Assembly (NCBI GenBank): GCA_025917655.1
Contig: CP084610.1
Location: 930,001-994,000, forward strand
Reading direction: 5' to 3'
Origin: Chlorella sorokiniana
Taxonomy: Eukaryota > Chlorophyta > Trebouxiophyceae > Chlorellales > Chlorellaceae
DNA length: 64,000 bases
A model generated the notes under the pieces. It ran no database searches and was not told the DNA's origin. It was given only the letters and a program-made list of their open reading frames with translations. Below are positions 1 to 64,000 of this stretch, piece by piece; position 1 is the stretch's first letter, and the number at the start of each line of letters is the position of its first letter. A program made the position numbers and the translations under genes.

Positions 1-1070
1 GGGCGGTGACGGAGGAGACGACGCGCAGGCCGCGGCGCGCCGCGGGAGGTGGCAGCGCCGCTTCCACGTCGGCGGGCACGGCGCCGAGGGGAGCAGCTGC
101 GTTTTGGAGGGGTTGAGGCGCTGCCCGGTGGCGTCGCCAAAGGTGTCCATGGCGCCCAGGAAGGCGGGCAGCTGGGCTGGAGAGTCCAACAGGATGTGCG
201 CGTCGTCAGCATAGCAGCCGGTGGTGGTGGTGAGGGGGAGCCGGGCAGGAGGTCGCGCAGGCCAACGCCACGCTGGCGCAGGAAGGCAAGCAGGGCCTGG
301 GCGACAAACAGGTAGAGCAGCGGGGCCAGCGGGCAGCCCTGGCGCACGCCTGCCAGGAAGTCGGCGGGGGAGGAGATGAAGCCGCTGACCAGGGCTCGGG
401 CGCGGGTGCCGTGGAGGAGGGGGCGGACCAGGGAGAGGAAGCCCTCGCCGACGCCCAGGTCCGCCATGATGCGGAAGAGGAAGGAGCGGTCGATGGTGTC
501 GTAGGCCTTGCGGAAGTCGCAGAAGGCCGCCAGCGCCCAGCGGCCCGCACGGCGGAGGAGGTGGGGGAGGAGCTGCAGGGCCATGACGTTGTCGCCGATG
601 CGGCGGCCGGGCACAAAGGCAACCTGCTCTGGGTCGATGACGGAGGCGAGGCAGGGCCCAAGGCGGCGGGCCAGCACAAGCGCATAGAGGCGATAGTCGG
701 CGCCGAGCAGGGTGATGGGGCGGTAGCAGGCGGGGTCAGCGCGGTCGCCAGCCTTGAAGAGGAAGGTGATGAGCCCCTCATGGAATGAGCGCGGCAGCTG
801 GCCGGTGGAGGCAATGGCGGTGAAGAGGCGGGAGAAGAGGGGGCAAAGGCGGTGCGGAAGTGGCGGTACAGGTCGGGGGGGACGCCGTCCAGGCCAGGCG
901 ACTTGCCCGGCTTGACGCGCCGCATGGCGCGCAGCACCTCCTCGGCAGAGAAGGCAGCCTCGCCCAGGGAAGCTGCCTGCAGCTCGGTGAGGCGGCGGCC
1001 ACTGCGCACCGCTGCGCTGACCTCATCCTGGGCGGCGGCAGAGGTGGTGGGCGCTGCAGAAATGGCCGCG
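1..1070 (-). mobile_element. LINE (non-LTR) reverse transcriptase, partial, running off the left edge
   Basis: The minus strand encodes the reverse transcriptase of a non-LTR retrotransposon. From right to left the visible motifs are KPGKSPGLDGVP (near 900), LITFLFKAGD, RPITLL, FVPGRRIGDNV, FCDFRKAYDTIDR, RQGCPLAPLLYLFVAQAL (near 330) and the catalytic YADDAHILLDS box (near 210). Together they make a nearly complete palm and fingers in the order typical of LINE enzymes. The frame shifts once near 840-845 at a run of five G (five C on the coding strand), where one more base would restore continuity. The same kind of break recurs in host genes here. No endonuclease domain is visible because the upstream end is cut off by the SINE-like repeat at 1071. 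The downstream end lies outside the window. The good conservation suggests a fairly young copy. The clade is not determined. Confidence 0.9.
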
Positions 1071-1340
1071 TTGTTGTTGTTGTTGTTGTTGTGTGTTACA
1101 GGACGTGGCGGTTCGGTAACGAACCTCTAGATCCAGCCTGATAGGGAAAGCAAGCAAGCCAAGCAGCTCCGTATTGCAAGCACCGCCAGGAACGCTCGAT
1201 CCCGAAGAAGGGGCACAGGCCAACTCTGTGGCAATCGGGCCCACCGGAAAGTACCGGCCTTCCCAGCTAGTATCTCGGCCGGGATTCGAACCCGCGACCT
1301 CGTGGAGGCGTCGCAGACGGTCCAGCTCCTTATTTAACGT
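1071..1340 (-). mobile_element. tRNA-derived SINE with a trinucleotide tail
   Basis: On the minus strand a tRNA-like head lies at about 1340-1260. It contains a perfect pol III B-box (GGTTCGAATCC within GCGGGTTCGAATCCCGGCC) but has a degraded D arm. About 165 bp of unrelated body follows, ending in a seven-unit AAC-type tail (TTG repeats on the plus strand, 1071-1092). Head, body and simple-repeat tail are the parts of a tRNA-derived SINE, which a LINE enzyme would mobilise. The tail directly abuts the upstream end of the LINE reverse transcriptase, so this copy probably inserted into or next to that LINE. The 5' boundary is uncertain: similar sequence could extend to about 1400. No target-site duplication was identified. 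Confidence 0.55.
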
Positions 1341-1452
1341 CGCGGCCAACGACGGCCGCGCCCGAAAAGCTGTTTTCAAAGTAAGACATGTTCATATCTG
1401 TTAGGAAATTCACACAAAACACGAATGGGACGCCCACCAGGCAACCTGTCTG

Positions 1453-1525
1453 GCCCGGATAGCTCAGTCGGTAGAGCGCAAGGCTCTTAACCTTGTGGTC
1501 GAGGGTTCGAGCCCCTCTTCGGGTA
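1453..1525 (+). tRNA. trnK-CUU: tRNA-Lys (anticodon CUU)
   Basis: A complete 73-nt cloverleaf without an intron. The acceptor stem GCCCGGA pairs with TTCGGGT (including G-U pairs), and the discriminator base is A. The D arm is GCTC-AGTCGGTA-GAGC, and the anticodon arm is CAAGG-CTCTTAA-CCTTG, with CUU at positions 34-36. The variable loop is TGGTC, and the T arm is GAGGG-TTCGAGC-CCCTC. The A box (TAGCTCAGTCGG) and B box (GGTTCGAGCCC) are canonical, so pol III transcription is expected. The 3' CCA is not encoded, as is normal in eukaryotic nuclei. Confidence 0.95.
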
Positions 1526-2360
1526 TCCGAGCCTCCTTCCTGGAGGCCGAGATACACGGGGCGGTTGTTTTTGGCTTTTGCTGTTTGAGTTTGATTAAAT
1601 TCGTGTGTGTTTGTTGTTGTTCTATGTTTCGCAGGTCGTCGAAAGAAAGAGAGCCATAGGGTCCCTCTCTGAGAGTCCCTCTACGCCGCTCTATCGTGAA
1701 AGAGATTGTGGCTCTGTGGGTGAGAAGATAGTCGTGGGAAGTGAGGCACGCAGTCAGGCCAACCTACGCGGCCGCATGACTTCGTCCTCGACGGCGTCCG
1801 CGGGTTACGGGCTACAAGCGGCAAAACTACCTCTCGTCGATCTTCCAGTGTCCACGGGCTCTCCAAGGGGAGCTGGGCATCGGCAGCTGCACCCGCTGGC
1901 GCACCTGCCGGTGAGCTGCTGCTGGCGTCTCCTCCAGAGGCTCAGGCCTCCGCATCTGCAGGAGTCTGTGAACCACGGCGCCCTGCACCTCGCGGGACGA
2001 AGCGCCCTCCTAGCACAAGGGGCAGCCCACCTCACCCCCCTCCTTCGCCCACTGCCTCCTCCCCCGACCGACGCCAGGCCGACCACTCTGGATGTGTGCA
2101 TGCTGCCCATGCCGCACCTGCAGGCGCAGCAACCGTGCGCGCTGACCTGGGCAGCTCCTTCCCCGTGGAGGCCGCGCAGGCCGCGCAGGCCGGGCCCTGA
2201 GCTGGACGCCGCCGCGGCGGAGCCACCCGGGATGGCCAATCTTGAGTATGCGGGCGTGCCGCTGGGCTCCGTGGGCTCCCACCTGCCCGACCCTGCTGAA
2301 GGGGCGCAGCTGGTAGAGAGACAGCCCTTGGTCCAGCTGCAGGCGCAGCTGCCTCGGTTG
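1526..2360. other. Intergenic, no gene assigned
   Basis: A T-rich stretch (1560-1625) follows the tRNA and could serve as a pol III terminator region. The remainder, from about 1860, is GC-rich and open in several frames on both strands, with Ala/Pro/Arg-rich translations typical of non-coding GC-rich DNA. No conserved domain, plausible start or exon pattern was recognised. Confidence 0.5.
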
Positions 2361-2528
2361 GGCAGGGGGCAGGCTCTCTATGTCTACATGCACCTGGCCA
2401 GGGCGCAGCAGGTGCAGGGAGAGCCGAGGTGCCCGCCCAGCAGCAGCGCTGCCGGCCCACAGGCTCTCCCTGCACCGGCTGCGCCCTGGCCAGGCGCACA
2501 CTGACAAAGAGCGCCTGCTGCCCCTGCC
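2361..2528. repeat. Foldback A: long imperfect inverted duplication
   Basis: The left arm (about 2361-2425) and right arm (about 2460-2528) are reverse complements with few mismatches. The longest matching blocks are CCTGGCCAGGGCGCAG and GGTGCAGGGAGAGCC. About 34 nt separate them. Read outward on opposite strands, both arms give similar peptides (QALYVYMHLARAQQVQGEP against QQALFVSVRLARAQPVQGEP). Several of the differences are conservative, as if a coding-like block had been inverted and duplicated. The RNA would form a stem of roughly 65 bp. It is the first of three such structures within 1.2 kb. Confidence 0.75.
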
Positions 2529-2689
2529 CTGGTGGGCGTTGCTGCTGTTGCGTGTGTGCCTGGGAGAGCTACCAGGGATCTGATGTTTCTTCCAAAACCT
2601 GGGTCACGCTCCCCATCCCTCGCCCCAGCCCCATGCGCAGATGGCTCGACGCGGCCAAGGCTGGGGGCGTGCTCATGGCGCTGCCGCAG

Positions 2690-2855
2690 CTGCAGGCTGC
2701 GCCACTCCTCGGCGGGTCGCTAGCACGCCCGATGGCAGGTGCACCAACCACTCGGCTTCCGCCGGGATGGCTGGAAGCCCAGCGCGCCGCCGACTGGCGG
2801 GTGCGCCTCCCCTCGGGCGTGGCGGTGACCAGCCGAGGAGTGGCAAGGCCTGCGC
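2690..2855. repeat. Foldback B: long imperfect inverted duplication
   Basis: The left arm (about 2690-2755) and right arm (about 2785-2855) are reverse complements. The core match is GCCACTCCTCGGC, followed by CACGCCCGA and AGG-GCACC blocks with scattered mismatches. The loop is about 30 nt. Peptides read from the two arms are related (APLLGGSLARPMAGAP against LPLLGWSPPRPRGGAP). The sequence of this foldback is unrelated to A and C, so the three are not copies of one element. Only the architecture repeats. Confidence 0.7.
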
Positions 2856-3314
2856 CCGCTGAGGTGTGTGTGGAGGAGCAGGGCGGCTGCCTGAGCACCG
2901 TCCAATTCGTTTCGGCCGGCGTGGCGCCACAGATGCGCTACGACTCAACCCAGTGCTGGTGCTGCCGGCAGGCGCCGCCTCTGCGCTGCAGTGGCTGCCG
3001 GCTGAGGTGCGTGAAGAGGGGGCCAGGGACGATGGGTGCACACGCTGTGGGAGAGGGTGGGCATGCAAGCCGTAGGCCGCCTGTTTGACAATACGCGCCC
3101 CCCACCGACCCTTTACAGCAGCCAAGGCTGCCTCGCGAACCCACGGCTTCCGGCCACTCGCTGCAGCAAGAGGGCCGCGCGCTACCATGCCCGCTCTGCG
3201 TGCCACCCATCGCTCTTCCGCCCCGCTGGCACAGGCCGCTCCAGCCGCAGCAGCTGCTGAGCAGGCAGCCGAGCACGAGGCGGCCGGCGCCACGCCACCC
3301 CCGCTGACGTTGGC

Positions 3315-3550
3315 AGAGCCTGCACCGCGGCCTCGTGGACGGCATGGGCCAGCGCGTCGCGAATGGGCTGCACAAAGGGTCCCAGCTGGTCCCATGCGCG
3401 CCACATGAGCAGCAGGCTGCCTGGGGCACCACGTGGCACAGCGCCGCCTGCTGCTCATGTGGCGCGGCTGGGACCTGCTGGTGCCCTTTGCGCAGCCCGT
3501 TTTAGACGCGCCGGCCCATGCCATTGATCAGGCTGCGGTGCTGGAGACGC
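3315..3550. repeat. Foldback C: long imperfect inverted duplication
   Basis: This is the largest of the three. The left arm (about 3315-3420) and right arm (about 3443-3550) pair over roughly 105 bp. They share long blocks such as GCGCCACATGAGCAGCAGG and GGCATGGGCC. The short central spacer includes the self-complementary CCACGTGG. Outward translations match well (LLLMWRAWDQLGPFVQP from the left arm, LLLMWRGWDLLVPFAQP from the right), and the similarity continues through an AHA...AAV segment. Protein-like conservation on both arms suggests duplication and inversion of a once-coding block, or selection on a hairpin. Confidence 0.8.
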
Positions 3551-4119
3551 TGCGGCAGCAGGAGCAGCAGCAGGTATCAGAGCCCGCTGCAACCAGCGAT
3601 CAGCCACATGGGCCTGCCCAGCCCGCAACGCTGGCATGCACGGCCGCACCCCAGGATGGGGGAGGCGAGGCTGGGACGCTGCGCCTGCAACAGCGCTGCC
3701 AGCGCAGGAGGCGTGAGACTTAAACAAAAGGAAAGCGACGTGCCGGGCCCCTGGCTGTCTCAACTTGCCCTCCTGCTTCTTTACGTGAGCCAATCATGCC
3801 GTTCCGTTGTGGTGAAGGGGTGCGACGATGGGGCCAACAGCAGTGCACCCGGCGCAGCCGTACAAGATTCAGCAGGAGCCGTACAAGATTCAGCAGGACC
3901 GTGCATGCAAAGGTGGCAAGGGCGCCGAGTGCACTGATGTGGCCTCTGCATGCATGAACCTGCTGATTCTTGTGCGGCTGGGGCCTGGCCCTAGTCAGGT
4001 GCACTGACGCCAGACTGTGTAATACCCAAAGCAGTTCGTATCTGTACCGTGCATTTGACAGATTGCCAGGGCAAAGGCTGTTGCAGACAAAGGCAGGCCT
4101 GCATGAGAGGTGGGCATGC
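3551..4119. other. Intergenic, no gene assigned
   Basis: Downstream of the MSH1 stop and beyond foldback C. Apart from the 21-bp tandem duplication at 3857-3898, no feature was recognised. It presumably holds the MSH1 3' UTR. Confidence 0.5.
3857..3898. repeat. Perfect 21-bp tandem duplication
   Basis: Two identical 21-bp units (GCCGTACAAGATTCAGCAGGA) lie head to tail. The perfect identity suggests a recent slippage or duplication event. No function is apparent. Confidence 0.9.
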
Positions 4120-7100
4120 CTACAGGCTGCTGGCGGGGGTACCCGCCGCTCCAGCCACGTGCCGCCGCCGCGCGTCGGTGGTGGACAGCATGGGAAGCCG
4201 CGGCGCTCCAGCTCCCGAATCACGCCGCTCTCCACCGCCTTGGCTGTGCGCAGGGCGCAAACCAGCAATCAGTAATTCTCAGGTCTACGCAATCAGTCAC
4301 GCTGGGAGGCGGGCAGCCCAGAGCGCCTCCACGTCTGGCACTCAGGCACGTGACACCACCACTCTCCACCTCCACCCCTGCCTCCCACCGGGGGCTCACC
4401 CAGGCTGGAGGCGCCCTCGCTGCGCCCCAGGCTGACGTACGCCAGCTCCATGCCGCGCCCGCCGCCCTTGCCAGTGCGCTGCAGCACAGCGCGGCAAAGA
4501 AGGTTGAGCGGCTGCCCAGTAAAAGCGCCTCAGGGCCTTGTTTGTGCACCCAGACATGCCACACCCCAATCCCAACCCACACACACACCAGCACCAGCCC
4601 TACCTATCACAATCACACTGACATCCACCCACGCATCACCACACTGACGGGCGCCCCCCCTTCAACACACCCACAAAGCTTGCCTGCCTGTGCGAGCGCA
4701 TGCGGTCGAACAGCGAGTCGGTGGAGCCGGCGTAGAAGTGGCCGTCGGCGCGGCGCAGCACGTAGGCGCACGACTCGCCGGCGGTGGCGGGGGCGGTGCC
4801 TGCCCGCGCAGCACAAGCCGCACCTCGGGCTGCGGCCGGGAGGGGGAAAATCAAGCAGGGCATGAAGGCCAGCATGCCAACGGCACTGGTGCTGTGAAAC
4901 CGCCGCCGCCGCCTTGAGGCTGCCGAGTCGCGGAGCATGAGCTGCGATAAAGTGGGCCCGCCTGGCGCATACCTGTGTCGCCGCCGCCGCCGCCGCCGCT
5001 CCCTGCTGCTCGCCGCCGGGGCTGCCGCCGAGCAGTTGGCCAGCGCCTCGCGCGCCACCTCCTGCAGCGTGTCGGCGGCGGCGTGCAGCGTCCAGGGGCT
5101 GGGCCCTCGCCGCCGTCCGCCTGCTGCGCCTCGCGCCCGGCGCCGCGCGGGCTTGCCGCGAGGCTCGCTGCCGTTTGCGCCGCTGTCTGCGTGCTCGCTC
5201 TCCTCTAGCCCCTTGCCCTGCTGCTGCTGCTGCTGCTGGCCGTCTGGCAGGGCATCGCCGCCGCCGCCGCCGCCGCCCTCCAGCCGCGCCGTCATCGGCA
5301 CCAGCTGCGCAAAGAGCTGCGCGCGCGCGCCACCACGGCCGGCGGCAGGCGGCACCGCCGCGCCACGTCCAGCGCCAGGCTCTCGGTGCTCACCCCCGGG
5401 ACGACGCGCCACGTGGGCTTGCGCGGCGCGGGCAGCGCCACGCCTGCCCGCGCCGCTGCCGCTGCTGCTGCGGCGACGGGCGCCTCCTCCCCCGCCACCC
5501 CCTGCATCATGAGCTGGCGCAGCCGCTGTCCGTCCGCGTCGTCGGCCGGCGCCGTCTCCATCATCAGGAACTGGGTGTTGGCCAGGCTGCACCGGCACGC
5601 ACCGGCACCGCCCTCAGCGCGGCTGCCCGGCCTGGGAATCGAGGAGCGGCAGCAGGAGCGGCAGCAGCGCGCTTGCAGCGGCCCTGCGGGCGGCTGCCAG
5701 GGGCAGCCCTCCCCCTCTCAAGACCCTGCAGGTGCCTGTCGTGCCGCCCACCGCAGGTCGAGGTCGAGCAGGGAGTGGAGGTGGGTGGCGAAGACGCCGC
5801 GGCAGCGCGACGCGTCCAGCGCCTCCATGAGGGCGCCCGCCAGGCTGGACCCCGCCCGCACCTCGGTGCCCTTGCCCAGCTCGTCAACCTGTGGGGTGGG
5901 TGTAATGTTGGGGGTTGGGGGGGAGAAACGCGCAAGGTGGTTTTGAATGCAAGCGACAGGAAAGGAAGGGGCCTGATGCAAAGCAGCCTGCATAGGCCTG
6001 GCTGGGCGCGCAGACGGGACTTGAGAGAGGGAGGGGCGGCAGGAACGCCGCGGGGCTGCAGCTTGCGGCACGGCTGCGGCCGCACCAGCACCAGTGAGTT
6101 GGGGGTGAGGTCCTCCAGCACGTACCTGAGCAGGAGAGCAGGGGGTTGGAGGGAGGGCCAGAGAGGGGTGGCAGCGCAGCACGAAGGAAGCCAGGCAGTC
6201 GCCGGCGGCGGCTCCATCAATGAGCCACCTGCATGATCATTGCCACGTGGCCCTGCCTGGCATGGTGGCACAGGGGGCCATCCATGGCCCCTCCCCCTTC
6301 CCCCGTCCGCCCCCCCCCCCCCGTCCTCCTCACCGCATCTCCGTCATCTCCACCGCGAAGGAGGAGCGCCCCTCCAGCGGCGAGTCGGAGGAGAAGTTGC
6401 GCAGCATGAAGGCGTCTGCGGGCGTGTGTGTGGTGTGTATGTGGTGTGGGGGTGGCGTGGGGGGGGCAGGGGAAAGGGGGATACATCATGCGAGGCTCGA
6501 TCTTCCGGCTCCTAGACACTGAAACAGGCAGCAGCTGGCTTCTTCGCGCTGCGGGTGCAGGCCGCAGGCAGCCCGCGGCGCCTCACCAAAGTAGGGCAGG
6601 GTGGCGGCGGCGGCGGGGGCGTACAGCCCGCAGGCGCCCAGCAGCGCCACGGCGCACACGGAGCGCAGGATGGTGCTCTTGCCCGCCATGTTGGGCCCCG
6701 TCAGCAGCGACATGCCCTGCTGGCACGCGCAGGGCGCAGGGGTGGGCGCAGCTCAGGATACACGGAACACATGGAACAAACAGAACCACGGAACAAGCAC
6801 CAGCTGCGCAGGACTCAGTAGCCAAGAAAAGAGCGGCAGCAGCCTCAACAGGGTAGCCTGCAGGGCTGAGGCACGGGCTGCATGCAGCGGTACGCGGTAC
6901 CATGCACCGGCACCCAGGGGGACCGCACGTGGACGGGCAGGGCCGCCAGCCCACGGCTGCCCGCCGCCCCCCACCTCGAGAGTGAGGGAGTTGTGCACGG
7001 TGGCGGGGTCCCACCCATCCAGCCAGTAGGGCCAGAAGTCCACGAGCTCCAGCGCCTGGTCAGCCCGCCCCCTGCACCCCCACGGCGGGTCCCTGCGGCG

Positions 7101-10100
7101 GTGGCGGGTCCCACGGCGCCCGGCTCCCCCGCGCTGCCGCCATCGGCGGTAAAGGTCAGAGTGGGCAGCCGCCAGCCGCGCCTGAGCAAGCAGAAGAGGG
7201 GGAGGGACAGCTCGCTGTGCAGCTGCAAGCGTTGTGCCAGGTGAGCTCTCGGCAGCAGGGCCCCAATGTGGCGGTGACAGGGGCGGGCAGCAAGCAAACA
7301 AATGCGCGGCAGCACGGCGCGCCTGAGCGCCTCCCGCGTGTGTGCATCCAGGGCGGCCGCCGCAATGCCCATCGTCGCGGCACACACCAGCTCGGTCTGT
7401 ACCGCCTGCAGCAGGCGGCACAGGCAGGGGCGCCAGCTCAGCGGCCTTGCCAGGCGGCCTGCCTGGCTGAGCGGGCAGGCCAGCTATACAGGCAAGGGGA
7501 CTGCAACCCGGCCCGCAATGCCCGGGCCCTGCTGCAGCACAGTTGAACACGGCCAGCCGCGGTCCCACCTGCAGGCTGGTGGCCAGCTGGCGCAGGTGCT
7601 TGCGCACCGCTGCCGCCGCATCGTAGCAGGCGCGCCGGTAGTCGTCCAGCGCCGCCTGCAGGCCGTGAGTGGCGTAGGCCGACGACTCCAGCTGCACAAG
7701 GTGTGGGTGGGGGCGTGTTGGTGTGAGGTGGGCGGGAGTGGTAGTCGGCGTGGCATGCCGTAAAGGCTTGGCTGTTACAGCATGAAGGCGCAGTGATGTG
7801 CAGCAGCGGCTGAGCAGCGGCAGAGCCGGCGGGCCGATGGCCCTCCTCCCTCCCCCACACCCGGCCGTTGCGGTCGTAAGGGTGGACGAGCTCCACGCCC
7901 GCGCTGTGGGCAGCTGCAGAGGCGGGAGCAACAGGAAGCTGGGCTGGGGTCAGGGGTGGAGGCTGCACCACGTGCGTAGAGCAACAGAATCGCAGCGGAA
8001 TCGCTTGGCAGGGTGAGCCTCTCTGGCTGCTGGCTGGAGCTGGCCCGCAAATGGGGGCCCGGCCCGCCCGCCGCCCTTGCCCACCCCACCCGAGTTTTGG
8101 GTACGCGCAGCCACAGCGCGTTGTTGGCGGAGTCGAAGAACATGGAGGGGCGCAGCTTGGCGGGCTCCCGGCCTGCAGGAAAGCAGCAGGCGAAGGTGGG
8201 CTGGAAGCAAGCTTTGCATGAGGCCAGGGAAGGGGGGCATTGCAGGAGCTTGTGCAGTACAACCGCGGACGCCGTCGCGCTTGTCACAGCAGCACAACTT
8301 GCAGCCGCTCCCTCCGCACCTTGCCGTGCGCCTCGAGCAGCGGCGCAAATGCGGCGGTCAGCTCACGCTGCACCCGCTCCGCAGCCATGGCCACCTGTGC
8401 AGGCCGGCACAGGCGTGCGGCAAACGCAGTGGGCGACAGAGGAGGCGGGAGCTTTCTACACACACACACAGAATGAGGGTGGTGCAAGCACAGGCAGAGG
8501 CAGGCAGCGGCAGGCAGGCAGGCAGGCAGGCGGGGCCTGCTCACCGCCTCGCAATCGTCTGGCATCACCTCCTCCCGTACCTTGCCCCGGAAGGGACCCT
8601 CGTTGGCCTGAGGGGGGCCAGGAAAACGGTAAGAGGGGGACAGCTGGCGTTCAAGCATGCCAGCCTGAGGGGAGGCCCGGAGCTCAGCTGCAAGCATGCG
8701 CTCAGCGACAAGGCCCTGCTGGCGCCCAGCGGCCACAGGGCGGTGCGCACCAGAATCAGGCGGTACATGCCGTCTCGCACTTCCTGGGGGCAGGCCCCGA
8801 GGGGTTGGGTGCCCACTGGCCTCCCGTCAGCAGCGTGTCGTGGTCCACCACTGCGCAGCGCAGCACAGCACAGCAAAATCGAGATGCACAGCACGCCTTT
8901 CCTCAAACGGGGCGGAGACCGGCACGAGGAGGGGCCGCCCGGCCGCCGCTGCCCAGCATGCGGCGCTGCCGTGGAGCCTTCTGTGCAGGCGGGCAGGGGC
9001 AGGACGCAGCAGCTGCATGCCTCGGTGCGCACCCAGAGGGCGGCACCAACCCACCCTTGTGGATGGCTTCCGCCGCCGCCGCGCATCCCTGCCGCAGCTG
9101 GCCCTCGCTGAGCGCCACCCCCATCTCGCGGCTCGCCACCTCCAGCAGGCTGCCGGCCAGCAGGTTCACCTCAAGGCTGCTCCTCGCCAGCAGGTCCTGC
9201 GGCGTGGGAAACCGGCGGCCGGGAGCCGTAAGCAATAAAACAAGCATAGGAGCGCCCAAAGCGATGCGAGCACGGCAGGCTATGGCGGCCGCCGCCCAGG
9301 CTCACCAGCATCGAGTGGCACAGCTCGCCCAGCTGCGGAGCAGAGGGCGGGCAAGGCAGGGAGGGTGTGAGAGGCACGATGAGGCGCTGGCCAGCGCGGC
9401 ACAAGCCTGCTTGAAAACGGCGGCAGCGGTGGGGAAGCAGGAGCTCAGTGGTATATTTGTTTCAGCAGCAAGTTGCAGGGAGTTTGTCCCCCACCCACCT
9501 CTCGGAAGAAGGTGTCGTTGGCCTCCCGGCTGCGCAGCTTCAGCACCACGCTGGCGGCGGGCACCAGCGGGAAGGAGGGCAGGCTCTCCCGCAGCCCTGC
9601 GCAGCGCCAGAGGGGCGGGCCAGGGGCACGCTGGGCTGGGGCGCGGGGCAGCCATGCAACAGTATGCGACAGTCGAACGCCAGCCGCGACAGGAATTCCC
9701 AGCAGCCGAGGTGCCCCGCCCACCTGCCAGCGTGGCGCACACGCGGTGCACGGCCGCCGCTGTGTCGGGGGCGGCGGCAGCAGCAGCAGGCGGCGCAGCC
9801 AGCGGCGGGCTGGCAGTGGGGATGCCTGAGGCAGCAGGTAGTCCAGCAGGCAGGGCTGGCCGCGGGCGCGGTGCAGGCCCAGGTTCAGGGCGGTGGAGTA
9901 GTAGAGGGGGCGGGGGCGGTCGCCCGCGGTGGCGCGAATCTGCGGGGCGGGGCGGAGGTGGGCACAAGGGGTGCAACCGACTGAGATGTGCCCCGTCTCT
10001 GCTGGGGTGTACGTACCTGTGCTGTGAAAAGGCTGTCGCAGCCACAGCGCTGCAAACCGTTGCAGGCCTCAAAAGCGTCCAGCCAGGCTGGGCATGCCTG

Positions 10101-12658
10101 ACTGCCATGCCCAGCCTTGGAGGGTGCCCGCAGCTTCTAAGGCCTCTGGCGGCGGCGACCCCCCCCTCCCTCCCCCTCCCCATCGCCCCGCTAGGCAGCG
10201 GGCAGCGGCGCTCACCACGTTGAAGGGGGTGGCGGCGGGAGGCCCAGCATGACGCGCACCCGGTTGAGCAGCCCGTTGAGCCAGTCCTGATCGCTGTACC
10301 GCTCCACAACACCCACCTGGGGCAGTACAGGAACAGGTGGCCATGTGAGCGGGGTGGGCGGCTGGGCGGGCTGACGCGCTGCGCGCGCTGCGTGATTTCC
10401 ATGCACGGAGGCGTAGCCCAGACTGCGTAAGCGCAGCTGCACGGACAGGTGCTCGGCATTCGTCCGGCTGCAAAGCACAGCGGCGGTCGGAGGCGGGCGC
10501 TGCGGCGCGCCTGCGAGCGGAAGATGGCGGCCACTCGCTGCTCCCACTCCCGCTCGTAAGTGCCCTCGCTCAGCCGCAGGTCGCCCGAGGCGGTGGAGGG
10601 CGGGACGTGGAGGAACAGCGGCGGGGCCAGGCCGCCTGCAGGGGAGGCGCGCGCGCGGGGGGGCGATTGGGCGAAGCAAGGGGCGCCAACCGCCCAGGTG
10701 AGAAGCGAGTGCTAACGGGAGAGCCCGCATTTCCCGGCCTGGCGGCCCCGCATGTTCTTGGCCTTGCACAGGAAGGAATACTAGGCGGGGGATGCTATGC
10801 ACTGCTTTTTCGCTTCTCCCCTCCCGTTCTAAACCGCTACGCCGCACCCTCCCCCTCTCCCCCACCCACCCCCCTTCCCACCAACAAACACGCACACACC
10901 ATGAGACACAACTCGCGCCCCCCGCCCCTCACCCTCGTGCAGGCGAGCGTACACCGCATCCTCTGTCAGCCCCTCCATCACCGTCACCGTCTGCAGCTCC
11001 ACGCTCACCTCCACCACCGTGTAGCCGCCAACCTGCTTGGGGGGGGGCAGGGCGATCCGGCACGAGTGTCGCGGAGCGCTGAAACGCAGGAAAACACCTT
11101 CCTTGCACCGCGCCTTGTGCAAGGCAAGCTGGATGGCCAGTGGGCGACTCGCAGCAGAGGGCAGCTGAGCCCGAAAACACTTTTCCCCCCGTCCCCCCCT
11201 TCTACGTTGCCCACCTCAGCCCCCTCCCCACCCACCTGCGGCACGAGCGCCAGCAGCGGCGGCGCCGCATCTATCGGCAGGTCGGCGTCGTCGTCGACCA
11301 GTCCGTGCAGCAGGTGGGGGTGGCGGGGCTGACCTGCGCTCGCGAGGAGGGAGGGACAGCCCGGGGGGCAGGCTCCGCGGGTCTGTGTGTGTGCTGTGCC
11401 CCCTGCAGCAACCGCCCCCTCGCGGCTGCCCAATTTGCTGCCCACCGGCGCCGCCGCTGTCGGCCCACATGCGTCGGCGGCCCCGCTCACCACGGCCGCC
11501 ACGTACCGCTCCTTCTGTTTGGTTCGCATGGAGCCGTAGGAGTAGGGCTCGGGGGCCTGGGGGGGGGGATGTTGTAACACACTCCCGATGTACTGGGCAC
11601 GATGTACCGGGCGCAAGTCTGGCTGGCATGGGAGGCAGTGCATCCCCCCCCCCGCACACACGCAGCATGCGCAGCACCTCCTACACATACACCCACAAAT
11701 GTGAGACCCGGACCCGCATCGCCCCCGGGCCCCACCTCCTCGCACACCACCACCGACAGGCCCGCCGCCACCAGGTCTGACACGGTGCGGCGCAGGTTGA
11801 CGCGGGGGCAGCCGGCGCGGGGCACCACCCCGCTGCCCATGGGGTTCAGCCCCGCGTGCTGCACCAGCAGAACTGCGTCAATGCCGATCGTCTCGTAGAA
11901 CTCGCCGACCTGGGGGTGGGGGAGGGGAGTTGCAGGGGCGTGCCTCTGCAAGGGTGAGCCTCGCGTCATGCACCGCTTGCCACGCAATGCAAGGTGATGT
12001 GAGCACGGCACCACCTCGCGGCCTGTTCCACCCTGCCCGACACTCACCCGGACCAGCGTCACGTGCTTGGGGTACTGCTTCTTGATGGAGGCAAAGAAGG
12101 TGTAGAGCGGCGGCCGCCCCGCCTGCTGCCAGGACCGCGCCGCGCCGGCGGCGGCGAAACCTCCTCCCCGCCGCTCTCCGGCCCGGCCTCTCCCTCTGCT
12201 GGCGCTCGCAAGCCCAAAATCTGCAAGCAAGCAGGGGCAGCCCGTTTGCAGCCAAGGAACAGGATGGCAGTGGAGCGCGGCGGCAGCATCCTGCGCAGCC
12301 TGCCTGATGCACGTCGATGTTGGACACCAGGGCCCGTGCAGTGGGCTTGTCCACGCTCTTCTCCAACACATTGTCCCAATACTCTGCTACATCCTGCACC
12401 ACAAGGACGGCATGCTGACGGCGGAGCAGGCACCAGGGGCTGCAACAGGTGGCAGCAGGCGGCGACTGTGGCTGCCGCCGTCAGCATCGTACCCATCCAT
12501 GCCCCTCTCACCTTGCTGACTGTGTAGCTGGTCCTAGCTGCAGATGCTGCTGCGGGTTTGCTTGAAGAATGGCGAGCAGACAGGACTACATGAAGCCCTG
12601 AGATGGTGCTGGGCCTCGAGAGGGCTGACAGCGCCCTGCTCGTGGCACCTCGCCACAT
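4120..12658 (-). CDS. MSH1: MSH1: organellar MutS homologue with GIY-YIG tail
   Basis: Plant-type MutS homologue 1, a mismatch and recombination surveillance protein of mitochondria and plastids. The first ATG (12658) begins MWRGATSRALSALSRP, an Arg/Ser-rich mitochondrial-type presequence. The mismatch-recognition region reads VGEFYETIGIDAVLLVQHAG and PRAGCPRVNLRRTV (11909-11736). The connector and core follow (VEGLTEDAVYARL-like block at 11032-10933, RPRPLYYSTALNLGL, SREANDTFFRE, KLRPSMFFDSANNALWLRV). The ATPase has Walker A GPNMAGKST (about 6700), EMTEMR and Walker B DELGKGTEVRAGSSLAGAL (about 5890). A C-terminal GIY-YIG nuclease (AYVLRRADGHFYAG, then the VESGVI Glu region) ends at TAG 4120-4122. 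There are at least 20 exons. The intron between 4678 and 4479 appears to use a GC donor. Two one-base breaks (GC run near 5325, C run near 9770) interrupt the frame. The junction near 12300-12220 is unresolved. Confidence 0.93.
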
Positions 12659-12926
12659 GAAACCGACCTCACTGTGCCGATTGATCGGCCGATGGGCGTA
12701 AACATAAGGGAACTCGCAGTACGGTTGGCGGGACACTGTTCTGCGACCTTAACATGACGGTTGAGACGCGGCCAGTGACACATGCGATGCATGTATTTGC
12801 ATGTTCAGCCCGGTCATCTGTCCGGAAGCAAGGACGTCCAAACCACATGTCTTTGACAGCATGAGCAACTCCTGTGCTCTCGCCGAGCATGTCAATGAGG
12901 CCGAGACGGTCGAAAATGGAGGGTAA
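12659..12926. promoter_or_regulatory. Divergent promoter region between MSH1 and the F-box/WD40 gene
   Basis: The two genes are transcribed away from each other, and fewer than 350 bp separate their first coding segments. The stretch is clearly less GC-rich than its flanks (for example 12680-12880), as expected of a promoter. No TATA box or defined element was identified. Confidence 0.4.
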
Positions 12927-15502
12927 GGCGATGCAATTACACTCCTTGGAGACCTCCGCCACAAGCACCAGGCGCCGCCTCGCGGTGCTCTGCCGTTCCC
13001 TTGCCGCAGCGGGCCGCCAGCGTGCGGTGTGGGCAGCCTGGAGCCTGACGCCTTTGCGGCGGTATGCGAGCATCTGCAGCACCGAGATGTGGCAGCGCTG
13101 GCCTCCAGCTGCTCCTCCCTACGCGCCGCCGTGTGCAGCAACGACCGGCTGTGGAGCAGGTGGCTTGCGCGGCTCGTTGCTCTCGCTTGGATGCACGCTG
13201 TTTCGTTGCGCAGTGCATGTTTGAGTGTATCCCTTGTTTGCGCACGAATGCAGCCTCTACAGCCGCCAGTTCCCGGAGCCATGGCAGCGGCTCACCGCAG
13301 CCGTGCAGCAGGCGCGCGGCCGAGGCAGCGTTGCCCCGGGCGGGTGGAGGGGCATGTTCCTCGCCACGCACGCCGCCGGCCAGAGGCTCCAGGCCACGGG
13401 CGGCGTCAGCCGGGAGTGGACCACCGACTCCACGCCCGTGCACCTGGTGGCGCTCCACGGCAGCGGGCCCAGCCGACTGGCCTTGGCGGCACAGGGGTCC
13501 ACGCTGGAGCTGCGCCGCACGCCCAGCCAGCACCGCCCGGCGACGGACCAGTCGGTGCAGCTGTACGGGCACACGGCCCGCATCGGCGCAGCTGCCGTGC
13601 TGGAGCTGGGCGGCGCGGCGCGGCGGGTCGGCGTCGTCACAGCAGCCCACGACCAGACTGTCAGGTGTGTGTGGGGGGGTCCCTGTTGGTCGTGGCCACG
13701 CATTGTTTTGTTGGTAACCAGCCAAATCTGAACCGGGATGGCCGGCTGCTCACCTGCTTGCCGATGCGGGAACCCGCTGGGGCGCCCCAGCGCCGTGCTG
13801 CACCGTCCCAGCCGCGCTGAGCCGTGTGTGCCGCTGCGCCTGCAGGCTGTGGGCAGCCAACGTGGACGCGGAAGGCTACGACGCGCGCAGCACGCCGCTG
13901 CAGCTGCTGACCCCGCTGCGCACGCTGAGGGGCCACCAGGAGGCGGTCACCAGCCTGCAGCTTGTGTCGGGCAGCACCGGTGCGTGCGGCTGGGCTGGCA
14001 CCAGCTGGCACGGCTTGTCATTGCTCACAGCATCGCATCGCGCGCCCATGCTTCTCTCTTTGTCGCCACAGGCTTCCCGCCTCGTCCAGCTGCAGGCGTC
14101 ACCATCGCCGCCACCGGCAGCAAGGACCGCACGGTGCGGCTGTTTGGCCTGGCGCCGCTGCTGCCGTCGCCGGTGCAGGTGCGAGGGTGCACCGATGTCG
14201 GTGGGTCGATCCCTGCTTCGCTTCTTCAGATGCCCCTCAGCTGGTTTCCGCTCGCCGCCGCCACCGACGTGCTCTTGCTGCACCCATTTGCACCGGCTGC
14301 AGAAGCCGCAGATTGCAACGCTGCGGGGCCACGGCGGCCCCGTCACGTGCCTGGCGCTGCTTGGGGGCGCGGCCACCTGGGACGGCGGCAGCTGTGCCGG
14401 CGGCGGCGGCGGCTGCATGCGCCTGCTCAGCGGCAGCCTGGACAGCCGGGTGAAGAGCTGGGACCCGTGGACCGCCGCCTGCACCGGCACCGCCAAGTGC
14501 CCGGCGCCGGTGACGGCGGCCCAGCCCGCGGCAGCCTGCCCCCACCTGCAGCCGCACACGCTGCTGGTGGCGTGCGGCGGCGGCGTGCAGCTGCTGGACG
14601 CGCGCAGCATGCGCCTGGTGGCGGCCGCCGCCCTGCCAGCAGAGCTGCACTGCTTTGCGCAGCACGGCTGGGATCTGGCCATGGGCGGCCGCGACGGCGC
14701 GCACGTGTTTGACCTGCGCGCGCTGCCGCCGTCGGCCGGCGCCGCCGTCAGCGCCGCCTCTGGGCGGGGGCACACGAGCGGCTGCGCCTGCCCACGCGCC
14801 AACGCCCGGTGAGGCAGCGGCCGCACGCTGCTCGCCATGATTTGTGCCATGATTGCGTGCAGCCATCGCGCATTGCTGCGTGGGAGCCAGGGCTGGGTGC
14901 TGTGTTGGGATGAAAGGCTCAAGTGGGCCCGGAGATCACTGGAAGGGGCTGCTGACTGTATGAGCTCATCTGACATGCTGCCCTCCGAGTTACACCGCCT
15001 ACAGGTGACCTCAATCCACCTGGACCGGCACAAGGTGGTCACCGCCTCCGACCGCTACTGCCAGGCGCCGGTGCGTGTGTGGTGCGCCCACAGCGGGGAC
15101 TGCCTCGCCGAGTTCGGCAGCTGCCTGGCAGGGGACCCAGGCTCGCCCACAGGAAGAGGGGAAGGGGCTGGCCGCGCCGGCAGCCAAGGCGAGCAGGCAG
15201 GGGGCCAAGGCGACGGCGAGGCGTGGGGAGAGGGCGAGGCGGGGACCCGGCGGGGAGCGAAGCGCACGCAGCGGGGAGCCCCCGAGCAGGCGCGCCCTCA
15301 GTATCAGCGCAGCTGGGAGGGCGTGACGGCGATGGCCTGCCGCGGCGCGGTGCTTTTGACCGGCAGCAGCGAGGGCGGCGTGTGCGAGCGCGACTTCAGC
15401 CGCGGCGGCCCGCCCGAGGCGTGCGGCAGCGTAGAAGCTGGGGGAGCGTTTTGGGCAAGTTCTGGCAATGACACTATGCCGTCTTCTAAGATGTGCTCAT
15501 GA
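12927..15502 (+). CDS. F-box/WD40 repeat protein
   Basis: Probable substrate receptor of an SCF (SKP1-CUL1-F-box) ubiquitin ligase. An F-box sits at the amino end (PDAFAAVCEHLQHRDVAALA... ending NDRLWSRW, 13041-13170). A linker exon follows (YSRQFPEPWQRL, from about 13250). WD40 units come next: YGHTARIGAAAVLEL...AHDQTVR, LWAANV...LRGHQEAVTSLQL, ATGSKDRTVRLFGL, IATLRGHGGPVTCLALL...SGSLDSRVKSWDPW, and after an intron VTSIHLDRHKVVTASD...VRVWCAHSG. Introns interrupt at about 13663-13845, 13980-14080 and 14180-14300. The stop TGA is at 15500-15502. The initiator ATG is not in the F-box frame. The frame is open only back to 12927, so a short upstream exon is likely and the start given is a limit. 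A low-complexity Gly/Glu/Arg insert lies at 15150-15290. The substrate is unknown. Confidence 0.82.
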
Positions 15503-15686
15503 CTGGATGTACCCCAGGCATTGGCTGATTGTGTACCAACGACCTTTGCAATCATGCCAGCAACAGAGGATGCGCATGTGGCGCCCACGCTCTGGCAACC
15601 CAAAGCAGCACACCCAAACACTTAGCTAAGCTCCTTCTGGAGCCCGCCCTCATCGACCTTCCTTTTGCACAGTCCTATTGGTCAGC

Positions 15687-17454
15687 ATGCGGTTGCCAGG
15701 CCCGCTGCTGGCGGCGGTTTTGGGTGCCATCGCGTACCTCTGCGCGCAGCCCTGGCCTGCGCCTGCGAAGTTTGTACAGGTCGCCGATGGGCTGCATAGG
15801 TGAGTAGCACAGCACGATGCACCTTGGGAACCCCGTCAGAACCACGTCGCCTGCCGCCGCTCCTGCTGACGCCCGCCCCGCCGCCTGTTCTGCAGTTTGA
15901 CCCAGGTGTGGCACCTGGCGCCCTTCCTGCCCGGCATGCCCACCGCCGTGTACCTGGTGCGGCAGGGCGGCAGCTGGGCGCTGGTGGATGCGGGCACCCG
16001 CAGCACCGGGCGCCAGGCCTTGGCCGATAACCTGCTGGCGGCGGTGAGGCGCGCCATACCCGACGGCGACCGCCTGGCCCTCTTTGTGTGTGAGTGGCCG
16101 CGCTGGCTGCCTGCGCACCAGTTTTTCATGAATTAATCACATTCAGGTTTTAGAGGTGTTGACTGGCACGTGCGCTCAGGGGCATGCAGCCACGCTCCAG
16201 CTGAGCGCTTGCACGGCGCTGGCCGCCCCCGCCTCCTTTGCCCCCCGCGCCTGCAGTGACCCACGGCCACATGGACCACGCCGGCGGCCTGCCCCCGCTG
16301 CTGGCCGCCTACCCCGACGTCCCCGTGGTGGCGCACCCGGCCGAGCAGGAGTTTCTGACGGGGGGCGGCGCTACTCCCCCGCAGGCTCGCTCTACTCGCG
16401 CGCCCTGCGCCTCACGGGCCTGGAGGGGGAGCAGGCGGTGCAGGTGGGCGTGGGGGCACCTGCCTCCACGCTGGCAGGGCGGGCGGCGCTGTCGCCGCCG
16501 ACAAGCAGCAGGGCTGCCTCGTGCACGGCATGGCCCGGCACGCGCCGCTGCGCGGTTGCTTTGCGGTCAAGTGTGTGCTGTGAGCCGCTCGCCGCCCCAA
16601 CCCTCCCTCCCACCCTCCTGCAGGTGCCCGCCGCCCGCGTGCGCCTGCTGGACGCCGCGTCAGCAGGCGGCGACCTGTCGGCGTTTGGTTTCAGCGACCT
16701 GCGCTGGATCCACACGCCCGGCCACACCCGGGCCACATCAGCCTGCTGCACACCCCCTCCCGCACGCTGCTGGCAGTCGACGCACTGTCGCTGGTCAAGC
16801 CCGCGCTGGGCGCCAGCAAGGCGGCGGACGCCAGGGACCGAGAGGTGCGAGCGCCATGCTGCGCCGCCCGCCCCGTGCCGTGAGATTGAAGCGGCGCGCG
16901 TGCCCCATTCCGATGGAAAAGGGTGCTTGAGCGGTGCCTGAGCGGCGCCCGTCTGTGCTCCCTGTGTGCGATGCGCAGGTGGTGGCTGTGGTCAAGCCGC
17001 TGCCGTGCGTGCCGGGGCTCACTGTGCGCCGCAGCCCTCACTCAATCTGCCCCGACAGGTGGGCCGCCCAGCTGGAGGGGCGACACACACAAGCTTGCGT
17101 CTTTGGGGTTGTGACTGGCTTGGGAGTTGCTGCCTGTGGGAGTTACCGCCTGCTGAAGTTCAAAGTTAGCATTCGACCCCCACCCACCCCTTTTGTGCCG
17201 CGCAGCTGCGATCTGAAGCAGATGCGCACCTCCTTCTGCCTGCTGGCCGACGACAGCCTGCCGTACGATCGGCTGCTGGCGTCGCATGACGCAGCCCATG
17301 CCCGCGGCGGCGGCCTCACCAAGGCAAGCCCTGCTGCGGCCGCACGTGCCGCGCCGAGCGTCGCAATGCGGTTGCCAACACGCTGCTGTGTGCGCTTCAC
17401 CGCCCGCAGGCGCAGGTCCAGGCCCTGGCCCGGTCCATGCCAGAGTGCCAGTAG
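15687..17454 (+). CDS. Metallo-beta-lactamase-fold hydrolase with N-terminal membrane anchor
   Basis: The first exon (ATG 15687) encodes a hydrophobic start, LPGPLLAAVLGAIAYLCA, which is a signal anchor or cleavable signal. Exon 2 (about 15895-16089) gives VWHLAPFLPGMPTAVYLV and WALVDAGT. Exon 3 (16257 on) carries the zinc-binding THGHMDHAGG motif (HxHxDH), and a later exon has the third ligand block WIHTPGHT. The final exon 17410-17454 ends in MPECQ-stop. This is the lactamase_B superfamily, zinc-dependent and of unknown substrate (thioesterase- or glyoxalase-II-like activities are common). Two one-base shortfalls interrupt the frame: a G6 run at 16360-16365 (expected TGGRRYSPAGS) and a CCC at 16727-16729 (expected HTPGHTPGHISLLH). 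The last intron appears to use a GC donor (AAG/GCAAGC, near 17323). It is convergent with the next gene, 110 bp away. Confidence 0.85.
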
Positions 17455-17563
17455 GCGGCCTCGCAAGCGGCGGCGAGCGGCGGAGAGAGCTGATGCCAAC
17501 TGGAACTCGAGTGCCTCGCTCCCACGCTGGCAGAGACGCACATCGGTTGCAAAGACATTCGTA

Positions 17564-18541
17564 TCATGGGCTCTTTGTAGAGCAGGCCAGTTGCTGTGCA
17601 ACGATTTCCTGCACATCCTGAGAGCCAGGAGGAAGCCGTCGGCTTGATCCAAGGCTGTTGTTCAGTGCAGATGCGGCAAGCAGGGCCTCGTCCCGCTCCC
17701 TCCAGACCGCCTGGCGCCTCAGCCGCCGCCGCGCCACCGCCGCGGCCACGCTCCGGCGCAGCTCCTGCACCGCAGCGTCATCGCTGCCTGCGCAGGCGAG
17801 GTGGCAGGGGGTGTTGAGGCACTCGATCCGCGACCCCTGTCGAGCAAAAGGCTGCTGCTGCCCAGCACAAGCATGTCGAGGTTGAGGAGGAGGGCAGGCT
17901 GCGGTGGCTGCGCCGCCCCACCTAAGATTCGTTCCAGGTCAGCCTGTGCCTCCGCCGCCTTGCCCTGCCTGAAGCGGACCAGGGCGCGGCGATAGAGCGC
18001 CTTGGGGTTGGCCTTATCCTGGAGCAGGGCCAGGGTGCAGGCGCCCTCCGCGGCCTCCAACCACTCTGCAGCATCTGCAGCAGGCCAGCAGGAAGGGCGG
18101 AGCTCGAGTGCGGGCAGCGACAGGCTTCAGCTTCCAGCAAGCTCCCGGCAAGGGGCTCCCCATCGTCCAGGGCCTGTGCATGGCATCCAGGGGCGGGACC
18201 CTCCAGCTGTCCACTAGCTACCTGGCGGCCACTCCTCCGCCATACGGATGAGCGCAAGTGCGGTATTGTTGGAGAGGTCAACCAGCAGCTGTGACAGCTC
18301 TGCGTTGCTTCCGCTGGCCAGGCCGGACGTTAGCTCCTGCACGCCCTGCTGGTACCGATCGGCAGCTGCCCTGTAGCTTCCCGACTTGAACAGCGCATTG
18401 CCGGCCGCCTTGTGCTTCTGCGCCGCAGCAAGGCAGGATGGCCCCGCGTTGCCCCTCCCAGTGGCGCTGCCGCTGCCGCTGGCTGTCGCCCTGCTTCTCA
18501 CGGTGCCGCTGACTGCTGCCGGCTGCCGCACCTCGGGCTGA
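17564..18541 (-). CDS. TPR module, probably the C-terminal exons of the DUF4470 gene
   Basis: The sequence encodes tetratricopeptide helices typical of Hsp90/Hsp70 co-chaperones: AQKHKAAGNALFKSGSYRAA, LLVDLSNNTALALIRM, then across an intron KANPKALYRRALVRFRQGK and EAQADLERIL. An Arg-rich tail (VARRRLRRQAVWRERDEALL) ends at TGA 17564-17566. No ATG precedes the TPR, which argues against an independent gene. The upstream DUF4470 frame ends at a TGA inside a perfect donor (CA/GTGAGT, 18762/18761). An acceptor at 18542 (GGCAG/TCAG) rejoins it in phase, giving VEHQPEVRQ. I therefore infer one DUF4470-TPR protein. A separate gene with an unseen start remains possible. Confidence 0.7.
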
Positions 18542-18633
18542 CTGCCAGCGCTGCGCAGGCCAGCCCCCAGCCTGCAAGGCAGCCGGGGCCCCAGCAGGCC
18601 TGTCCGTGAACGCTGGCCCGACGCACAGCGGCA

Positions 18634-18750
18634 GATCCAGGTATAAATCCCCCCACACACAATAAACACACACATAAAATAGATCCAGGTATAAAGCCTC
18701 CCCACACACGATTAATAGATCCAGGTATAAAGGCCCCCACACACGATAGA
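18634..18750. repeat. Three-copy minisatellite with TATAAA in each unit
   Basis: Three tandem units begin GATCCAGGTATAAA at 18634, 18682 and 18718, followed by C-rich and CACACA(C)-A/G-AT-rich parts. Unit length is about 36-48 bp. They sit inside the inferred 220-bp intron that joins the DUF4470 and TPR exons, so they are most likely a neutral minisatellite. Repeated TATA-like strings could mislead promoter prediction. Confidence 0.85.
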
Positions 18751-18757
18751 AGTGCAC

Positions 18758-21700
18758 TCACTGCTCCACTTGTCTCAGCACGTCTTGCTGCTGGTCGGCG
18801 CCTGGCGATGCGACGTAATCGTGATAGAGTGGCACCACAAAGGAGGCCTGCCACTCGCAGGGCAGGTGCAGCAGCGACGACTGCCAGCTGCACAATGACC
18901 CAGCAGGGAGGAGCGGGGCGGGGCTCGGCAAGGTGGCAGTGAGAGGGACAGCAAACCATCCTGCGAGGCGATCCGCTGCCATACGCCCCCTGAGTCCTCC
19001 AACGCCTTCCAGCAGCACGAGTTGCCCGGCACACATCCCAGCAGCCATCCCCCGCACCTGGGCACGCGCAGGCAGGCGGCGTTGCGAGCCAGGAGGAAGC
19101 GCAGCAGGCGCAGCTCGGCGTCGGTGCAGCTGATGGTGTTGGCGCCTTCGGCGCCCCAGCCGCCGCAGCGCCGCAGGATGCTTGAAAACCTGCGACACCA
19201 GGGCACAGGCCAACCCTCAGTATGCACGCCAGCAGTGGCTGCGACGAAAAGGCAGCAGTCTTCGCTCACAGCAAGCGGCCAGCAGGGCAGCCGCCCCCGC
19301 ACCCCACCTGGTTGCTGCTTGCATGCGGGGACGCTTCTGTGCGGTAAATGCGCTTGGCACGGTCCTGGTCCACGCAGCTGACGTGCAACAGCGGGCGGCC
19401 GTCCGGCAGGCGCCGCACGCCGCCGTGCACACAGAGGACGAGGGACGGCTCAGGGGTCCCGCCAGCCGGCCTGCCAGCGGGCACCAGCATGTGGCAATTG
19501 TGGCCCTGCAGCATCGGACAGCCTCATGACAGCACGCCAGCATGCACAGTTGCCAGCCAGCATGGGCTGAGGGGCACTCTGAAGAGCGCGGTGAAAGCGG
19601 TGTGCATCTGCTCAAGGATGTCTAAAGGATGTGGGCTCGCCTGCAATGTGCGCACAAACAGCGCCTGCAGCGTCTCCTTCACGTCATACATGGCGCCCAG
19701 GGAGTGTCGGCCCAGCGTCGCGCCACGCGACTTGCCTTGCAGCTCCTGCGCAGCGGCATGGCGGTCCAGCCGCCGCAGCGCGGCAAACAGGCTGGGTGAG
19801 AACCCTGCAGTCGCTCTTTCTGACAGTGCCATGCGGGGTTGTGGCTGCGTGACGCCACTTGACTGGTGCAGCTTGAGAGAAGCTGAGTGGGTGCTGTCCC
19901 CCCCCCCCCCACCCCCTCCTTCCACTCACCGGCAGGCTCAGCATGCTGCTCATGTAGATGCCCAGCCTGTCAGAGTCCCCCAGGCCGGCAGCCGCTCCGC
20001 GTCCAGCTGGCACGCCCAGGCAGCGTCGCTGGGCCACAGCGGGTCCTTGGGCAGGGTGGCGCTGAGGGTGCGGGCGCTGCAGGCAAGGCGGGCCCAGGGG
20101 CGACGCTGCGCGTGAGCGGCGGTGCCGGCGCGAGCGGCGCAAGCACGGGGGCACGAAAGCCAGCGCAGCAAGCGCTGGCAGCTGCCTCGCTATGGGGAAG
20201 GGTGCAGCAGGGCACCTGCGCAGCACGCGGAAGCTGGCCCCCACGCTGTCAATGGGCCAGGGGAAGCGGAAGTCGGCCTCCAGCAGCGCTGGCTGCTTCA
20301 GGCGGACCTGTGCGAATAAAGCGCAAACGGAACAGGTGAGGGAAGGCGTTTTGTGCGTGATCAGGCCCAGCCACATTACCGCTTGGAAAACAACCTGCTG
20401 AGGTGCTCCAAAACCAACAAAACTGAACGACAGCCAGCCCGCCCGACCCACCTGGAGCTGCTCGCAGGCGCCGCCACCGGGTGGCGCGCCGACAAAGTCG
20501 TATGCCACCGCCTTGGCGGCCAGGCTGCCGCCCAGGCCCGCCTCCACCACCAGCTCAAGCTCAAAGCGATCGGCATGCTCTGCAAGCTTCTGCAGCCGCA
20601 GCCCGCTGCTGAGGCAGATGCCCCCGGCTGGGGGCAGTGCTGTCCCTCCCACGCCGTCACCGCCGCCCGCTGCCGCCTCCTGCAGCAGCCGCCGCAGGCC
20701 CGCGGCCAGGCCCGGCGGGGGCGGGTGAAGGGGGCGAAGCTCAGGGTGGAGAGGCGAACGGGCCGGTCTGTCAGGAACTGCCCGCTGGCGGTGTCACACA
20801 GATGCGCCACGGTGCCTTGAAGGTCCAGGCCGTGGTCTGGGGGAGCAGGAAGCACACCTGCGGCGAGAACAGGCAGCCGTGTGCACAAGAAAGGCAACAA
20901 CGGGCTGGGTGGCAGCGGCTGGCTGCAGCCCAGGCCGTGAGCGCATGCGCCAGAGGAGCAGCGGAGCAGATGGCGGGCCGCACTTGCCTCCTTAGAGGCG
21001 GGATCAAACTCCAACACATCCACATCATGCGCACTGGGCGTCTGCCCGCCCGGCAGCTGCTGCATGGCAGCGAGGAGCGCCGCCGGCGACCCCCACCCGG
21101 CATCTCCATCAGCATCAGGCCCAGCATGGGAGTGGAGCCCCGCTGCGCCGACGCTCGGTACGCCGGCCCCAGCGGCAGCGGGCCGGAGGAGGCCAGCAGC
21201 ACCTGCTCCTACCCAGCTTCCGCCCGCCCCCTGCAGCGCCCAGCAGCACAGCGCGCGCAGCTGGAGGCGGTACGATTGGGGCACGCTGCAGGCGGCCGCC
21301 AAGCCGTCGGCCAGCCCTCGCCAGCCTGAGGTGCCTGCACAGGAACCGCACATGGGGCATGTGGTTGGGAGGCGCAGGCTGGGCGATGCGCGCAGGCAAC
21401 TCCAGAGGATCCTCATCAACCTCTCCCCCACCCCCTCCATAACCAAAGTACTGCCTCCCGCAGCTCAGCAGCTGACCTGGCGGCAGCAGGCCCCTCACGC
21501 GCCCCGCCAGCCCAGCCACGAGGTGCAGCAGCGTGAGCAGCGAGCAGAAGTCCAGGCCCGAGCGGTCGGCACGCGGCACCGCCCGCCGCTGGCACGCCAG
21601 GTCAGCCCACGCCGCCAGCGCCGCGCCCACGCCATCCCGCCTGCAGCGGCCGGTCGGCGGGCAGTTAGCCAGGCATGCGGGTCAATGGTGTAGGTCAATG

Positions 21701-24417
21701 GGCCGTGCCGAGCATTGCCAGGCTGCCACTGAGCATTGCCAGGCCGCGGCCCACCTGACAGCATGGGGGCAGCCTTGGGCAACAGCGGCACCGGCATCCA
21801 CTCCAGCAGGTCCTGCAGCACCCGTAAAACCCCCTCCAGCACGTCGGTGCAGGCAGGTGCGCACAGGTGCCCACTCAGGGCAGACAAACGCTTCCAAGGG
21901 GAGCCAGCCGCGCACGGCTCGCGAGCGGCGAGCATGCGCGGAAGCTCGCTGCATTGTGCAGCCCTCGCCTGCACATCCGTCCCGACCAAGGTGGTCACCG
22001 GGTTGCGGGGCAGCGGCAGCCCGTACTGCAGGCGGGGGTGGCGGCGTGTGGGGGTGGGCAGCCAGTTCAAGCCACATCAGCAAGCTCGTGACATGTCATC
22101 AGCGAGCGGACGCGCGGCGCTTTGAGGCGCAAGCTGCAGCGCTGGCCTCTGCCTCACGGCGGCTGCCTGCAGTGCTGCCTGCTGCCTGACCTCAGGATCA
22201 TTCACCAGGCGCAGGCCCAGCAGCGTGGGGAAGAGCTGCGGGCGGGCGCCGCAGGCGGTTGCCACGTACTCGTGCAGCATGCGGTGGCCTGTTGGCCACA
22301 CCATGTGGCCGGTGAAGAGCCTGCAGAGGCGGTAGGCAGACAGCCAACCCAGAGCAGCGTAAGGAGACGTCAAGCACAAGATTCAAAGCGTCTGCCTCCA
22401 ACCTCCCCCAGCTGTGCGTAAAAACACTGCATACCTGGCCTGCGGCGAAGGGCGCAACAGCGGCCGCGTCAGCGCCAGCACATTCAGCAGCCCCACGTGG
22501 TCAGACAGGTTGCTGGTGTCGACGACGTCGTAGCCCCGCCCCTCTGCCCCGTCGGCACCCGCCAGCTGTGCTGCCAGCGGCCCCGCGCAGAGCGAGAGCG
22601 CGTCGTGGCACCAGAACCGTACGCGCACGGTGCATGCGGCGCGGCAGGCCTGCCAGCCCCGCAGCAGCCCCCGCAGCTCCGCGAGGCAGGCCTGCAGGCG
22701 CGGGGGCAAGGCTAGCCGGTGCAAGCGCAAATCCTGCCACGCTGACGGGTTTGCATACGCGGCTGCGCCCTGCCGCGCTCTTGCCCGGACAGCCTGAAAC
22801 CGGGCGCCCGCTTCCCCAGCCCATGCCGTCCTCGGCCGCGGAACCCACCTCTGTGAGTTGCCTTGGCCCCTGGGCCCTCACTAGGCCCCCATGCTTGGCT
22901 GGATCCAGCGGCACGTATCCAAGGAAGGGCAGCGCCCGTAGTGCACCTGCCACGCACGGCTGCCGGGCTGCAGCAGGGTGGGGTTGGCCGTCCAGCCGCC
23001 GCCGCTGCCCACAGCGGGCGGGTAGATGCTGCCGGTGCTCAGGAACTCGACGCATTCCGCTTTGAGGGCCTGCAGCGGCCAACTGGAACATGCCCAGTCA
23101 AGCACGCACGGCGTGGGAGGGGGTCGCTCAGGCTGGCGGACTGGCAGGCGGCGCAGAGAAGTCACACGTGTGGCTCAAACAGGCGGCATGCGTGCACCTT
23201 GTTGCCTGTGGCTGGCAGCGAGCCGTCTGACTTCGTTGGCCACGGCAGCAGCGTTTCAAGGACGGCAACGGCCAGCCCGCTGAACACGCTCGCCATGTCA
23301 GCGTCGCCGCTCAGCTGGCGCCCCGCCCTGAGCGACACGCGGGCCAGCTGCAGCCGCCGCCGCTCCTCCAGCACCTCTTGCACCGGGGGAGCCGGCTGCA
23401 GCCAGCCCTGCAGCACCTCTTGCAAGCTGGCAGCCTGGGCTGGGTCGCCCACCCAGCTGCGCAGCCCATCGGGCGCCCCCAGCAGCTGGCGCACGGACGC
23501 CGCCAGCCGCTGCGCGTGCGCGGCGGTCAGCTTGAGGCAGAAGCAGGCTCCCCAGAAGAAGCTGAGGTCGTCCGCAGAGCCGGGATCAAGGGTGCTGGCC
23601 TGCAGGGCGGCAGGGCGCAGCCGCCGTTGGCTCCTCGCGCGTGTCGGCTTGCAAGCCTGGAGTGCCGCCCGTTTGTGCCAGCCCGCAATGGCCAGCCTCG
23701 GCTCAAAACCTGCCGTGAATGTTTGGTATACCCGTGCCAGACTGAGTCACAGCGCCCCAGCAGGGGTCCCTGCGCCAGGCGCGCCCCACCAGGTGCAGCA
23801 GCAGGACGCCGCGAGCCACGTTGGGCAGCCCGATGTCGCAGAGGTCAAAGGCCAGCTCCCTGCACCGGGAGCCGCGCTCCGCAGCGCACGCCGCCGCCGT
23901 GGCCAGCACGTTGCGCACGTCGCCGAAGCCCAGGAGCAGCAGCTGCAGGGGCAGGCAGCGCCGGTGCTTGAGCGGTGAGCGCGCTCGGCATGCCGCGCAT
24001 GGCAGCACGTCCCATCTTGCATACATGCTGCCAACTGGCTGCGCCAATGATCATGGTGCCTCGTGCCCGCAGCCTGCCTAGGCTACGTTGAAGTCAACCT
24101 GCCTCAAGTGTACGAGCACCCCACAAAACAGCGCCAATTAATAGCTGCGCCACACGCCCACGGCAAGGCACCTTGAGAAGCTCCTCCCCATTTTCCCGGA
24201 AGAAGGAGGTGTGCCTGGTGTTGCCAAACGCGTAGAAGAACGATGTATGCTCCAACAGTGTGCGCCGCTGCGGCCGGACATCCCAGCGCTCCCCAGCGCA
24301 GCCATGGCAGAGGCGGTGCCGCCAGCGTCGCCACACTAGATAGATAGATAGTGAGGAGCGGAAGCGCGGCAAAGGCGATTCCCGTGAGGACTCAACTTCC
24401 AGGAACGCGCCCCACAA
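18758..24417 (-). CDS. DUF4470-domain protein
   Basis: Function unknown. The family is recognised by conserved blocks, not by chemistry. The amino-terminal exon gives HTSFFYAFGNT (about 24240). The next has LQLLLLGFGDVRNVLATAAA and LAFDLCDIGLPNVARGVLLL (23960-23780), the hallmark of DUF4470 proteins of fungi and algae. Further exons give the SLRAGRQLSGDADM region (23330-23290), WQVHYGRCP (about 22940) and the strongly diagnostic YDVVDTSNLSDHVGLLNVL (about 22520). The TGHMVWPTGHRMLHEYV and LPLPRNPVTTLVGTDV segments follow, and the end is FVVPLYHDYVA...LRQVE (18760s). The usual MYND zinc finger of fungal members is not seen. At least 12 exons. The start at 24417 is only the upstream-most ATG of the first exon and is uncertain. 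A GATA microsatellite lies at 24337-24353. See the TPR entry for the likely continuation. Confidence 0.82.
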
Positions 24418-24720
24418 TGCGTAGAAGGTTTTGATGGCACTAGGCTAGCGAGCGGGCAAGGGTTTGCTGCGAACGGTGCCAGCCAGGGACCATCCCCGCT
24501 ATCCTCCAAAGGGCAGATCGTTTTAGAGTCTCTCTGTTGAGCGCACTGGGAAGTTGATCCATTCATGCTTGCACCCGCCCGCGTGTTGAAGTGGTGGCTG
24601 ACCTGGCCGCCGCCAGCCGCACGCCAGCATCACGGCACTCCTTTGTTTTGCACGCTCACGCGCTGTGCACGCGAGTGGCAGCTGCCGAATGCTCATGGAT
24701 CGCCCACTTTTACATGTTCG

Positions 24721-25501
24721 TCATTCTACAATACCATGACCAGCTGAAGCGGGGTTCAACGCATGCCGGCAACCGGTTGGACATGTCACATGCACCCAAC
24801 AAGTCAAGGAAAGGCGCGAAACAGGAGAGGGAAGGTCTGCAAACTTCAAAACGCTCGCTTGTCCATGACAGCAACCAGCAGCATCACTTGCCGGCGGGGG
24901 CGAGCCGGTGAGCGACACGCAGAGGTAGGACGTCGAGCCGCCGGTGGCGTAATCCACCGCCAGGCCAATACACTTGTTGCCTGCAGCACACCCCTTGAAG
25001 GCCACACTGAGTTATCAATCATCGACCAAGAAGTTGACATGTGCTTGCAGCAGTGGACACCGGGGCACGCAGGCACCCAGCCGCATGCTTCCAAGGCTAT
25101 TTGATGCGGACATGAACCGAATGCTTGACGCACCTGCGCAGCAGTCAATCCCAGTTGCTGATGAAGCACCGCATTCCTGGCCCCTTTCAGCACAGGCATC
25201 TGATGCAGATGGAGCTCCATCGCCGGCAGGCGCAGGGGCCTCGGCAGGGGCCTCGCCCTCCGCCGCCGACGGCGCTGGTGCCAGCGGGTCCGCGCCTTGC
25301 AGCAGCTGCCGAGCGGAGCTCGCCTGCAGCTTGGAAAGGGATGCGGTGCTTGCACGTTGAGGAGAGGCTCCTTGGCAGCGCTCCCTGGCTGGGTTCCGAA
25401 ACCCTTGTGACCCCCTTGGCTTGCCGCACCTCAGTCGCCACGCTGAACGCAACGACTAGCAAAACCAAGGCGCCAGCTCGGAATGCGAAATGCTTGCCCA
25501 T
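24721..25501 (-). CDS. Small secreted cysteine-rich (knottin-like) protein, tentative
   Basis: ATG 25501 starts a classic signal peptide (KHFAFRAGALVLLVVAFSVA). A low-complexity Ala/Pro/Glu segment follows (EGEAPAEAPAPAGDGAPSAS, about 25270-25210). Then comes a compact cysteine block, CAERGQECGASSATGIDCCA (about 25190-25132). A donor (G/GTGCGT) and an acceptor about 140 bp on join in phase to GCAAGNKCIGLAVDYATG (about 24985-24930) and a final YLCV. The spacing C-x6-C-...-CC-x2-C-x5-C-x15-C resembles inhibitor-cystine-knot proteins. Pairing, function and target are not known. The junction between the signal-peptide frame and the Cys-rich frame (25410-25330) is unresolved, and the C-terminal tail up to TGA 24721-24723 may be artefactual. 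No homologue is recognised. Confidence 0.5.
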
Positions 25502-25770
25502 GTTGCCGCCGGGAGCAGGCACTGAAGTGGTGTGTGTGAAACGCGAGCGGAGCACAGCTTCAAAGTATTGCAACGGAGTGGTGACGCAAAAGAAAGAGGG
25601 TCTGGGGCCTTCAGAATCGCAATGTTGCTCCGGCCAGGCAGGTGGAGAGTCAGCGTGCTCAGCAGCTGCGGTAAGACACCCCTGTGTCCTCTCGGGATGT
25701 CAGTCCAGCAATGTGGAGGCCAGGCACGACTGCAATGCAGATGAGTCACAATCACAGCACAGCAGAGGTA

Positions 25771-27845
25771 CTATGCTGCTGCGCCCGCTGCTTCAGGCTG
25801 CTCGCTGTGCAGCCCCGACGCCGCAGCGCCCAGCAGGAGGTGTCGGTCCATGAAGGCAGACACCTGCAGGGAGCTTGCACACGCACATGTGATGCCCAGC
25901 CAACGCCAGGTTGACTGGCTCGGCGACCGTGTGGTGCACCCTGATGGCCACACTGCAGCCGGCCGCGTGATGGCAGCTGCTCGTGAGCGGCACAATACTG
26001 CGTGGCCGCCGCCGCACCTGGTCCCACATGCAGTCGGTGCAGTGGTGCTCGCAACCCGGCACCACGTACAGCTGCAGCTTGTCGGCGGCGCCCTGCTCCT
26101 GGTACGCCACCCGCACCGGCTTCAGCGCCAGCCGCAAGCCCTGTGCGGAGCGGCGGTGCGGCAGCTCACACTCACACTCTACTCAAGTCACAGTGGTGGG
26201 AAGGGGGGCTGCAGGCAGCAACAGGTCGCTTGCCCACCAAAGCGACGTTCTGCTCATGCATCCCGTACTTCCTGTACCGCTCCCGCCCCCGCACCTCCAG
26301 CGGGCAGCGCGGGTCCAGCTCCCCGGTGGCCACCAGCAGGGGCCGCGGGCGATCAGCGCCAGCGAGGCGGGGGCCGTCGTACCGCTCCAGCAGCCCCGGC
26401 AGCAGCCGCGCCCACACCGCCCGCACCACCTCCGCGGTGACCGCCGCCGCCGCCGCCGCCGCCGCCGCTCGCCCCTGCGCTCCCTGCGCTGCCTGCTGCT
26501 GCCCAGCCGCCTTCGCACTCTGCTCTGCCGCCTGCTCCGCCGCCTCCACGACCTGCTCTGCCGCCTGCTCAGCCGCCTGCGCCGCCAGGTCGGCTGCTGC
26601 CGCCTGGAACACGAGTGGGATGCTGCTCACGCGGCCGTGGAACGCGTCGTTCTGCACCGCCCACCTGCGCAGGGCAGGCAGCGGCAGGCACCGGTGCTGG
26701 AAGGCCTGCAGGCACGCCCATGGACACACAGAGCGTGCCCAGGGACACACACGGCAGCAGGCTGCAGGCAGCAAGGCGCGGCTGCCCCGCCCTCGTCAGC
26801 AAGGCGCGGCTGCCCCGCCCTCGTCGCACCCGAAGAACTGCACGCCGATCATGGGGGCCGCAACCGCCACGCGCTCGTCGGCCGCCGCCGCCAGCCACGT
26901 GTGCATGCCGCCCAGGGAGACCCCTGTCATGCCTATGCGGGCGGCATCCACGTCGGGCCTGCACCAATTGGCATGCGGCTTGATGTCAGTGCTCCCGCAG
27001 CAGCCTCGTGCGCCAGGTGGCTTGTGGCAGCGAAAGGGCCGGAGGCTGGCCGCTATGGGCAGCCTCTGTGCCGCGAACAACGTTGCGGCGGCGGCCCTGG
27101 ACACAATCCGTGGACACTTGGCCCCCATGACCCCTTGGGTCCCCCCACACCGCCCGCTGTGCTGGGGGCTGGCTCCGGCCCCACCTCTGCCCCAGCCAGT
27201 CCAGCAGGCGCAGCAGGTCCCACACGTTGTCCAGCAGGAAGGGCGCTCGCCGCTGCCGCGCCACGCCCTGCGGGCACGGCGGGTGGTTTGAGGACACGTC
27301 ACGGGGAGGGGGGGGGGGGGGCAGGGCCAGCGGAGTCTGGGTGGGAAACCCATGGTTGCGAGCCTGCGCCCTCCGCCGACGGCCAGCAGCCGAAACGTCC
27401 GTCGCGAGCAGCCAATTACACCCAAGTGCAGCAGAGGCCGGCACCCGGGCCGCTCGCCTGACCAGCGCCTCCTGGTAGGCGTCGCGGCAGCCGTCCCCGC
27501 CCTGCGCGCGGTCGCCGTGGTAGCGACAGTCCATGGCCACCGCCAGGTACCCGCGCCGCGCAAACTGCGCCTGCCGAGCCGCCAGGCTGTCCTTGCCCAG
27601 GCCCGTGGCGTGCAGCAAGACGACGGCTGGCAGCGGCGTCGCGTGCGGCTGCGGCGCCTTCACCACCCGCACCGGCACCCACGCCTGGCTTGCGCTGCTG
27701 CTGCTGCTGTTGCTGCCGTTGGTGCTGGCGGCGCCGCTGCCAGGGGCGGCACCTCGCTGCACAGCTGCAGCTCCTCCACATGAAGCCCATCAAAGACGGA
27801 GGGGGGCCGCTTGCGCTGGCCTTCCCAGGGCGCACCTGCTCGCAT
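25771..27845 (-). CDS. Alpha/beta hydrolase of the plant DLH/BAAT-like family
   Basis: Serine hydrolase of unknown substrate. ATG 27845 gives MRAGAPWEGQRKRPPSVFDG. The beta strands and oxyanion region follow (PLPAVVLLHATGLGKDSLAA, GYLAVAMDCRYHGDRA), then FLLDNVWDLLRLLDWLGQR. The nucleophile elbow is IGMTGVSLGGMHTW (about 26910). The acid is in GELDPRCPLE (about 26300) and the His in VVPGCEHHCTD (about 26040). The C terminus VSAFMDRHLLLGAAA ends at TAG 25771-25773. The order and motifs match plant proteins annotated as alpha/beta hydrolases. Unusual is a roughly 60-residue Ala/Gln/Glu-rich amphipathic insert in the lid (AAEQAAEQVVEAAEQAAEQ, about 26590-26450) that ends in a GCC-repeat Ala tract. 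Frame changes near 27240 (CCC) and 27700-27760 look like one-base shortfalls. Confidence 0.85.
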
Positions 27846-28365
27846 TCAGACAACAATGCCATTCTGTTTCAAAGATTCAGATGAACTGCCAAGCGCTGTG
27901 CTGCAGCCAGCAGCCAACGGCAAAGGTCTGGCGGCGGGACGAGCACCTGCAGCGTGCTGGGAACCTGCCGGCCCCTTGCCACGGCCTCTAACAATGCTTC
28001 CCTGGCAGTATTGGCTGCTGCCATGACCACCACGAGCCGTTTGGGTTGTGGGCAAGCAGAGCGCCAAAGTTGCTTCACCGAGCGCAAGGGGTGTGAGCAA
28101 TGGAGCACACACCGTGCACTCTGATTGATCATACACGCAAGCATCGGCGGTTCATCTGTCCAGGAGTGGCAGGCAGGGCAGAGGGCGCCAGAAGTACTGC
28201 CAGCGGGGCAAGGTGCGTGTGCTTCATCCAGTCCGCCTCGGACGGCCGTAAAGTAGTTGCGGCGCCCATTGAGCGCCTCTTCACCTCATCTCACAGCGCC
28301 AGAAGCTGCCGGGTTTCGGAACCACCATTGGGCAGTTGGTGCCAAATGCGCGCCTGCAGGCAGAC
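27846..28365. promoter_or_regulatory. Divergent promoter region, hydrolase/TMEM63
   Basis: A 520-bp gap between two divergent start codons. It is less GC-rich than the flanking exons. No TATA box, tandem operator or small ORF was recognised. Confidence 0.4.
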
Positions 28366-31300
28366 ATGAGCGGCAGCAACCCCACATCAAGATTCAATAC
28401 GGCGCGCACGGCCGGTACCAGTGGCAGCGCCCACTTCCACAGTGCCGAGGAGGGGATGGGCAGCGGAGCCGTCAGCGGCGGCAGCGGCGAGTCTGTCAGC
28501 CTTGCGCTGCCGGCCTGGGCGCCCCGCCTGTTTGGCCGAGGCCGGGGTGCTCGCAGGCCAGAGGATGATGGTGTGGCGCAGACGGCCAGCCAGGAGCTGG
28601 ATGCAATCGAGTCGCTGAGGCAGAGCAGCGTCGTGGTGCGGGCTGTGGTGCCGCCGCTGGCCAACGCCGCCGACACGCCCGTTTCGGCCCCGCTGCGGCC
28701 GTTGCCGCATCCCCTGAGCGACACGGGCAGGCAGCACGGCGGTACACAGCGGAGCTGGCCACAACGCACCGCCCAACGCCGCCGCCGCCCGGGCCCGCGC
28801 CCCCGAGGCGTCGCCGCTCGGCTCCGCCCTGCGCCTGTTTGGCGGCCAGCCAGGGGACCGGCAGCAACCGCAGCAGCACGCAGCGCGTGCCAGCAGCGGC
28901 GCGGATCCCCAGGGGCGCCAGCTGTCATCATCACAGAAGCTGAGGGGCTCTCTGTTTGCAGACGACGACGACGATCCAGAGCCCACAGCGCCGCCCCAGC
29001 CGCCCCCGGGCGCTTCGGCTGGTTCCGGCACCAGCAGCCGGCGGTGCCAGCGGGGGCGCTGTGGCTGCAGCCGGGGCAGGGCTGCCCGCAGCGGCTGCCG
29101 CAGGGCCGCTGCCAGCCGCCACCTGGACCGCCAGCCAGGCGTCCGAGCTCAGTCAGCAGGCCGGGGGCAGCCGCCTGCCGCCGCCGCCCGCCTTCCGCGC
29201 GCCGTCGGCGGCCTCCATGCACCGCTTCTCCTCCTCGCCGCAGCAGGATCTTCCCCACGAGGCACCCACGCACCTCATGCGGCAGGTGCGGCGCTGGCAT
29301 GCACGCTGCGCTGCGTACCTGGCAGTCCCTTGCTTTCTTGCTGCACAGCTGAGCGCGCCCCTTCCTGTCCTCCGGCCTGCTGCTGCGGTGCATGCAGGCG
29401 GAGGAGGGCAAGTCCTCCCCCTCCAAGTCGATTGACGCCTCCGCTTTCCACCTGGACGCCTACGCCGGCGCCACCGCGGCGGCAGACAGCGCAGCGGCCC
29501 GAGTGGGCAGCGACGCGCGCAGGGCGGGGCAGCGGCCGTCCAGGCGCGCCCGCCGTCGTGCTGCTGGCGCGCGTGCCGTCGCCTTTCGCGCCGCTGCATG
29601 CCCGGCTGACGCATGCTAGACGGGAGGGAGTGTGACCCGCTGCATGCCGGTGCCGCCCCTCTCGCCTGCCGCAGGACGGCGGCGCTGCGCCAGCGCCACG
29701 CTCGCCAGCTGCGCCAGCAAGACCGTGACCAGTTTGGCGTGCCCGTCGCCTCCTCCGCCCGCCCCTTCAGCCTGTGGGCCTCGCCGCAGAAGATCGGGAG
29801 GCCTGCACAGGTGAGGGGGGCACGCTGCGCTGTGCCGCGCCAGACTGGTCCTCTTTTCCCCACAGTCCTGCGGTGTGAAGAGCGCTGGTGTTGTGGCCAT
29901 GGCTGTGTCTTGCAGAGCAAAGGGCGCTGCGCCATGGCCAGCTAAGCATCTCGGTTTTCGCCTACTGTGCCCCCCCGCGCCCCCAACAGGCCTGGGCGTG
30001 TACTTTGCGTCGGTGAAGCAGTTTGTGGCGGCGGCGCTACTGCTCAGCCTCGTGGCCGTCTACCCGCTGGCCTCCAACCTGACCAGCCAGGCCTGGGCCG
30101 ATTCCTACACCCTGCTGGTGGAAAAGGTGTGTGTGTGTGTGTGTGTGTGTTGGGGGACATAGAGCAGCCAGGGGCCTCGTCTGAGGGGTGGTTGGGTTGC
30201 ACAGCGGTTGAGAAATGGTGGGCAGGTGGGGTGGGGGATGAGCCGCTGGCCTCCGCTGTGCCAGGGTGGGTCCAAACAGCGCTGCGGCTCTTGTACCGGC
30301 CAGCCGTTGCAGCGCATGCACCCCGCAGCACTGCCGAACCCCAGCGCCGCCGTTGAACCGCGCCGCCGTGCCCACGCGCAGGCGCCGGCGCTGAGCTGCA
30401 GCAAGGGCTGGGACACCAGCAGCTGGGTGACGGGCAGCACCGCGGGCAGCCGCTGCGCCAGCCCCGGCTTCAGCTCCAGCTTCGACTGCCCAGCCGTCTG
30501 CACCTGGAGCCAGAAGCGGCTGGGCTCCCAGCCCGGCTGCGAGGGCCTGCCGCCGCCCAGCCCGGCACAAGGCTCCCGCGCCGCCAACTCGTCCTGCCTG
30601 CTGCACGCGCCCTGCAGCGGCGGCGCGGGCAGCGGGGACCCGGCGGCTGCAGACGGGCCCTGCTACTGCTGCGACCTGCAGCTGGACGTTTCCTACCAGC
30701 AGCGCGTTGCTGGGAGCGGCGGCGGGGGCGCCGTGCCGGCGGCCCAGCTCTGGGTGCTGTGGCTGGGCCAGCTCCTCTTCCTCTCATGGGTGCTCTTCCT
30801 CACCCGCGCCCAGGTGGGCCCACCCAGCGCCCCCTTGCTCAACTGAGCGCTGCACCCGATTGCCCCGCACGTGGACGCTCGGGGCACCCGCAGCCGCCAG
30901 AGTCGCCCCCTGGGGCCCCGCCACTGCCAGCCACCCTCCCACCCCAGCAGCTGACACCCCCCTTCCTCCTTGCTGCCATGCCATGGTTCTACATCGAGCG
31001 CAGCTGCACGCCGCGCACGCCGCCGACGCGCGCGTCATCACCGCCGGCGACTATGCGGTGCTGGTGCAGGGGCTGCCCGCGCCGCTGGCCGACGCGGAGC
31101 TGCGGGACTGGTGCAGCCACTACGGCTCGGGTGGGCTGGCTAACTTTGACTGCTGTTTTCCGACAAACTGGCAGTGGTGGCGGTGGTGGGGGTTGGGTGG
31201 GTAGGGCGGGGTGGGGTCCGCAGGCCGCCCTTTCTGTGAGATGGGTGCCGCGGTCGGTGGCGGCGCAGCGGGCCACGTCCCACCCGCCCCTCCTGCGCTT

Positions 31301-34300
31301 TGTTCCCCGGCAGTGCTGGCCGCCTTCAGCATCCCCGACGTGGGCGACGCCATCAGGGTGGCGCGCCGCCGGCAGATGCTGCTGGTCAGGTGGGCGGCGG
31401 CAGAACGGGGCGGGGGGGGTAGGTTGACATGTATAGCTGGTTGGCAGCCACGCTTCTGACTGGCTCAGCCACAGCTCTGACTCGTGTGACCCACACAGCA
31501 GGAGGGGCTTTGTCTGGCGGACGCTTTGCAGTGTGCGAGTCACAGGACCCCCCACCCTGCCGCCCCCGCCTGCTCGCAGGCGCGCCGAGAGCGACGCCTG
31601 GCTCTCCTCAGCCTCCTCCTCCTCCTGCTGCTTCTGCTGCTTCTCAGCGGCCGCGCTGGGCGCCGCCAGCCGCCGCCGCCTGCAGCGCCAGCTGGACGCC
31701 GCCGCCCACAAGCTGCGCTGCTACGAGCGGCAGGACCTGCGCCCCACGGGTGGGCGGCGGCGGCGGACTGGGCGGCTGGGAGCCGCGGGGGCCCCACCTT
31801 TTCCAAGCGATGCGGCAGTGGAGCGGTGCTTGGGTGGCCTGGCAGTCCACCGCCAGCATGACCACCACACTTCTGCCTGACCCCCAGCGCCAACCCACCA
31901 ATTCATGACCTCTTGCGGCGCTCCTGCCCCGCCCCTTCCCTGCCACAGGTGCCGCCCTGGCTGTGTTTGAGTACGCTGAGCATGCCGCAAACATGGTGGA
32001 GGACCACCACCGCGCGCCTGCCCGCCGCCTGCTGGACTCTGCGCTGTGCGGCGCCACCGCCACCGCGCCGCGCCTGGCCTCCCGCCGCGTGCGCGTGCGC
32101 CGCGCCCCGAGCCCAGCGACATCCTGTGGCAGCACACCGCGTGCACGGGGTCGTCGGCGGCGGCGCGGCGCGGCGCATCCGCCGCCCTCACGCTGCTGCT
32201 CGTGGCGGTGGGAGCGGGGCTGCAGTACGGGCTGGCGCTGGCGGCGGAGCGGGAGCGCAAGAACAAGTGCGGTGGCTGGGGACCTGCGTCTTTGTCTGGA
32301 CACTCAAAGCACGCAGTCTGGCAATGCCAAGCGCCCACGCTGCCCCGACGACGGTCGTTCGCCTCGCCTTTCCAGCACCTGATCCTGGAGCCTGGCGCCT
32401 GCCCGAGGCCCAAGGGGCACTGACGTCGCCCCGCCCCCGCCGCCCCGCCCCGCTGCAGGATGTCCGCGCTGTACAGCCCGGGCAGCGGGTGGACGGCTCC
32501 TCGACTTCTCCTCCTGGGCCGCCTTCACCGCCTCCGCACTGGAGGTGGGCACGCGGCGGCCGAGCGGTGCCTGCTTTGCGGCTGTCCTCCTTGTTCACTG
32601 CGTGCCCTCCTTATCCTTCTGGTTCCCAAGTGAACTCCTTCCTTCTCTCTCCTCTTTATCCTTTTTCTTCCTGTGCACGTTTGTTTGCTTTTCTGTTGGG
32701 GCAAGGCCTGCTCCCTTCTGAAATTGCCCGTAAACTGCTCCCCAGCCTGACACATGCTTCAATGCCCGCACCGCGCTGCACACACACCTGCTCAGCGTGC
32801 TTGCTGATGTCGCTGCCCTGGCGGCCCCGGCCCCCGACAGGTCACCAAGCTGAACGCCATCTCCATTCTGTCGGGCCTGGCGGTGGTGGCTGTCAACTGG
32901 CTGGTCACGCTGGCTGTGCGCAAGGTGGGTGCTGCTCACCTGGGGCGGCCGCGGGGGACCGAGCTGTCTGGGCAGACAAACGTGTATGTGTGAGTGTGTG
33001 TGCGTGTGATCCGAGGTCGAATGTGTGGCCGGGTGGGGCTGTAATTTTCCAATGCACAACAGTGATCCTGCGGGCTCCTCTCACCCCTATGCCCCTGAAT
33101 GTTCGCCCCCCCCGCAAGGGGCATGACGCCTCGGTCTTTCCTCCCTAACTCGCACACAACGCACCCTCCACCACCGAGCACCCACCCCTCCGCAGCTGAC
33201 GGTGCTGGAGCGGTGGCACACGCGCACTGCGGGCGAGCGCTGCGCCCTGTTGAAGCTGTCGCTGGCCTACCTGGGCAACGCGTTCGTGGTGCCCCTCCTG
33301 GCAGCGCACTTTGCGGGCAGCAGCAACAGCTGGTGCGCCCCCTGCACGCCAGCAGCGCAGCCTTCACAGTGCGGGCCGGCCTGGGCACAGCCGGGCCGCT
33401 TGTTGGCTTGGCATGCAACGGCAGGAGGGTGTAATGCAGGGGCTGGGTGGCGGCGGGCATGCAGACCTGCACTCTCTCATCTGCGTTACCGCTGCCGCCA
33501 TGCCCCTTGCACCCACCTTCTGGTTCACTTCTTTTCCTCCACCCAGGTACTCCCGCGGCGGCCTCCTGGAGTCGGCCTTCTACATGCAGGTGGCCAACGC
33601 CCTGCTGCCGCCCCTGGGTGAGCCCCCCACCCGCGCTGCTGGCTGCCCTTCAGCCAGCACACAGGCTGCGGCCTCCGTCGCCATGGCTCAGCGCCTGCCC
33701 TACTCTGGCCCGCGCTTCACCTGCCCTGCACTCTTCTTGCTCCCGTGCGTATTTCATAGCAAGCAGAGCACTGCTGTGCATGCCCTCGAACAAAAGCCCC
33801 GCACCACCCCGCCTTCTCCCCCTCCACCTCTTTCAGCCACGCTGATCGATCTGGAGGACCTGCTCTACGCACACATCGTCTCCCGCCGTGCCAAAACGCA
33901 GGTGGGGGAGTGGGTGTAGGGGGACAAGGGGTCTCAATTGCAGCCTCGCTGATGTGGCTGCCAATCGGGCGCCGCTTGGTGCAGCCCTGCCGCCACGCAC
34001 TGCCCGTGTTGAGCAGTTATGACACGGGCCCCTGCGCCGCCCCTGCTCATCCTCCCCTGTACTGGCTTGCCTTTCCCGCCCCCTCAGGCCATGATGAACC
34101 GCCTGCTGGAGCCGCCGCCCTTCCTGCTGGCTGAGCAGTACGCCAGCGCGCTGACCACGCTGGGGGTGGCGGTGTGCTGGATGCCGGTGCTGCCCGTCAG
34201 CCCCTTCATCGCGGCGGCCGCCCTGCTGCTGCACTACTGGGCCGACAAGGTGGTGGCGCTCAGGTGTGCGGTGGGATGGTGGGGGCTTTGCCTGGGAGGG

Positions 34301-35884
34301 GAAGGGGGGGAGGGGGGCTATGGTTTGGTTTGTGTGTGTGTATGCGGGGTTGTTTGGACAACAGCCAGGGGAGAAAGTGGTCTTGCTTGTGCCTCTGCTT
34401 TCCTCTCCTTTTGTGGGAGGGCTCAGCAGCGCTGGGGCTGTCCCGCGCAAACTGCGCCGCCTCAGCCCACGCACCCCCTGCCCGCTCCGCAGGCGCGCCG
34501 CCCACCCAGGCAACATGCGTGGCAAGCTGGTCAGCAGCGCCAGCCTGGTGATCCGGCTGATGCCGCTGGCGCAGCTGCTGCTCATGCGCTTCCTGTTTTT
34601 CAGGGTGGGGCAGGGGGCCGAGTGTGCGTGTGTGTTTTGGGTGGCCAGCGAGACCAGCGCCTCAGTGCTCGTTTTTGCGGCTCGGCCTTGTGGATCCACG
34701 TGCAGCGCGGCTCCAGCCCGGTACCTTGCACACGTCGGCAACATACCCTCCCCCGCCTTGCATCATCCGCCTTGTGTCATCGCCCTGCGCAGGACGAGGG
34801 CGCCGTGGTGCCGGTGTTCTGGGCTGGGCTGGCCGTGTGGCTGCTCTTCGCCGTCGCCCCGCTGCGCTCCCTGTTGGGCCTGGTGCCCCGCCGCCGCTCC
34901 ACCGTCACCGGGGGCTGCCCTTCAGCGAGACGCTGGGCGGGGGCAGCGCCGAGGCTTGGACGACCGATACGAGGCGGAGGTGGGTGCTTCGCTTCCGGGG
35001 GTGCCGGCATTGAAGCCAAGGAAGTGTCGGCAGGGTGCGGCAGCTGTCTCAGCGCTTGACTCAGCGAGCGGGAAGGGCAGAGTCGGCGGGTCCGCCTGCT
35101 TTTGCCTTCAGGGTTGTTACCCAGGGTTCGGCCCCTTCCTTGCGCCCCCGCAGATGCCGCCGTGCATGTCGGAGGCGTACCAGGCGCGCGTGGCGGCAGC
35201 CTTTGCCCCGCTGCCGGCGCCCCACCCGGCGGACGAGGCGCTGCTGCCGCGGCAGCGCCCGGCTCTGGGCGGCGCCGCCACGCGCCAGCCCTTCCGCCCG
35301 ACCACCAAGCGGACCGGGAGGTGGCGCGGGCGGCGGCCTCGCTGCGCGCGCGGCAGCACGCGACGCTGAGCGCGTCGTTTGCGGGCGGCGGGCAGGCGGG
35401 GGCGGCGGGCGACGGCGGTCAGCCTGGCAGCTCGCGCCTGGCCCGGGGCTGTCCTCGCTGGCGGACAGCGTGGCGGGGGCGCCGCCTGGCTGTGGAACGC
35501 TCCCGACCCAGGTGCAGGCGGGGGTGGCGGCAGCAGGCTCGCTGCTGGCTGCGGGAAGGGGGGGGTGAGGGGACCCTGGCAGAGATCAACCCTGCTGATA
35601 GAGGCGCAGCCGGGGATCACCACATCTGCACCCTTTGCTGGATTGGCCGGGCAGGGCAGGCGTGGTGCCTCGTGACGACTCCACTCCCGTTTACGACTTT
35701 GACCTCCTTAAGCAGCGCTGGACCTCCCCCTCACGCAGACGCCTCGCTCTTCTCGTATGATTGGCGTAAGGCCAGCCGGGATGCCACGCCAGAGGGCGGC
35801 CTGAAGCCGGCAGAAGCGGCGGTGGGGCGCTCCGCGGGCCCGACGCCCCAGCCGCCGCGCCTGCCACCAGGTGTGTCCCCTTGA
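28366..35884 (+). CDS. TMEM63/CSC1-like osmosensitive cation channel
   Basis: Integral membrane protein of the calcium-dependent, hyperosmolality-gated channel family. After ATG 28366 there is a long Ser/Gly/Pro-rich cytosolic leader. TM0 is VKQFVAAALLLSLVAVYPLA (about 30010-30075). A Cys-rich extracellular stretch is followed by AQLWVLWLGQLLFLSWVLFL (30740-30800). The RRM-like cytosolic loop shows DYAVLVQGLPAPLADAEL (about 31050), and then FEYAEHAANMV appears. The 7-TM core includes ALTLLLVAVGAGLQYGLALA, ISILSGLAVVAVNWLVTLAV, LERWHTRTAGERCALLKLSL, FYMQVANALLPPL, DLEDLLYAHIVSRRAKTQ, EQYASALTTLGVAVCWMPVL and PVFWAGLAVWLLFAVAPL (34810-34870). The C terminus has VYDFDLLKQRW. The 35884 stop is one of two options (the other is at 35759). 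Frame shortfalls occur at 32105-32108 (CCCC) and 34910-34914 (G5). More than 15 exons. Confidence 0.88.
30127..30150. repeat. (GT)12 microsatellite in an intron of the channel gene
   Basis: An uninterrupted GT dinucleotide run beginning just after a splice donor (AAG/GTGTGTG) of the TMEM63-like gene. Confidence 0.95.
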
Positions 35885-36617
35885 TGCAGCCCGGGCCTGG
35901 GGGCAGGCGTCGCGGCGGCTGGGGCAGCGGGCCCAGCATGGCATATAGGGGAGCGTCAGCAGAGCGTCAGCAAGCGGAGCTTACACGTTCGTACATGTCA
36001 CCTGCTAACATGCGTATTCACTTATTATCATCTCGATGCACTCTGTTTCTTATCAGTTCAGCCACTCCAAGGGGGTGCGGCTGGGATTTCTGCGGCTTGG
36101 CCCTCCTTGCTTACCATTCAACATGTCGCACAACCAATGGTTTCATCATATTCTAAACGATGCTTCTAGCATCAGCCCCGGTAGACAGCAGTGACTGACT
36201 GGAGCATGGAATGCAGAGCAGATCCCTTTAGCCTGCCGCCATTCTGGTGGCGACAGGCGGTGGCGAATTGATGCATGCTGTTTTGGGGGCTGCTTCGCGT
36301 CGCGGTGGGCCACCGCCTGCTATTGTTCTCTTCAAGTATTTGTTCTCCTCTTTGGCAGGGGTTCGGGGAGCTGGGCCTCCTCTTTGGTGGAGAGCCGTAG
36401 GCGCCTCGGCCCAAGTCGCAGCCTCTGGCGCATGTTTGGCTGCTAATCGTCTCAATTGTCGTAGAGGAGCCAACCTGTGCGCCGCCGTGCAACGGCGCCG
36501 AGTCCCAGCTTCAAGCCGCCATACGCCTGAGAGGCGTCTGCGAGAGCGGAGCCTAAGGGGTGGAATTCAGGCTGGGCCACTCAGGTTTAGCATCTGTGAT
36601 ATTGAAGCACAGCTACC
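35885..36617. other. Intergenic, no gene assigned
   Basis: A 733-bp gap between two same-strand genes. 35980-36170 is AT-richer, probably holding the channel 3' UTR and the next promoter. No RNA gene or repeat was recognised. Confidence 0.5.
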
Positions 36618-39343
36618 ATGTTACGACTCGCTGCCAGCGACGGCGCCAGCGGCAGCGGGCTGCACATTCACGACCTCAGCGACGACCTGCTGGCGGCGGT
36701 GCTGGCCGGCATCCCCGACAGCACCCAGCTGCGGGTGGCGGCAGGCACGTGCAGGCGCTGGGCGGGCCTGCTGCGCGAGCGGCTGGAGCTGTGGCAGGAG
36801 GTGCAGCTGGAGCTGCCGCCAAAGCGATCCCGCGGCAGAGACAGGTGGGGCCGGCTGCCCCGTGTGCTGTGACACGTGTGAATGCTGTGGCAATGAATCT
36901 TCCAATGCTGTGGCACCCGCCCGCACACCCTTTGGGCCCTCTCATATGAGATGTATAACCTACCGGCTGCCACCCCTGCCGCAGGCGCAACAGCTACACC
37001 ACCCCCTGCGCCCTCAACTTGGAGCGACTGGCAGCGTGGCTGGCGCGGCGGGCGTCAGCCGTCGCCGCCCTCGAGGTGTCCCTGCTGTATCCCGACGCCG
37101 TCGCCCTGCTGGGCGCGCTGCTGCCGCCCCTGGCCCCCGCCCTGCGCCGCCTGGTGCTGCGCGGCGCCGTCTCAGACTGGCCCTTCCTCTGGGTCGACTG
37201 GCGCTGGCTGGGCGGCATGAGCCAGGCGAGCGGGGCGGCCGACCGTTGGGCCCTCCCCTGCTCCCGCGAGCAGGCGGCTGCTCCGCTGACCGCTCGTGCC
37301 CACCCGGCATGCGTATGCACCCCCTCCCCCTTTGCTCCCATCTTTGCCGTCCTCCCCACTGTGCCCCTTACTGTGCACCCTCCCGGCTGCAGCTGGAGAC
37401 CCTGGAGATGTGGAACGCGCTGCCGGGGATGGGGGAGCTGGTGCTGCCGCCCAGCCTCGTCGAGCTGCTGGTGGACCGGTGGGGGTGGTGGCGGGGGTTG
37501 ATTGATGAATGCTGGATGTTTTTCGGGGGCGAACGTGTGTTGTGTGGATGGGGGAAGGCTGGAGGATGGGGGAAGGGGCTGCACAGCCGAGCAGCAGGAA
37601 CCGCTCCCCCAAAGCAGCGGCGATGGCCCCGCCAGCCGAGCAGGCTGTGAGCGGTGCAGAGCCCGTCCCGCATATGAGCTCCGCCAGGCGGGCAACAGCT
37701 GCGAAAAGAAAGGTGCACACGCCGCCGAGCGGAGCTGCATGCCTGCGGCCTGTGCCGCTGACGTGCGGCCCGGCTGCCCCCTCCCCCACACACCGAGCAG
37801 CGTTGGCGAGGCCGACCCCAACACCGAGGGCTGGGACGAGCTTCCCGACAGCTTCACCCGCCTCACGCGCCTGCGCCGCCTCACGCTGGGCACCGCCGCC
37901 ACCTACCTGCTGGGCAGCGGTGAGGGTGCGAGCATGCGGCAGGGCGGCCCCTCGCGTCTCGTTGCACTGCTCCTGACGCCAGGGTTGCGCCGCAGCATAG
38001 CTTGTTTACAGCTCGCTGATTGACTGGCCTTGGTGCGTGCCACAACGCCGCAGAGGAGGACGGCGCGTTTGCGCCGCTGCGCGCTGCTGCCGGCCTGCGG
38101 GAGCTGCGGCTCACGGAGGGCGCGCTGTGCGCTGTGCCAGATGCGCTGACCACGCTGCGCGCGCTCACCCTGCTCTCCTTTCGAGGTGGGTCCCCGCAAT
38201 GCACCTCCCCCGCCTGCCTGTCAGTCGTACCGTGCTGCATTTTTCCAGCTGCTCTGCACTTAAAAGGACTGTGTGCCAAGCGTGGCAGCCTGCACCAGCC
38301 GCCGCGGCGCAGCGCTTCCGCTGTCGGCAGCAGGCCGGCCCCACGGCTGGCTTGCAGTGCTGCGCAACCTTGATTGCCTTGACCGCATACGCCGCGCAGG
38401 GTGCGGGCGGCTGGAGGCGTTTGGCGAGCTGTGCCTGCACAAGGCGGACCCGTTCCAGCCGCTGGGGCGCTGGCGCGCCTGCGGTGAGCGCCTTGTGGTG
38501 CCAAGGCCCTGCCTGGCGCTGCGATGCGCGTTCTTTGGCAGCGTACTGGTCTGATGCCCCCACCACCTCCCCAGCACACACACACCCACACACACGCATC
38601 CACATGCGCAGGTCGCTGGACTTTGCGCGCTGTGCGCTGGATCGGCTGCCGTCGGGGCTGGGCGGCCTGCTGGAGCTGCGCACCCTGCTGCTCTCACACA
38701 ACCAGCTCACTCACCTGCCGCCGCCGCCGCCCCCAACCACCCCCGCCCCCGCACCAGCGCCGGCGCCGGCCGGCTCGCCGGTCAGTCGGCGGCAGCAGCA
38801 GCAGCAGCGGGCGCATCCTGTGACGGGGGCAGACAGGCGGGCTCGGCGCCCGACCCGCCCTGCCTGCCGCCCGGCATCGAACGGCTGGTGCTGGCGGGCA
38901 ACCGCTTTGCTGCGCTGCCTGCGGCGGCGCTGGCGGCCTGCTCAGCGTTGCGCGACCTGGACCTGTCGCGCTGCTGGCAGCTGCAGCCCACCCCCGCAGA
39001 GTGGCGCGGGCTGCTGGCTGCGCTGCCGCGTCTGCGCTCGCTGCGACACTCCTGCCCGCTGCTGGCGGCGGAGGCGCGGGGACACGGCGGCGCCGCAGGG
39101 CTGGCTGCGGCTCTGGGGGCCAGCCGCGAGCTGGAGCTGGAGTTTTGCTCCGCTCGGGCTCGCGCTGGAGGGGGCTTTGCCGAAGGCGCTGCTGCGGGCG
39201 GCGGCGAGGGCATGCCAGCGCCGGTGCCGGCAGCAGCCACGGCCAGGGCGGTGGGATCGGCGGCAGCAGCAAGCGCACTCGCAGCTGTGGCGGTTTACAG
39301 GAGCTGGAGGCGGCGGCAGCGACGCTGCTTGGCGCGGGCATGA
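36618..39343 (+). CDS. F-box/leucine-rich-repeat protein
   Basis: Probable SCF ubiquitin-ligase receptor. ATG 36618 leads into a clear F-box: HDLSDDLLAAVLAGIPDSTQ...CRRWAGLLRERLELWQEVQL. LRR-type units follow over several exons: LERLAAWLARRASAVAALEV, LLPPLAPALRRLVLRG, LETLEMWNALPGMGELVLPP, LPDSFTRLTRLRRLTLG, LRAAAGLRELRLTEGALCAV, PDALTTLRALTLLSF, RSLDFARCALDRLPSGLGGL, LELRTLLLSHNQLTHLPP, ERLVLAGNRFAALPAAALAA and LRDLDLSRCWQLQP. A Pro-rich spacer and a Gln/Ser tract interrupt the repeats at 38715-38830. The tail is Ala-rich and ends ...SWRRRQRRCLARA-stop (39341-39343). Introns fall at about 36845-36985, 37215-37392, 37475-37800, 37920-38053 and 38185-38400. The frame changes near 38830, again at a GC-rich run. 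The ligand is unknown. Confidence 0.85.
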
Positions 39344-40057
39344 GCGGCGGCACGCGAGCCACGTTGGCACAGCTGGCGGCCACTGCCAGCAGCGGCGGTG
39401 GCGGGGCCGGCGCGTCCCAGAGACACGAGGGCGGGCCAGGCTCTGGCAGCGACAATGCGTGATCTCGCTGTTGCTTGTCTCGAGTACATGTTGGACGATT
39501 TGTAAAGCTTCAGAGCCCTGCAGGGGCAGCCTGAGCTGCGCTCAAGTTGTCCAGTTCCGCGGCTGGGCTCAACCGAGCTGGCCACCCCTGCTTAGATCCG
39601 TGAAATGTCTTCACAAACGTATGCAATGATGCATTCTCGATTTCCCACCGCGACATCTGTCGTAGTGCGCGCAAGTCGCATCGCAGCACGCAGCACTGCG
39701 TCAGACATCAAAATCAGCACCAGCAGCCTAGGCTCTTCACATGCGAGTCTATGAGAAGTGAGGGCCGGCAACACGACAGCGCTCTGTGCCCGGCGTGCAG
39801 TTAAACGATGCTGGCCTGGACTGGCGCCTGGCTTGCACCGTGGTACGCATAGCAACACAAGAAGTTAGCCGCAGGCTCTCTCGCGGACAATATAACAACC
39901 TGCCCAGCTGCCCCCAGTGGCGGCAGCTGCACCGCGACAGTGTTCCCGCTGGCAATGACCACTTCTGGTAAGCTTGGTGGTGACTGCTGCTGCTTTACTT
40001 AATCGTATACGCAGCTCAAGCCAATCCTTTGACCAGGCCGGCTTGATCTGCATGCAG
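39344..40057. other. Intergenic, possibly holding the first exon of the next gene
   Basis: 714 bp without a recognised domain. The amino-terminal frame of the PC-esterase-like gene opens at a CAG acceptor (40055-40057) without an ATG. A short first exon is therefore expected here. An ATG at 39809 followed by a GTACGC donor is one unproven candidate. Confidence 0.4.
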
Positions 40058-42601
40058 GTAGCCTACCCGCGGCTCGTTTGAGCGCCCGTCTTGCCACAGT
40101 TAGCGCCTCCCTAGCTGCCCTGCTGGGCTTGCTGCTCATGCTTCGAGTGTCTGGCAGCTTGCTATCAAGCTCGTCTTTGCTATGGAGGTGGCCGGTGAGC
40201 TGGGCAGCGCGTCGGTGGCTGCCGATGCGCCGGCAGTGTGCTGCGCGGCACTTCTTGCGCGAGGTGACCCTGGGCCTGTGCCGATCACCTCTTGCAGGGC
40301 AGCCTCCCGCAGCGGCCAGCGACGGCCCGTCTGCAGCTGCGTGCCCCCTGCTGCCCCCCACCGGCATCTGGCCCTGCCGGCCGCCCCCGGCGCTGCCCTG
40401 CGCCTTCAACACACTGCTCCGCTACGGCGATGTGCAATGGAGCGAGCGCAACGGCACCGCCCACCGCCTGACCATCCGCGGCTGCACCCTCAAGCGCTAC
40501 ACCCACGCGCAGGCGCGGAGCTGCCTGGCGGGCAAGCGACTCGTGTTTGTGGGGGACTCGGTGACTCGGTGAGAGGCGCCCGCAGGGGTCTGTCGCAGCA
40601 TGCGCGTGCCAGGCACTGCGGGGTGTGTGAGTACGGGGTGTGGGAGGGGTGCAGACCCGGGGGGCAGGGGGCGGCGGCGGGGGGCGGGCACACTGCTGCT
40701 GCTCGTGGCATGCCAGCACTGCACCCGCCCAACCCGCATGGTAAACCCTGCCCGTTGCCCCCTTCCCCAGCTACCAGTACCTGACCCTCATCTACTTTCT
40801 GGAGAAGGGGCGGTGGCCGGCCCCGCTGGGCGGCGTGCCGGGCGAGCCGTCGGTGGCCAACGAGCACGAGTGGCCCTCCTGGAACGACTTCCTGAGGGGC
40901 ACCGCCGCGGTGAGGGGCTGGCTGCCGCTGGCTGGGCATCGGCCCGTCTGGGTGCCAGCGTGCTGGGCCAGCCGCACCTCGCCTCGTGACACCCTGCCGC
41001 CTGTCCCCCCTCCCCCAGCTGTTTGGCGGGCGCGAGCTTTGCGACTGCTACCGCGCAGACTATGTGCTGGGCGTGACGCCCAAGCCCCCAGAAAGCGAGA
41101 AGTTTGAGAACCGCTTCTACGTCACGCCAGACGGCAACACCAGCGGTGCGGGGGAGGAGGGGAGGAGGTGTTTGCGGTGGGGCTTGGGGGGCTAGAAGGG
41201 TGGGTGCGTGTGTAGTGGATGGGGAGGAGGGTGGCGGGGGCAGGATGCACGCGCAAATCGCTCCAACAGCCTCGCCTGTGCAAGTGAAAGTGTATCCATT
41301 ACGTACCCCTGCTGCAGCTGCCCACTTCACCTACACCACGGCGCCCCACACCGTGCACGGCCACCTGGGCTTCCCCCGCAAGTGTGGGGCCATCAACCCT
41401 GCGCCCCCGCCACCTGCAGCGCCCCCGCCGACTGGCAGTACGACCTGGCCGGGGTGCGCGCAGGGCGGCTGGGGGTGTCGGGGTGTGCTGTGCACCGCCG
41501 GGCGGCCGGGCCAAAGGGGCGGCGGCTTCTGTTGAGCTCCATCCTCCACACCAGAGCACAGCAACCTGCTGCTGCTCATTTTCCCAGCGATGCCGGCCCA
41601 TGCGGACACACGGCTGACCCCCTCCCCCCCATTCAAGCAGGCCCTGCGGCGGGTGGTGCGCTCCCTGCAGCCCACCCACGTGGTGCTCAACTCCGGACTG
41701 TGGGGCTCTAGCAACGCGTTTGGGGTGCGCACGGGAAGGGGAGCTGTGGCTGCCTGAGCCGGCGTCGGGCCCATAGCCGTGTTGACGCCTGAGCTGCCGC
41801 GCCAGCGGGCCCCAATGCGGCTGTGTATCGCCGTGAGCAAGGGACACGGGCGCAGCGGCTGACTGCCACGCGCGACCCCCATCTTCCCCTGCCTGCAGGA
41901 CGACCGCTGGCGGTCGATTGCCGCCGCGGGCCTCTACTCGGTGGCTGGCCAGGCGGGGCGCGTCATCTGGCGCACCACCACGGCGGCGCTCGGCAAGAAG
42001 GCCCCCTCCAGGTTCGTGGCGGCCTGTGGGTGGGGGCGTGTCTTGTGTAGCGGGGGTGTCTTGTGGCGGCGAGGGCCAGGCTCGCCACATTTTGCGCGCT
42101 GCCGCCCCCAGCAGCACAGCTTGAGGGGCGGCTTGGTGAGTTGTCGGCGTGCCTCTTTCATGCCGGTGCCAACTCTGCTCCCCCCCCATCGTCCACTCAC
42201 GCACGCACCCCACCCCGCCCCCCCGCCCCGCCCCACCCACAGGGACCACGACGCTCTGGCCCTGAAGCACACCGCGGCCGAGGGGTGGGGGTGCTGGATG
42301 CGTACGCCATCACCCGGCCCCTCGTAGCCATGCAGAACAGGCCGCTGTGGGACCCCGACATTTCCAGGGTGAGGGGCCGGGCTTGGCGGCGGCAGGCGGC
42401 GAGGGCGGTGGGGTGCGGGCGCCGGTCGCGGCGTGGTACTGCTGGCGCCAGGGGGTGGGGGGCTGGCTGCGGTGGGTGCAACCGCAAGCAAGGCTTCACG
42501 CCACACGACACATCCTGCTGGGCCCTGTACTGCCTGCAGCGCTGGTGTACCGCGAGCTGAACCTGTACCTGCTCAACATGATATGCGAGCAGGAAGATTA
42601 G
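40058..42601 (+). CDS. PC-esterase-like (GDSx) single-pass membrane protein
   Basis: Resembles the PC-esterase/trichome-birefringence-like superfamily, whose plant members O-acetylate cell-wall glycans in the Golgi. That role is inferred here. The amino end has a signal anchor (LAALLGLLLMLRVSG, about 40105-40150). The catalytic-Ser block is GKRLVFVGDSVTRYQYLTL across an intron (40530-40790). Further conserved blocks are YFLEKGRWPAPLGG, EWPSWNDFLRG, LCDCYRADYVLGV, FTYTTAPHTVHGHLGFP, ADWQYDLAGV, SLQPTHVVLNSGLWGSSNAF and GRVIWRTTT. The C-terminal exon ALVYRELNLYLLNMICEQED ends at TAG 42599-42601. The usual C-terminal DxxH pair is not obvious. DAYAITRPL lies beside a one-base shortfall (GGGG near 42282). 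The first exon is unresolved, and the first in-frame ATG seen is 40138. Confidence 0.72.
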
Positions 42602-43435
42602 CGGGCGCCCCACCCACCCTGCCAGGGCGTGAGCGTGCTGCGGCTGGCGCATAACTTTTCCCCCTCCCACATTGGCCCCCATTTAGTTGCAATTCTTTCT
42701 TCCATTAATAATAGTGATAAACAATGAAAAAGTTAGCTGGCGCCAGCCTGGCAGGGATCTCAACGGTGCATGACAGGGGATGAGTGGTTCGGAGCACTGG
42801 CCCTTCCGTTCGCCTCGGCCCGTGCGGCCTATGCTCAAGAGGGGGCGCAGGCAGCAGCTGGAGACCCGCCTGCGCCTCTCACGCGGATGTTGAGCAGGAG
42901 CAGGGCTGCAGGGTGGGTGTGACATCCTGCGCTCCCAGCGCCGGGGCTTGAACCGCGGGCGGCGCTACCAAGGCCAGTGGCGGTACTGGACACTCATGTG
43001 CGAGGACCTTATCGCCTGCAGCGCGCCAGGATGGCAGGACAGGTCGGTGGCGGGGCTGGCAGCCGTTCCGGCCAAGTCGCGCAGCTCCTCACCGCCCAGC
43101 TGCCGTCAGCGCGCGGCACAGCGCTCCTTTGAAATGCAGTGACGCAGCGGCAGGGCACCCGGACGCCTGCTCCTGAGCCAGACTTCTGTTGCTGTGTCAA
43201 AGTTGCCAGGTTGCTGCGAGATCCACTAGCAGCGGCCTGTGGGAGCTGTTCAAGCAAGGCGATTGCCTGCCAGAAGGACAGGACGGCAGTAGGACCACCC
43301 CATGCATCGCAGGAACTTGTCCCACGCAGACTTTAACCGCCCGATTTGGTGCGCGTCCGTTGTTTCGCTCGCCAATCGGAGTTGGCAAGGAGGATACGAA
43401 CGAGGCGCAAGGTTCCTACGGCGGCAAACTCGCGG
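42602..43435. other. Intergenic, no gene assigned
   Basis: 834 bp with an AT-rich patch at 42690-42735 just after the preceding stop, probably that gene's 3' UTR and poly(A) region. Nothing else recognised. Confidence 0.5.
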
Positions 43436-46400
43436 ATGGCGCAAAGCAACGTTGAAGCTGCAGGTCCAGTAGAGAGCTGGAACCCACAGCAGGTACACGA
43501 CGCGCCTGGTTGGGTTGCGCACAACCCGTCCTCCTTCCCCTCGGTGGCCGCCGCTGCTGGCGGCGGCGGCATTTGAAGGCAGCTCACCTGTCCGCCTTCC
43601 TGCAGGTGGCCGCCTGGATCACAGACAGCCTGCACCTGCCGGATGAGGTGGCAGCGCAGTTCAGGAGGAACGCCGTGGCGGGCACTGACCTGGCGGGGCT
43701 GAGCGACTGCGACCTGTCGCAGCACCTGGGGCTGGCGCCGCTGCAGGCAGGAGGGGGTGGGGCTGTCGGTGGACAGCACGGCAGCACAGCGCCGCAAGCT
43801 GCCCCCTGCAACCATGCTGTGCCGACTCGCAATGCTAGATTTCCCTGCAGGTGCGCAAGGTGCGTGCCTCCCTCACCGAGCTGGGCGTCGCGCCGCCGCC
43901 CGGCTCGGGCACCCAGCCCCCAGCCCCTGCCGCCGCCCCGAACCCACGGCGGCGGCCGCTCCCGCCCGGCAGCGGCGCCGGCCGTGCCCGCTGTGCCCGC
44001 TGCGGTGCCCGCAGCAGCAGCCTTGCCGCAAGCAGCCACCGAGCCAGAGCCGCGCGCCTGCTTCCAGCCGGGCGACCTGCAGCGCCACGCCCAGCTGCAG
44101 CAGCGCATCGCCGACCTGCAGGCCCTGCAGGCGAGCGGAGCTTGCTGCCTGCTCGGCTCACCACTCTACTGGGGCCCTTGCAGTGTCCCCACTTCGTGAT
44201 GGCGTTGGCGGTCGTCAACAGCGCCAGCTCACCATGTTGCTGCTGTCCAGCTGCCCGGGCAAAACGTGTGTGGCCCTGCCCCCCCCGGACTCTCTCGGCA
44301 GATTGAGTCCAAGCTGGCCGCCGCGCAGCAGTACGCGGGCAGCGCGGCGGCGCAGCAGCAGGCGGCGCAGGGCGCGCTGCCTGTCACGCGCGCCGCGCTG
44401 GCCCGTGAGGAGAAGCTGGCAGAGAAGTACGGCGGCGGCGGCGGCGCCTGCCTGTGCCTCTGCAAGGGCCGCGCCGAGCGTCGCTCGGGTGGGCGGCGCT
44501 GCTGCTCAGCGTGCCTTGTACCTCATGGTACCGCTGCCTCCTGGTTGGCTTCCTTGTCCATGCGCGGCCAGCCTGGCATGCCTCCACCCCGGCTGGCCGC
44601 CCGCCCCTCCGCCCCCGCAGCCGAGGCGGAAGCCCAGGTGTCCCGACTCAAGGAGCAGCTGGCGCAGCAGGAGGCGCGCGCCACGGCAACAGTAGCGGCG
44701 CAGGCAGAGGCGCAGGCACAGCTGGCGGCGTGGCAGGGCAAGGCGGCGGAGCTGGCGGCGGCGCGGCGGGAGCGGGAGGCGCTGGTGGCGGCCATGTTTG
44801 CGGCGCCAGCCTGGCGCGCTCCCCTCGCCTCGCTGAGCTGGGCAACAGCGCGGCGGCGCTGGAGGGGCAGGCTGCAGAGGTTTGTGTGTGTGTGTGTGTG
44901 AGGGGCGCTGCTGGCATCACCCGCTCTGAGTTGGCGGGTATGGATTGCCAGCCTGTGGACACTGCTGCTGGTCTGGCTGCCTCCTCGGCTCCGCCGCAAC
45001 CACCTGCCCAGCCTGCCGGCCGCAGATCCCCTTGTCATTTGCTGTGCGCCCTTGGCCGCGCAGGCGGGGCGCCACGCGTCTGCCTTCGGCCGCGGCGTGG
45101 CGCTGCTGCAGGGCGCGGCGCGGGGCCTGCAGGAGGCGCTGGCAGCGCTCAGCCGCACCCAGATGATGGGTGCATTCAACATGGGGCGGGGCGCCGGCTT
45201 CCAACGCCGCACAGGGGTGAACGCGCGGCGCCAGCCAGGCCGCCAGTTCGGGGTGAGTCGGGGGGCTAAGCGGGGGGGGGGCGGTAGCTGCAGCGCTGGA
45301 CAAGCCCGAAAGCGAGCATGCTGCAGGCGGCTGCCACATGTCCTACCACCGCCTGTTGAAAGGAAGCCTTGCTTGCAGACAGGCGGTGGTCGGTGCCTTG
45401 TCACCCACCCCTTCCACCCTCCCTCGCCTGTCCTGTCTCACACCCTTGAACAACCTCTGCAAACCCAAGCAGAACCTGGCCGAGATGGCGGTGTTCAGGC
45501 GTGCCAATGACGGCGTGGCAAAGGCGGCCCGCGACGCCGCAGAGGTGCGCCGCCTGCAGCGCCCTGCCACGCCCTGCACTTACTGCGCTATCCATGTGTT
45601 GCCCCTGCTCAAACCATGCTGTTGCTGCGTCTGCGTGCTGCACAGGCGGGCGCAGTGCTGGGCGCGGGCATGCCCCGCATCGACGCCAGCATCCTCAGCA
45701 GGTGGGCGCCCCCTGCAGCTGGCAGCCATGGAGCTGTGGTGCGCCTGGCTTGGCTGTGGGAGGGCCGGGCTGTGGGAGGTGCCCTTTGTGCCGTGTGCTG
45801 CTGCTACTGCCACGCCTGCTGCTGCTCAGCACCGCCAACCCCCCAGCCGCTGCCGTGCAGCGCGCGGGCGGGCATGTTCCAGAACATCCTGGTGGGGGGC
45901 TGGTCAGCGACGCCATCCAGCTGGCGGCCGTGCGGCGCTCCATGGAGCAAGTCAAGGCACTGCTGGGCCAGGTGGGGGTGGCGGCGCTCGCCTCGCGGCC
46001 GCCCGTGGGCCCTCCGCTGCTTGGCCAGCGCCAGCACCCCCTGTGCCTCCTGATACGGGCCCAGCTCCCGCCTCCACCCTGCTGTTTGAAACCCTGCCTG
46101 CAGGTCCAGGCCAGCCTGAGCTGGGCCACACAGAACCTGACGGCGCACCAGCAGCGGGAGGCGGCGCTGCGTGCGCAGGCGGCCGCCAAGCGGGCGGAGG
46201 TGGAGGCGTTCCAGCGGCAGGCCCTGGCTGCAGCCGCGGGGCGGGCTAGCGTACCACCGCTGCCTGCGCAGGCACAGGGGCAAGCCTCTGTAGGGAAGGA
46301 AAGCGCACCGCTACGTTGGGGGTGGGGCGCACCCGACCCCAAACCATCGCCTGACCGCCTGCGGTACGCTTGTGGTGCTCAGGTGTGGTTGTGGTGCTCG

Positions 46401-46560
46401 GAGAGCACAGGAGTTGCTGGAAAGGGACTTCGACACAGAGGGGCTGGATGAATTGTTGGATGAAGACAGTTTCGGGGCAGCACACATCGGCGATGGCAGT
46501 AGGGAGTGGTTTGCAAGAAGTCGGCAGGCGCAGCGCAGAAGCGACACGAAAGTACAATAG
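43436..46560 (+). CDS. SAM-domain coiled-coil protein
   Basis: The first exon (ATG 43436) begins MAQSNVEAAGPVESWNPQQ. It splices to VAAWITDSLHLPDEVAAQF...LAGLSDCDLSQHLGL (43603-43745) and then VRKVRASLTELGV. Together these form a sterile alpha motif (SAM), a small helical protein- or RNA-binding module of about 65 residues. After a Pro/Ala-rich linker come long helical, Gln/Ala/Glu-rich segments expected to form coiled coils: HAQLQQRIADLQALQ, KLAAAQQYAGSAAAQQQAA, AEAEAQVSRLKEQLAQQEAR, AEAQAQLAAWQGKAAELAAA, QASLSWATQNLTAHQQREAA and AAAKRAEVEAFQRQALAAAA. The acidic C-terminal exon reads LLERDFDTEGLDELLDED...DTKVQ-stop (46558-46560). A scaffold role is plausible but inferred. Frame breaks occur in the Pro-rich linker (43900-44000) and near 44810. 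Confidence 0.72.
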
Positions 46561-46695
46561 CAGGCAGTTGACGGCATGAATCAATCAGCACTTTTGTGTT
46601 TGCTGCGCCGTCTGCCATCTAGTGCCGTACTTGTTGCAATGAAAGGCAACTATCGTGCCCTCTTACGCCACCGCCGTGCATAGTCCACCACGCGC

Positions 46696-47168
46696 TCAGC
46701 AATCAGCCCCACAAAGGCAATTTGAGACCACGGGATGGCATCCATACCAATACCGGAATGAGTCAGAAGCGCGCAAGGTTGACCTCACTTCACTGCATCA
46801 AGAAGCAACCACAACATTCAAAGTAAGATTCGCTAGTCAATCGGCGGTGCTGAGCTGGGCTGCCACGCACCTTGCCAGCCGATCCCTGTAACGAATGTAG
46901 TTATTCCACAACGTATCCCTGTCAGCCGGCGTCGCCTCCACTGAGGCCACGCGGCTTGGCAATGTGCTGTCAGCGCTTGCTACGCTCCCCATCAAGGCCT
47001 CCCGCACATCCTGAACGCAGGCCGGAAGGCATCGCAGCGGGCTGTGTCGTGTATCTCTTTGAAGAAGTATGGCATCTCCTCCAGGGACGGCTGCTCACGG
47101 AGGTGGCGCAACAAGCTCCAAAACCTTCTCACGCACTTCTCTCGTTCCGCAGTGTCAGAATCGCCCAT
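46696..47168 (-). CDS. Small hypothetical protein, tentative
   Basis: Not recognised. ATG 47168 opens MGDSDTAEREKCVRRFWSLL, followed by RHLREQPSLEEMPYFFKEIH. After a frame change near 47012 the sequence continues DVREALMGSVAS...RDTLWNNYIRYRDRLA. It reaches a donor (AG/GTGCGT, near 46845). An in-phase acceptor (GATGCAG, near 46800) adds EVRSTLRASDSFRYWYG and a TGA at 46696-46698. Composition is balanced, not the Ala/Arg-rich noise of shadow frames, and the GC content matches a gene of its own. It is divergent from the CAP gene with about 175 bp between start codons. It would be about 130 residues, charged and helical. Confidence 0.4.
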
Positions 47169-47342
47169 TTCTCTGCACCCAATATAAAAAGACGTTGCTA
47201 AACACGTTGGCAGTGCCTGCTTGCGGTCAGGTACCTGTTGCGGTACGGTCATCGTACTACAAAGCTTTGGCAATCTTCTATGGGCTTCTCTTGTCATCAA
47301 ATCGACCTGCAGCAGCCCCTTGAGACGATAATTCGAGGGAGC

Positions 47343-48536
47343 ATGAAAGCTGCTCTGTTGCTGTGCCTCGCCTGCCTGGCTCTGGGACGGGGTAATGAGG
47401 CAGCGGTCTGGGCTTCCGCGTGTGCAACCTGTATCAACCTTGCGGCCCTTGTTCGGAGAGTCAACAGGCCAGAAGCGTAGTCCAAGGCGGGCATGACTGC
47501 CCTTTTGCTGATTTGGTGCAGGGGGCGTCGTGGAGGCGGCTACCGGGCGCCCAGCTGGTGGGAAGCGTGCCCGGCTCCAACGCCCTACCTCCATTGGCCA
47601 GCAGCTGCCGGCATCCGCCTCCGGGCCCAGCACCGAAGGAAACCAGCCAGCCCCAGCACCTGCGCCTGAGGCCCGCACCCCAGCACCCGAGGCCCGCACC
47701 CCAGCGCCAGAGGCCCGCGCTCCAGCGCCAGAGGCCCCCACCCCAGCAGCGCTTGCGCCGACGGCGCCGCCTCCGAGTGGCGAGTCGCAGGGCGACGGCG
47801 GCAGCCTTGGCGGCGGCAGCTGCCCCGATGCTTCAGCCATCCTACAGGCCCATAACAGCGCCCGCTCCAACACAGGCGCCTCTCCGCTGAGGTGGAGCGC
47901 TGAGCTCGCAGAGGCGGCACAGGCGTGGGCAGACATGTGCAGAGTGCAGGTGAGGCCTTGCCCTGCTGCACAAGGCTCTGCGCACGGTATTGCAGGTTGC
48001 GACGGTTGTGAGCTTGGAAGCGGCGGGCTTGCCCCAGCAGCCGTCGGTGACGAAGACATGCCGGGCCACAAGTGGCACCTCGTCACCCCGCTGCTGCCAA
48101 GCCGATAGTGCGTGCTCTGCTGGCCACCCTGCCGCGCAGCCCTCTGGAGCCGGGTATGGCCAGAACCTGGCGGGGGGCTCCGCCTACACTACCTGCGCCG
48201 CCGCCATGCCGCTGTGGCTGGGCGGCCGGAGCAGCTACACGCCAAACGGCACGCCGCCCAACAATGCCCTGGCTTGGACGCAGGTGGTGTGGAAGGTGCG
48301 CGCTGGCGCTGCCTGCTGGCGGCCAGCATTGAAGCGCGTTGCCAGCGTGCCCTGAGGGAGGCGCAGCACAGCACACCAGATCCCAGGCAGGCGTGCCCGC
48401 TCCCCCACCGCAGGCCTCCACTGAACTGGGCTGCGGGTTTGCGCAGTGCGGCGGCCTGGGTGGGTTGGTGGTCTGCTTCTACAACCCGCCGGGCAATGTG
48501 GCGGGGCAGTACTCCGCTAACGTGGGGCAGGCGTAG
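47343..48536 (+). CDS. Secreted CAP (SCP/PR-1-like) protein with PAPEAR repeat linker
   Basis: Signal peptide MKAALLLCLACLALG (exon 1, 47343-47391). Exon 2 starts at 47522. After a Gln/Ser-rich stretch there is a tandem Pro-Ala-Pro-Glu-Ala linker (47641-47750), then the CAP domain: ILQAHNSARSNTGASPLRWS, ELAEAAQAWADMCRV, intron, GYGQNLAGGSAYTTCAAAMP, NNALAWTQVVWK, intron, and STELGCGFAQCGGLGGLVVC with FYNPPGNVAGQYSANV. The stop TAG is at 48534-48536. The NSAR, YGQNL, TQVVW and FYNPPGN signatures are the CAP family marks, and the His of a usual HS motif falls at the first intron junction. CAP proteins of plants and fungi are extracellular and bind lipids or sterols. In this alga a wall or defence role is inferred only. 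Confidence 0.9.
47641..47750 (+). repeat. Tandem 21-bp coding repeat (PAPEAR linker)
   Basis: In-frame 21-bp units encode PAPEART-PAPEART-PAPEARA-PAPEAPT. They form an extended Pro-rich spacer between the signal peptide region and the CAP domain. Near-identical codons indicate recent expansion, and Pro/Thr-rich linkers in algal secreted proteins are often hydroxylated and glycosylated. Confidence 0.85.
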
Positions 48537-48957
48537 TGGTGCTGCGTGATGAGCGGCGCTACAGGGCCGCTCTCACGCGCTCCAACGAGAGGCGGTGCGT
48601 AACGTCCAGCAGCCTTGTCGCTATGGCCTCTTCCCCAGCAAGCTGTTGTACAGTGTGATGATGTCCAAGGTGCAAGTTTTGAACCTCGTCAGAGAACCCC
48701 TGTCCAAGTGGCAAGCCCGCCCCTTCAGCTTGCCCTTGCTGCCGCTGCCGCTGCCGATGTGACCTTTGGCCCCCTTCGCTCCCCTTGCTGGCCGGAGCGG
48801 AATTACGTGCCCCTCTATCCGTTTTCAGGCGAGTTAAACTGTGCCGAGAAGAAACTGTGCCGAGGAACCGGATAATCGGCATGAAACATGAGTATCAATT
48901 GCAACTTTCACCGGTCCCTTTCAGCGGCAACGGCCTTTGCAAGGCTCATCAGGGAGC
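48537..48957. other. Intergenic, no gene assigned
   Basis: 421 bp between the CAP stop and the possible start of the kinase gene. Open frames exist on both strands, but none carries a recognisable motif. Confidence 0.45.
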
Positions 48958-51900
48958 ATGCGGCTGACGGCGTGGATGAAGGGCACGTCGCCGGCACGTC
49001 AGCAACTTGCGTCATCGCGCCGCCCCGTCTTCCGCGTGTCCTCTTCCGCGCACGGCGATCACTGTAGCCGTGAGAGTTTTGATTTTTACCCGCATTTCAC
49101 CCCCGGCCAGGCCCCAGGAGACGAAAGCTCGCAAGGGCCAAAAAGGCGGATATTGCCGTTGTTTGCGTTTTCCAGGGGTCTGAGAGCTGAAGTTCGGTGC
49201 ATCTGCACCTTTTTGACATGGGAAACTGTTTGGTGGGTATGTGCCTGCACGCTTGTTGCGCAGCCACCAACTGCAGCGTTTCTTGCTCTAAGGCCGAAAC
49301 ATTGACCCAGGAAAGGAGTTTGCCCGCCCGCAGGCTGTAGCCGACTGCGGCAACACAGCCTCACCAGTTGCGGCGGCGTCAGGAGGAGACACAACCAAGC
49401 GGCGTCTCAGACGGGACCGCCGCGCCTTCGGGGATGACGTCTGCGCCCCTGCCTCAAGAGCGTTGGACAAGTCTAGTCGAAGGATTCTTGCAGCGGCACA
49501 AGCAGCAGAGCTGGCTGCGCTGCTGGCGCCGCCACAGCCGCAGTTTGAAGCCGTCACAGCGTGAGCAGGGCGACGGGCACACTGGCAGCCTGCAGGCCTG
49601 GGTTGCAGTCAGTGGCGCACCATGTCGTTGGACGTATGAGCGTGGGGTGGACAAGCTGAGCGTCTGTTGCTTGGGACCCCTGTGGGCTGGGAAGGGCAGA
49701 GCGTCGGGCTCTCGACGGGGCGCTGCCCAGCAGCTCTGTCTGAGCGCCCATCTGCGGCCCCAGCGCAGGCTGCTCAAGTCCATGTTTCGCGTGCCCCACG
49801 CCACCATTGTGCTGCTGGACGAGGGGCAGCAGAGCGAGGAGGCCAGCGGCGCGTGGCGCTGGTGCGTGCTTGCGGCCGGCGCGCAGCGCGCCCCTGCCGG
49901 CTTTCAGCCTGGCCAGGCACGCATGCAAGGCTGAGGGCTGTCTGAGGGCTCTGCTGCCTGCCTGCAGGGCGTTTGGTTTGGATGCGCCCAACCTGGTGGT
50001 GGTGGAGGACGCGGCAAAGGACCCGAGGTGCGGCTGCGGGCTGGGGCGGCACAGCACAGCCCCCAGCCACCTGCGCACGCTGGCAGCGCTGCAGCAAGCC
50101 GCGGAGCAGGCGCTTGGGAAGGGTGCCTGTGTGCAGCTCCTGCCCTGCATGGTGACCTTTGCCCTCCCGGTCGCAGGTTCGACGGCAGCGTGCTGACGAC
50201 AGGGCCCAGCCCCGTCCGCTTCATCGCCGCCACGCCGCTGACGGGCACCCGCTGCCACGGCGAGCAGCTGCCTGCCCCTCCTGGCTTGCTTGCAGAGCTG
50301 GTCACGTCCCGCTGGTTGCTTTGTTGGCAGGCGCATTGAACCACAGTTGGCAGACGCGTTGAACCACCAGGTGTCCCGCTGCAGGCGTGCTGGTGGTGCT
50401 GGACTTCCAGCCCCGCAGCTTCAGTGCCGACCTCTATGCCATGCTGGCGAATGGGGCGGAGATTGCGGTTCGTGAGCTGGACCGGGAGCAGGTGGGGCAG
50501 CGGGTGGTGGGTTGCTGCACTGGCTGGCCCATGAATTGACTTGTGTGTGCCTGCCTGTGCGAGTGCTGGTTTGGGAGGGCTGCCCGAGGCATGCCAATGT
50601 CTCGACCCAGCCCACCACCTTTGTTCTGGGCGACCATCTGCTGCATAACCCCACACTTGGCCAGCCGGGCGTGTTGACCCGCACCCCGCCATTGCTGCCG
50701 CTGCGCAGGTGGTGCGGCAGCAGGCTGAGCAGCTGGACAGCCGCAGCCGCAGCTCCCCGCCGGATCACCTGCTGCGCTCCATCAACCGCTTCAAGGGTGC
50801 GCCCCCTCGCTGCTGCTGCAAGGCAGTCAGGCCCAGCGACCGGACCTAGCAGGCACAGCAGCTGGCGGCACGCTGCCCCTCCCAGGATGTGCCTGCTGGG
50901 CCCTGTGGAGCGGGGGCGAAAGCCTGGAGGATGTGCCCGCCTCCCGGCACACGCCCCCAACGGCCACACGGAGCTGCCTGCCTGCCGCCCCCTACTACAC
51001 CCACAACCCATGCCCCCCCCCTCACACACACACATGCAGAGGGCGTGATGCTTCTGGACCTGTCCCGCCCAGGCTGGCCCCTCTCCTTTGCCAACCCCGC
51101 GCTGGCGGCGGCCACGGGGCTGGGGGACCTGCTGGCGCTGTGCGGCGCGGGGGCCACCGTCGACTTCTGGGACCTGTTTGAGCGGGCGGCCCCCGACAGC
51201 AGCAGCGCAACGACTGTGAGAGGGTGGGGTGGTTTTTGTGTGTTGGTGGGTGGGTGTGGGTGTGGGTGGGTGGGTGGGTGGGTGGGTTGGGGGGGGGATG
51301 CACTTGCGTGGGGGGAACTGCCACATCAGAGAGCTGCCATAGCAGACAACTGGCACAGGACGGCCCACGGGGAGCAGGCAGGGGAGCACGGCCCGCTCAG
51401 CTTCGACAACCGGCTGGCTCTCCTGGGCTGAAGGCTGCGCCTGCTGCTGCGCACCCCGGCTGCAGGCCGCGCTCGACGCGCTGGCGGCAGGCCAGCCTTC
51501 ACCCTGAGCGTCAGGCTGCGCGCCGGCTGCCGCGGCGACTCCAGCGCGGAGGACGCGCTGGCGGCGGCGATGGCGGCCCTGCAGCGCCCGGCTCCCTGGA
51601 GGCCGGCCGCCCGCCGGGCGCAGCGGGGTCGCCGCCCAGCGGGCACAGCGAGACGCCGAGCAGCCCCGCGCAAGCGCCGCACAGCGGGGCGCAGGAGGGG
51701 CAGGTGTTTTCCATCCTGTTCCGTCCCGCGCTGGGCGAAACGGCAGCGAGCGGCACGCCCCACTCCGGCGCCCTCGCCTCGCCCGGCGACCAGCACGACA
51801 GCTCCAGCTGCACCCGCGCCGCCTCCCACGACCAGCCCGCCGCGCAGGAGGAAGGCGGAGGCGAGCCGCTGGCCTACTTTGGCGTGCTGCAGGCGGGGGC

Positions 51901-54676
51901 GGGGCAGCAGGGCGCAGGTGCGGCGCTCGAACACGCAGCCGCGCGCGCGGCCTCCCAGGGCAGCACGCTGGATCAGCGGGGCGCCTGCGCCGCCTCGGAC
52001 GCGCAGGGTTGTGCGACAGCGGAGGCGGCCAGCCGGTCGCCCAGCCCCCTGCCATCATGGAACCTGGTGAGGCCTGCACCCTGTGGTCAGGGCATCCCTG
52101 TGTAGTGGTGCCACTTTGTGAAGCTTAGTAGGCATGCAGGGAGATTGCCTTGCGTTATTTTGGGGTGGACCCAAGCTTGCAGTCCTCTCCCCACCCCCCT
52201 CCCTTCCACACACACACGCTCCTCAGGGCGAGGCTGGGGCCGGCTCCCTGCAAGGCTTCCTTCCTTCTACGACCAGCGGCCGGAGGTGATGAAGGAGGTG
52301 CAGCTGGGGCCCATGATTGGGTCGGGCGCCATGGGGCGCTGCTACCGCGGCTTCTGGCAGGCAAGCCGCGTGGGCGCTGCTGCTGCAGGGCGGCGGGGGT
52401 GCCGGCCGGCGCAGCTGGCGCACGCCTGCTGCACATGTCGGGCGCACGCCATGCCGCTCCTGTCTTGCCTGCCTGCAGCCTGCTGCTCGCGGTGAGCAAA
52501 TCCCAGTCACGTGCTGCCCGTGAGCGGTTCCGGTTGCCGCCCGTGCAGGGTGGCCGCGTCGCCGTCAAGATCGTGGACTGCTGGTGGGGCGCGGCGCCGT
52601 GCGCCGCCGACAGCCGCGACCTGGCGGCGGCGGGGCGCCCTCCCAGCGCCGCGAGCCCGCAGCCAAGGCGCAGGCGGCGCTGGTGGAGGCGCTGCTGTCG
52701 CGCTCGCTCAGCCACCCCACATCGTCACCACCTTCTGCCACGGTGCCACCGAGGCGATGCTGGACCCCTGCGGCCGCATGCACCAGCAGGCACGCGGGCT
52801 GGCGCCGCCGCGCTCTGCCACCCTGGCAGCCAGCCGATGCGGGTGGCAAGATGGTCGGGTGCAGCCGCTCCAGGGCATCCGAGGGTTGCAGCTGCTGCAT
52901 GCTCACCAGGCTGGCCGGGCAGCGGTGCTCACCCTCCGACGAGGCCTCCGCTCTCCCCCTCCCACCCCGCAGGTGTGGATTGTGCAGCAGTACTGCGCCC
53001 ACGGCTCGCTGCACAAGGGCCTCAGCCGCGGCCTGCTGCGCCAGCGCGACGGCTCCCCCAACCTGCTCTACGTGCTGCTGACGGCGCAGGAGGTGGCAGG
53101 TGGGCGCCGCGCCGCGCCCGCCCGCCTGCTCCCCCGCCGCCTGCCGGGAACCTGTGCCACGCGCAGCGGCTTTGCCCTTGCAAGGTCTACCCGCGCGCCT
53201 TGCTCCTTCCCGCCGTGAGGCGGGTGCCTCCTATTGACACAATGCCTCTGTGACTGCATTGCCTCTGTGAGCGAGCTGCCCGCCCCTCTCCCCCACCCCT
53301 CCCAACCCGCCGCCGCCCGCAGGCGCCATGCTGTACCTGCACCAGCACGGGGTCATCCACGGCGACCTCAACCCCTCCAACGTCCTGCTGGCCTCCTCCG
53401 TCAAGGACTCCCGCCGCTGGGAGGCCAAGGTCTCCGACTTTGGGCTGGCCCAGATCGGCGACGACCCGCGCTCCGGCTGCCAGCGAGGCTCCGCCCTCGG
53501 CACCGGTGAGGCCGCCGCCGCGCCCTGCACCGCGCACGCGCAGTGGGGCCATCCCCGCCCGCCCGCCAGCGGCTCGGGCTGCCCTGCGCAGAGTTTGCAA
53601 GCAAGCGTTTCATGCGCCTGCCGCCCCCCCCCAGTCACCCACATGCCGCCGGAGATGCACCTTGAGGGGGAGCTGAGCAAAGCGGTGGACTCTTGTGAGG
53701 CGCCTGCCGCTGTGCTGCGCGCCCCTGCACGCCGCACATCCTGCTGAGGGCTGCCCCGCCCGCTCTGCATGCTGTCCCTCGTCCATGCTGGCGCCCTCCT
53801 CGCTGACCCCCCCCCACACACACACACACTTGGGCGCAGACTCGTTTGGCGTGATGATGCTGGAGATGTGGGAGGGGCGCCGTGCCTGGGCCGGGTACTC
53901 CATCTTCCAGACCATCTCAGCCGTGTCTGCTGGTGCGTTGGGGGAGGGTTGCGGGGTGATGCTGCTGCCCAGGAGGTGCCAAGGGGGCGCCTGTTGCCTG
54001 GGCCAGCCTGCCGAGGCTGGCGCAGCTGCCACACACCCGTGCGGCTGCCTCTGCTCCCCGCCAACCACCCCCATCTTTGGCTCTCCCCGCAGGGCGCCTG
54101 CCTTTCTCCATCCCGGCAAGCGCGCCCCCAGCGCTGGCCGTACTGCTGCGTGGCTGCCTCAGTGCGGACCCCTCGTTCCGCCCGGCTTTGCCGCCATCCT
54201 GGCCGTGGTGCAGGCGATGCTGCGGGAGCTGCAGCCATCCACCCCCACCTGCGCACCTCCCTGCCCGTCGGAGGATGCACAGCATGCGGACTCCCCGTGT
54301 TGCCAACCCCGACGCGGCCGACACGCTTGCGGCGGCCCTTCCCGGTGCTTGCTCGGCAGCGGCGCAGCTTCCGCCTCCCGACTCCCGCTCCGGGTCCGGC
54401 AACCCGCCTGCCTCTGCCCCAAGCCAGGGTCCTTTGGCTGCCAACCGCACTGTGCAGCTCAGCCCCGCGCAGGCAGGCGCCAACCGCGGCGGCGCGGTGT
54501 CCATGGCTTCTCCCTTCGCGCCGCAGGCCGGGTGGTCGGCGCCGACCACAACCAGCCCCGCCTCGCCTTTTGCTGCCGAGGCACCGGATGTCCCGCAGCA
54601 GGCACACAAGCCGGCACCTTGCACTCCGTTCGCTGCTGCCGCCGCGACGTCCGCACCCAGCCATTCCCCAGTCTGA
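48958..54676 (+). CDS. GAF-PAS tyrosine-kinase-like (TKL/Raf-type) protein kinase
   Basis: Sensor-type serine/threonine kinase. GAF domain: LLKSMFRVPHATIVLLDEG, LDAPNLVVVEDAAKDPR, TGPSPVRFIAATPLTGT, GVLVVLDFQPRSFSADLYAM (49770-50470). PAS-like part: EGVMLLDLSRPGWPLSFANP, ATVDFWDLFERA, and after an insert FSILFRPALGE and LAYFGVLQAG (51040-51900). Kinase: VQLGPMIGSGAMGRCYRGFW (P-loop), GGRVAVKIVDCW (VAVK Lys), VWIVQQYCAHGSLHKGLSRG, LYLHQHGVIHGDLNPSNVLL (HRD Arg replaced by Gly and catalytic-loop Lys by Asn, Asp kept), AKVSDFGLAQIGDD (DFG), THMPPEMHLEGELSKAVD, SFGVMMLEMWEGRRAW and RGCLSADPSFRP. The Ser/Pro-rich tail ends at 54674-54676. The start is uncertain: ATG 48958 opens a transit-like RLTAWMKGTSPARQQLASSR. 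One-base shortfalls lie at about 51495, 52716 and 54182. The ligand is unknown. Confidence 0.82.
51247..51298 (+). repeat. G-tract array in a kinase intron, G-quadruplex-prone
   Basis: About ten GGG/GGGT units in 52 bp, ending in G9, on the coding strand just downstream of a splice donor. The pattern exceeds the four-tract minimum for an intramolecular quadruplex in DNA or in the pre-mRNA. Confidence 0.85.
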
Positions 54677-55589
54677 GCTGCGCAATGTCAAGGGCCGCCT
54701 CTCAGCAACTTGAAACACCCGGCAATTTTCTTCTGATTCGGTCGCACTTGCATTCCAAGCCTATGTTTGTTTATACCTCTCGAAACCCTGACCCACGATT
54801 CACCGTTACCCTTCCTGTCTCATATATAAAAAATCATGCCTACATCCACATCCTTTTCTTGCGCCCTTACAGCCCTTCTGTTACCTGACACAGACTACCG
54901 CTACCCTTCCTGTCTCATTCATCAAAAGTCACCTGCATCCACATCCGTTTCTTGCGCCCTATGGACCTTCTATTTCCTGCCCAACCATCTAATCTGCAGC
55001 CACTTCAGCACCCAGAAAATCCGCCCACCATCAACCATCCCCTCCCAAACTCCCCCTTATCGTCATCACACGGATGAAGCTGCTGCCTTTTATGTGAGAA
55101 CACGCCGTATCTAGAAGAGCAGATTCTCACGTTCCTCGACTTGAATCATATTAGTCAGCAAGCCTGCGGCCGAGACGTGCTGTCGACGTCTGGCGTTGGA
55201 CGTCTGGCGACTGGACCATGACTTCTGGCATCGTTGCGCTTGCGTCTGTCTCCCTTCTTCATGCACATGTCTTGCATGCATCACGCTCTTGTCACTTGGT
55301 CTGAACACACTTGACCAGTCAAGAAAAGCTTGGGCGGCACCGGGCGGGGAAGGCATGCAAACAGACGCCTTGTAACAAGGGGGTGGTTGGCGACTGTCAG
55401 CAGCATGTGTGGGGAGTGGCAGAGGTCCCTCCCCATCAGCTATCATGCATCGCAGCACGGCGCAGCAGGGTTTCTCGCCGATGCTCAATTGGAAGCGAGG
55501 CGCCGTGAGTCATCGCGAATTTCTCGAGGGAGGCAACAGGACACTGGCGGGCGCGCAGAAGTCGTGCATTGCGACCCCTGACCCGAGCC
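54677..55589. other. Intergenic, AT-richer, with a tandem duplication
   Basis: 913 bp between same-strand genes. 54700-55110 is markedly lower in GC than the rest of the window and C/T-rich on this strand. Apart from the 95-bp-period duplication listed separately, no gene or RNA was recognised. Confidence 0.5.
54802..54963. repeat. Diverged tandem duplication, period 95 bp
   Basis: Two copies, 54802-54867 and 54897-54963, share TACCCTTCCTGTCTCAT, then CATCCACATCC and TTTCTTGCGCCCT, with several substitutions between them. This is a local duplication older than the 21-bp perfect pair at 3857. Confidence 0.8.
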
Positions 55590-58063
55590 ATGAGGGTGTT
55601 GCAGCTTGCGGCGGGCTCTCAAACGGCTTTTCGGCCGCCCCGTACATCACGGCAGGCGCGCGGCGCCGCCGTCGTGCCCAGCCGGAAGGGAGCGGCACCT
55701 CGAGCCACTTCCCTGCGTGCATCGGCCGTGGCAGGGCTTAGCAGCGCCACGACCGCCGGCACAGTTACCGTTCAGTTTGTCATCAACAAGCAGGCGAGCT
55801 AGGGGCCGTGGAGGCGCGGGGGTTGGGGGCCCATATGGTAGGGTCTGCCGCGGCGGCGCCAGCGCCCGCTTTGCGCTGCCGTCCTCAGCAACCGGGCTGC
55901 TCACGCAGCATGCCAGTGCACCGCAGCGGGCCCTCCAATTCCTGAAATTTCCTGCATGCACGCGCGGCCGGCTGTTGCGACATGCAAGCGCCGCCGTCCC
56001 GACGCTCCGCGCTGCGTCCAGTCGCCGCTGCGCTTCGCGAGCCCCCTTTTTCCCTCCCCTGCAGCTCACCTTTGGCCAGGAGATGGTGCTGGTGGGCGAC
56101 GCCGAGGCTCTGGGCGGCTGGCAGCTGGAGGCGGCGCCGGTGATGGCGTGGAGCGAGGGGGACGACTGGCGGGTGGCGGTGGCGCTGCCGGTGGGCGCCC
56201 CGTCGAGTACAAGTTTGCGATCAAGGACCCCCACGGGTGGGCGCCAGGGGGCCGCGCGGATGCTGTCACCGAGCGACCGGGCTTCCATGCTCTGGCTGCC
56301 ACGCTGGGGGAGGGCAGGCAGACGCAGATGCGCTGCGTGGGGTGGTCAATAGAGCCGCCGAGCGCAGCCTGGACGCCACGTTTCTGTGCGCACCTCCCGC
56401 CGAACGCCTGCACGGCACAGCACAGTCCGCCCCACCCCCCTCACCCCCATCCCCACCCCAAGCCCCCTCTGCAGCCCGCCTGTGTGGGAGGAGTGCGGCA
56501 ACCGCAGCTGGGCGGCGGACGGGCGCGGCGCGGTGCTGTCCTGCTGCTGGGACAGCGTGGATGTGACCACCGCGCCCAGCGACAGCGACGACGGCGCCCT
56601 CTCATTTGACCTGCCCCCGCTTACCGGTAGGCTGCGGGCGGCAGCCACGCCGCCAGGCTGTCGGCTGGCGGCTGGCGGCTGGGCCTGGGCTGGGCGCCGC
56701 ATGGGGCGTACCTGCAACGCGAACCAGGCCCTCAGCTGCTGATGCCTCCCTGCCCGCACCCCCTGCCCGCAGGCCCGCCCAGCCCATCACTGCCTCCAGT
56801 TTCAGCAGCGCCGTGAGCAGCGGGCGCGACGCGGTGAGCCGCGTGAGCGGCGCCGTGGCGGCCGCCAGCGGAGCCACCGCCGCCGCGGAGGCCGTGGTGG
56901 CGGCGAGGCGGCGGCGGCGGCGGTGGCGCAGGCGGTGTCCGCCGCCGAAGCCGTGGTGGCGGAGCTGACGGCGGCGGGGCTGGCCAGCAGCAACGGCGGC
57001 GGCGCGCACTCTGGCAACGGCTCTGCCGCCGCCGCCCCCGCTGGGTTCTCTCCCGAGCAGCTGGCCTTCCTGCAGCGCAAGCGGTCTGGGGTGCGTCGGC
57101 GGCCGACCTGCTGCACCGCCTGCTGCGCCGCTGCAATGCCCGCTCAGCCTGCCTCCCTGCTTTCATCACCACCCGTCACCCGTCCACTTGCTTCCCCTCC
57201 TCCTGCAGTCGCCGGGGCCAGCCACCGCTGTGGCCACCCGCCCCGTGCAGCAAAACGCGGCGGCCGCCGCCGAGGCAGTGCTGGCCGCCACCACCGCCGC
57301 CGCGGGCGCCGCCGCTCGCGTGGTGGAGGTGGCTGAGTCTGTGGCGGCGGAGCTGACTGGCTCCCCTGCGGCAGCCACCAGCAACGGCGCTGGGCAGGTG
57401 AGGAGGAGCAGCCGGCGCGGCGGCAGGGGTGTGGGATGAGTCATGAGCAAGCCCTCTGCCCAGCGCCTTCACCTCCGTGAGCCCACCCTCCCTGCTTACC
57501 ATGCAGGCCCGCCCCGCGGCCGCGGCTGCACAGGCGCAGCCCGCAACCGCCGCCGGAAACAACTACACGCCCGAGCAGCTGGCCTTCCTGCGCCGCAAGC
57601 TCAACGGCAACATGGCGGCGCCCGCCCGCGGCGGGGCCGCCGGCGGCTGGCAACGGCGCGGCGGCCCCTGCCGCCGCCCAGGGCAACTACACTCCCGAGC
57701 AGCTGGCCTTCCTGCGCCGCAAGGCAAGCTCTTTGGGAGGGGCGAAGTTAGGAATCCCGCAGAGCAGCAGCTGGGTGAATTCTTCTTCTTATGTTCCCGG
57801 TTGTGTGACACCTGGGGTGCCCCGCGGTTGAGGGCACTGCCACAGTTTTGGTCCTCCCCAAGTGCTGAGCTGTGCCCTGCTGCTGCCCTGTTGTTGCCGC
57901 AGGGCGCCTCCCCCTCCCCCGCCCACCCGCGGCCGCTCCCCAGCCCCTCGCCCCGCCCGTCGTTCCGGTCACGGTCCCCCAGCCCGCCCCCGGGGCTCCT
58001 CCTCCTCCCACGCCCAGTACTCCCGAGCAGCTGGCCTTCCTGAAGCGCTCCGGCAAGCTGTGA
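55590..58063 (+). CDS. Plastid CBM20 starch-binding protein with four YTPEQLAFLRRK motifs
   Basis: ATG 55590 begins MRVLQLAAGSQTAFRPPRTS, continuing Arg/Ser/Ala-rich to about residue 50, which is a good chloroplast transit peptide. A CBM20 starch-binding domain spans three exons: TVTVQFVINKQ / LTFGQEMVLVGDAEALGGW...DDWRVAVALPVG...VEYKFAIKD / VWEECGNRSWAADGRGAVLS...VDVT (55750-56570). The sugar-contacting Trp of GGW and the NRSW/NR block are present. No catalytic domain follows. Instead there is Ala-rich, probably helical and flexible sequence (AAEAVVAELTAAG, RVVEVAESVAAELTG), Pro-rich near the end, carrying four copies of a short motif: FSPEQLAFLQRK, YTPEQLAFLRRK twice and STPEQLAFLKR. The stop TGA is at 58061-58063. 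Introns after KQ and after motif 3 appear to have GC donors. One-base shortfalls near 56200 (CCCC) and 57650. A starch-tethering scaffold is inferred. Confidence 0.87.
57046..58048 (+). repeat. Four dispersed coding copies of the PEQLAFL motif
   Basis: Copies at 57046-57081, 57564-57599, 57688-57723 and 58016-58048. The nucleotide core CCCGAGCAGCTGGCCTTCCT is identical in all four. Outside the 11-12-residue motif the exons are unrelated in length and composition (Ala-rich or Pro-rich). This implies selection on the motif or recent exon duplication. Confidence 0.9.
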
Positions 58064-58761
58064 GGCGGCGGCGCCTGCTCCGCCAAGCTGCGTGGCGGCT
58101 GCGTCCCGACGTCGTCCTGACGTAAACTGCGTTCGCCCCTGGCTCAGCCTGAGGCGCTGCCAGCCCCTTCGATGTACCCTCAGCACCCGCGCACCACGCC
58201 ACTACGTTCCCCTGCCCTGCTGCCGGGCGCGGCTTGCTGCCGCGCCGGGCCAGCTGGCGCGCGGCTCGACCGCGTGCCCACCTGTTGCCGCTGCTGCCGG
58301 TTGCCCTAGCGATTTTGGAGGGGGCGGCCGCTCACTTGCGGGCGCTTCGTTTGGCCAACCCAGCGGCTCCAGCGCTTGACCTTTCGTTCTTCGTCTCTTT
58401 CATGGGGGCATTTCTCCTGGACCCGTGTCCCGTCTTTCCTTGACGCATTTGATGCACACCACCCTCCCCATCGTGCCAGCCATTACGCGGCAGAACACTT
58501 GCATAATCCATTGTTTGCGGTTGGAGCCAGCAAGGCCGCCTTGCATTTTCGCCCACCCACCGCCTGCATTTGGGGGCTGCCTGCCTGCTTGTCCCCCATA
58601 CACAAATGCCGTCCCAAGCTTGCCACCCTCTGCTGTAACTCATTTCCTGTGGCACCACTGCTGCAACTTCACACGAGCGGGGTTGGCTGCGGGGCTGCTA
58701 CACGCGGCTGGCGCTGCGAGATGCCGGCGCCGCTCCCAGACGGACCGCCAGGGGGTGCAGA
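58064..58761. other. Convergent intergenic region, no gene assigned
   Basis: 698 bp between two convergent stop codons, presumably the two 3' UTRs. No ORF with a recognisable motif. Confidence 0.5.
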
Positions 58762-61700
58762 TCAGAAAAGCGGGTAGGCGGGCGGGAAGGCTGCCGCGAT
58801 GCGCCGCTGCTGCTGCCGCTCCCAGTGCGCCCAGCCCAGGCGGCGCAGCAGGTCGGCCCGCAGCTCCAGCACCTCGCGGGGCGGGCTTGTCCTCGGGGCG
58901 GCAGCCTGCAGCGGCGGCGGCGGCACAGGCGCGCGTGGAGGGATGTTGGCAGCGGATGAGCGGCCTCTGGCATGCACAAGGGCCTCACCAAGCAGCCTTT
59001 CCTTCTTCCTTGCCTTTCCCATGAGCCCCGGAACATGAACAGGCACCCTGCGTGAAGGCCCTCCCGCTCCCACCCAAAACGCAAAACACAAGTGCACAAA
59101 TGGGGCAGTCCACCCCACCCACAACCCGCACCCCCACCTTGTCGAGGCTGCGATAGGCCGAAGCCAGGCGCCCAGCCAGCGCCTCCCGTCGCGCGTGCAG
59201 CAGCACGTGCTGCACGCAACGGCAAGCAACAGGAGGCAAGGGGAAGAGTGGGCGGCACCGTGCACGGTGTCGGCAGCGGGCGGCAAGCGGCCTCGCGGCC
59301 TCAGGGAGCGAATGCGGGCGAGAGGCCCAGCCCACCTTTTCGTCCGCCGCCGTGTCCACCCACTTGCGCAACTCCGAGAAGGCGGCCTCAAAGGCGGCCT
59401 GCGTGGGCAGCTCCGAGGGGAGAGGCTCGGCTGCCTCCTCCTGTGGGGCCGCCGCAGCGTCGGCGGCTGGCGCGGCAGGCGCAGGCGCAGCCGCCTCCTC
59501 AAGCTGGTGCAGCTCCAGCAGCGCGGCGCACTTTGCGGCCAAAGCCTCCACCAGCGCAGCCTTGCGCTCATCCATCTCTGCAAACGGTGGAAACAGGCCT
59601 GCTGTCAGAAACAACAACGATGCGGTGCACAAGGGAAACAGTGAAGGGCGTGCATGGGTGGTCGGTACCTCTGTTGGGACGGCACTTTCCGAGCAAGTGC
59701 GGCTCAGCCACGCAAACAGCGACAGCAGCAGCGACAGCGGCGACGCTCTGCCGCTGCGGCCCCGCCCCTCTCACCCTTCTTGCGCTTTGCGGAGCCTGGG
59801 CCCTCTTCGGCGCACTTGCGCGCCAGGTGCACCGCCAGCTCAGTGGCATCGATCGCGCCCACCACAGCATCTGCCGCCGCCACCACAGCCTGCCAGGCGG
59901 GCGCAGCGTTGCTGGTGCCCCCCTGCTCTCCGCCCTCAGCCGCTCCGTCGCCGCCGCCGCCATTCTTGGCAGAGGCGGCGGCGGCCTCTGCGCGCGCTGC
60001 AGCGCCTCCAGCAGCAGCGGCAGGTGCCCCGGGAAGTCGGCCAGAAGCTGTGCCTGCAGCTGCGCGTACGCCGCCTTCTCCTCCTCGCTCTCGCACTTGA
60101 GCTCCCGCAGGAACTTGACCCGCGCATCCCGCAGCGACTCCGCCAGCCGGTCCCGCACCCCCAACGCCTCCTCCTCCGAGTCGCCGCCGCCGTTGCCGCC
60201 GCCGTTGCCACCTGGCGGGTCGGCCCTCTTAGGGGGCGCCAGGTAGGCGATCTGGGCGGAGGCGGGGCAGGGCGGCCGCCGTTGCCGCCGCCGTTGGGGA
60301 CCTGGCCCAGAGTGAGGCTGCCCACCAGCAGGCGGCCTGCGGGTGGGTGGGTGGGGGTGGGGGCTAGTTCTGTTGTTTGTGTTTGATTTTTGTTTACGGC
60401 TGAGATAAAAGGGGGAAGGGGCGAGCGACCTTGCAACTTTGCAAGTGCACAGGGTATGCCCGTCCAGCGCTGGCCCTGCACCGAGGGCTGCCAAGGCCGG
60501 TGTGGCTGCGCCAGCCCCTGCAGCCGCCCCACCCACCCGGCGTGGCGTCCTTGGGCAGCTTGTCATCGGGCAGAGGTCCCAGGAAGTAGGCGACCCGCTC
60601 GCCTGGTGTGTGTGTGTGTGGGGGGACACGGGTGGGGTGGGGGAGTGTGCGAAGGGGCGTGGGTTGGGTGGAGAAGGGTGGGGGCGCAGGCCTGCCAGGG
60701 ACGCAGCAAAGCCGCTTTGATGGGTGGCACAGCCAACGCCGCGCTGCCCCCCACCCCCAACACAGACAAAACACGCATACGCATCGTCGGCCCACCCTTG
60801 CACAGCGGGCGCTCCTTGGTGACCGCGTTGCTGCCGCGCAGCGCGTTGGTGTTGGAGGAGTAGACGGGCAGCGGCAGCGCCGGCTCCAGCTTGCGCTCCA
60901 GCACCAGCGGCAGGGACTGGGGGTGGTGGGTGGTGGGTGGGGGCGAGGCGAACCTAAATCAGTTGCCATGCAGGCAGGCGGCGGGGTCACAGGGGGTGCA
61001 CTGCGCGGCAGCCAGCCCGACATGCCGCCCTGTCCGGCCCTTGCCGTCTGCGCGGCCTTCCTTACACCCTGCCTCCCACGCCCAGCCCAGGCGGCCCCCT
61101 CCCACACAACTCCACATGCACACACGTTCAACACACCTTGAGCTTCTCCAGCAGCGCGGCGTCGTCGTGGCGCAGCCACAGCCGCAACGTGTAGTCCCCC
61201 TTCTTGAGCTGCACCGCTTCAGGATAGATGTCTCCCACTGCGGGCAGGGGAGGGGAGGGCAGGGGCAGGGGAGGGGGCCCCGTGGCGGAAGCGATAAGAT
61301 AAGGGAATGACGGGGCCTGGCAGCGAAAAGGACACACGGTCCTTCACCCATCCCGCCAGCCAGCTACGTTCACGCCCATGCCGCGCCGATCCGGCTCTGC
61401 TTGTGATCACCAGCCCAGCCGGCCCCCGCCGCACCCGCCAGGCGCTGCTTGTTGCTGTCGAAGAGCATGTGCATCTGTGCGTCGAGCTCGCCGTCGTATA
61501 CGTGGCGGTTGAGGGCGGGCAGGGTGGGCGTCACCGCGCCGCCCTCCGCCAGGCTGAAGGTGTAGGTGAGGAGGAGGGAGTGAGTGACGCGGCCGTCCCA
61601 CAGCGCGTCGCGGGGCCCGGCAGCGGCGCCAGCTCGGCGTCGGCGGGGCGCAGCGGGATGCGCAGCGCGTCCAGGCTGGCGGCGGGCTTGACGCGCTCGC

Positions 61701-64000
61701 GGCGCAGCGGCGCCAGCGCGTGGACCTTGGCGGGGGCCGCCCGCGCCGTCGATCACCAGCGACTGAGGGCGGGTCAGTGGGGGCAGCACGTGGATGGGCG
61801 GGTTGAGTGGGTGGCTGGGACACACGCATTGGCACGCAGAAGGTTCTCCCAACGGCAGCCGTTGAGATCAGTGCAGCCCCCCTGGACCCCCCTCCCTCCC
61901 CCCAACCCTGCTGTCGGCTCTCCGCCGCGCTGCGCCCGCTCACCTTGCTGGGCACAACCTGCACGCCGTGGAATGCCAGCTCGACGCTCAGCGCCGCCTC
62001 CCCAGGCTGCTCCAATACTGCGCCAGCGTCAGCTCCAGCGTGGTGCCGCCGCTCACCGCAAACGCGGCGCTGTGCTCCTGCGGCAGCAGCGGCGGGGGCA
62101 GCGGGCGTGAGGGGCGGGGCAGCAGGGCCAGCCGAGAGGGTCGGCTTGCTTGCTGGCTGGGCTGGAGGATGGCGACGGAGAGCCAGAGAGAGCGTCAGGC
62201 AGGGTGCTGCACGGCTCCCGCCCCCGCCCACCGCCCACCCACCCTCCCGCCCCACCCACCACCCACCAACAGCCCACCCACCCTCCCGCCCCACCCACCA
62301 CCCACCAACAGCCCACCCTCCCGCCGCCGCCCACCGCCCACCCGCCCACCCACCTGGTGCGCCGACAGCTGGGTGAAGGCGCGCCACTCGCTGTCGGTGT
62401 AGCGGGTGTGGGGCAGCAGGGCGGTGGCGCGCAGCATGTACGACTGCACGCACACAGCACATGGGAGGCGGGCCGTGGCACACGGGCAAGTTCCCTGCCG
62501 TAAGTTCCCGTAAGTTGCCACAAGGCACCACTGCTGCTCGCAGGAGCCCTTCTTGTGTGCAAAAGATCCCCCCAAGCTGCTCCGACGTGTGAGACGCCCA
62601 ATAGCTCAGCTCAGGCGAGCCTCCAAGGCCTGCCCCCACCCCTCTGCCCCCACCTTTGGCGTGTCCAGCTCGCCCGCTCGGATGCGCAGCTCAGCCCAGG
62701 TGGCGCCGCTGGGCACCGCCACGAAGCGGCGCAGCTCGGTGCCGGGCTGGAAGCGCAGCACACCTGCCGGAATGGGAGTTCAGGGGAGAGCAGTGCGTGC
62801 ATGCGTGTGTGTGCGTGTGTTGATGAAGCCGCGAGCACCTTGGCGGCTGACCCAGCCCAGGCTCCAGCTGCTGCCGAGCACGCAGGCGGCTGCCGCGTTG
62901 CGCTGCCGCAGCAGGCCCACGCGTGCCGCGTGAAGCAGCGACCAACCGCACACGCAGGCGCGCCGCCCACGCACGCAGGCGCTGCGTCGCCCGCCGCTCA
63001 CCCAGGTCGACCGAGGCGTCGGCGTGTACCACGGCCCCGCCGCCGCCGCTGCTGCCGGGGCCGCCTCCAGATCCAGGGGCTTCACAACCGTGATGGGCAG
63101 GCGGAAGAGGGGGCCCCGCCACTCGGCAGCGGCGTCAAACGCCTGAAGCTCTGCAGCGGGTCGGCGGCAGGGCCGGTGAGCAGCACAGAAGACCGCCTGA
63201 TGCCATTGTGTGTGTGGCTGGCTGGCATCACAGGCCTAACCATGCTTGCATGCCCAAACTTCACCCCATCCCATCCCAGCACACACACGCACACACACAC
63301 ACAAAAACACAAACCCCTCCACCCAAGCCTCCCCACCTGTGTAGTGCAGCCCCTCTGGCAGCCCAGTGGGGTCCACCTCCAGCTCAAAGCCCCGCCCGTT
63401 GTGGTGCAGCAGCAGCACAGAGGGCGCCTTGACCCAGGGGGCTGCAGGGGGCGGCAGGGCAAAGAGAGGGATGCGTATCACGGCCCGGCCAGGCCCCCAC
63501 ACTCGCCAGCAATAGGGCAGCAGGAGCAAGCCTGCACAAAGCCTGGCCTGGCAGCCATTCCAGAGGTTTGCAGCGCAGCGCATGGCCGCCCGCATGCCGG
63601 TGGCTCGCCAATGCCTGTGCTGCTGCTACCACCCATCCCTCACCCCACCCAAGGCCCCCACACTTCCCTCCACTCGCCTGTGCACTTCAGCAGCAGCTTG
63701 TGCTCGACCTCCAGCCGATCGCTCCGAGTATCTGCCGCCTCATGCAGGCGCGGCGACACGTCCACGCTGCACGGGGCGGTGAGCAAGGCGGCCTGCTCAG
63801 GGCACAGCGCTCACGGGCGCGGGGCCCAGGCCAGGCCCGCCCTCAGCGAGACCCCGCCACCCCCTCCCCACCCCCCCTCCGCTCTGTCGGAACGGCGACA
63901 AAACTCGACACAAGTGCCGGACAGATTGGTGCCTGGCAGCCTGCAGGGCTGGCGTTCAGGACAGCGCCCCCTGCCCTCCTCACTCACTGGAAGGTCAGCG
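58762..64000 (-). CDS. TPP2: Tripeptidyl peptidase II, C-terminal part (gene continues beyond the right edge)
   Basis: Giant cytosolic subtilisin-type exopeptidase that removes tripeptides downstream of the proteasome. Only the region after the catalytic domain is in the window. In order: VDVSPRLHEAADTRSDRLEV (63760s), VLLLHHNGRGFELEVDPTGL then PEGLHYT (63410-63340), WRGPLFRLPITVVKPLDLEA (63115-63060), FQPGTELRRFVAVPSGATWA, YTDSEWRAFTQLSAHQ, LTLAQYWSSLGEAALSVELA, LPALNRHVYDGELDAQMHML, QLKKGDYTLRLWLRHDDAAL, RVAYFLGPLPDDKLPKD, RDARVKFLRELKCESEEEKA, DERKAALVEALAAKCAALLE, and the C terminus AHWERQQQRRIAAAFPPAYP-LF, stop 58762-58764. At least 14 exons. The catalytic Asp/His/Ser triad would lie to the right. 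Frame shortfalls occur at about 61612 and 61735, plus a Gly/Asn-rich insert near 60190. Confidence 0.9.
62234..62325 (-). repeat. 39-bp tandem repeat of CCCACC tracts in a TPP2 intron
   Basis: Two identical 39-bp units (62234-62272 and 62273-62311) and a partial third, made of CCCACCC tracts on the plus strand. The TPP2 transcript therefore carries GGGTGGG arrays. It is quadruplex-prone on the coding strand, like the kinase intron array. Confidence 0.9.

Follow-up and report, generated by a model that had tools for sequence, protein, structure and literature searches.

The window, a stretch of 64,000 nucleotides of Chlorella sorokiniana DNA, has a G+C content of 68.7% and carries spliced, green-alga-like genes. 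The gene considered here occupies positions 55590-58063 on the plus strand and was read by eye as a spliced gene of about seven exons. It begins with an ATG at 55590, and an in-frame stop codon is located just 5' of 55509. The exon borders, which include two GC donors, are splice-site-like and were chosen by eye, without transcripts (Table 1). Upstream on the same strand, the product of a gene at about 52280-54680 contains a protein kinase domain (PF00069, E = 8.1e-19; PF07714, E = 5.6e-18, with joined exons), and on the minus strand a neighbouring gene at about 60800-62000 and beyond encodes tripeptidyl peptidase II (PF12580, E = 1.1e-43, with joined exon pieces).

Table 1. Exons and motif copies of the gene at 55590-58063, in positions of the window
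Feature	Positions	Strand	Content
Exon 1	55590..55793	+	N-terminus resembling a transit peptide (about residues 1-57); first strand of CBM20, TVTVQFVINKQ; donor of GC-AG type, CAG/GCGAGC, picked by eye
Exon 2	56065..56236	+	CBM20 core; one-base frame break near 56200
Exon 3	56475..56626	+	End of CBM20, VWEECGNRSW
Exon 4	56773..57090	+	Ala-rich spacer and motif copy 1; frame breaks near 56780-56815 and 56903-56908
Motif copy 1	57052..57081	+	PEQLAFLQRK
Exon 5	57209..57397	+	Ala-rich spacer without motif (translation)
Exon 6	57507..57723	+	Motif copies 2 and 3; frame break near 57636-57643; GC donor AAG/GCAAGC at end
Motif copy 2	57570..57599	+	PEQLAFLRRK
Motif copy 3	57694..57723	+	PEQLAFLRRK
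Exon 7	57903..58063	+	Pro-rich spacer, motif copy 4 and stop codon; frame break near 57920-57935
Motif copy 4	58022..58060	+	PEQLAFLKRSGKL, the exact C-terminus; Ser at the position of Lys177

As assembled, the gene can be read to its end when five frame breaks, all placed by eye, are assumed (Table 1). Four of them correspond to one missing base each, and the break between motif copies 2 and 3 has the opposite sign. We take these breaks to be probably assembly errors and not the marks of a dead gene, because the adjoining kinase gene is also broken, near 52719. At that point a stretch resembling HP-NIVTT is interrupted by an apparent missing base. As breaks recur in both genes inspected, between 52 and 58 kb, automatic gene models may be truncated or split in this region.

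The first 57 residues of the predicted protein comprise 14 Ala, 8 Arg and 7 Ser but neither Asp nor Glu, a composition like that of a chloroplast transit peptide. They are followed by a CBM20 domain. A Pfam search with the spliced models returned PF00686 with E-values of 3.4e-18 and 1.2e-17 (65.7 and 63.9 bits, against a curated cut-off of 23.3), and the unrepaired 45-residue piece of exon 2 by itself also scored above the cut-off (E = 5.1e-7, 29.8 bits). The match stops at residue 139 of the 474-letter model. The domain can be aligned to the solved starch-binding domains 8x8k, 1cyg, 1ac0 and 6aij, and the WEEC.NR stretch of exon 3 aligns to STBD1 (8x8k). When compared with 1ac0, the stretches LGGW, EYKF and VWEECGNR align to LGDW, EYKF and VEWESDPNR. 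The Trp, Lys and Trp aligned here, which we take to be sugar site 1 as assigned in Aspergillus glucoamylase, are all three present. From the presence of the domain we infer that it binds α-glucan.

Besides CBM_20 (63.9 bits), only CSLinker (23.2 bits) was returned by Pfam for the 474-letter model at E-values up to 10, a listing limit despite which the HMMER filters remove most matches above E ~0.1. An enzyme with an appended CBM20 was rejected, as this search gives no enzyme domain. The transit peptide (as judged from composition), the CBM20 and the lack of an enzyme domain, all part of the original prediction, are thus borne out. Relatives of the CBM20 were also sought by pattern. None of the four pattern matches in viral contigs was confirmed, and three of the 41 in prokaryote genomes were, all of them in Prevotella MAGs (36-37%); neither the viral nor the prokaryote contig scan contained a recognisably algal match.

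Downstream of the CBM20 exons, the tail of the protein consists of 297 letters, including three X, 93 Ala and 31 Pro. It carries four copies of a motif that starts with PEQLAFL, with the sequences AGFSPEQLAFLQRKRSG, NNYTPEQLAFLRRKLNG, GNYTPEQLAFLRRK and, directly before the stop codon, PSTPEQLAFLKRSGKL, from copy 1 to copy 4. The 21-nt string encoding PEQLAFL, CCCGAGCAGCTGGCCTTCCTG, is identical at 57052, 57570, 57694 and 58022, all on the plus strand. Each copy opens with Ser-Pro or Thr-Pro (57049-57054, 57567-57572, 57691-57696 and 58019-58024), with the Ser or Thr ahead of the Pro placed as in a helix N-cap. An identical 20-nt core in all copies had been noted originally, and the 21-nt identity agrees with this. 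The motif had been described as four copies of Y/S-T/S-PEQLAFLxRK, of which the four PEQLAFL copies stand; copy 1, however, has Phe before its Ser-Pro, and the Arg-Lys pair attributed to every copy is found in copies 1-3, whereas copy 4 has Arg-Ser at the C-terminal end of the protein.

A degenerate DNA pattern for PEQLAFL, allowing up to two mismatches, occurs at four places in the 64 kb, which are the four copies. In 100 dinucleotide shuffles the same search gave a mean of 0.01 matches, and the pattern Q..FL.RK is confined to the gene, so that chance was rejected as the origin of the repeat. If codons were chosen independently, all seven would be common to the four copies with a probability of about 2e-5, a value based on the gene's own usage and thus on few codons (six for Phe, for example). 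Because of this low value, duplication or homogenisation of the motif copies at the DNA level is likely, and codon bias was rejected as the whole cause of the identical DNA, within the limits of the small codon sample. The motif starts are separated by 97, 41 and 51 residues, all of them inside the range of 20-120 residues that FLIPPer treats as feasible for Rubisco cross-linking.

In Chlorella sorokiniana, the pyrenoid linker is CsLinker (Barrett et al. 2024, PMC11570498), whose helices are seen by cryo-EM to bind the large subunit of Rubisco in its N-terminal region. In the account of the complex given there, Arg176 and Lys177 form salt bridges with Glu51 and Asp86 of the large subunit, respectively, Phe173 occupies a pocket formed by Ile87 and Tyr97, position 7 of the helix is Leu174 or Met240, and Gln170 possibly contributes to a hydrogen-bond network. 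Because the text of that paper does not give the helix sequence, our comparison uses these named residues together with the Pfam profile. With PEQLAFLRRK taken as helix positions 1-10, a register into which the published numbering of position 7 (Leu174/Met240) fits, the CsLinker contacts fall on Q3, F6, L7, R9 and K10. Copies 1-3 each match all five contact positions, and copy 4 matches four of the five. At the named contact positions the motif is thus the same as the large-subunit-binding helix of CsLinker, with one difference in copy 4.

The profile comparison gave graded results. A 40-residue piece around copy 1 scored 28.4 bits with PF24429 (CSLinker), above the curated cut-off of 27, and was the only piece to do so. 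Two joined copies (26.3 bits), the whole 474-letter model (23.2 bits) and the single pieces of copy 2 (18.4 bits) and copy 3 (14.4 bits) remained below the cut-off, and the single 32-residue piece of copy 4 gave no match to PF24429. A query with two copies did not retrieve the CsLinker chain from the PDB, the best of its three matches being DDX42 (E = 0.49). The original prediction, in which a motif other than that of Chlamydomonas links starch to Rubisco or to some other protein of the plastid, gains strength at the level of sequence from the shared contact positions and from PF24429; it did not mention CsLinker and did not settle on one partner.

Several controls bear on these scores. None of five shuffles of the copy-1 piece matched PF24429. 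In copy 1, replacement with Ala of Gln, of Phe or of the Arg-Lys pair cost 7.5, 9.1 or 14.1 bits, respectively; in copy 2, Ala at Gln, Phe, Leu or the second Arg abolished the CSLinker match, and Ala at Lys lowered it from 18.4 to 13.8 bits. PF24429 therefore gives weight to the positions that touch Rubisco. Among 14 control genomes, 12 contained a PF24429 match at E-values up to 10, and none had one above the cut-off. The exact pattern Q..FL.RK has three matches in a six-frame translation of the window, all inside the gene, and a relaxed form (Arg or Lys at position 9, no Lys at position 10) has one match elsewhere in the window, at 25604 on the minus strand. For Q..FL.RK in a fixed register, the probability of a chance match is 9e-8 under the six-frame composition of the window and 5e-7 under a general database composition.

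A scan of IMG/VR contigs with the PEQLAFL DNA pattern yielded eight stretches with one PEQLAFL each, none of which had all five contacts. One of them (L006, PEQLAFLDRA) has Arg in register and thereby four of five contacts, and in another (L005, PEQLAFLIQRK) the Arg-Lys pair comes one residue late. With Arg-Lys in register in none of the eight, these matches were taken as chance. As L006 illustrates, once PEQLAFL is given, chance can supply four of the five contacts, so that copy 4 taken singly is weak evidence; copies 1-3 are not accounted for by chance matches of the viral type. The Chlamydomonas-type Rubisco-binding motif, reportedly defined by Meyer in 2020 as W[RK]xx[LIVA], has a single match in the protein, DWRVAV (56164-56181, model residues 102-107), which was taken as chance because it lies inside a strand common to CBM20 structures.

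Structure predictions with AF2, run without an alignment, place both of the copies modelled in a helix preceded by coil. For copy 2 the helix is PEQLAFLRRKL (residues 22-32 of 46; block pLDDT 87 and 73), and for copy 1 it is PEQLAFLQRKRS (residues 49-60 of 61; block pLDDT 72 and 88). The models, to which we give limited weight, suggest that the motif is a short helix of about ten residues in disordered surroundings. CsLinker fragments form helices of about ten residues according to the NMR data reported in PMC11570498.

We propose, with a probability of roughly 0.75, that this nuclear gene specifies a plastid protein by which starch is fastened to the Rubisco matrix of the pyrenoid, in the manner of the SAGA proteins but with a motif that would bind the large subunit. 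Judging from its composition, the transit peptide would take the protein into the chloroplast, where the CBM20, by its presumed affinity for α-glucan, would hold starch or starch primers at the pyrenoid surface. The four CsLinker-type helices in the flexible Ala/Pro-rich tail would each bind the N-terminal region of a large subunit. If the contacts can be transferred from CsLinker by identity at the named positions, the motif Phe would enter the Ile87/Tyr97 pocket and the Arg and Lys would pair with Glu51 and Asp86. A CsLinker fragment with one helix is reported to bind at 103 µM and one with two helices at 1.2 µM (PMC11570498); as single motifs are this weak, the presence of several would lend the protein avidity for Rubisco in its condensed state. 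The protein would then sit at the interface of starch and Rubisco and place or start starch around the pyrenoid. Its role would be that of SAGA1 and SAGA2 in Chlamydomonas, exerted by another motif on another Rubisco subunit. Such a protein may owe its location to something other than the CBM20, since SAGA1 is reported to arrive at the edge of the pyrenoid even in a mutant that lacks starch (PMC11649565).

The candidate can be set beside several known proteins. Like CsLinker as described in PMC11570498 (PF24429), it is a plastid protein with several helices of about ten residues in disordered sequence, and it shares with CsLinker the contact residues Q, F, L, R and K as well as a motif spacing of similar order. 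CsLinker, however, is described there as a bulk matrix linker with six repeats, whereas the candidate combines four motifs with a CBM20, and its last motif lies at the C-terminal end and is without Lys. SAGA1 and SAGA2 combine CBM20 with Rubisco-binding motifs and determine where the starch sheath lies, and their CBM20s bind starch and maltoheptaose; SAGA proteins are reported as not found outside Volvocales (PMC13167743). To judge from that description, they share with the candidate the combination, in one plastid protein, of CBM20 with copies of the local Rubisco-binding motif (binding being inferred for the candidate) and a predicted place at the interface of starch and matrix. Differences lie in the two CBM20s reported for SAGA2 (PMC13167743), compared with one in the candidate, and in the absence of any SMC-type Pfam match from its 474-letter model at E-values up to 10. 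The motif also differs, being of the CsLinker type (large subunit) as opposed to the Chlamydomonas type (small subunit in the case of EPYC1). The likeness to SAGA1 and SAGA2 is probably convergent, the proteins being set apart by Pfam content and published descriptions. EPYC1 of Chlamydomonas resembles the candidate in having multivalent Rubisco-binding helices in disordered sequence but uses another motif and another subunit; to our knowledge, it has no CBM20. PTST2 and LCI9-type proteins are likewise plastid proteins with carbohydrate-binding modules but differ in that the passages devoted to them in PMC13167743 and PMC10473226 describe no CsLinker-type motifs.

Other readings are less likely. 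The gene product might mainly be a CsLinker-like Rubisco linker that has gained a starch domain, in which case it would help to condense Rubisco, and starch binding would only bias the position of the condensate edge. Four motifs spaced by 97, 41 and 51 residues in a low-complexity tail fit FLIPPer equally well for such a linker, and the predicted helices resemble those described for CsLinker. Yet a linker needs no CBM20, Chlorella is already reported to have an abundant matrix linker, and CsLinker consists of a transit peptide and six helices, with CBM20 unmentioned in the main text of PMC11570498. We regard a linker with an added starch domain as unlikely. It is more improbable that the motif has another partner in the plastid, such as a starch synthase or a scaffold protein, in a starch initiation role like that of PTST2, and that its likeness to CsLinker is a coincidence, with an amphipathic Q..FL.RK helix reached by convergence. 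This would be difficult to reconcile with five of five contact positions in three copies, given a fixed-register chance of 9e-8 to 5e-7, or with a copy-1 piece that exceeds the CSLinker cut-off when none of five shuffles of it matches. Such a partner would nevertheless follow the logic reported for PTST2, which also pairs a carbohydrate-binding module with a protein-interaction region (PMC13167743). The viral stretches with four of five contacts or with Arg-Lys one residue out of register (one each of eight) and the relaxed match at 25604 on the minus strand count in the same direction.

The gene reading itself could be at fault, either because the breaks are real and the gene is a pseudogene, or because two genes, one with the CBM20 exons and the other with those of the motif, have been joined wrongly. 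That five frame breaks are required and that the borders were drawn by eye, without transcripts, speaks for a faulty reading. The borders around the exons are splice-site-like, however, coding sense, in the form of CBM20 residues and motif copies, persists on either side of the breaks as far as the 3' end, a single missing base would account for each of four of the five, and the kinase neighbour is broken likewise; a dead or mis-joined gene seems very improbable to us. Most likely, as far as sequence allows us to judge, the protein is a starch-Rubisco tether of the Chlorella lineage, a functional counterpart of SAGA1/2 that employs a CsLinker-type helix.

In the literature we found neither a description of a CBM20 protein with CsLinker-type motifs nor the string EQLAFL, in a search that covered mainly the main text of openly accessible articles. 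The existence of a starch-Rubisco tether with a different motif was a speculation of Franklin et al. 2026 (PMC13167743), and the candidate has an architecture that meets this speculation, with the Chlorella motif. It bears on the placement of starch sheaths around pyrenoids in algae other than Volvocales, and through it the idea that pyrenoids assemble convergently, each lineage with a shared motif of its own, can be put to a direct test by available assays. We give even odds to the broader proposal that Chlorella-type algae use one large-subunit motif as a general pyrenoid address, for linker and starch tether alike, in convergence with the small-subunit motif of Volvocales, and that the candidate is the missing organiser of the starch sheath outside that group. 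A 2024 paper states that plant engineering will need parts that bind the large subunit, possibly from Chlorella. As CsLinker is reported to condense some native plant Rubiscos (PMC11570498), the candidate, if the proposal is true, could gather starch around condensates of unmodified plant Rubisco.

Two further features of the tail may be mentioned. The Rubisco-binding sites of EPYC1 are described as targets of the kinase KEY1 (PMC13389267) and, by analogy and as an idea only, the Ser/Thr-Pro in front of every helix might serve as a phosphorylation site or phospho-switch of Rubisco binding. The spacer around copy 1 contains an Ala-rich, helix-like repeat resembling AAEAVVAEL three times (56873, 56932 and 57257). 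AF2 sets one of these repeats in a long helix (residues 2-28), and the repeat may act as a helical spacer or as an additional element for binding.
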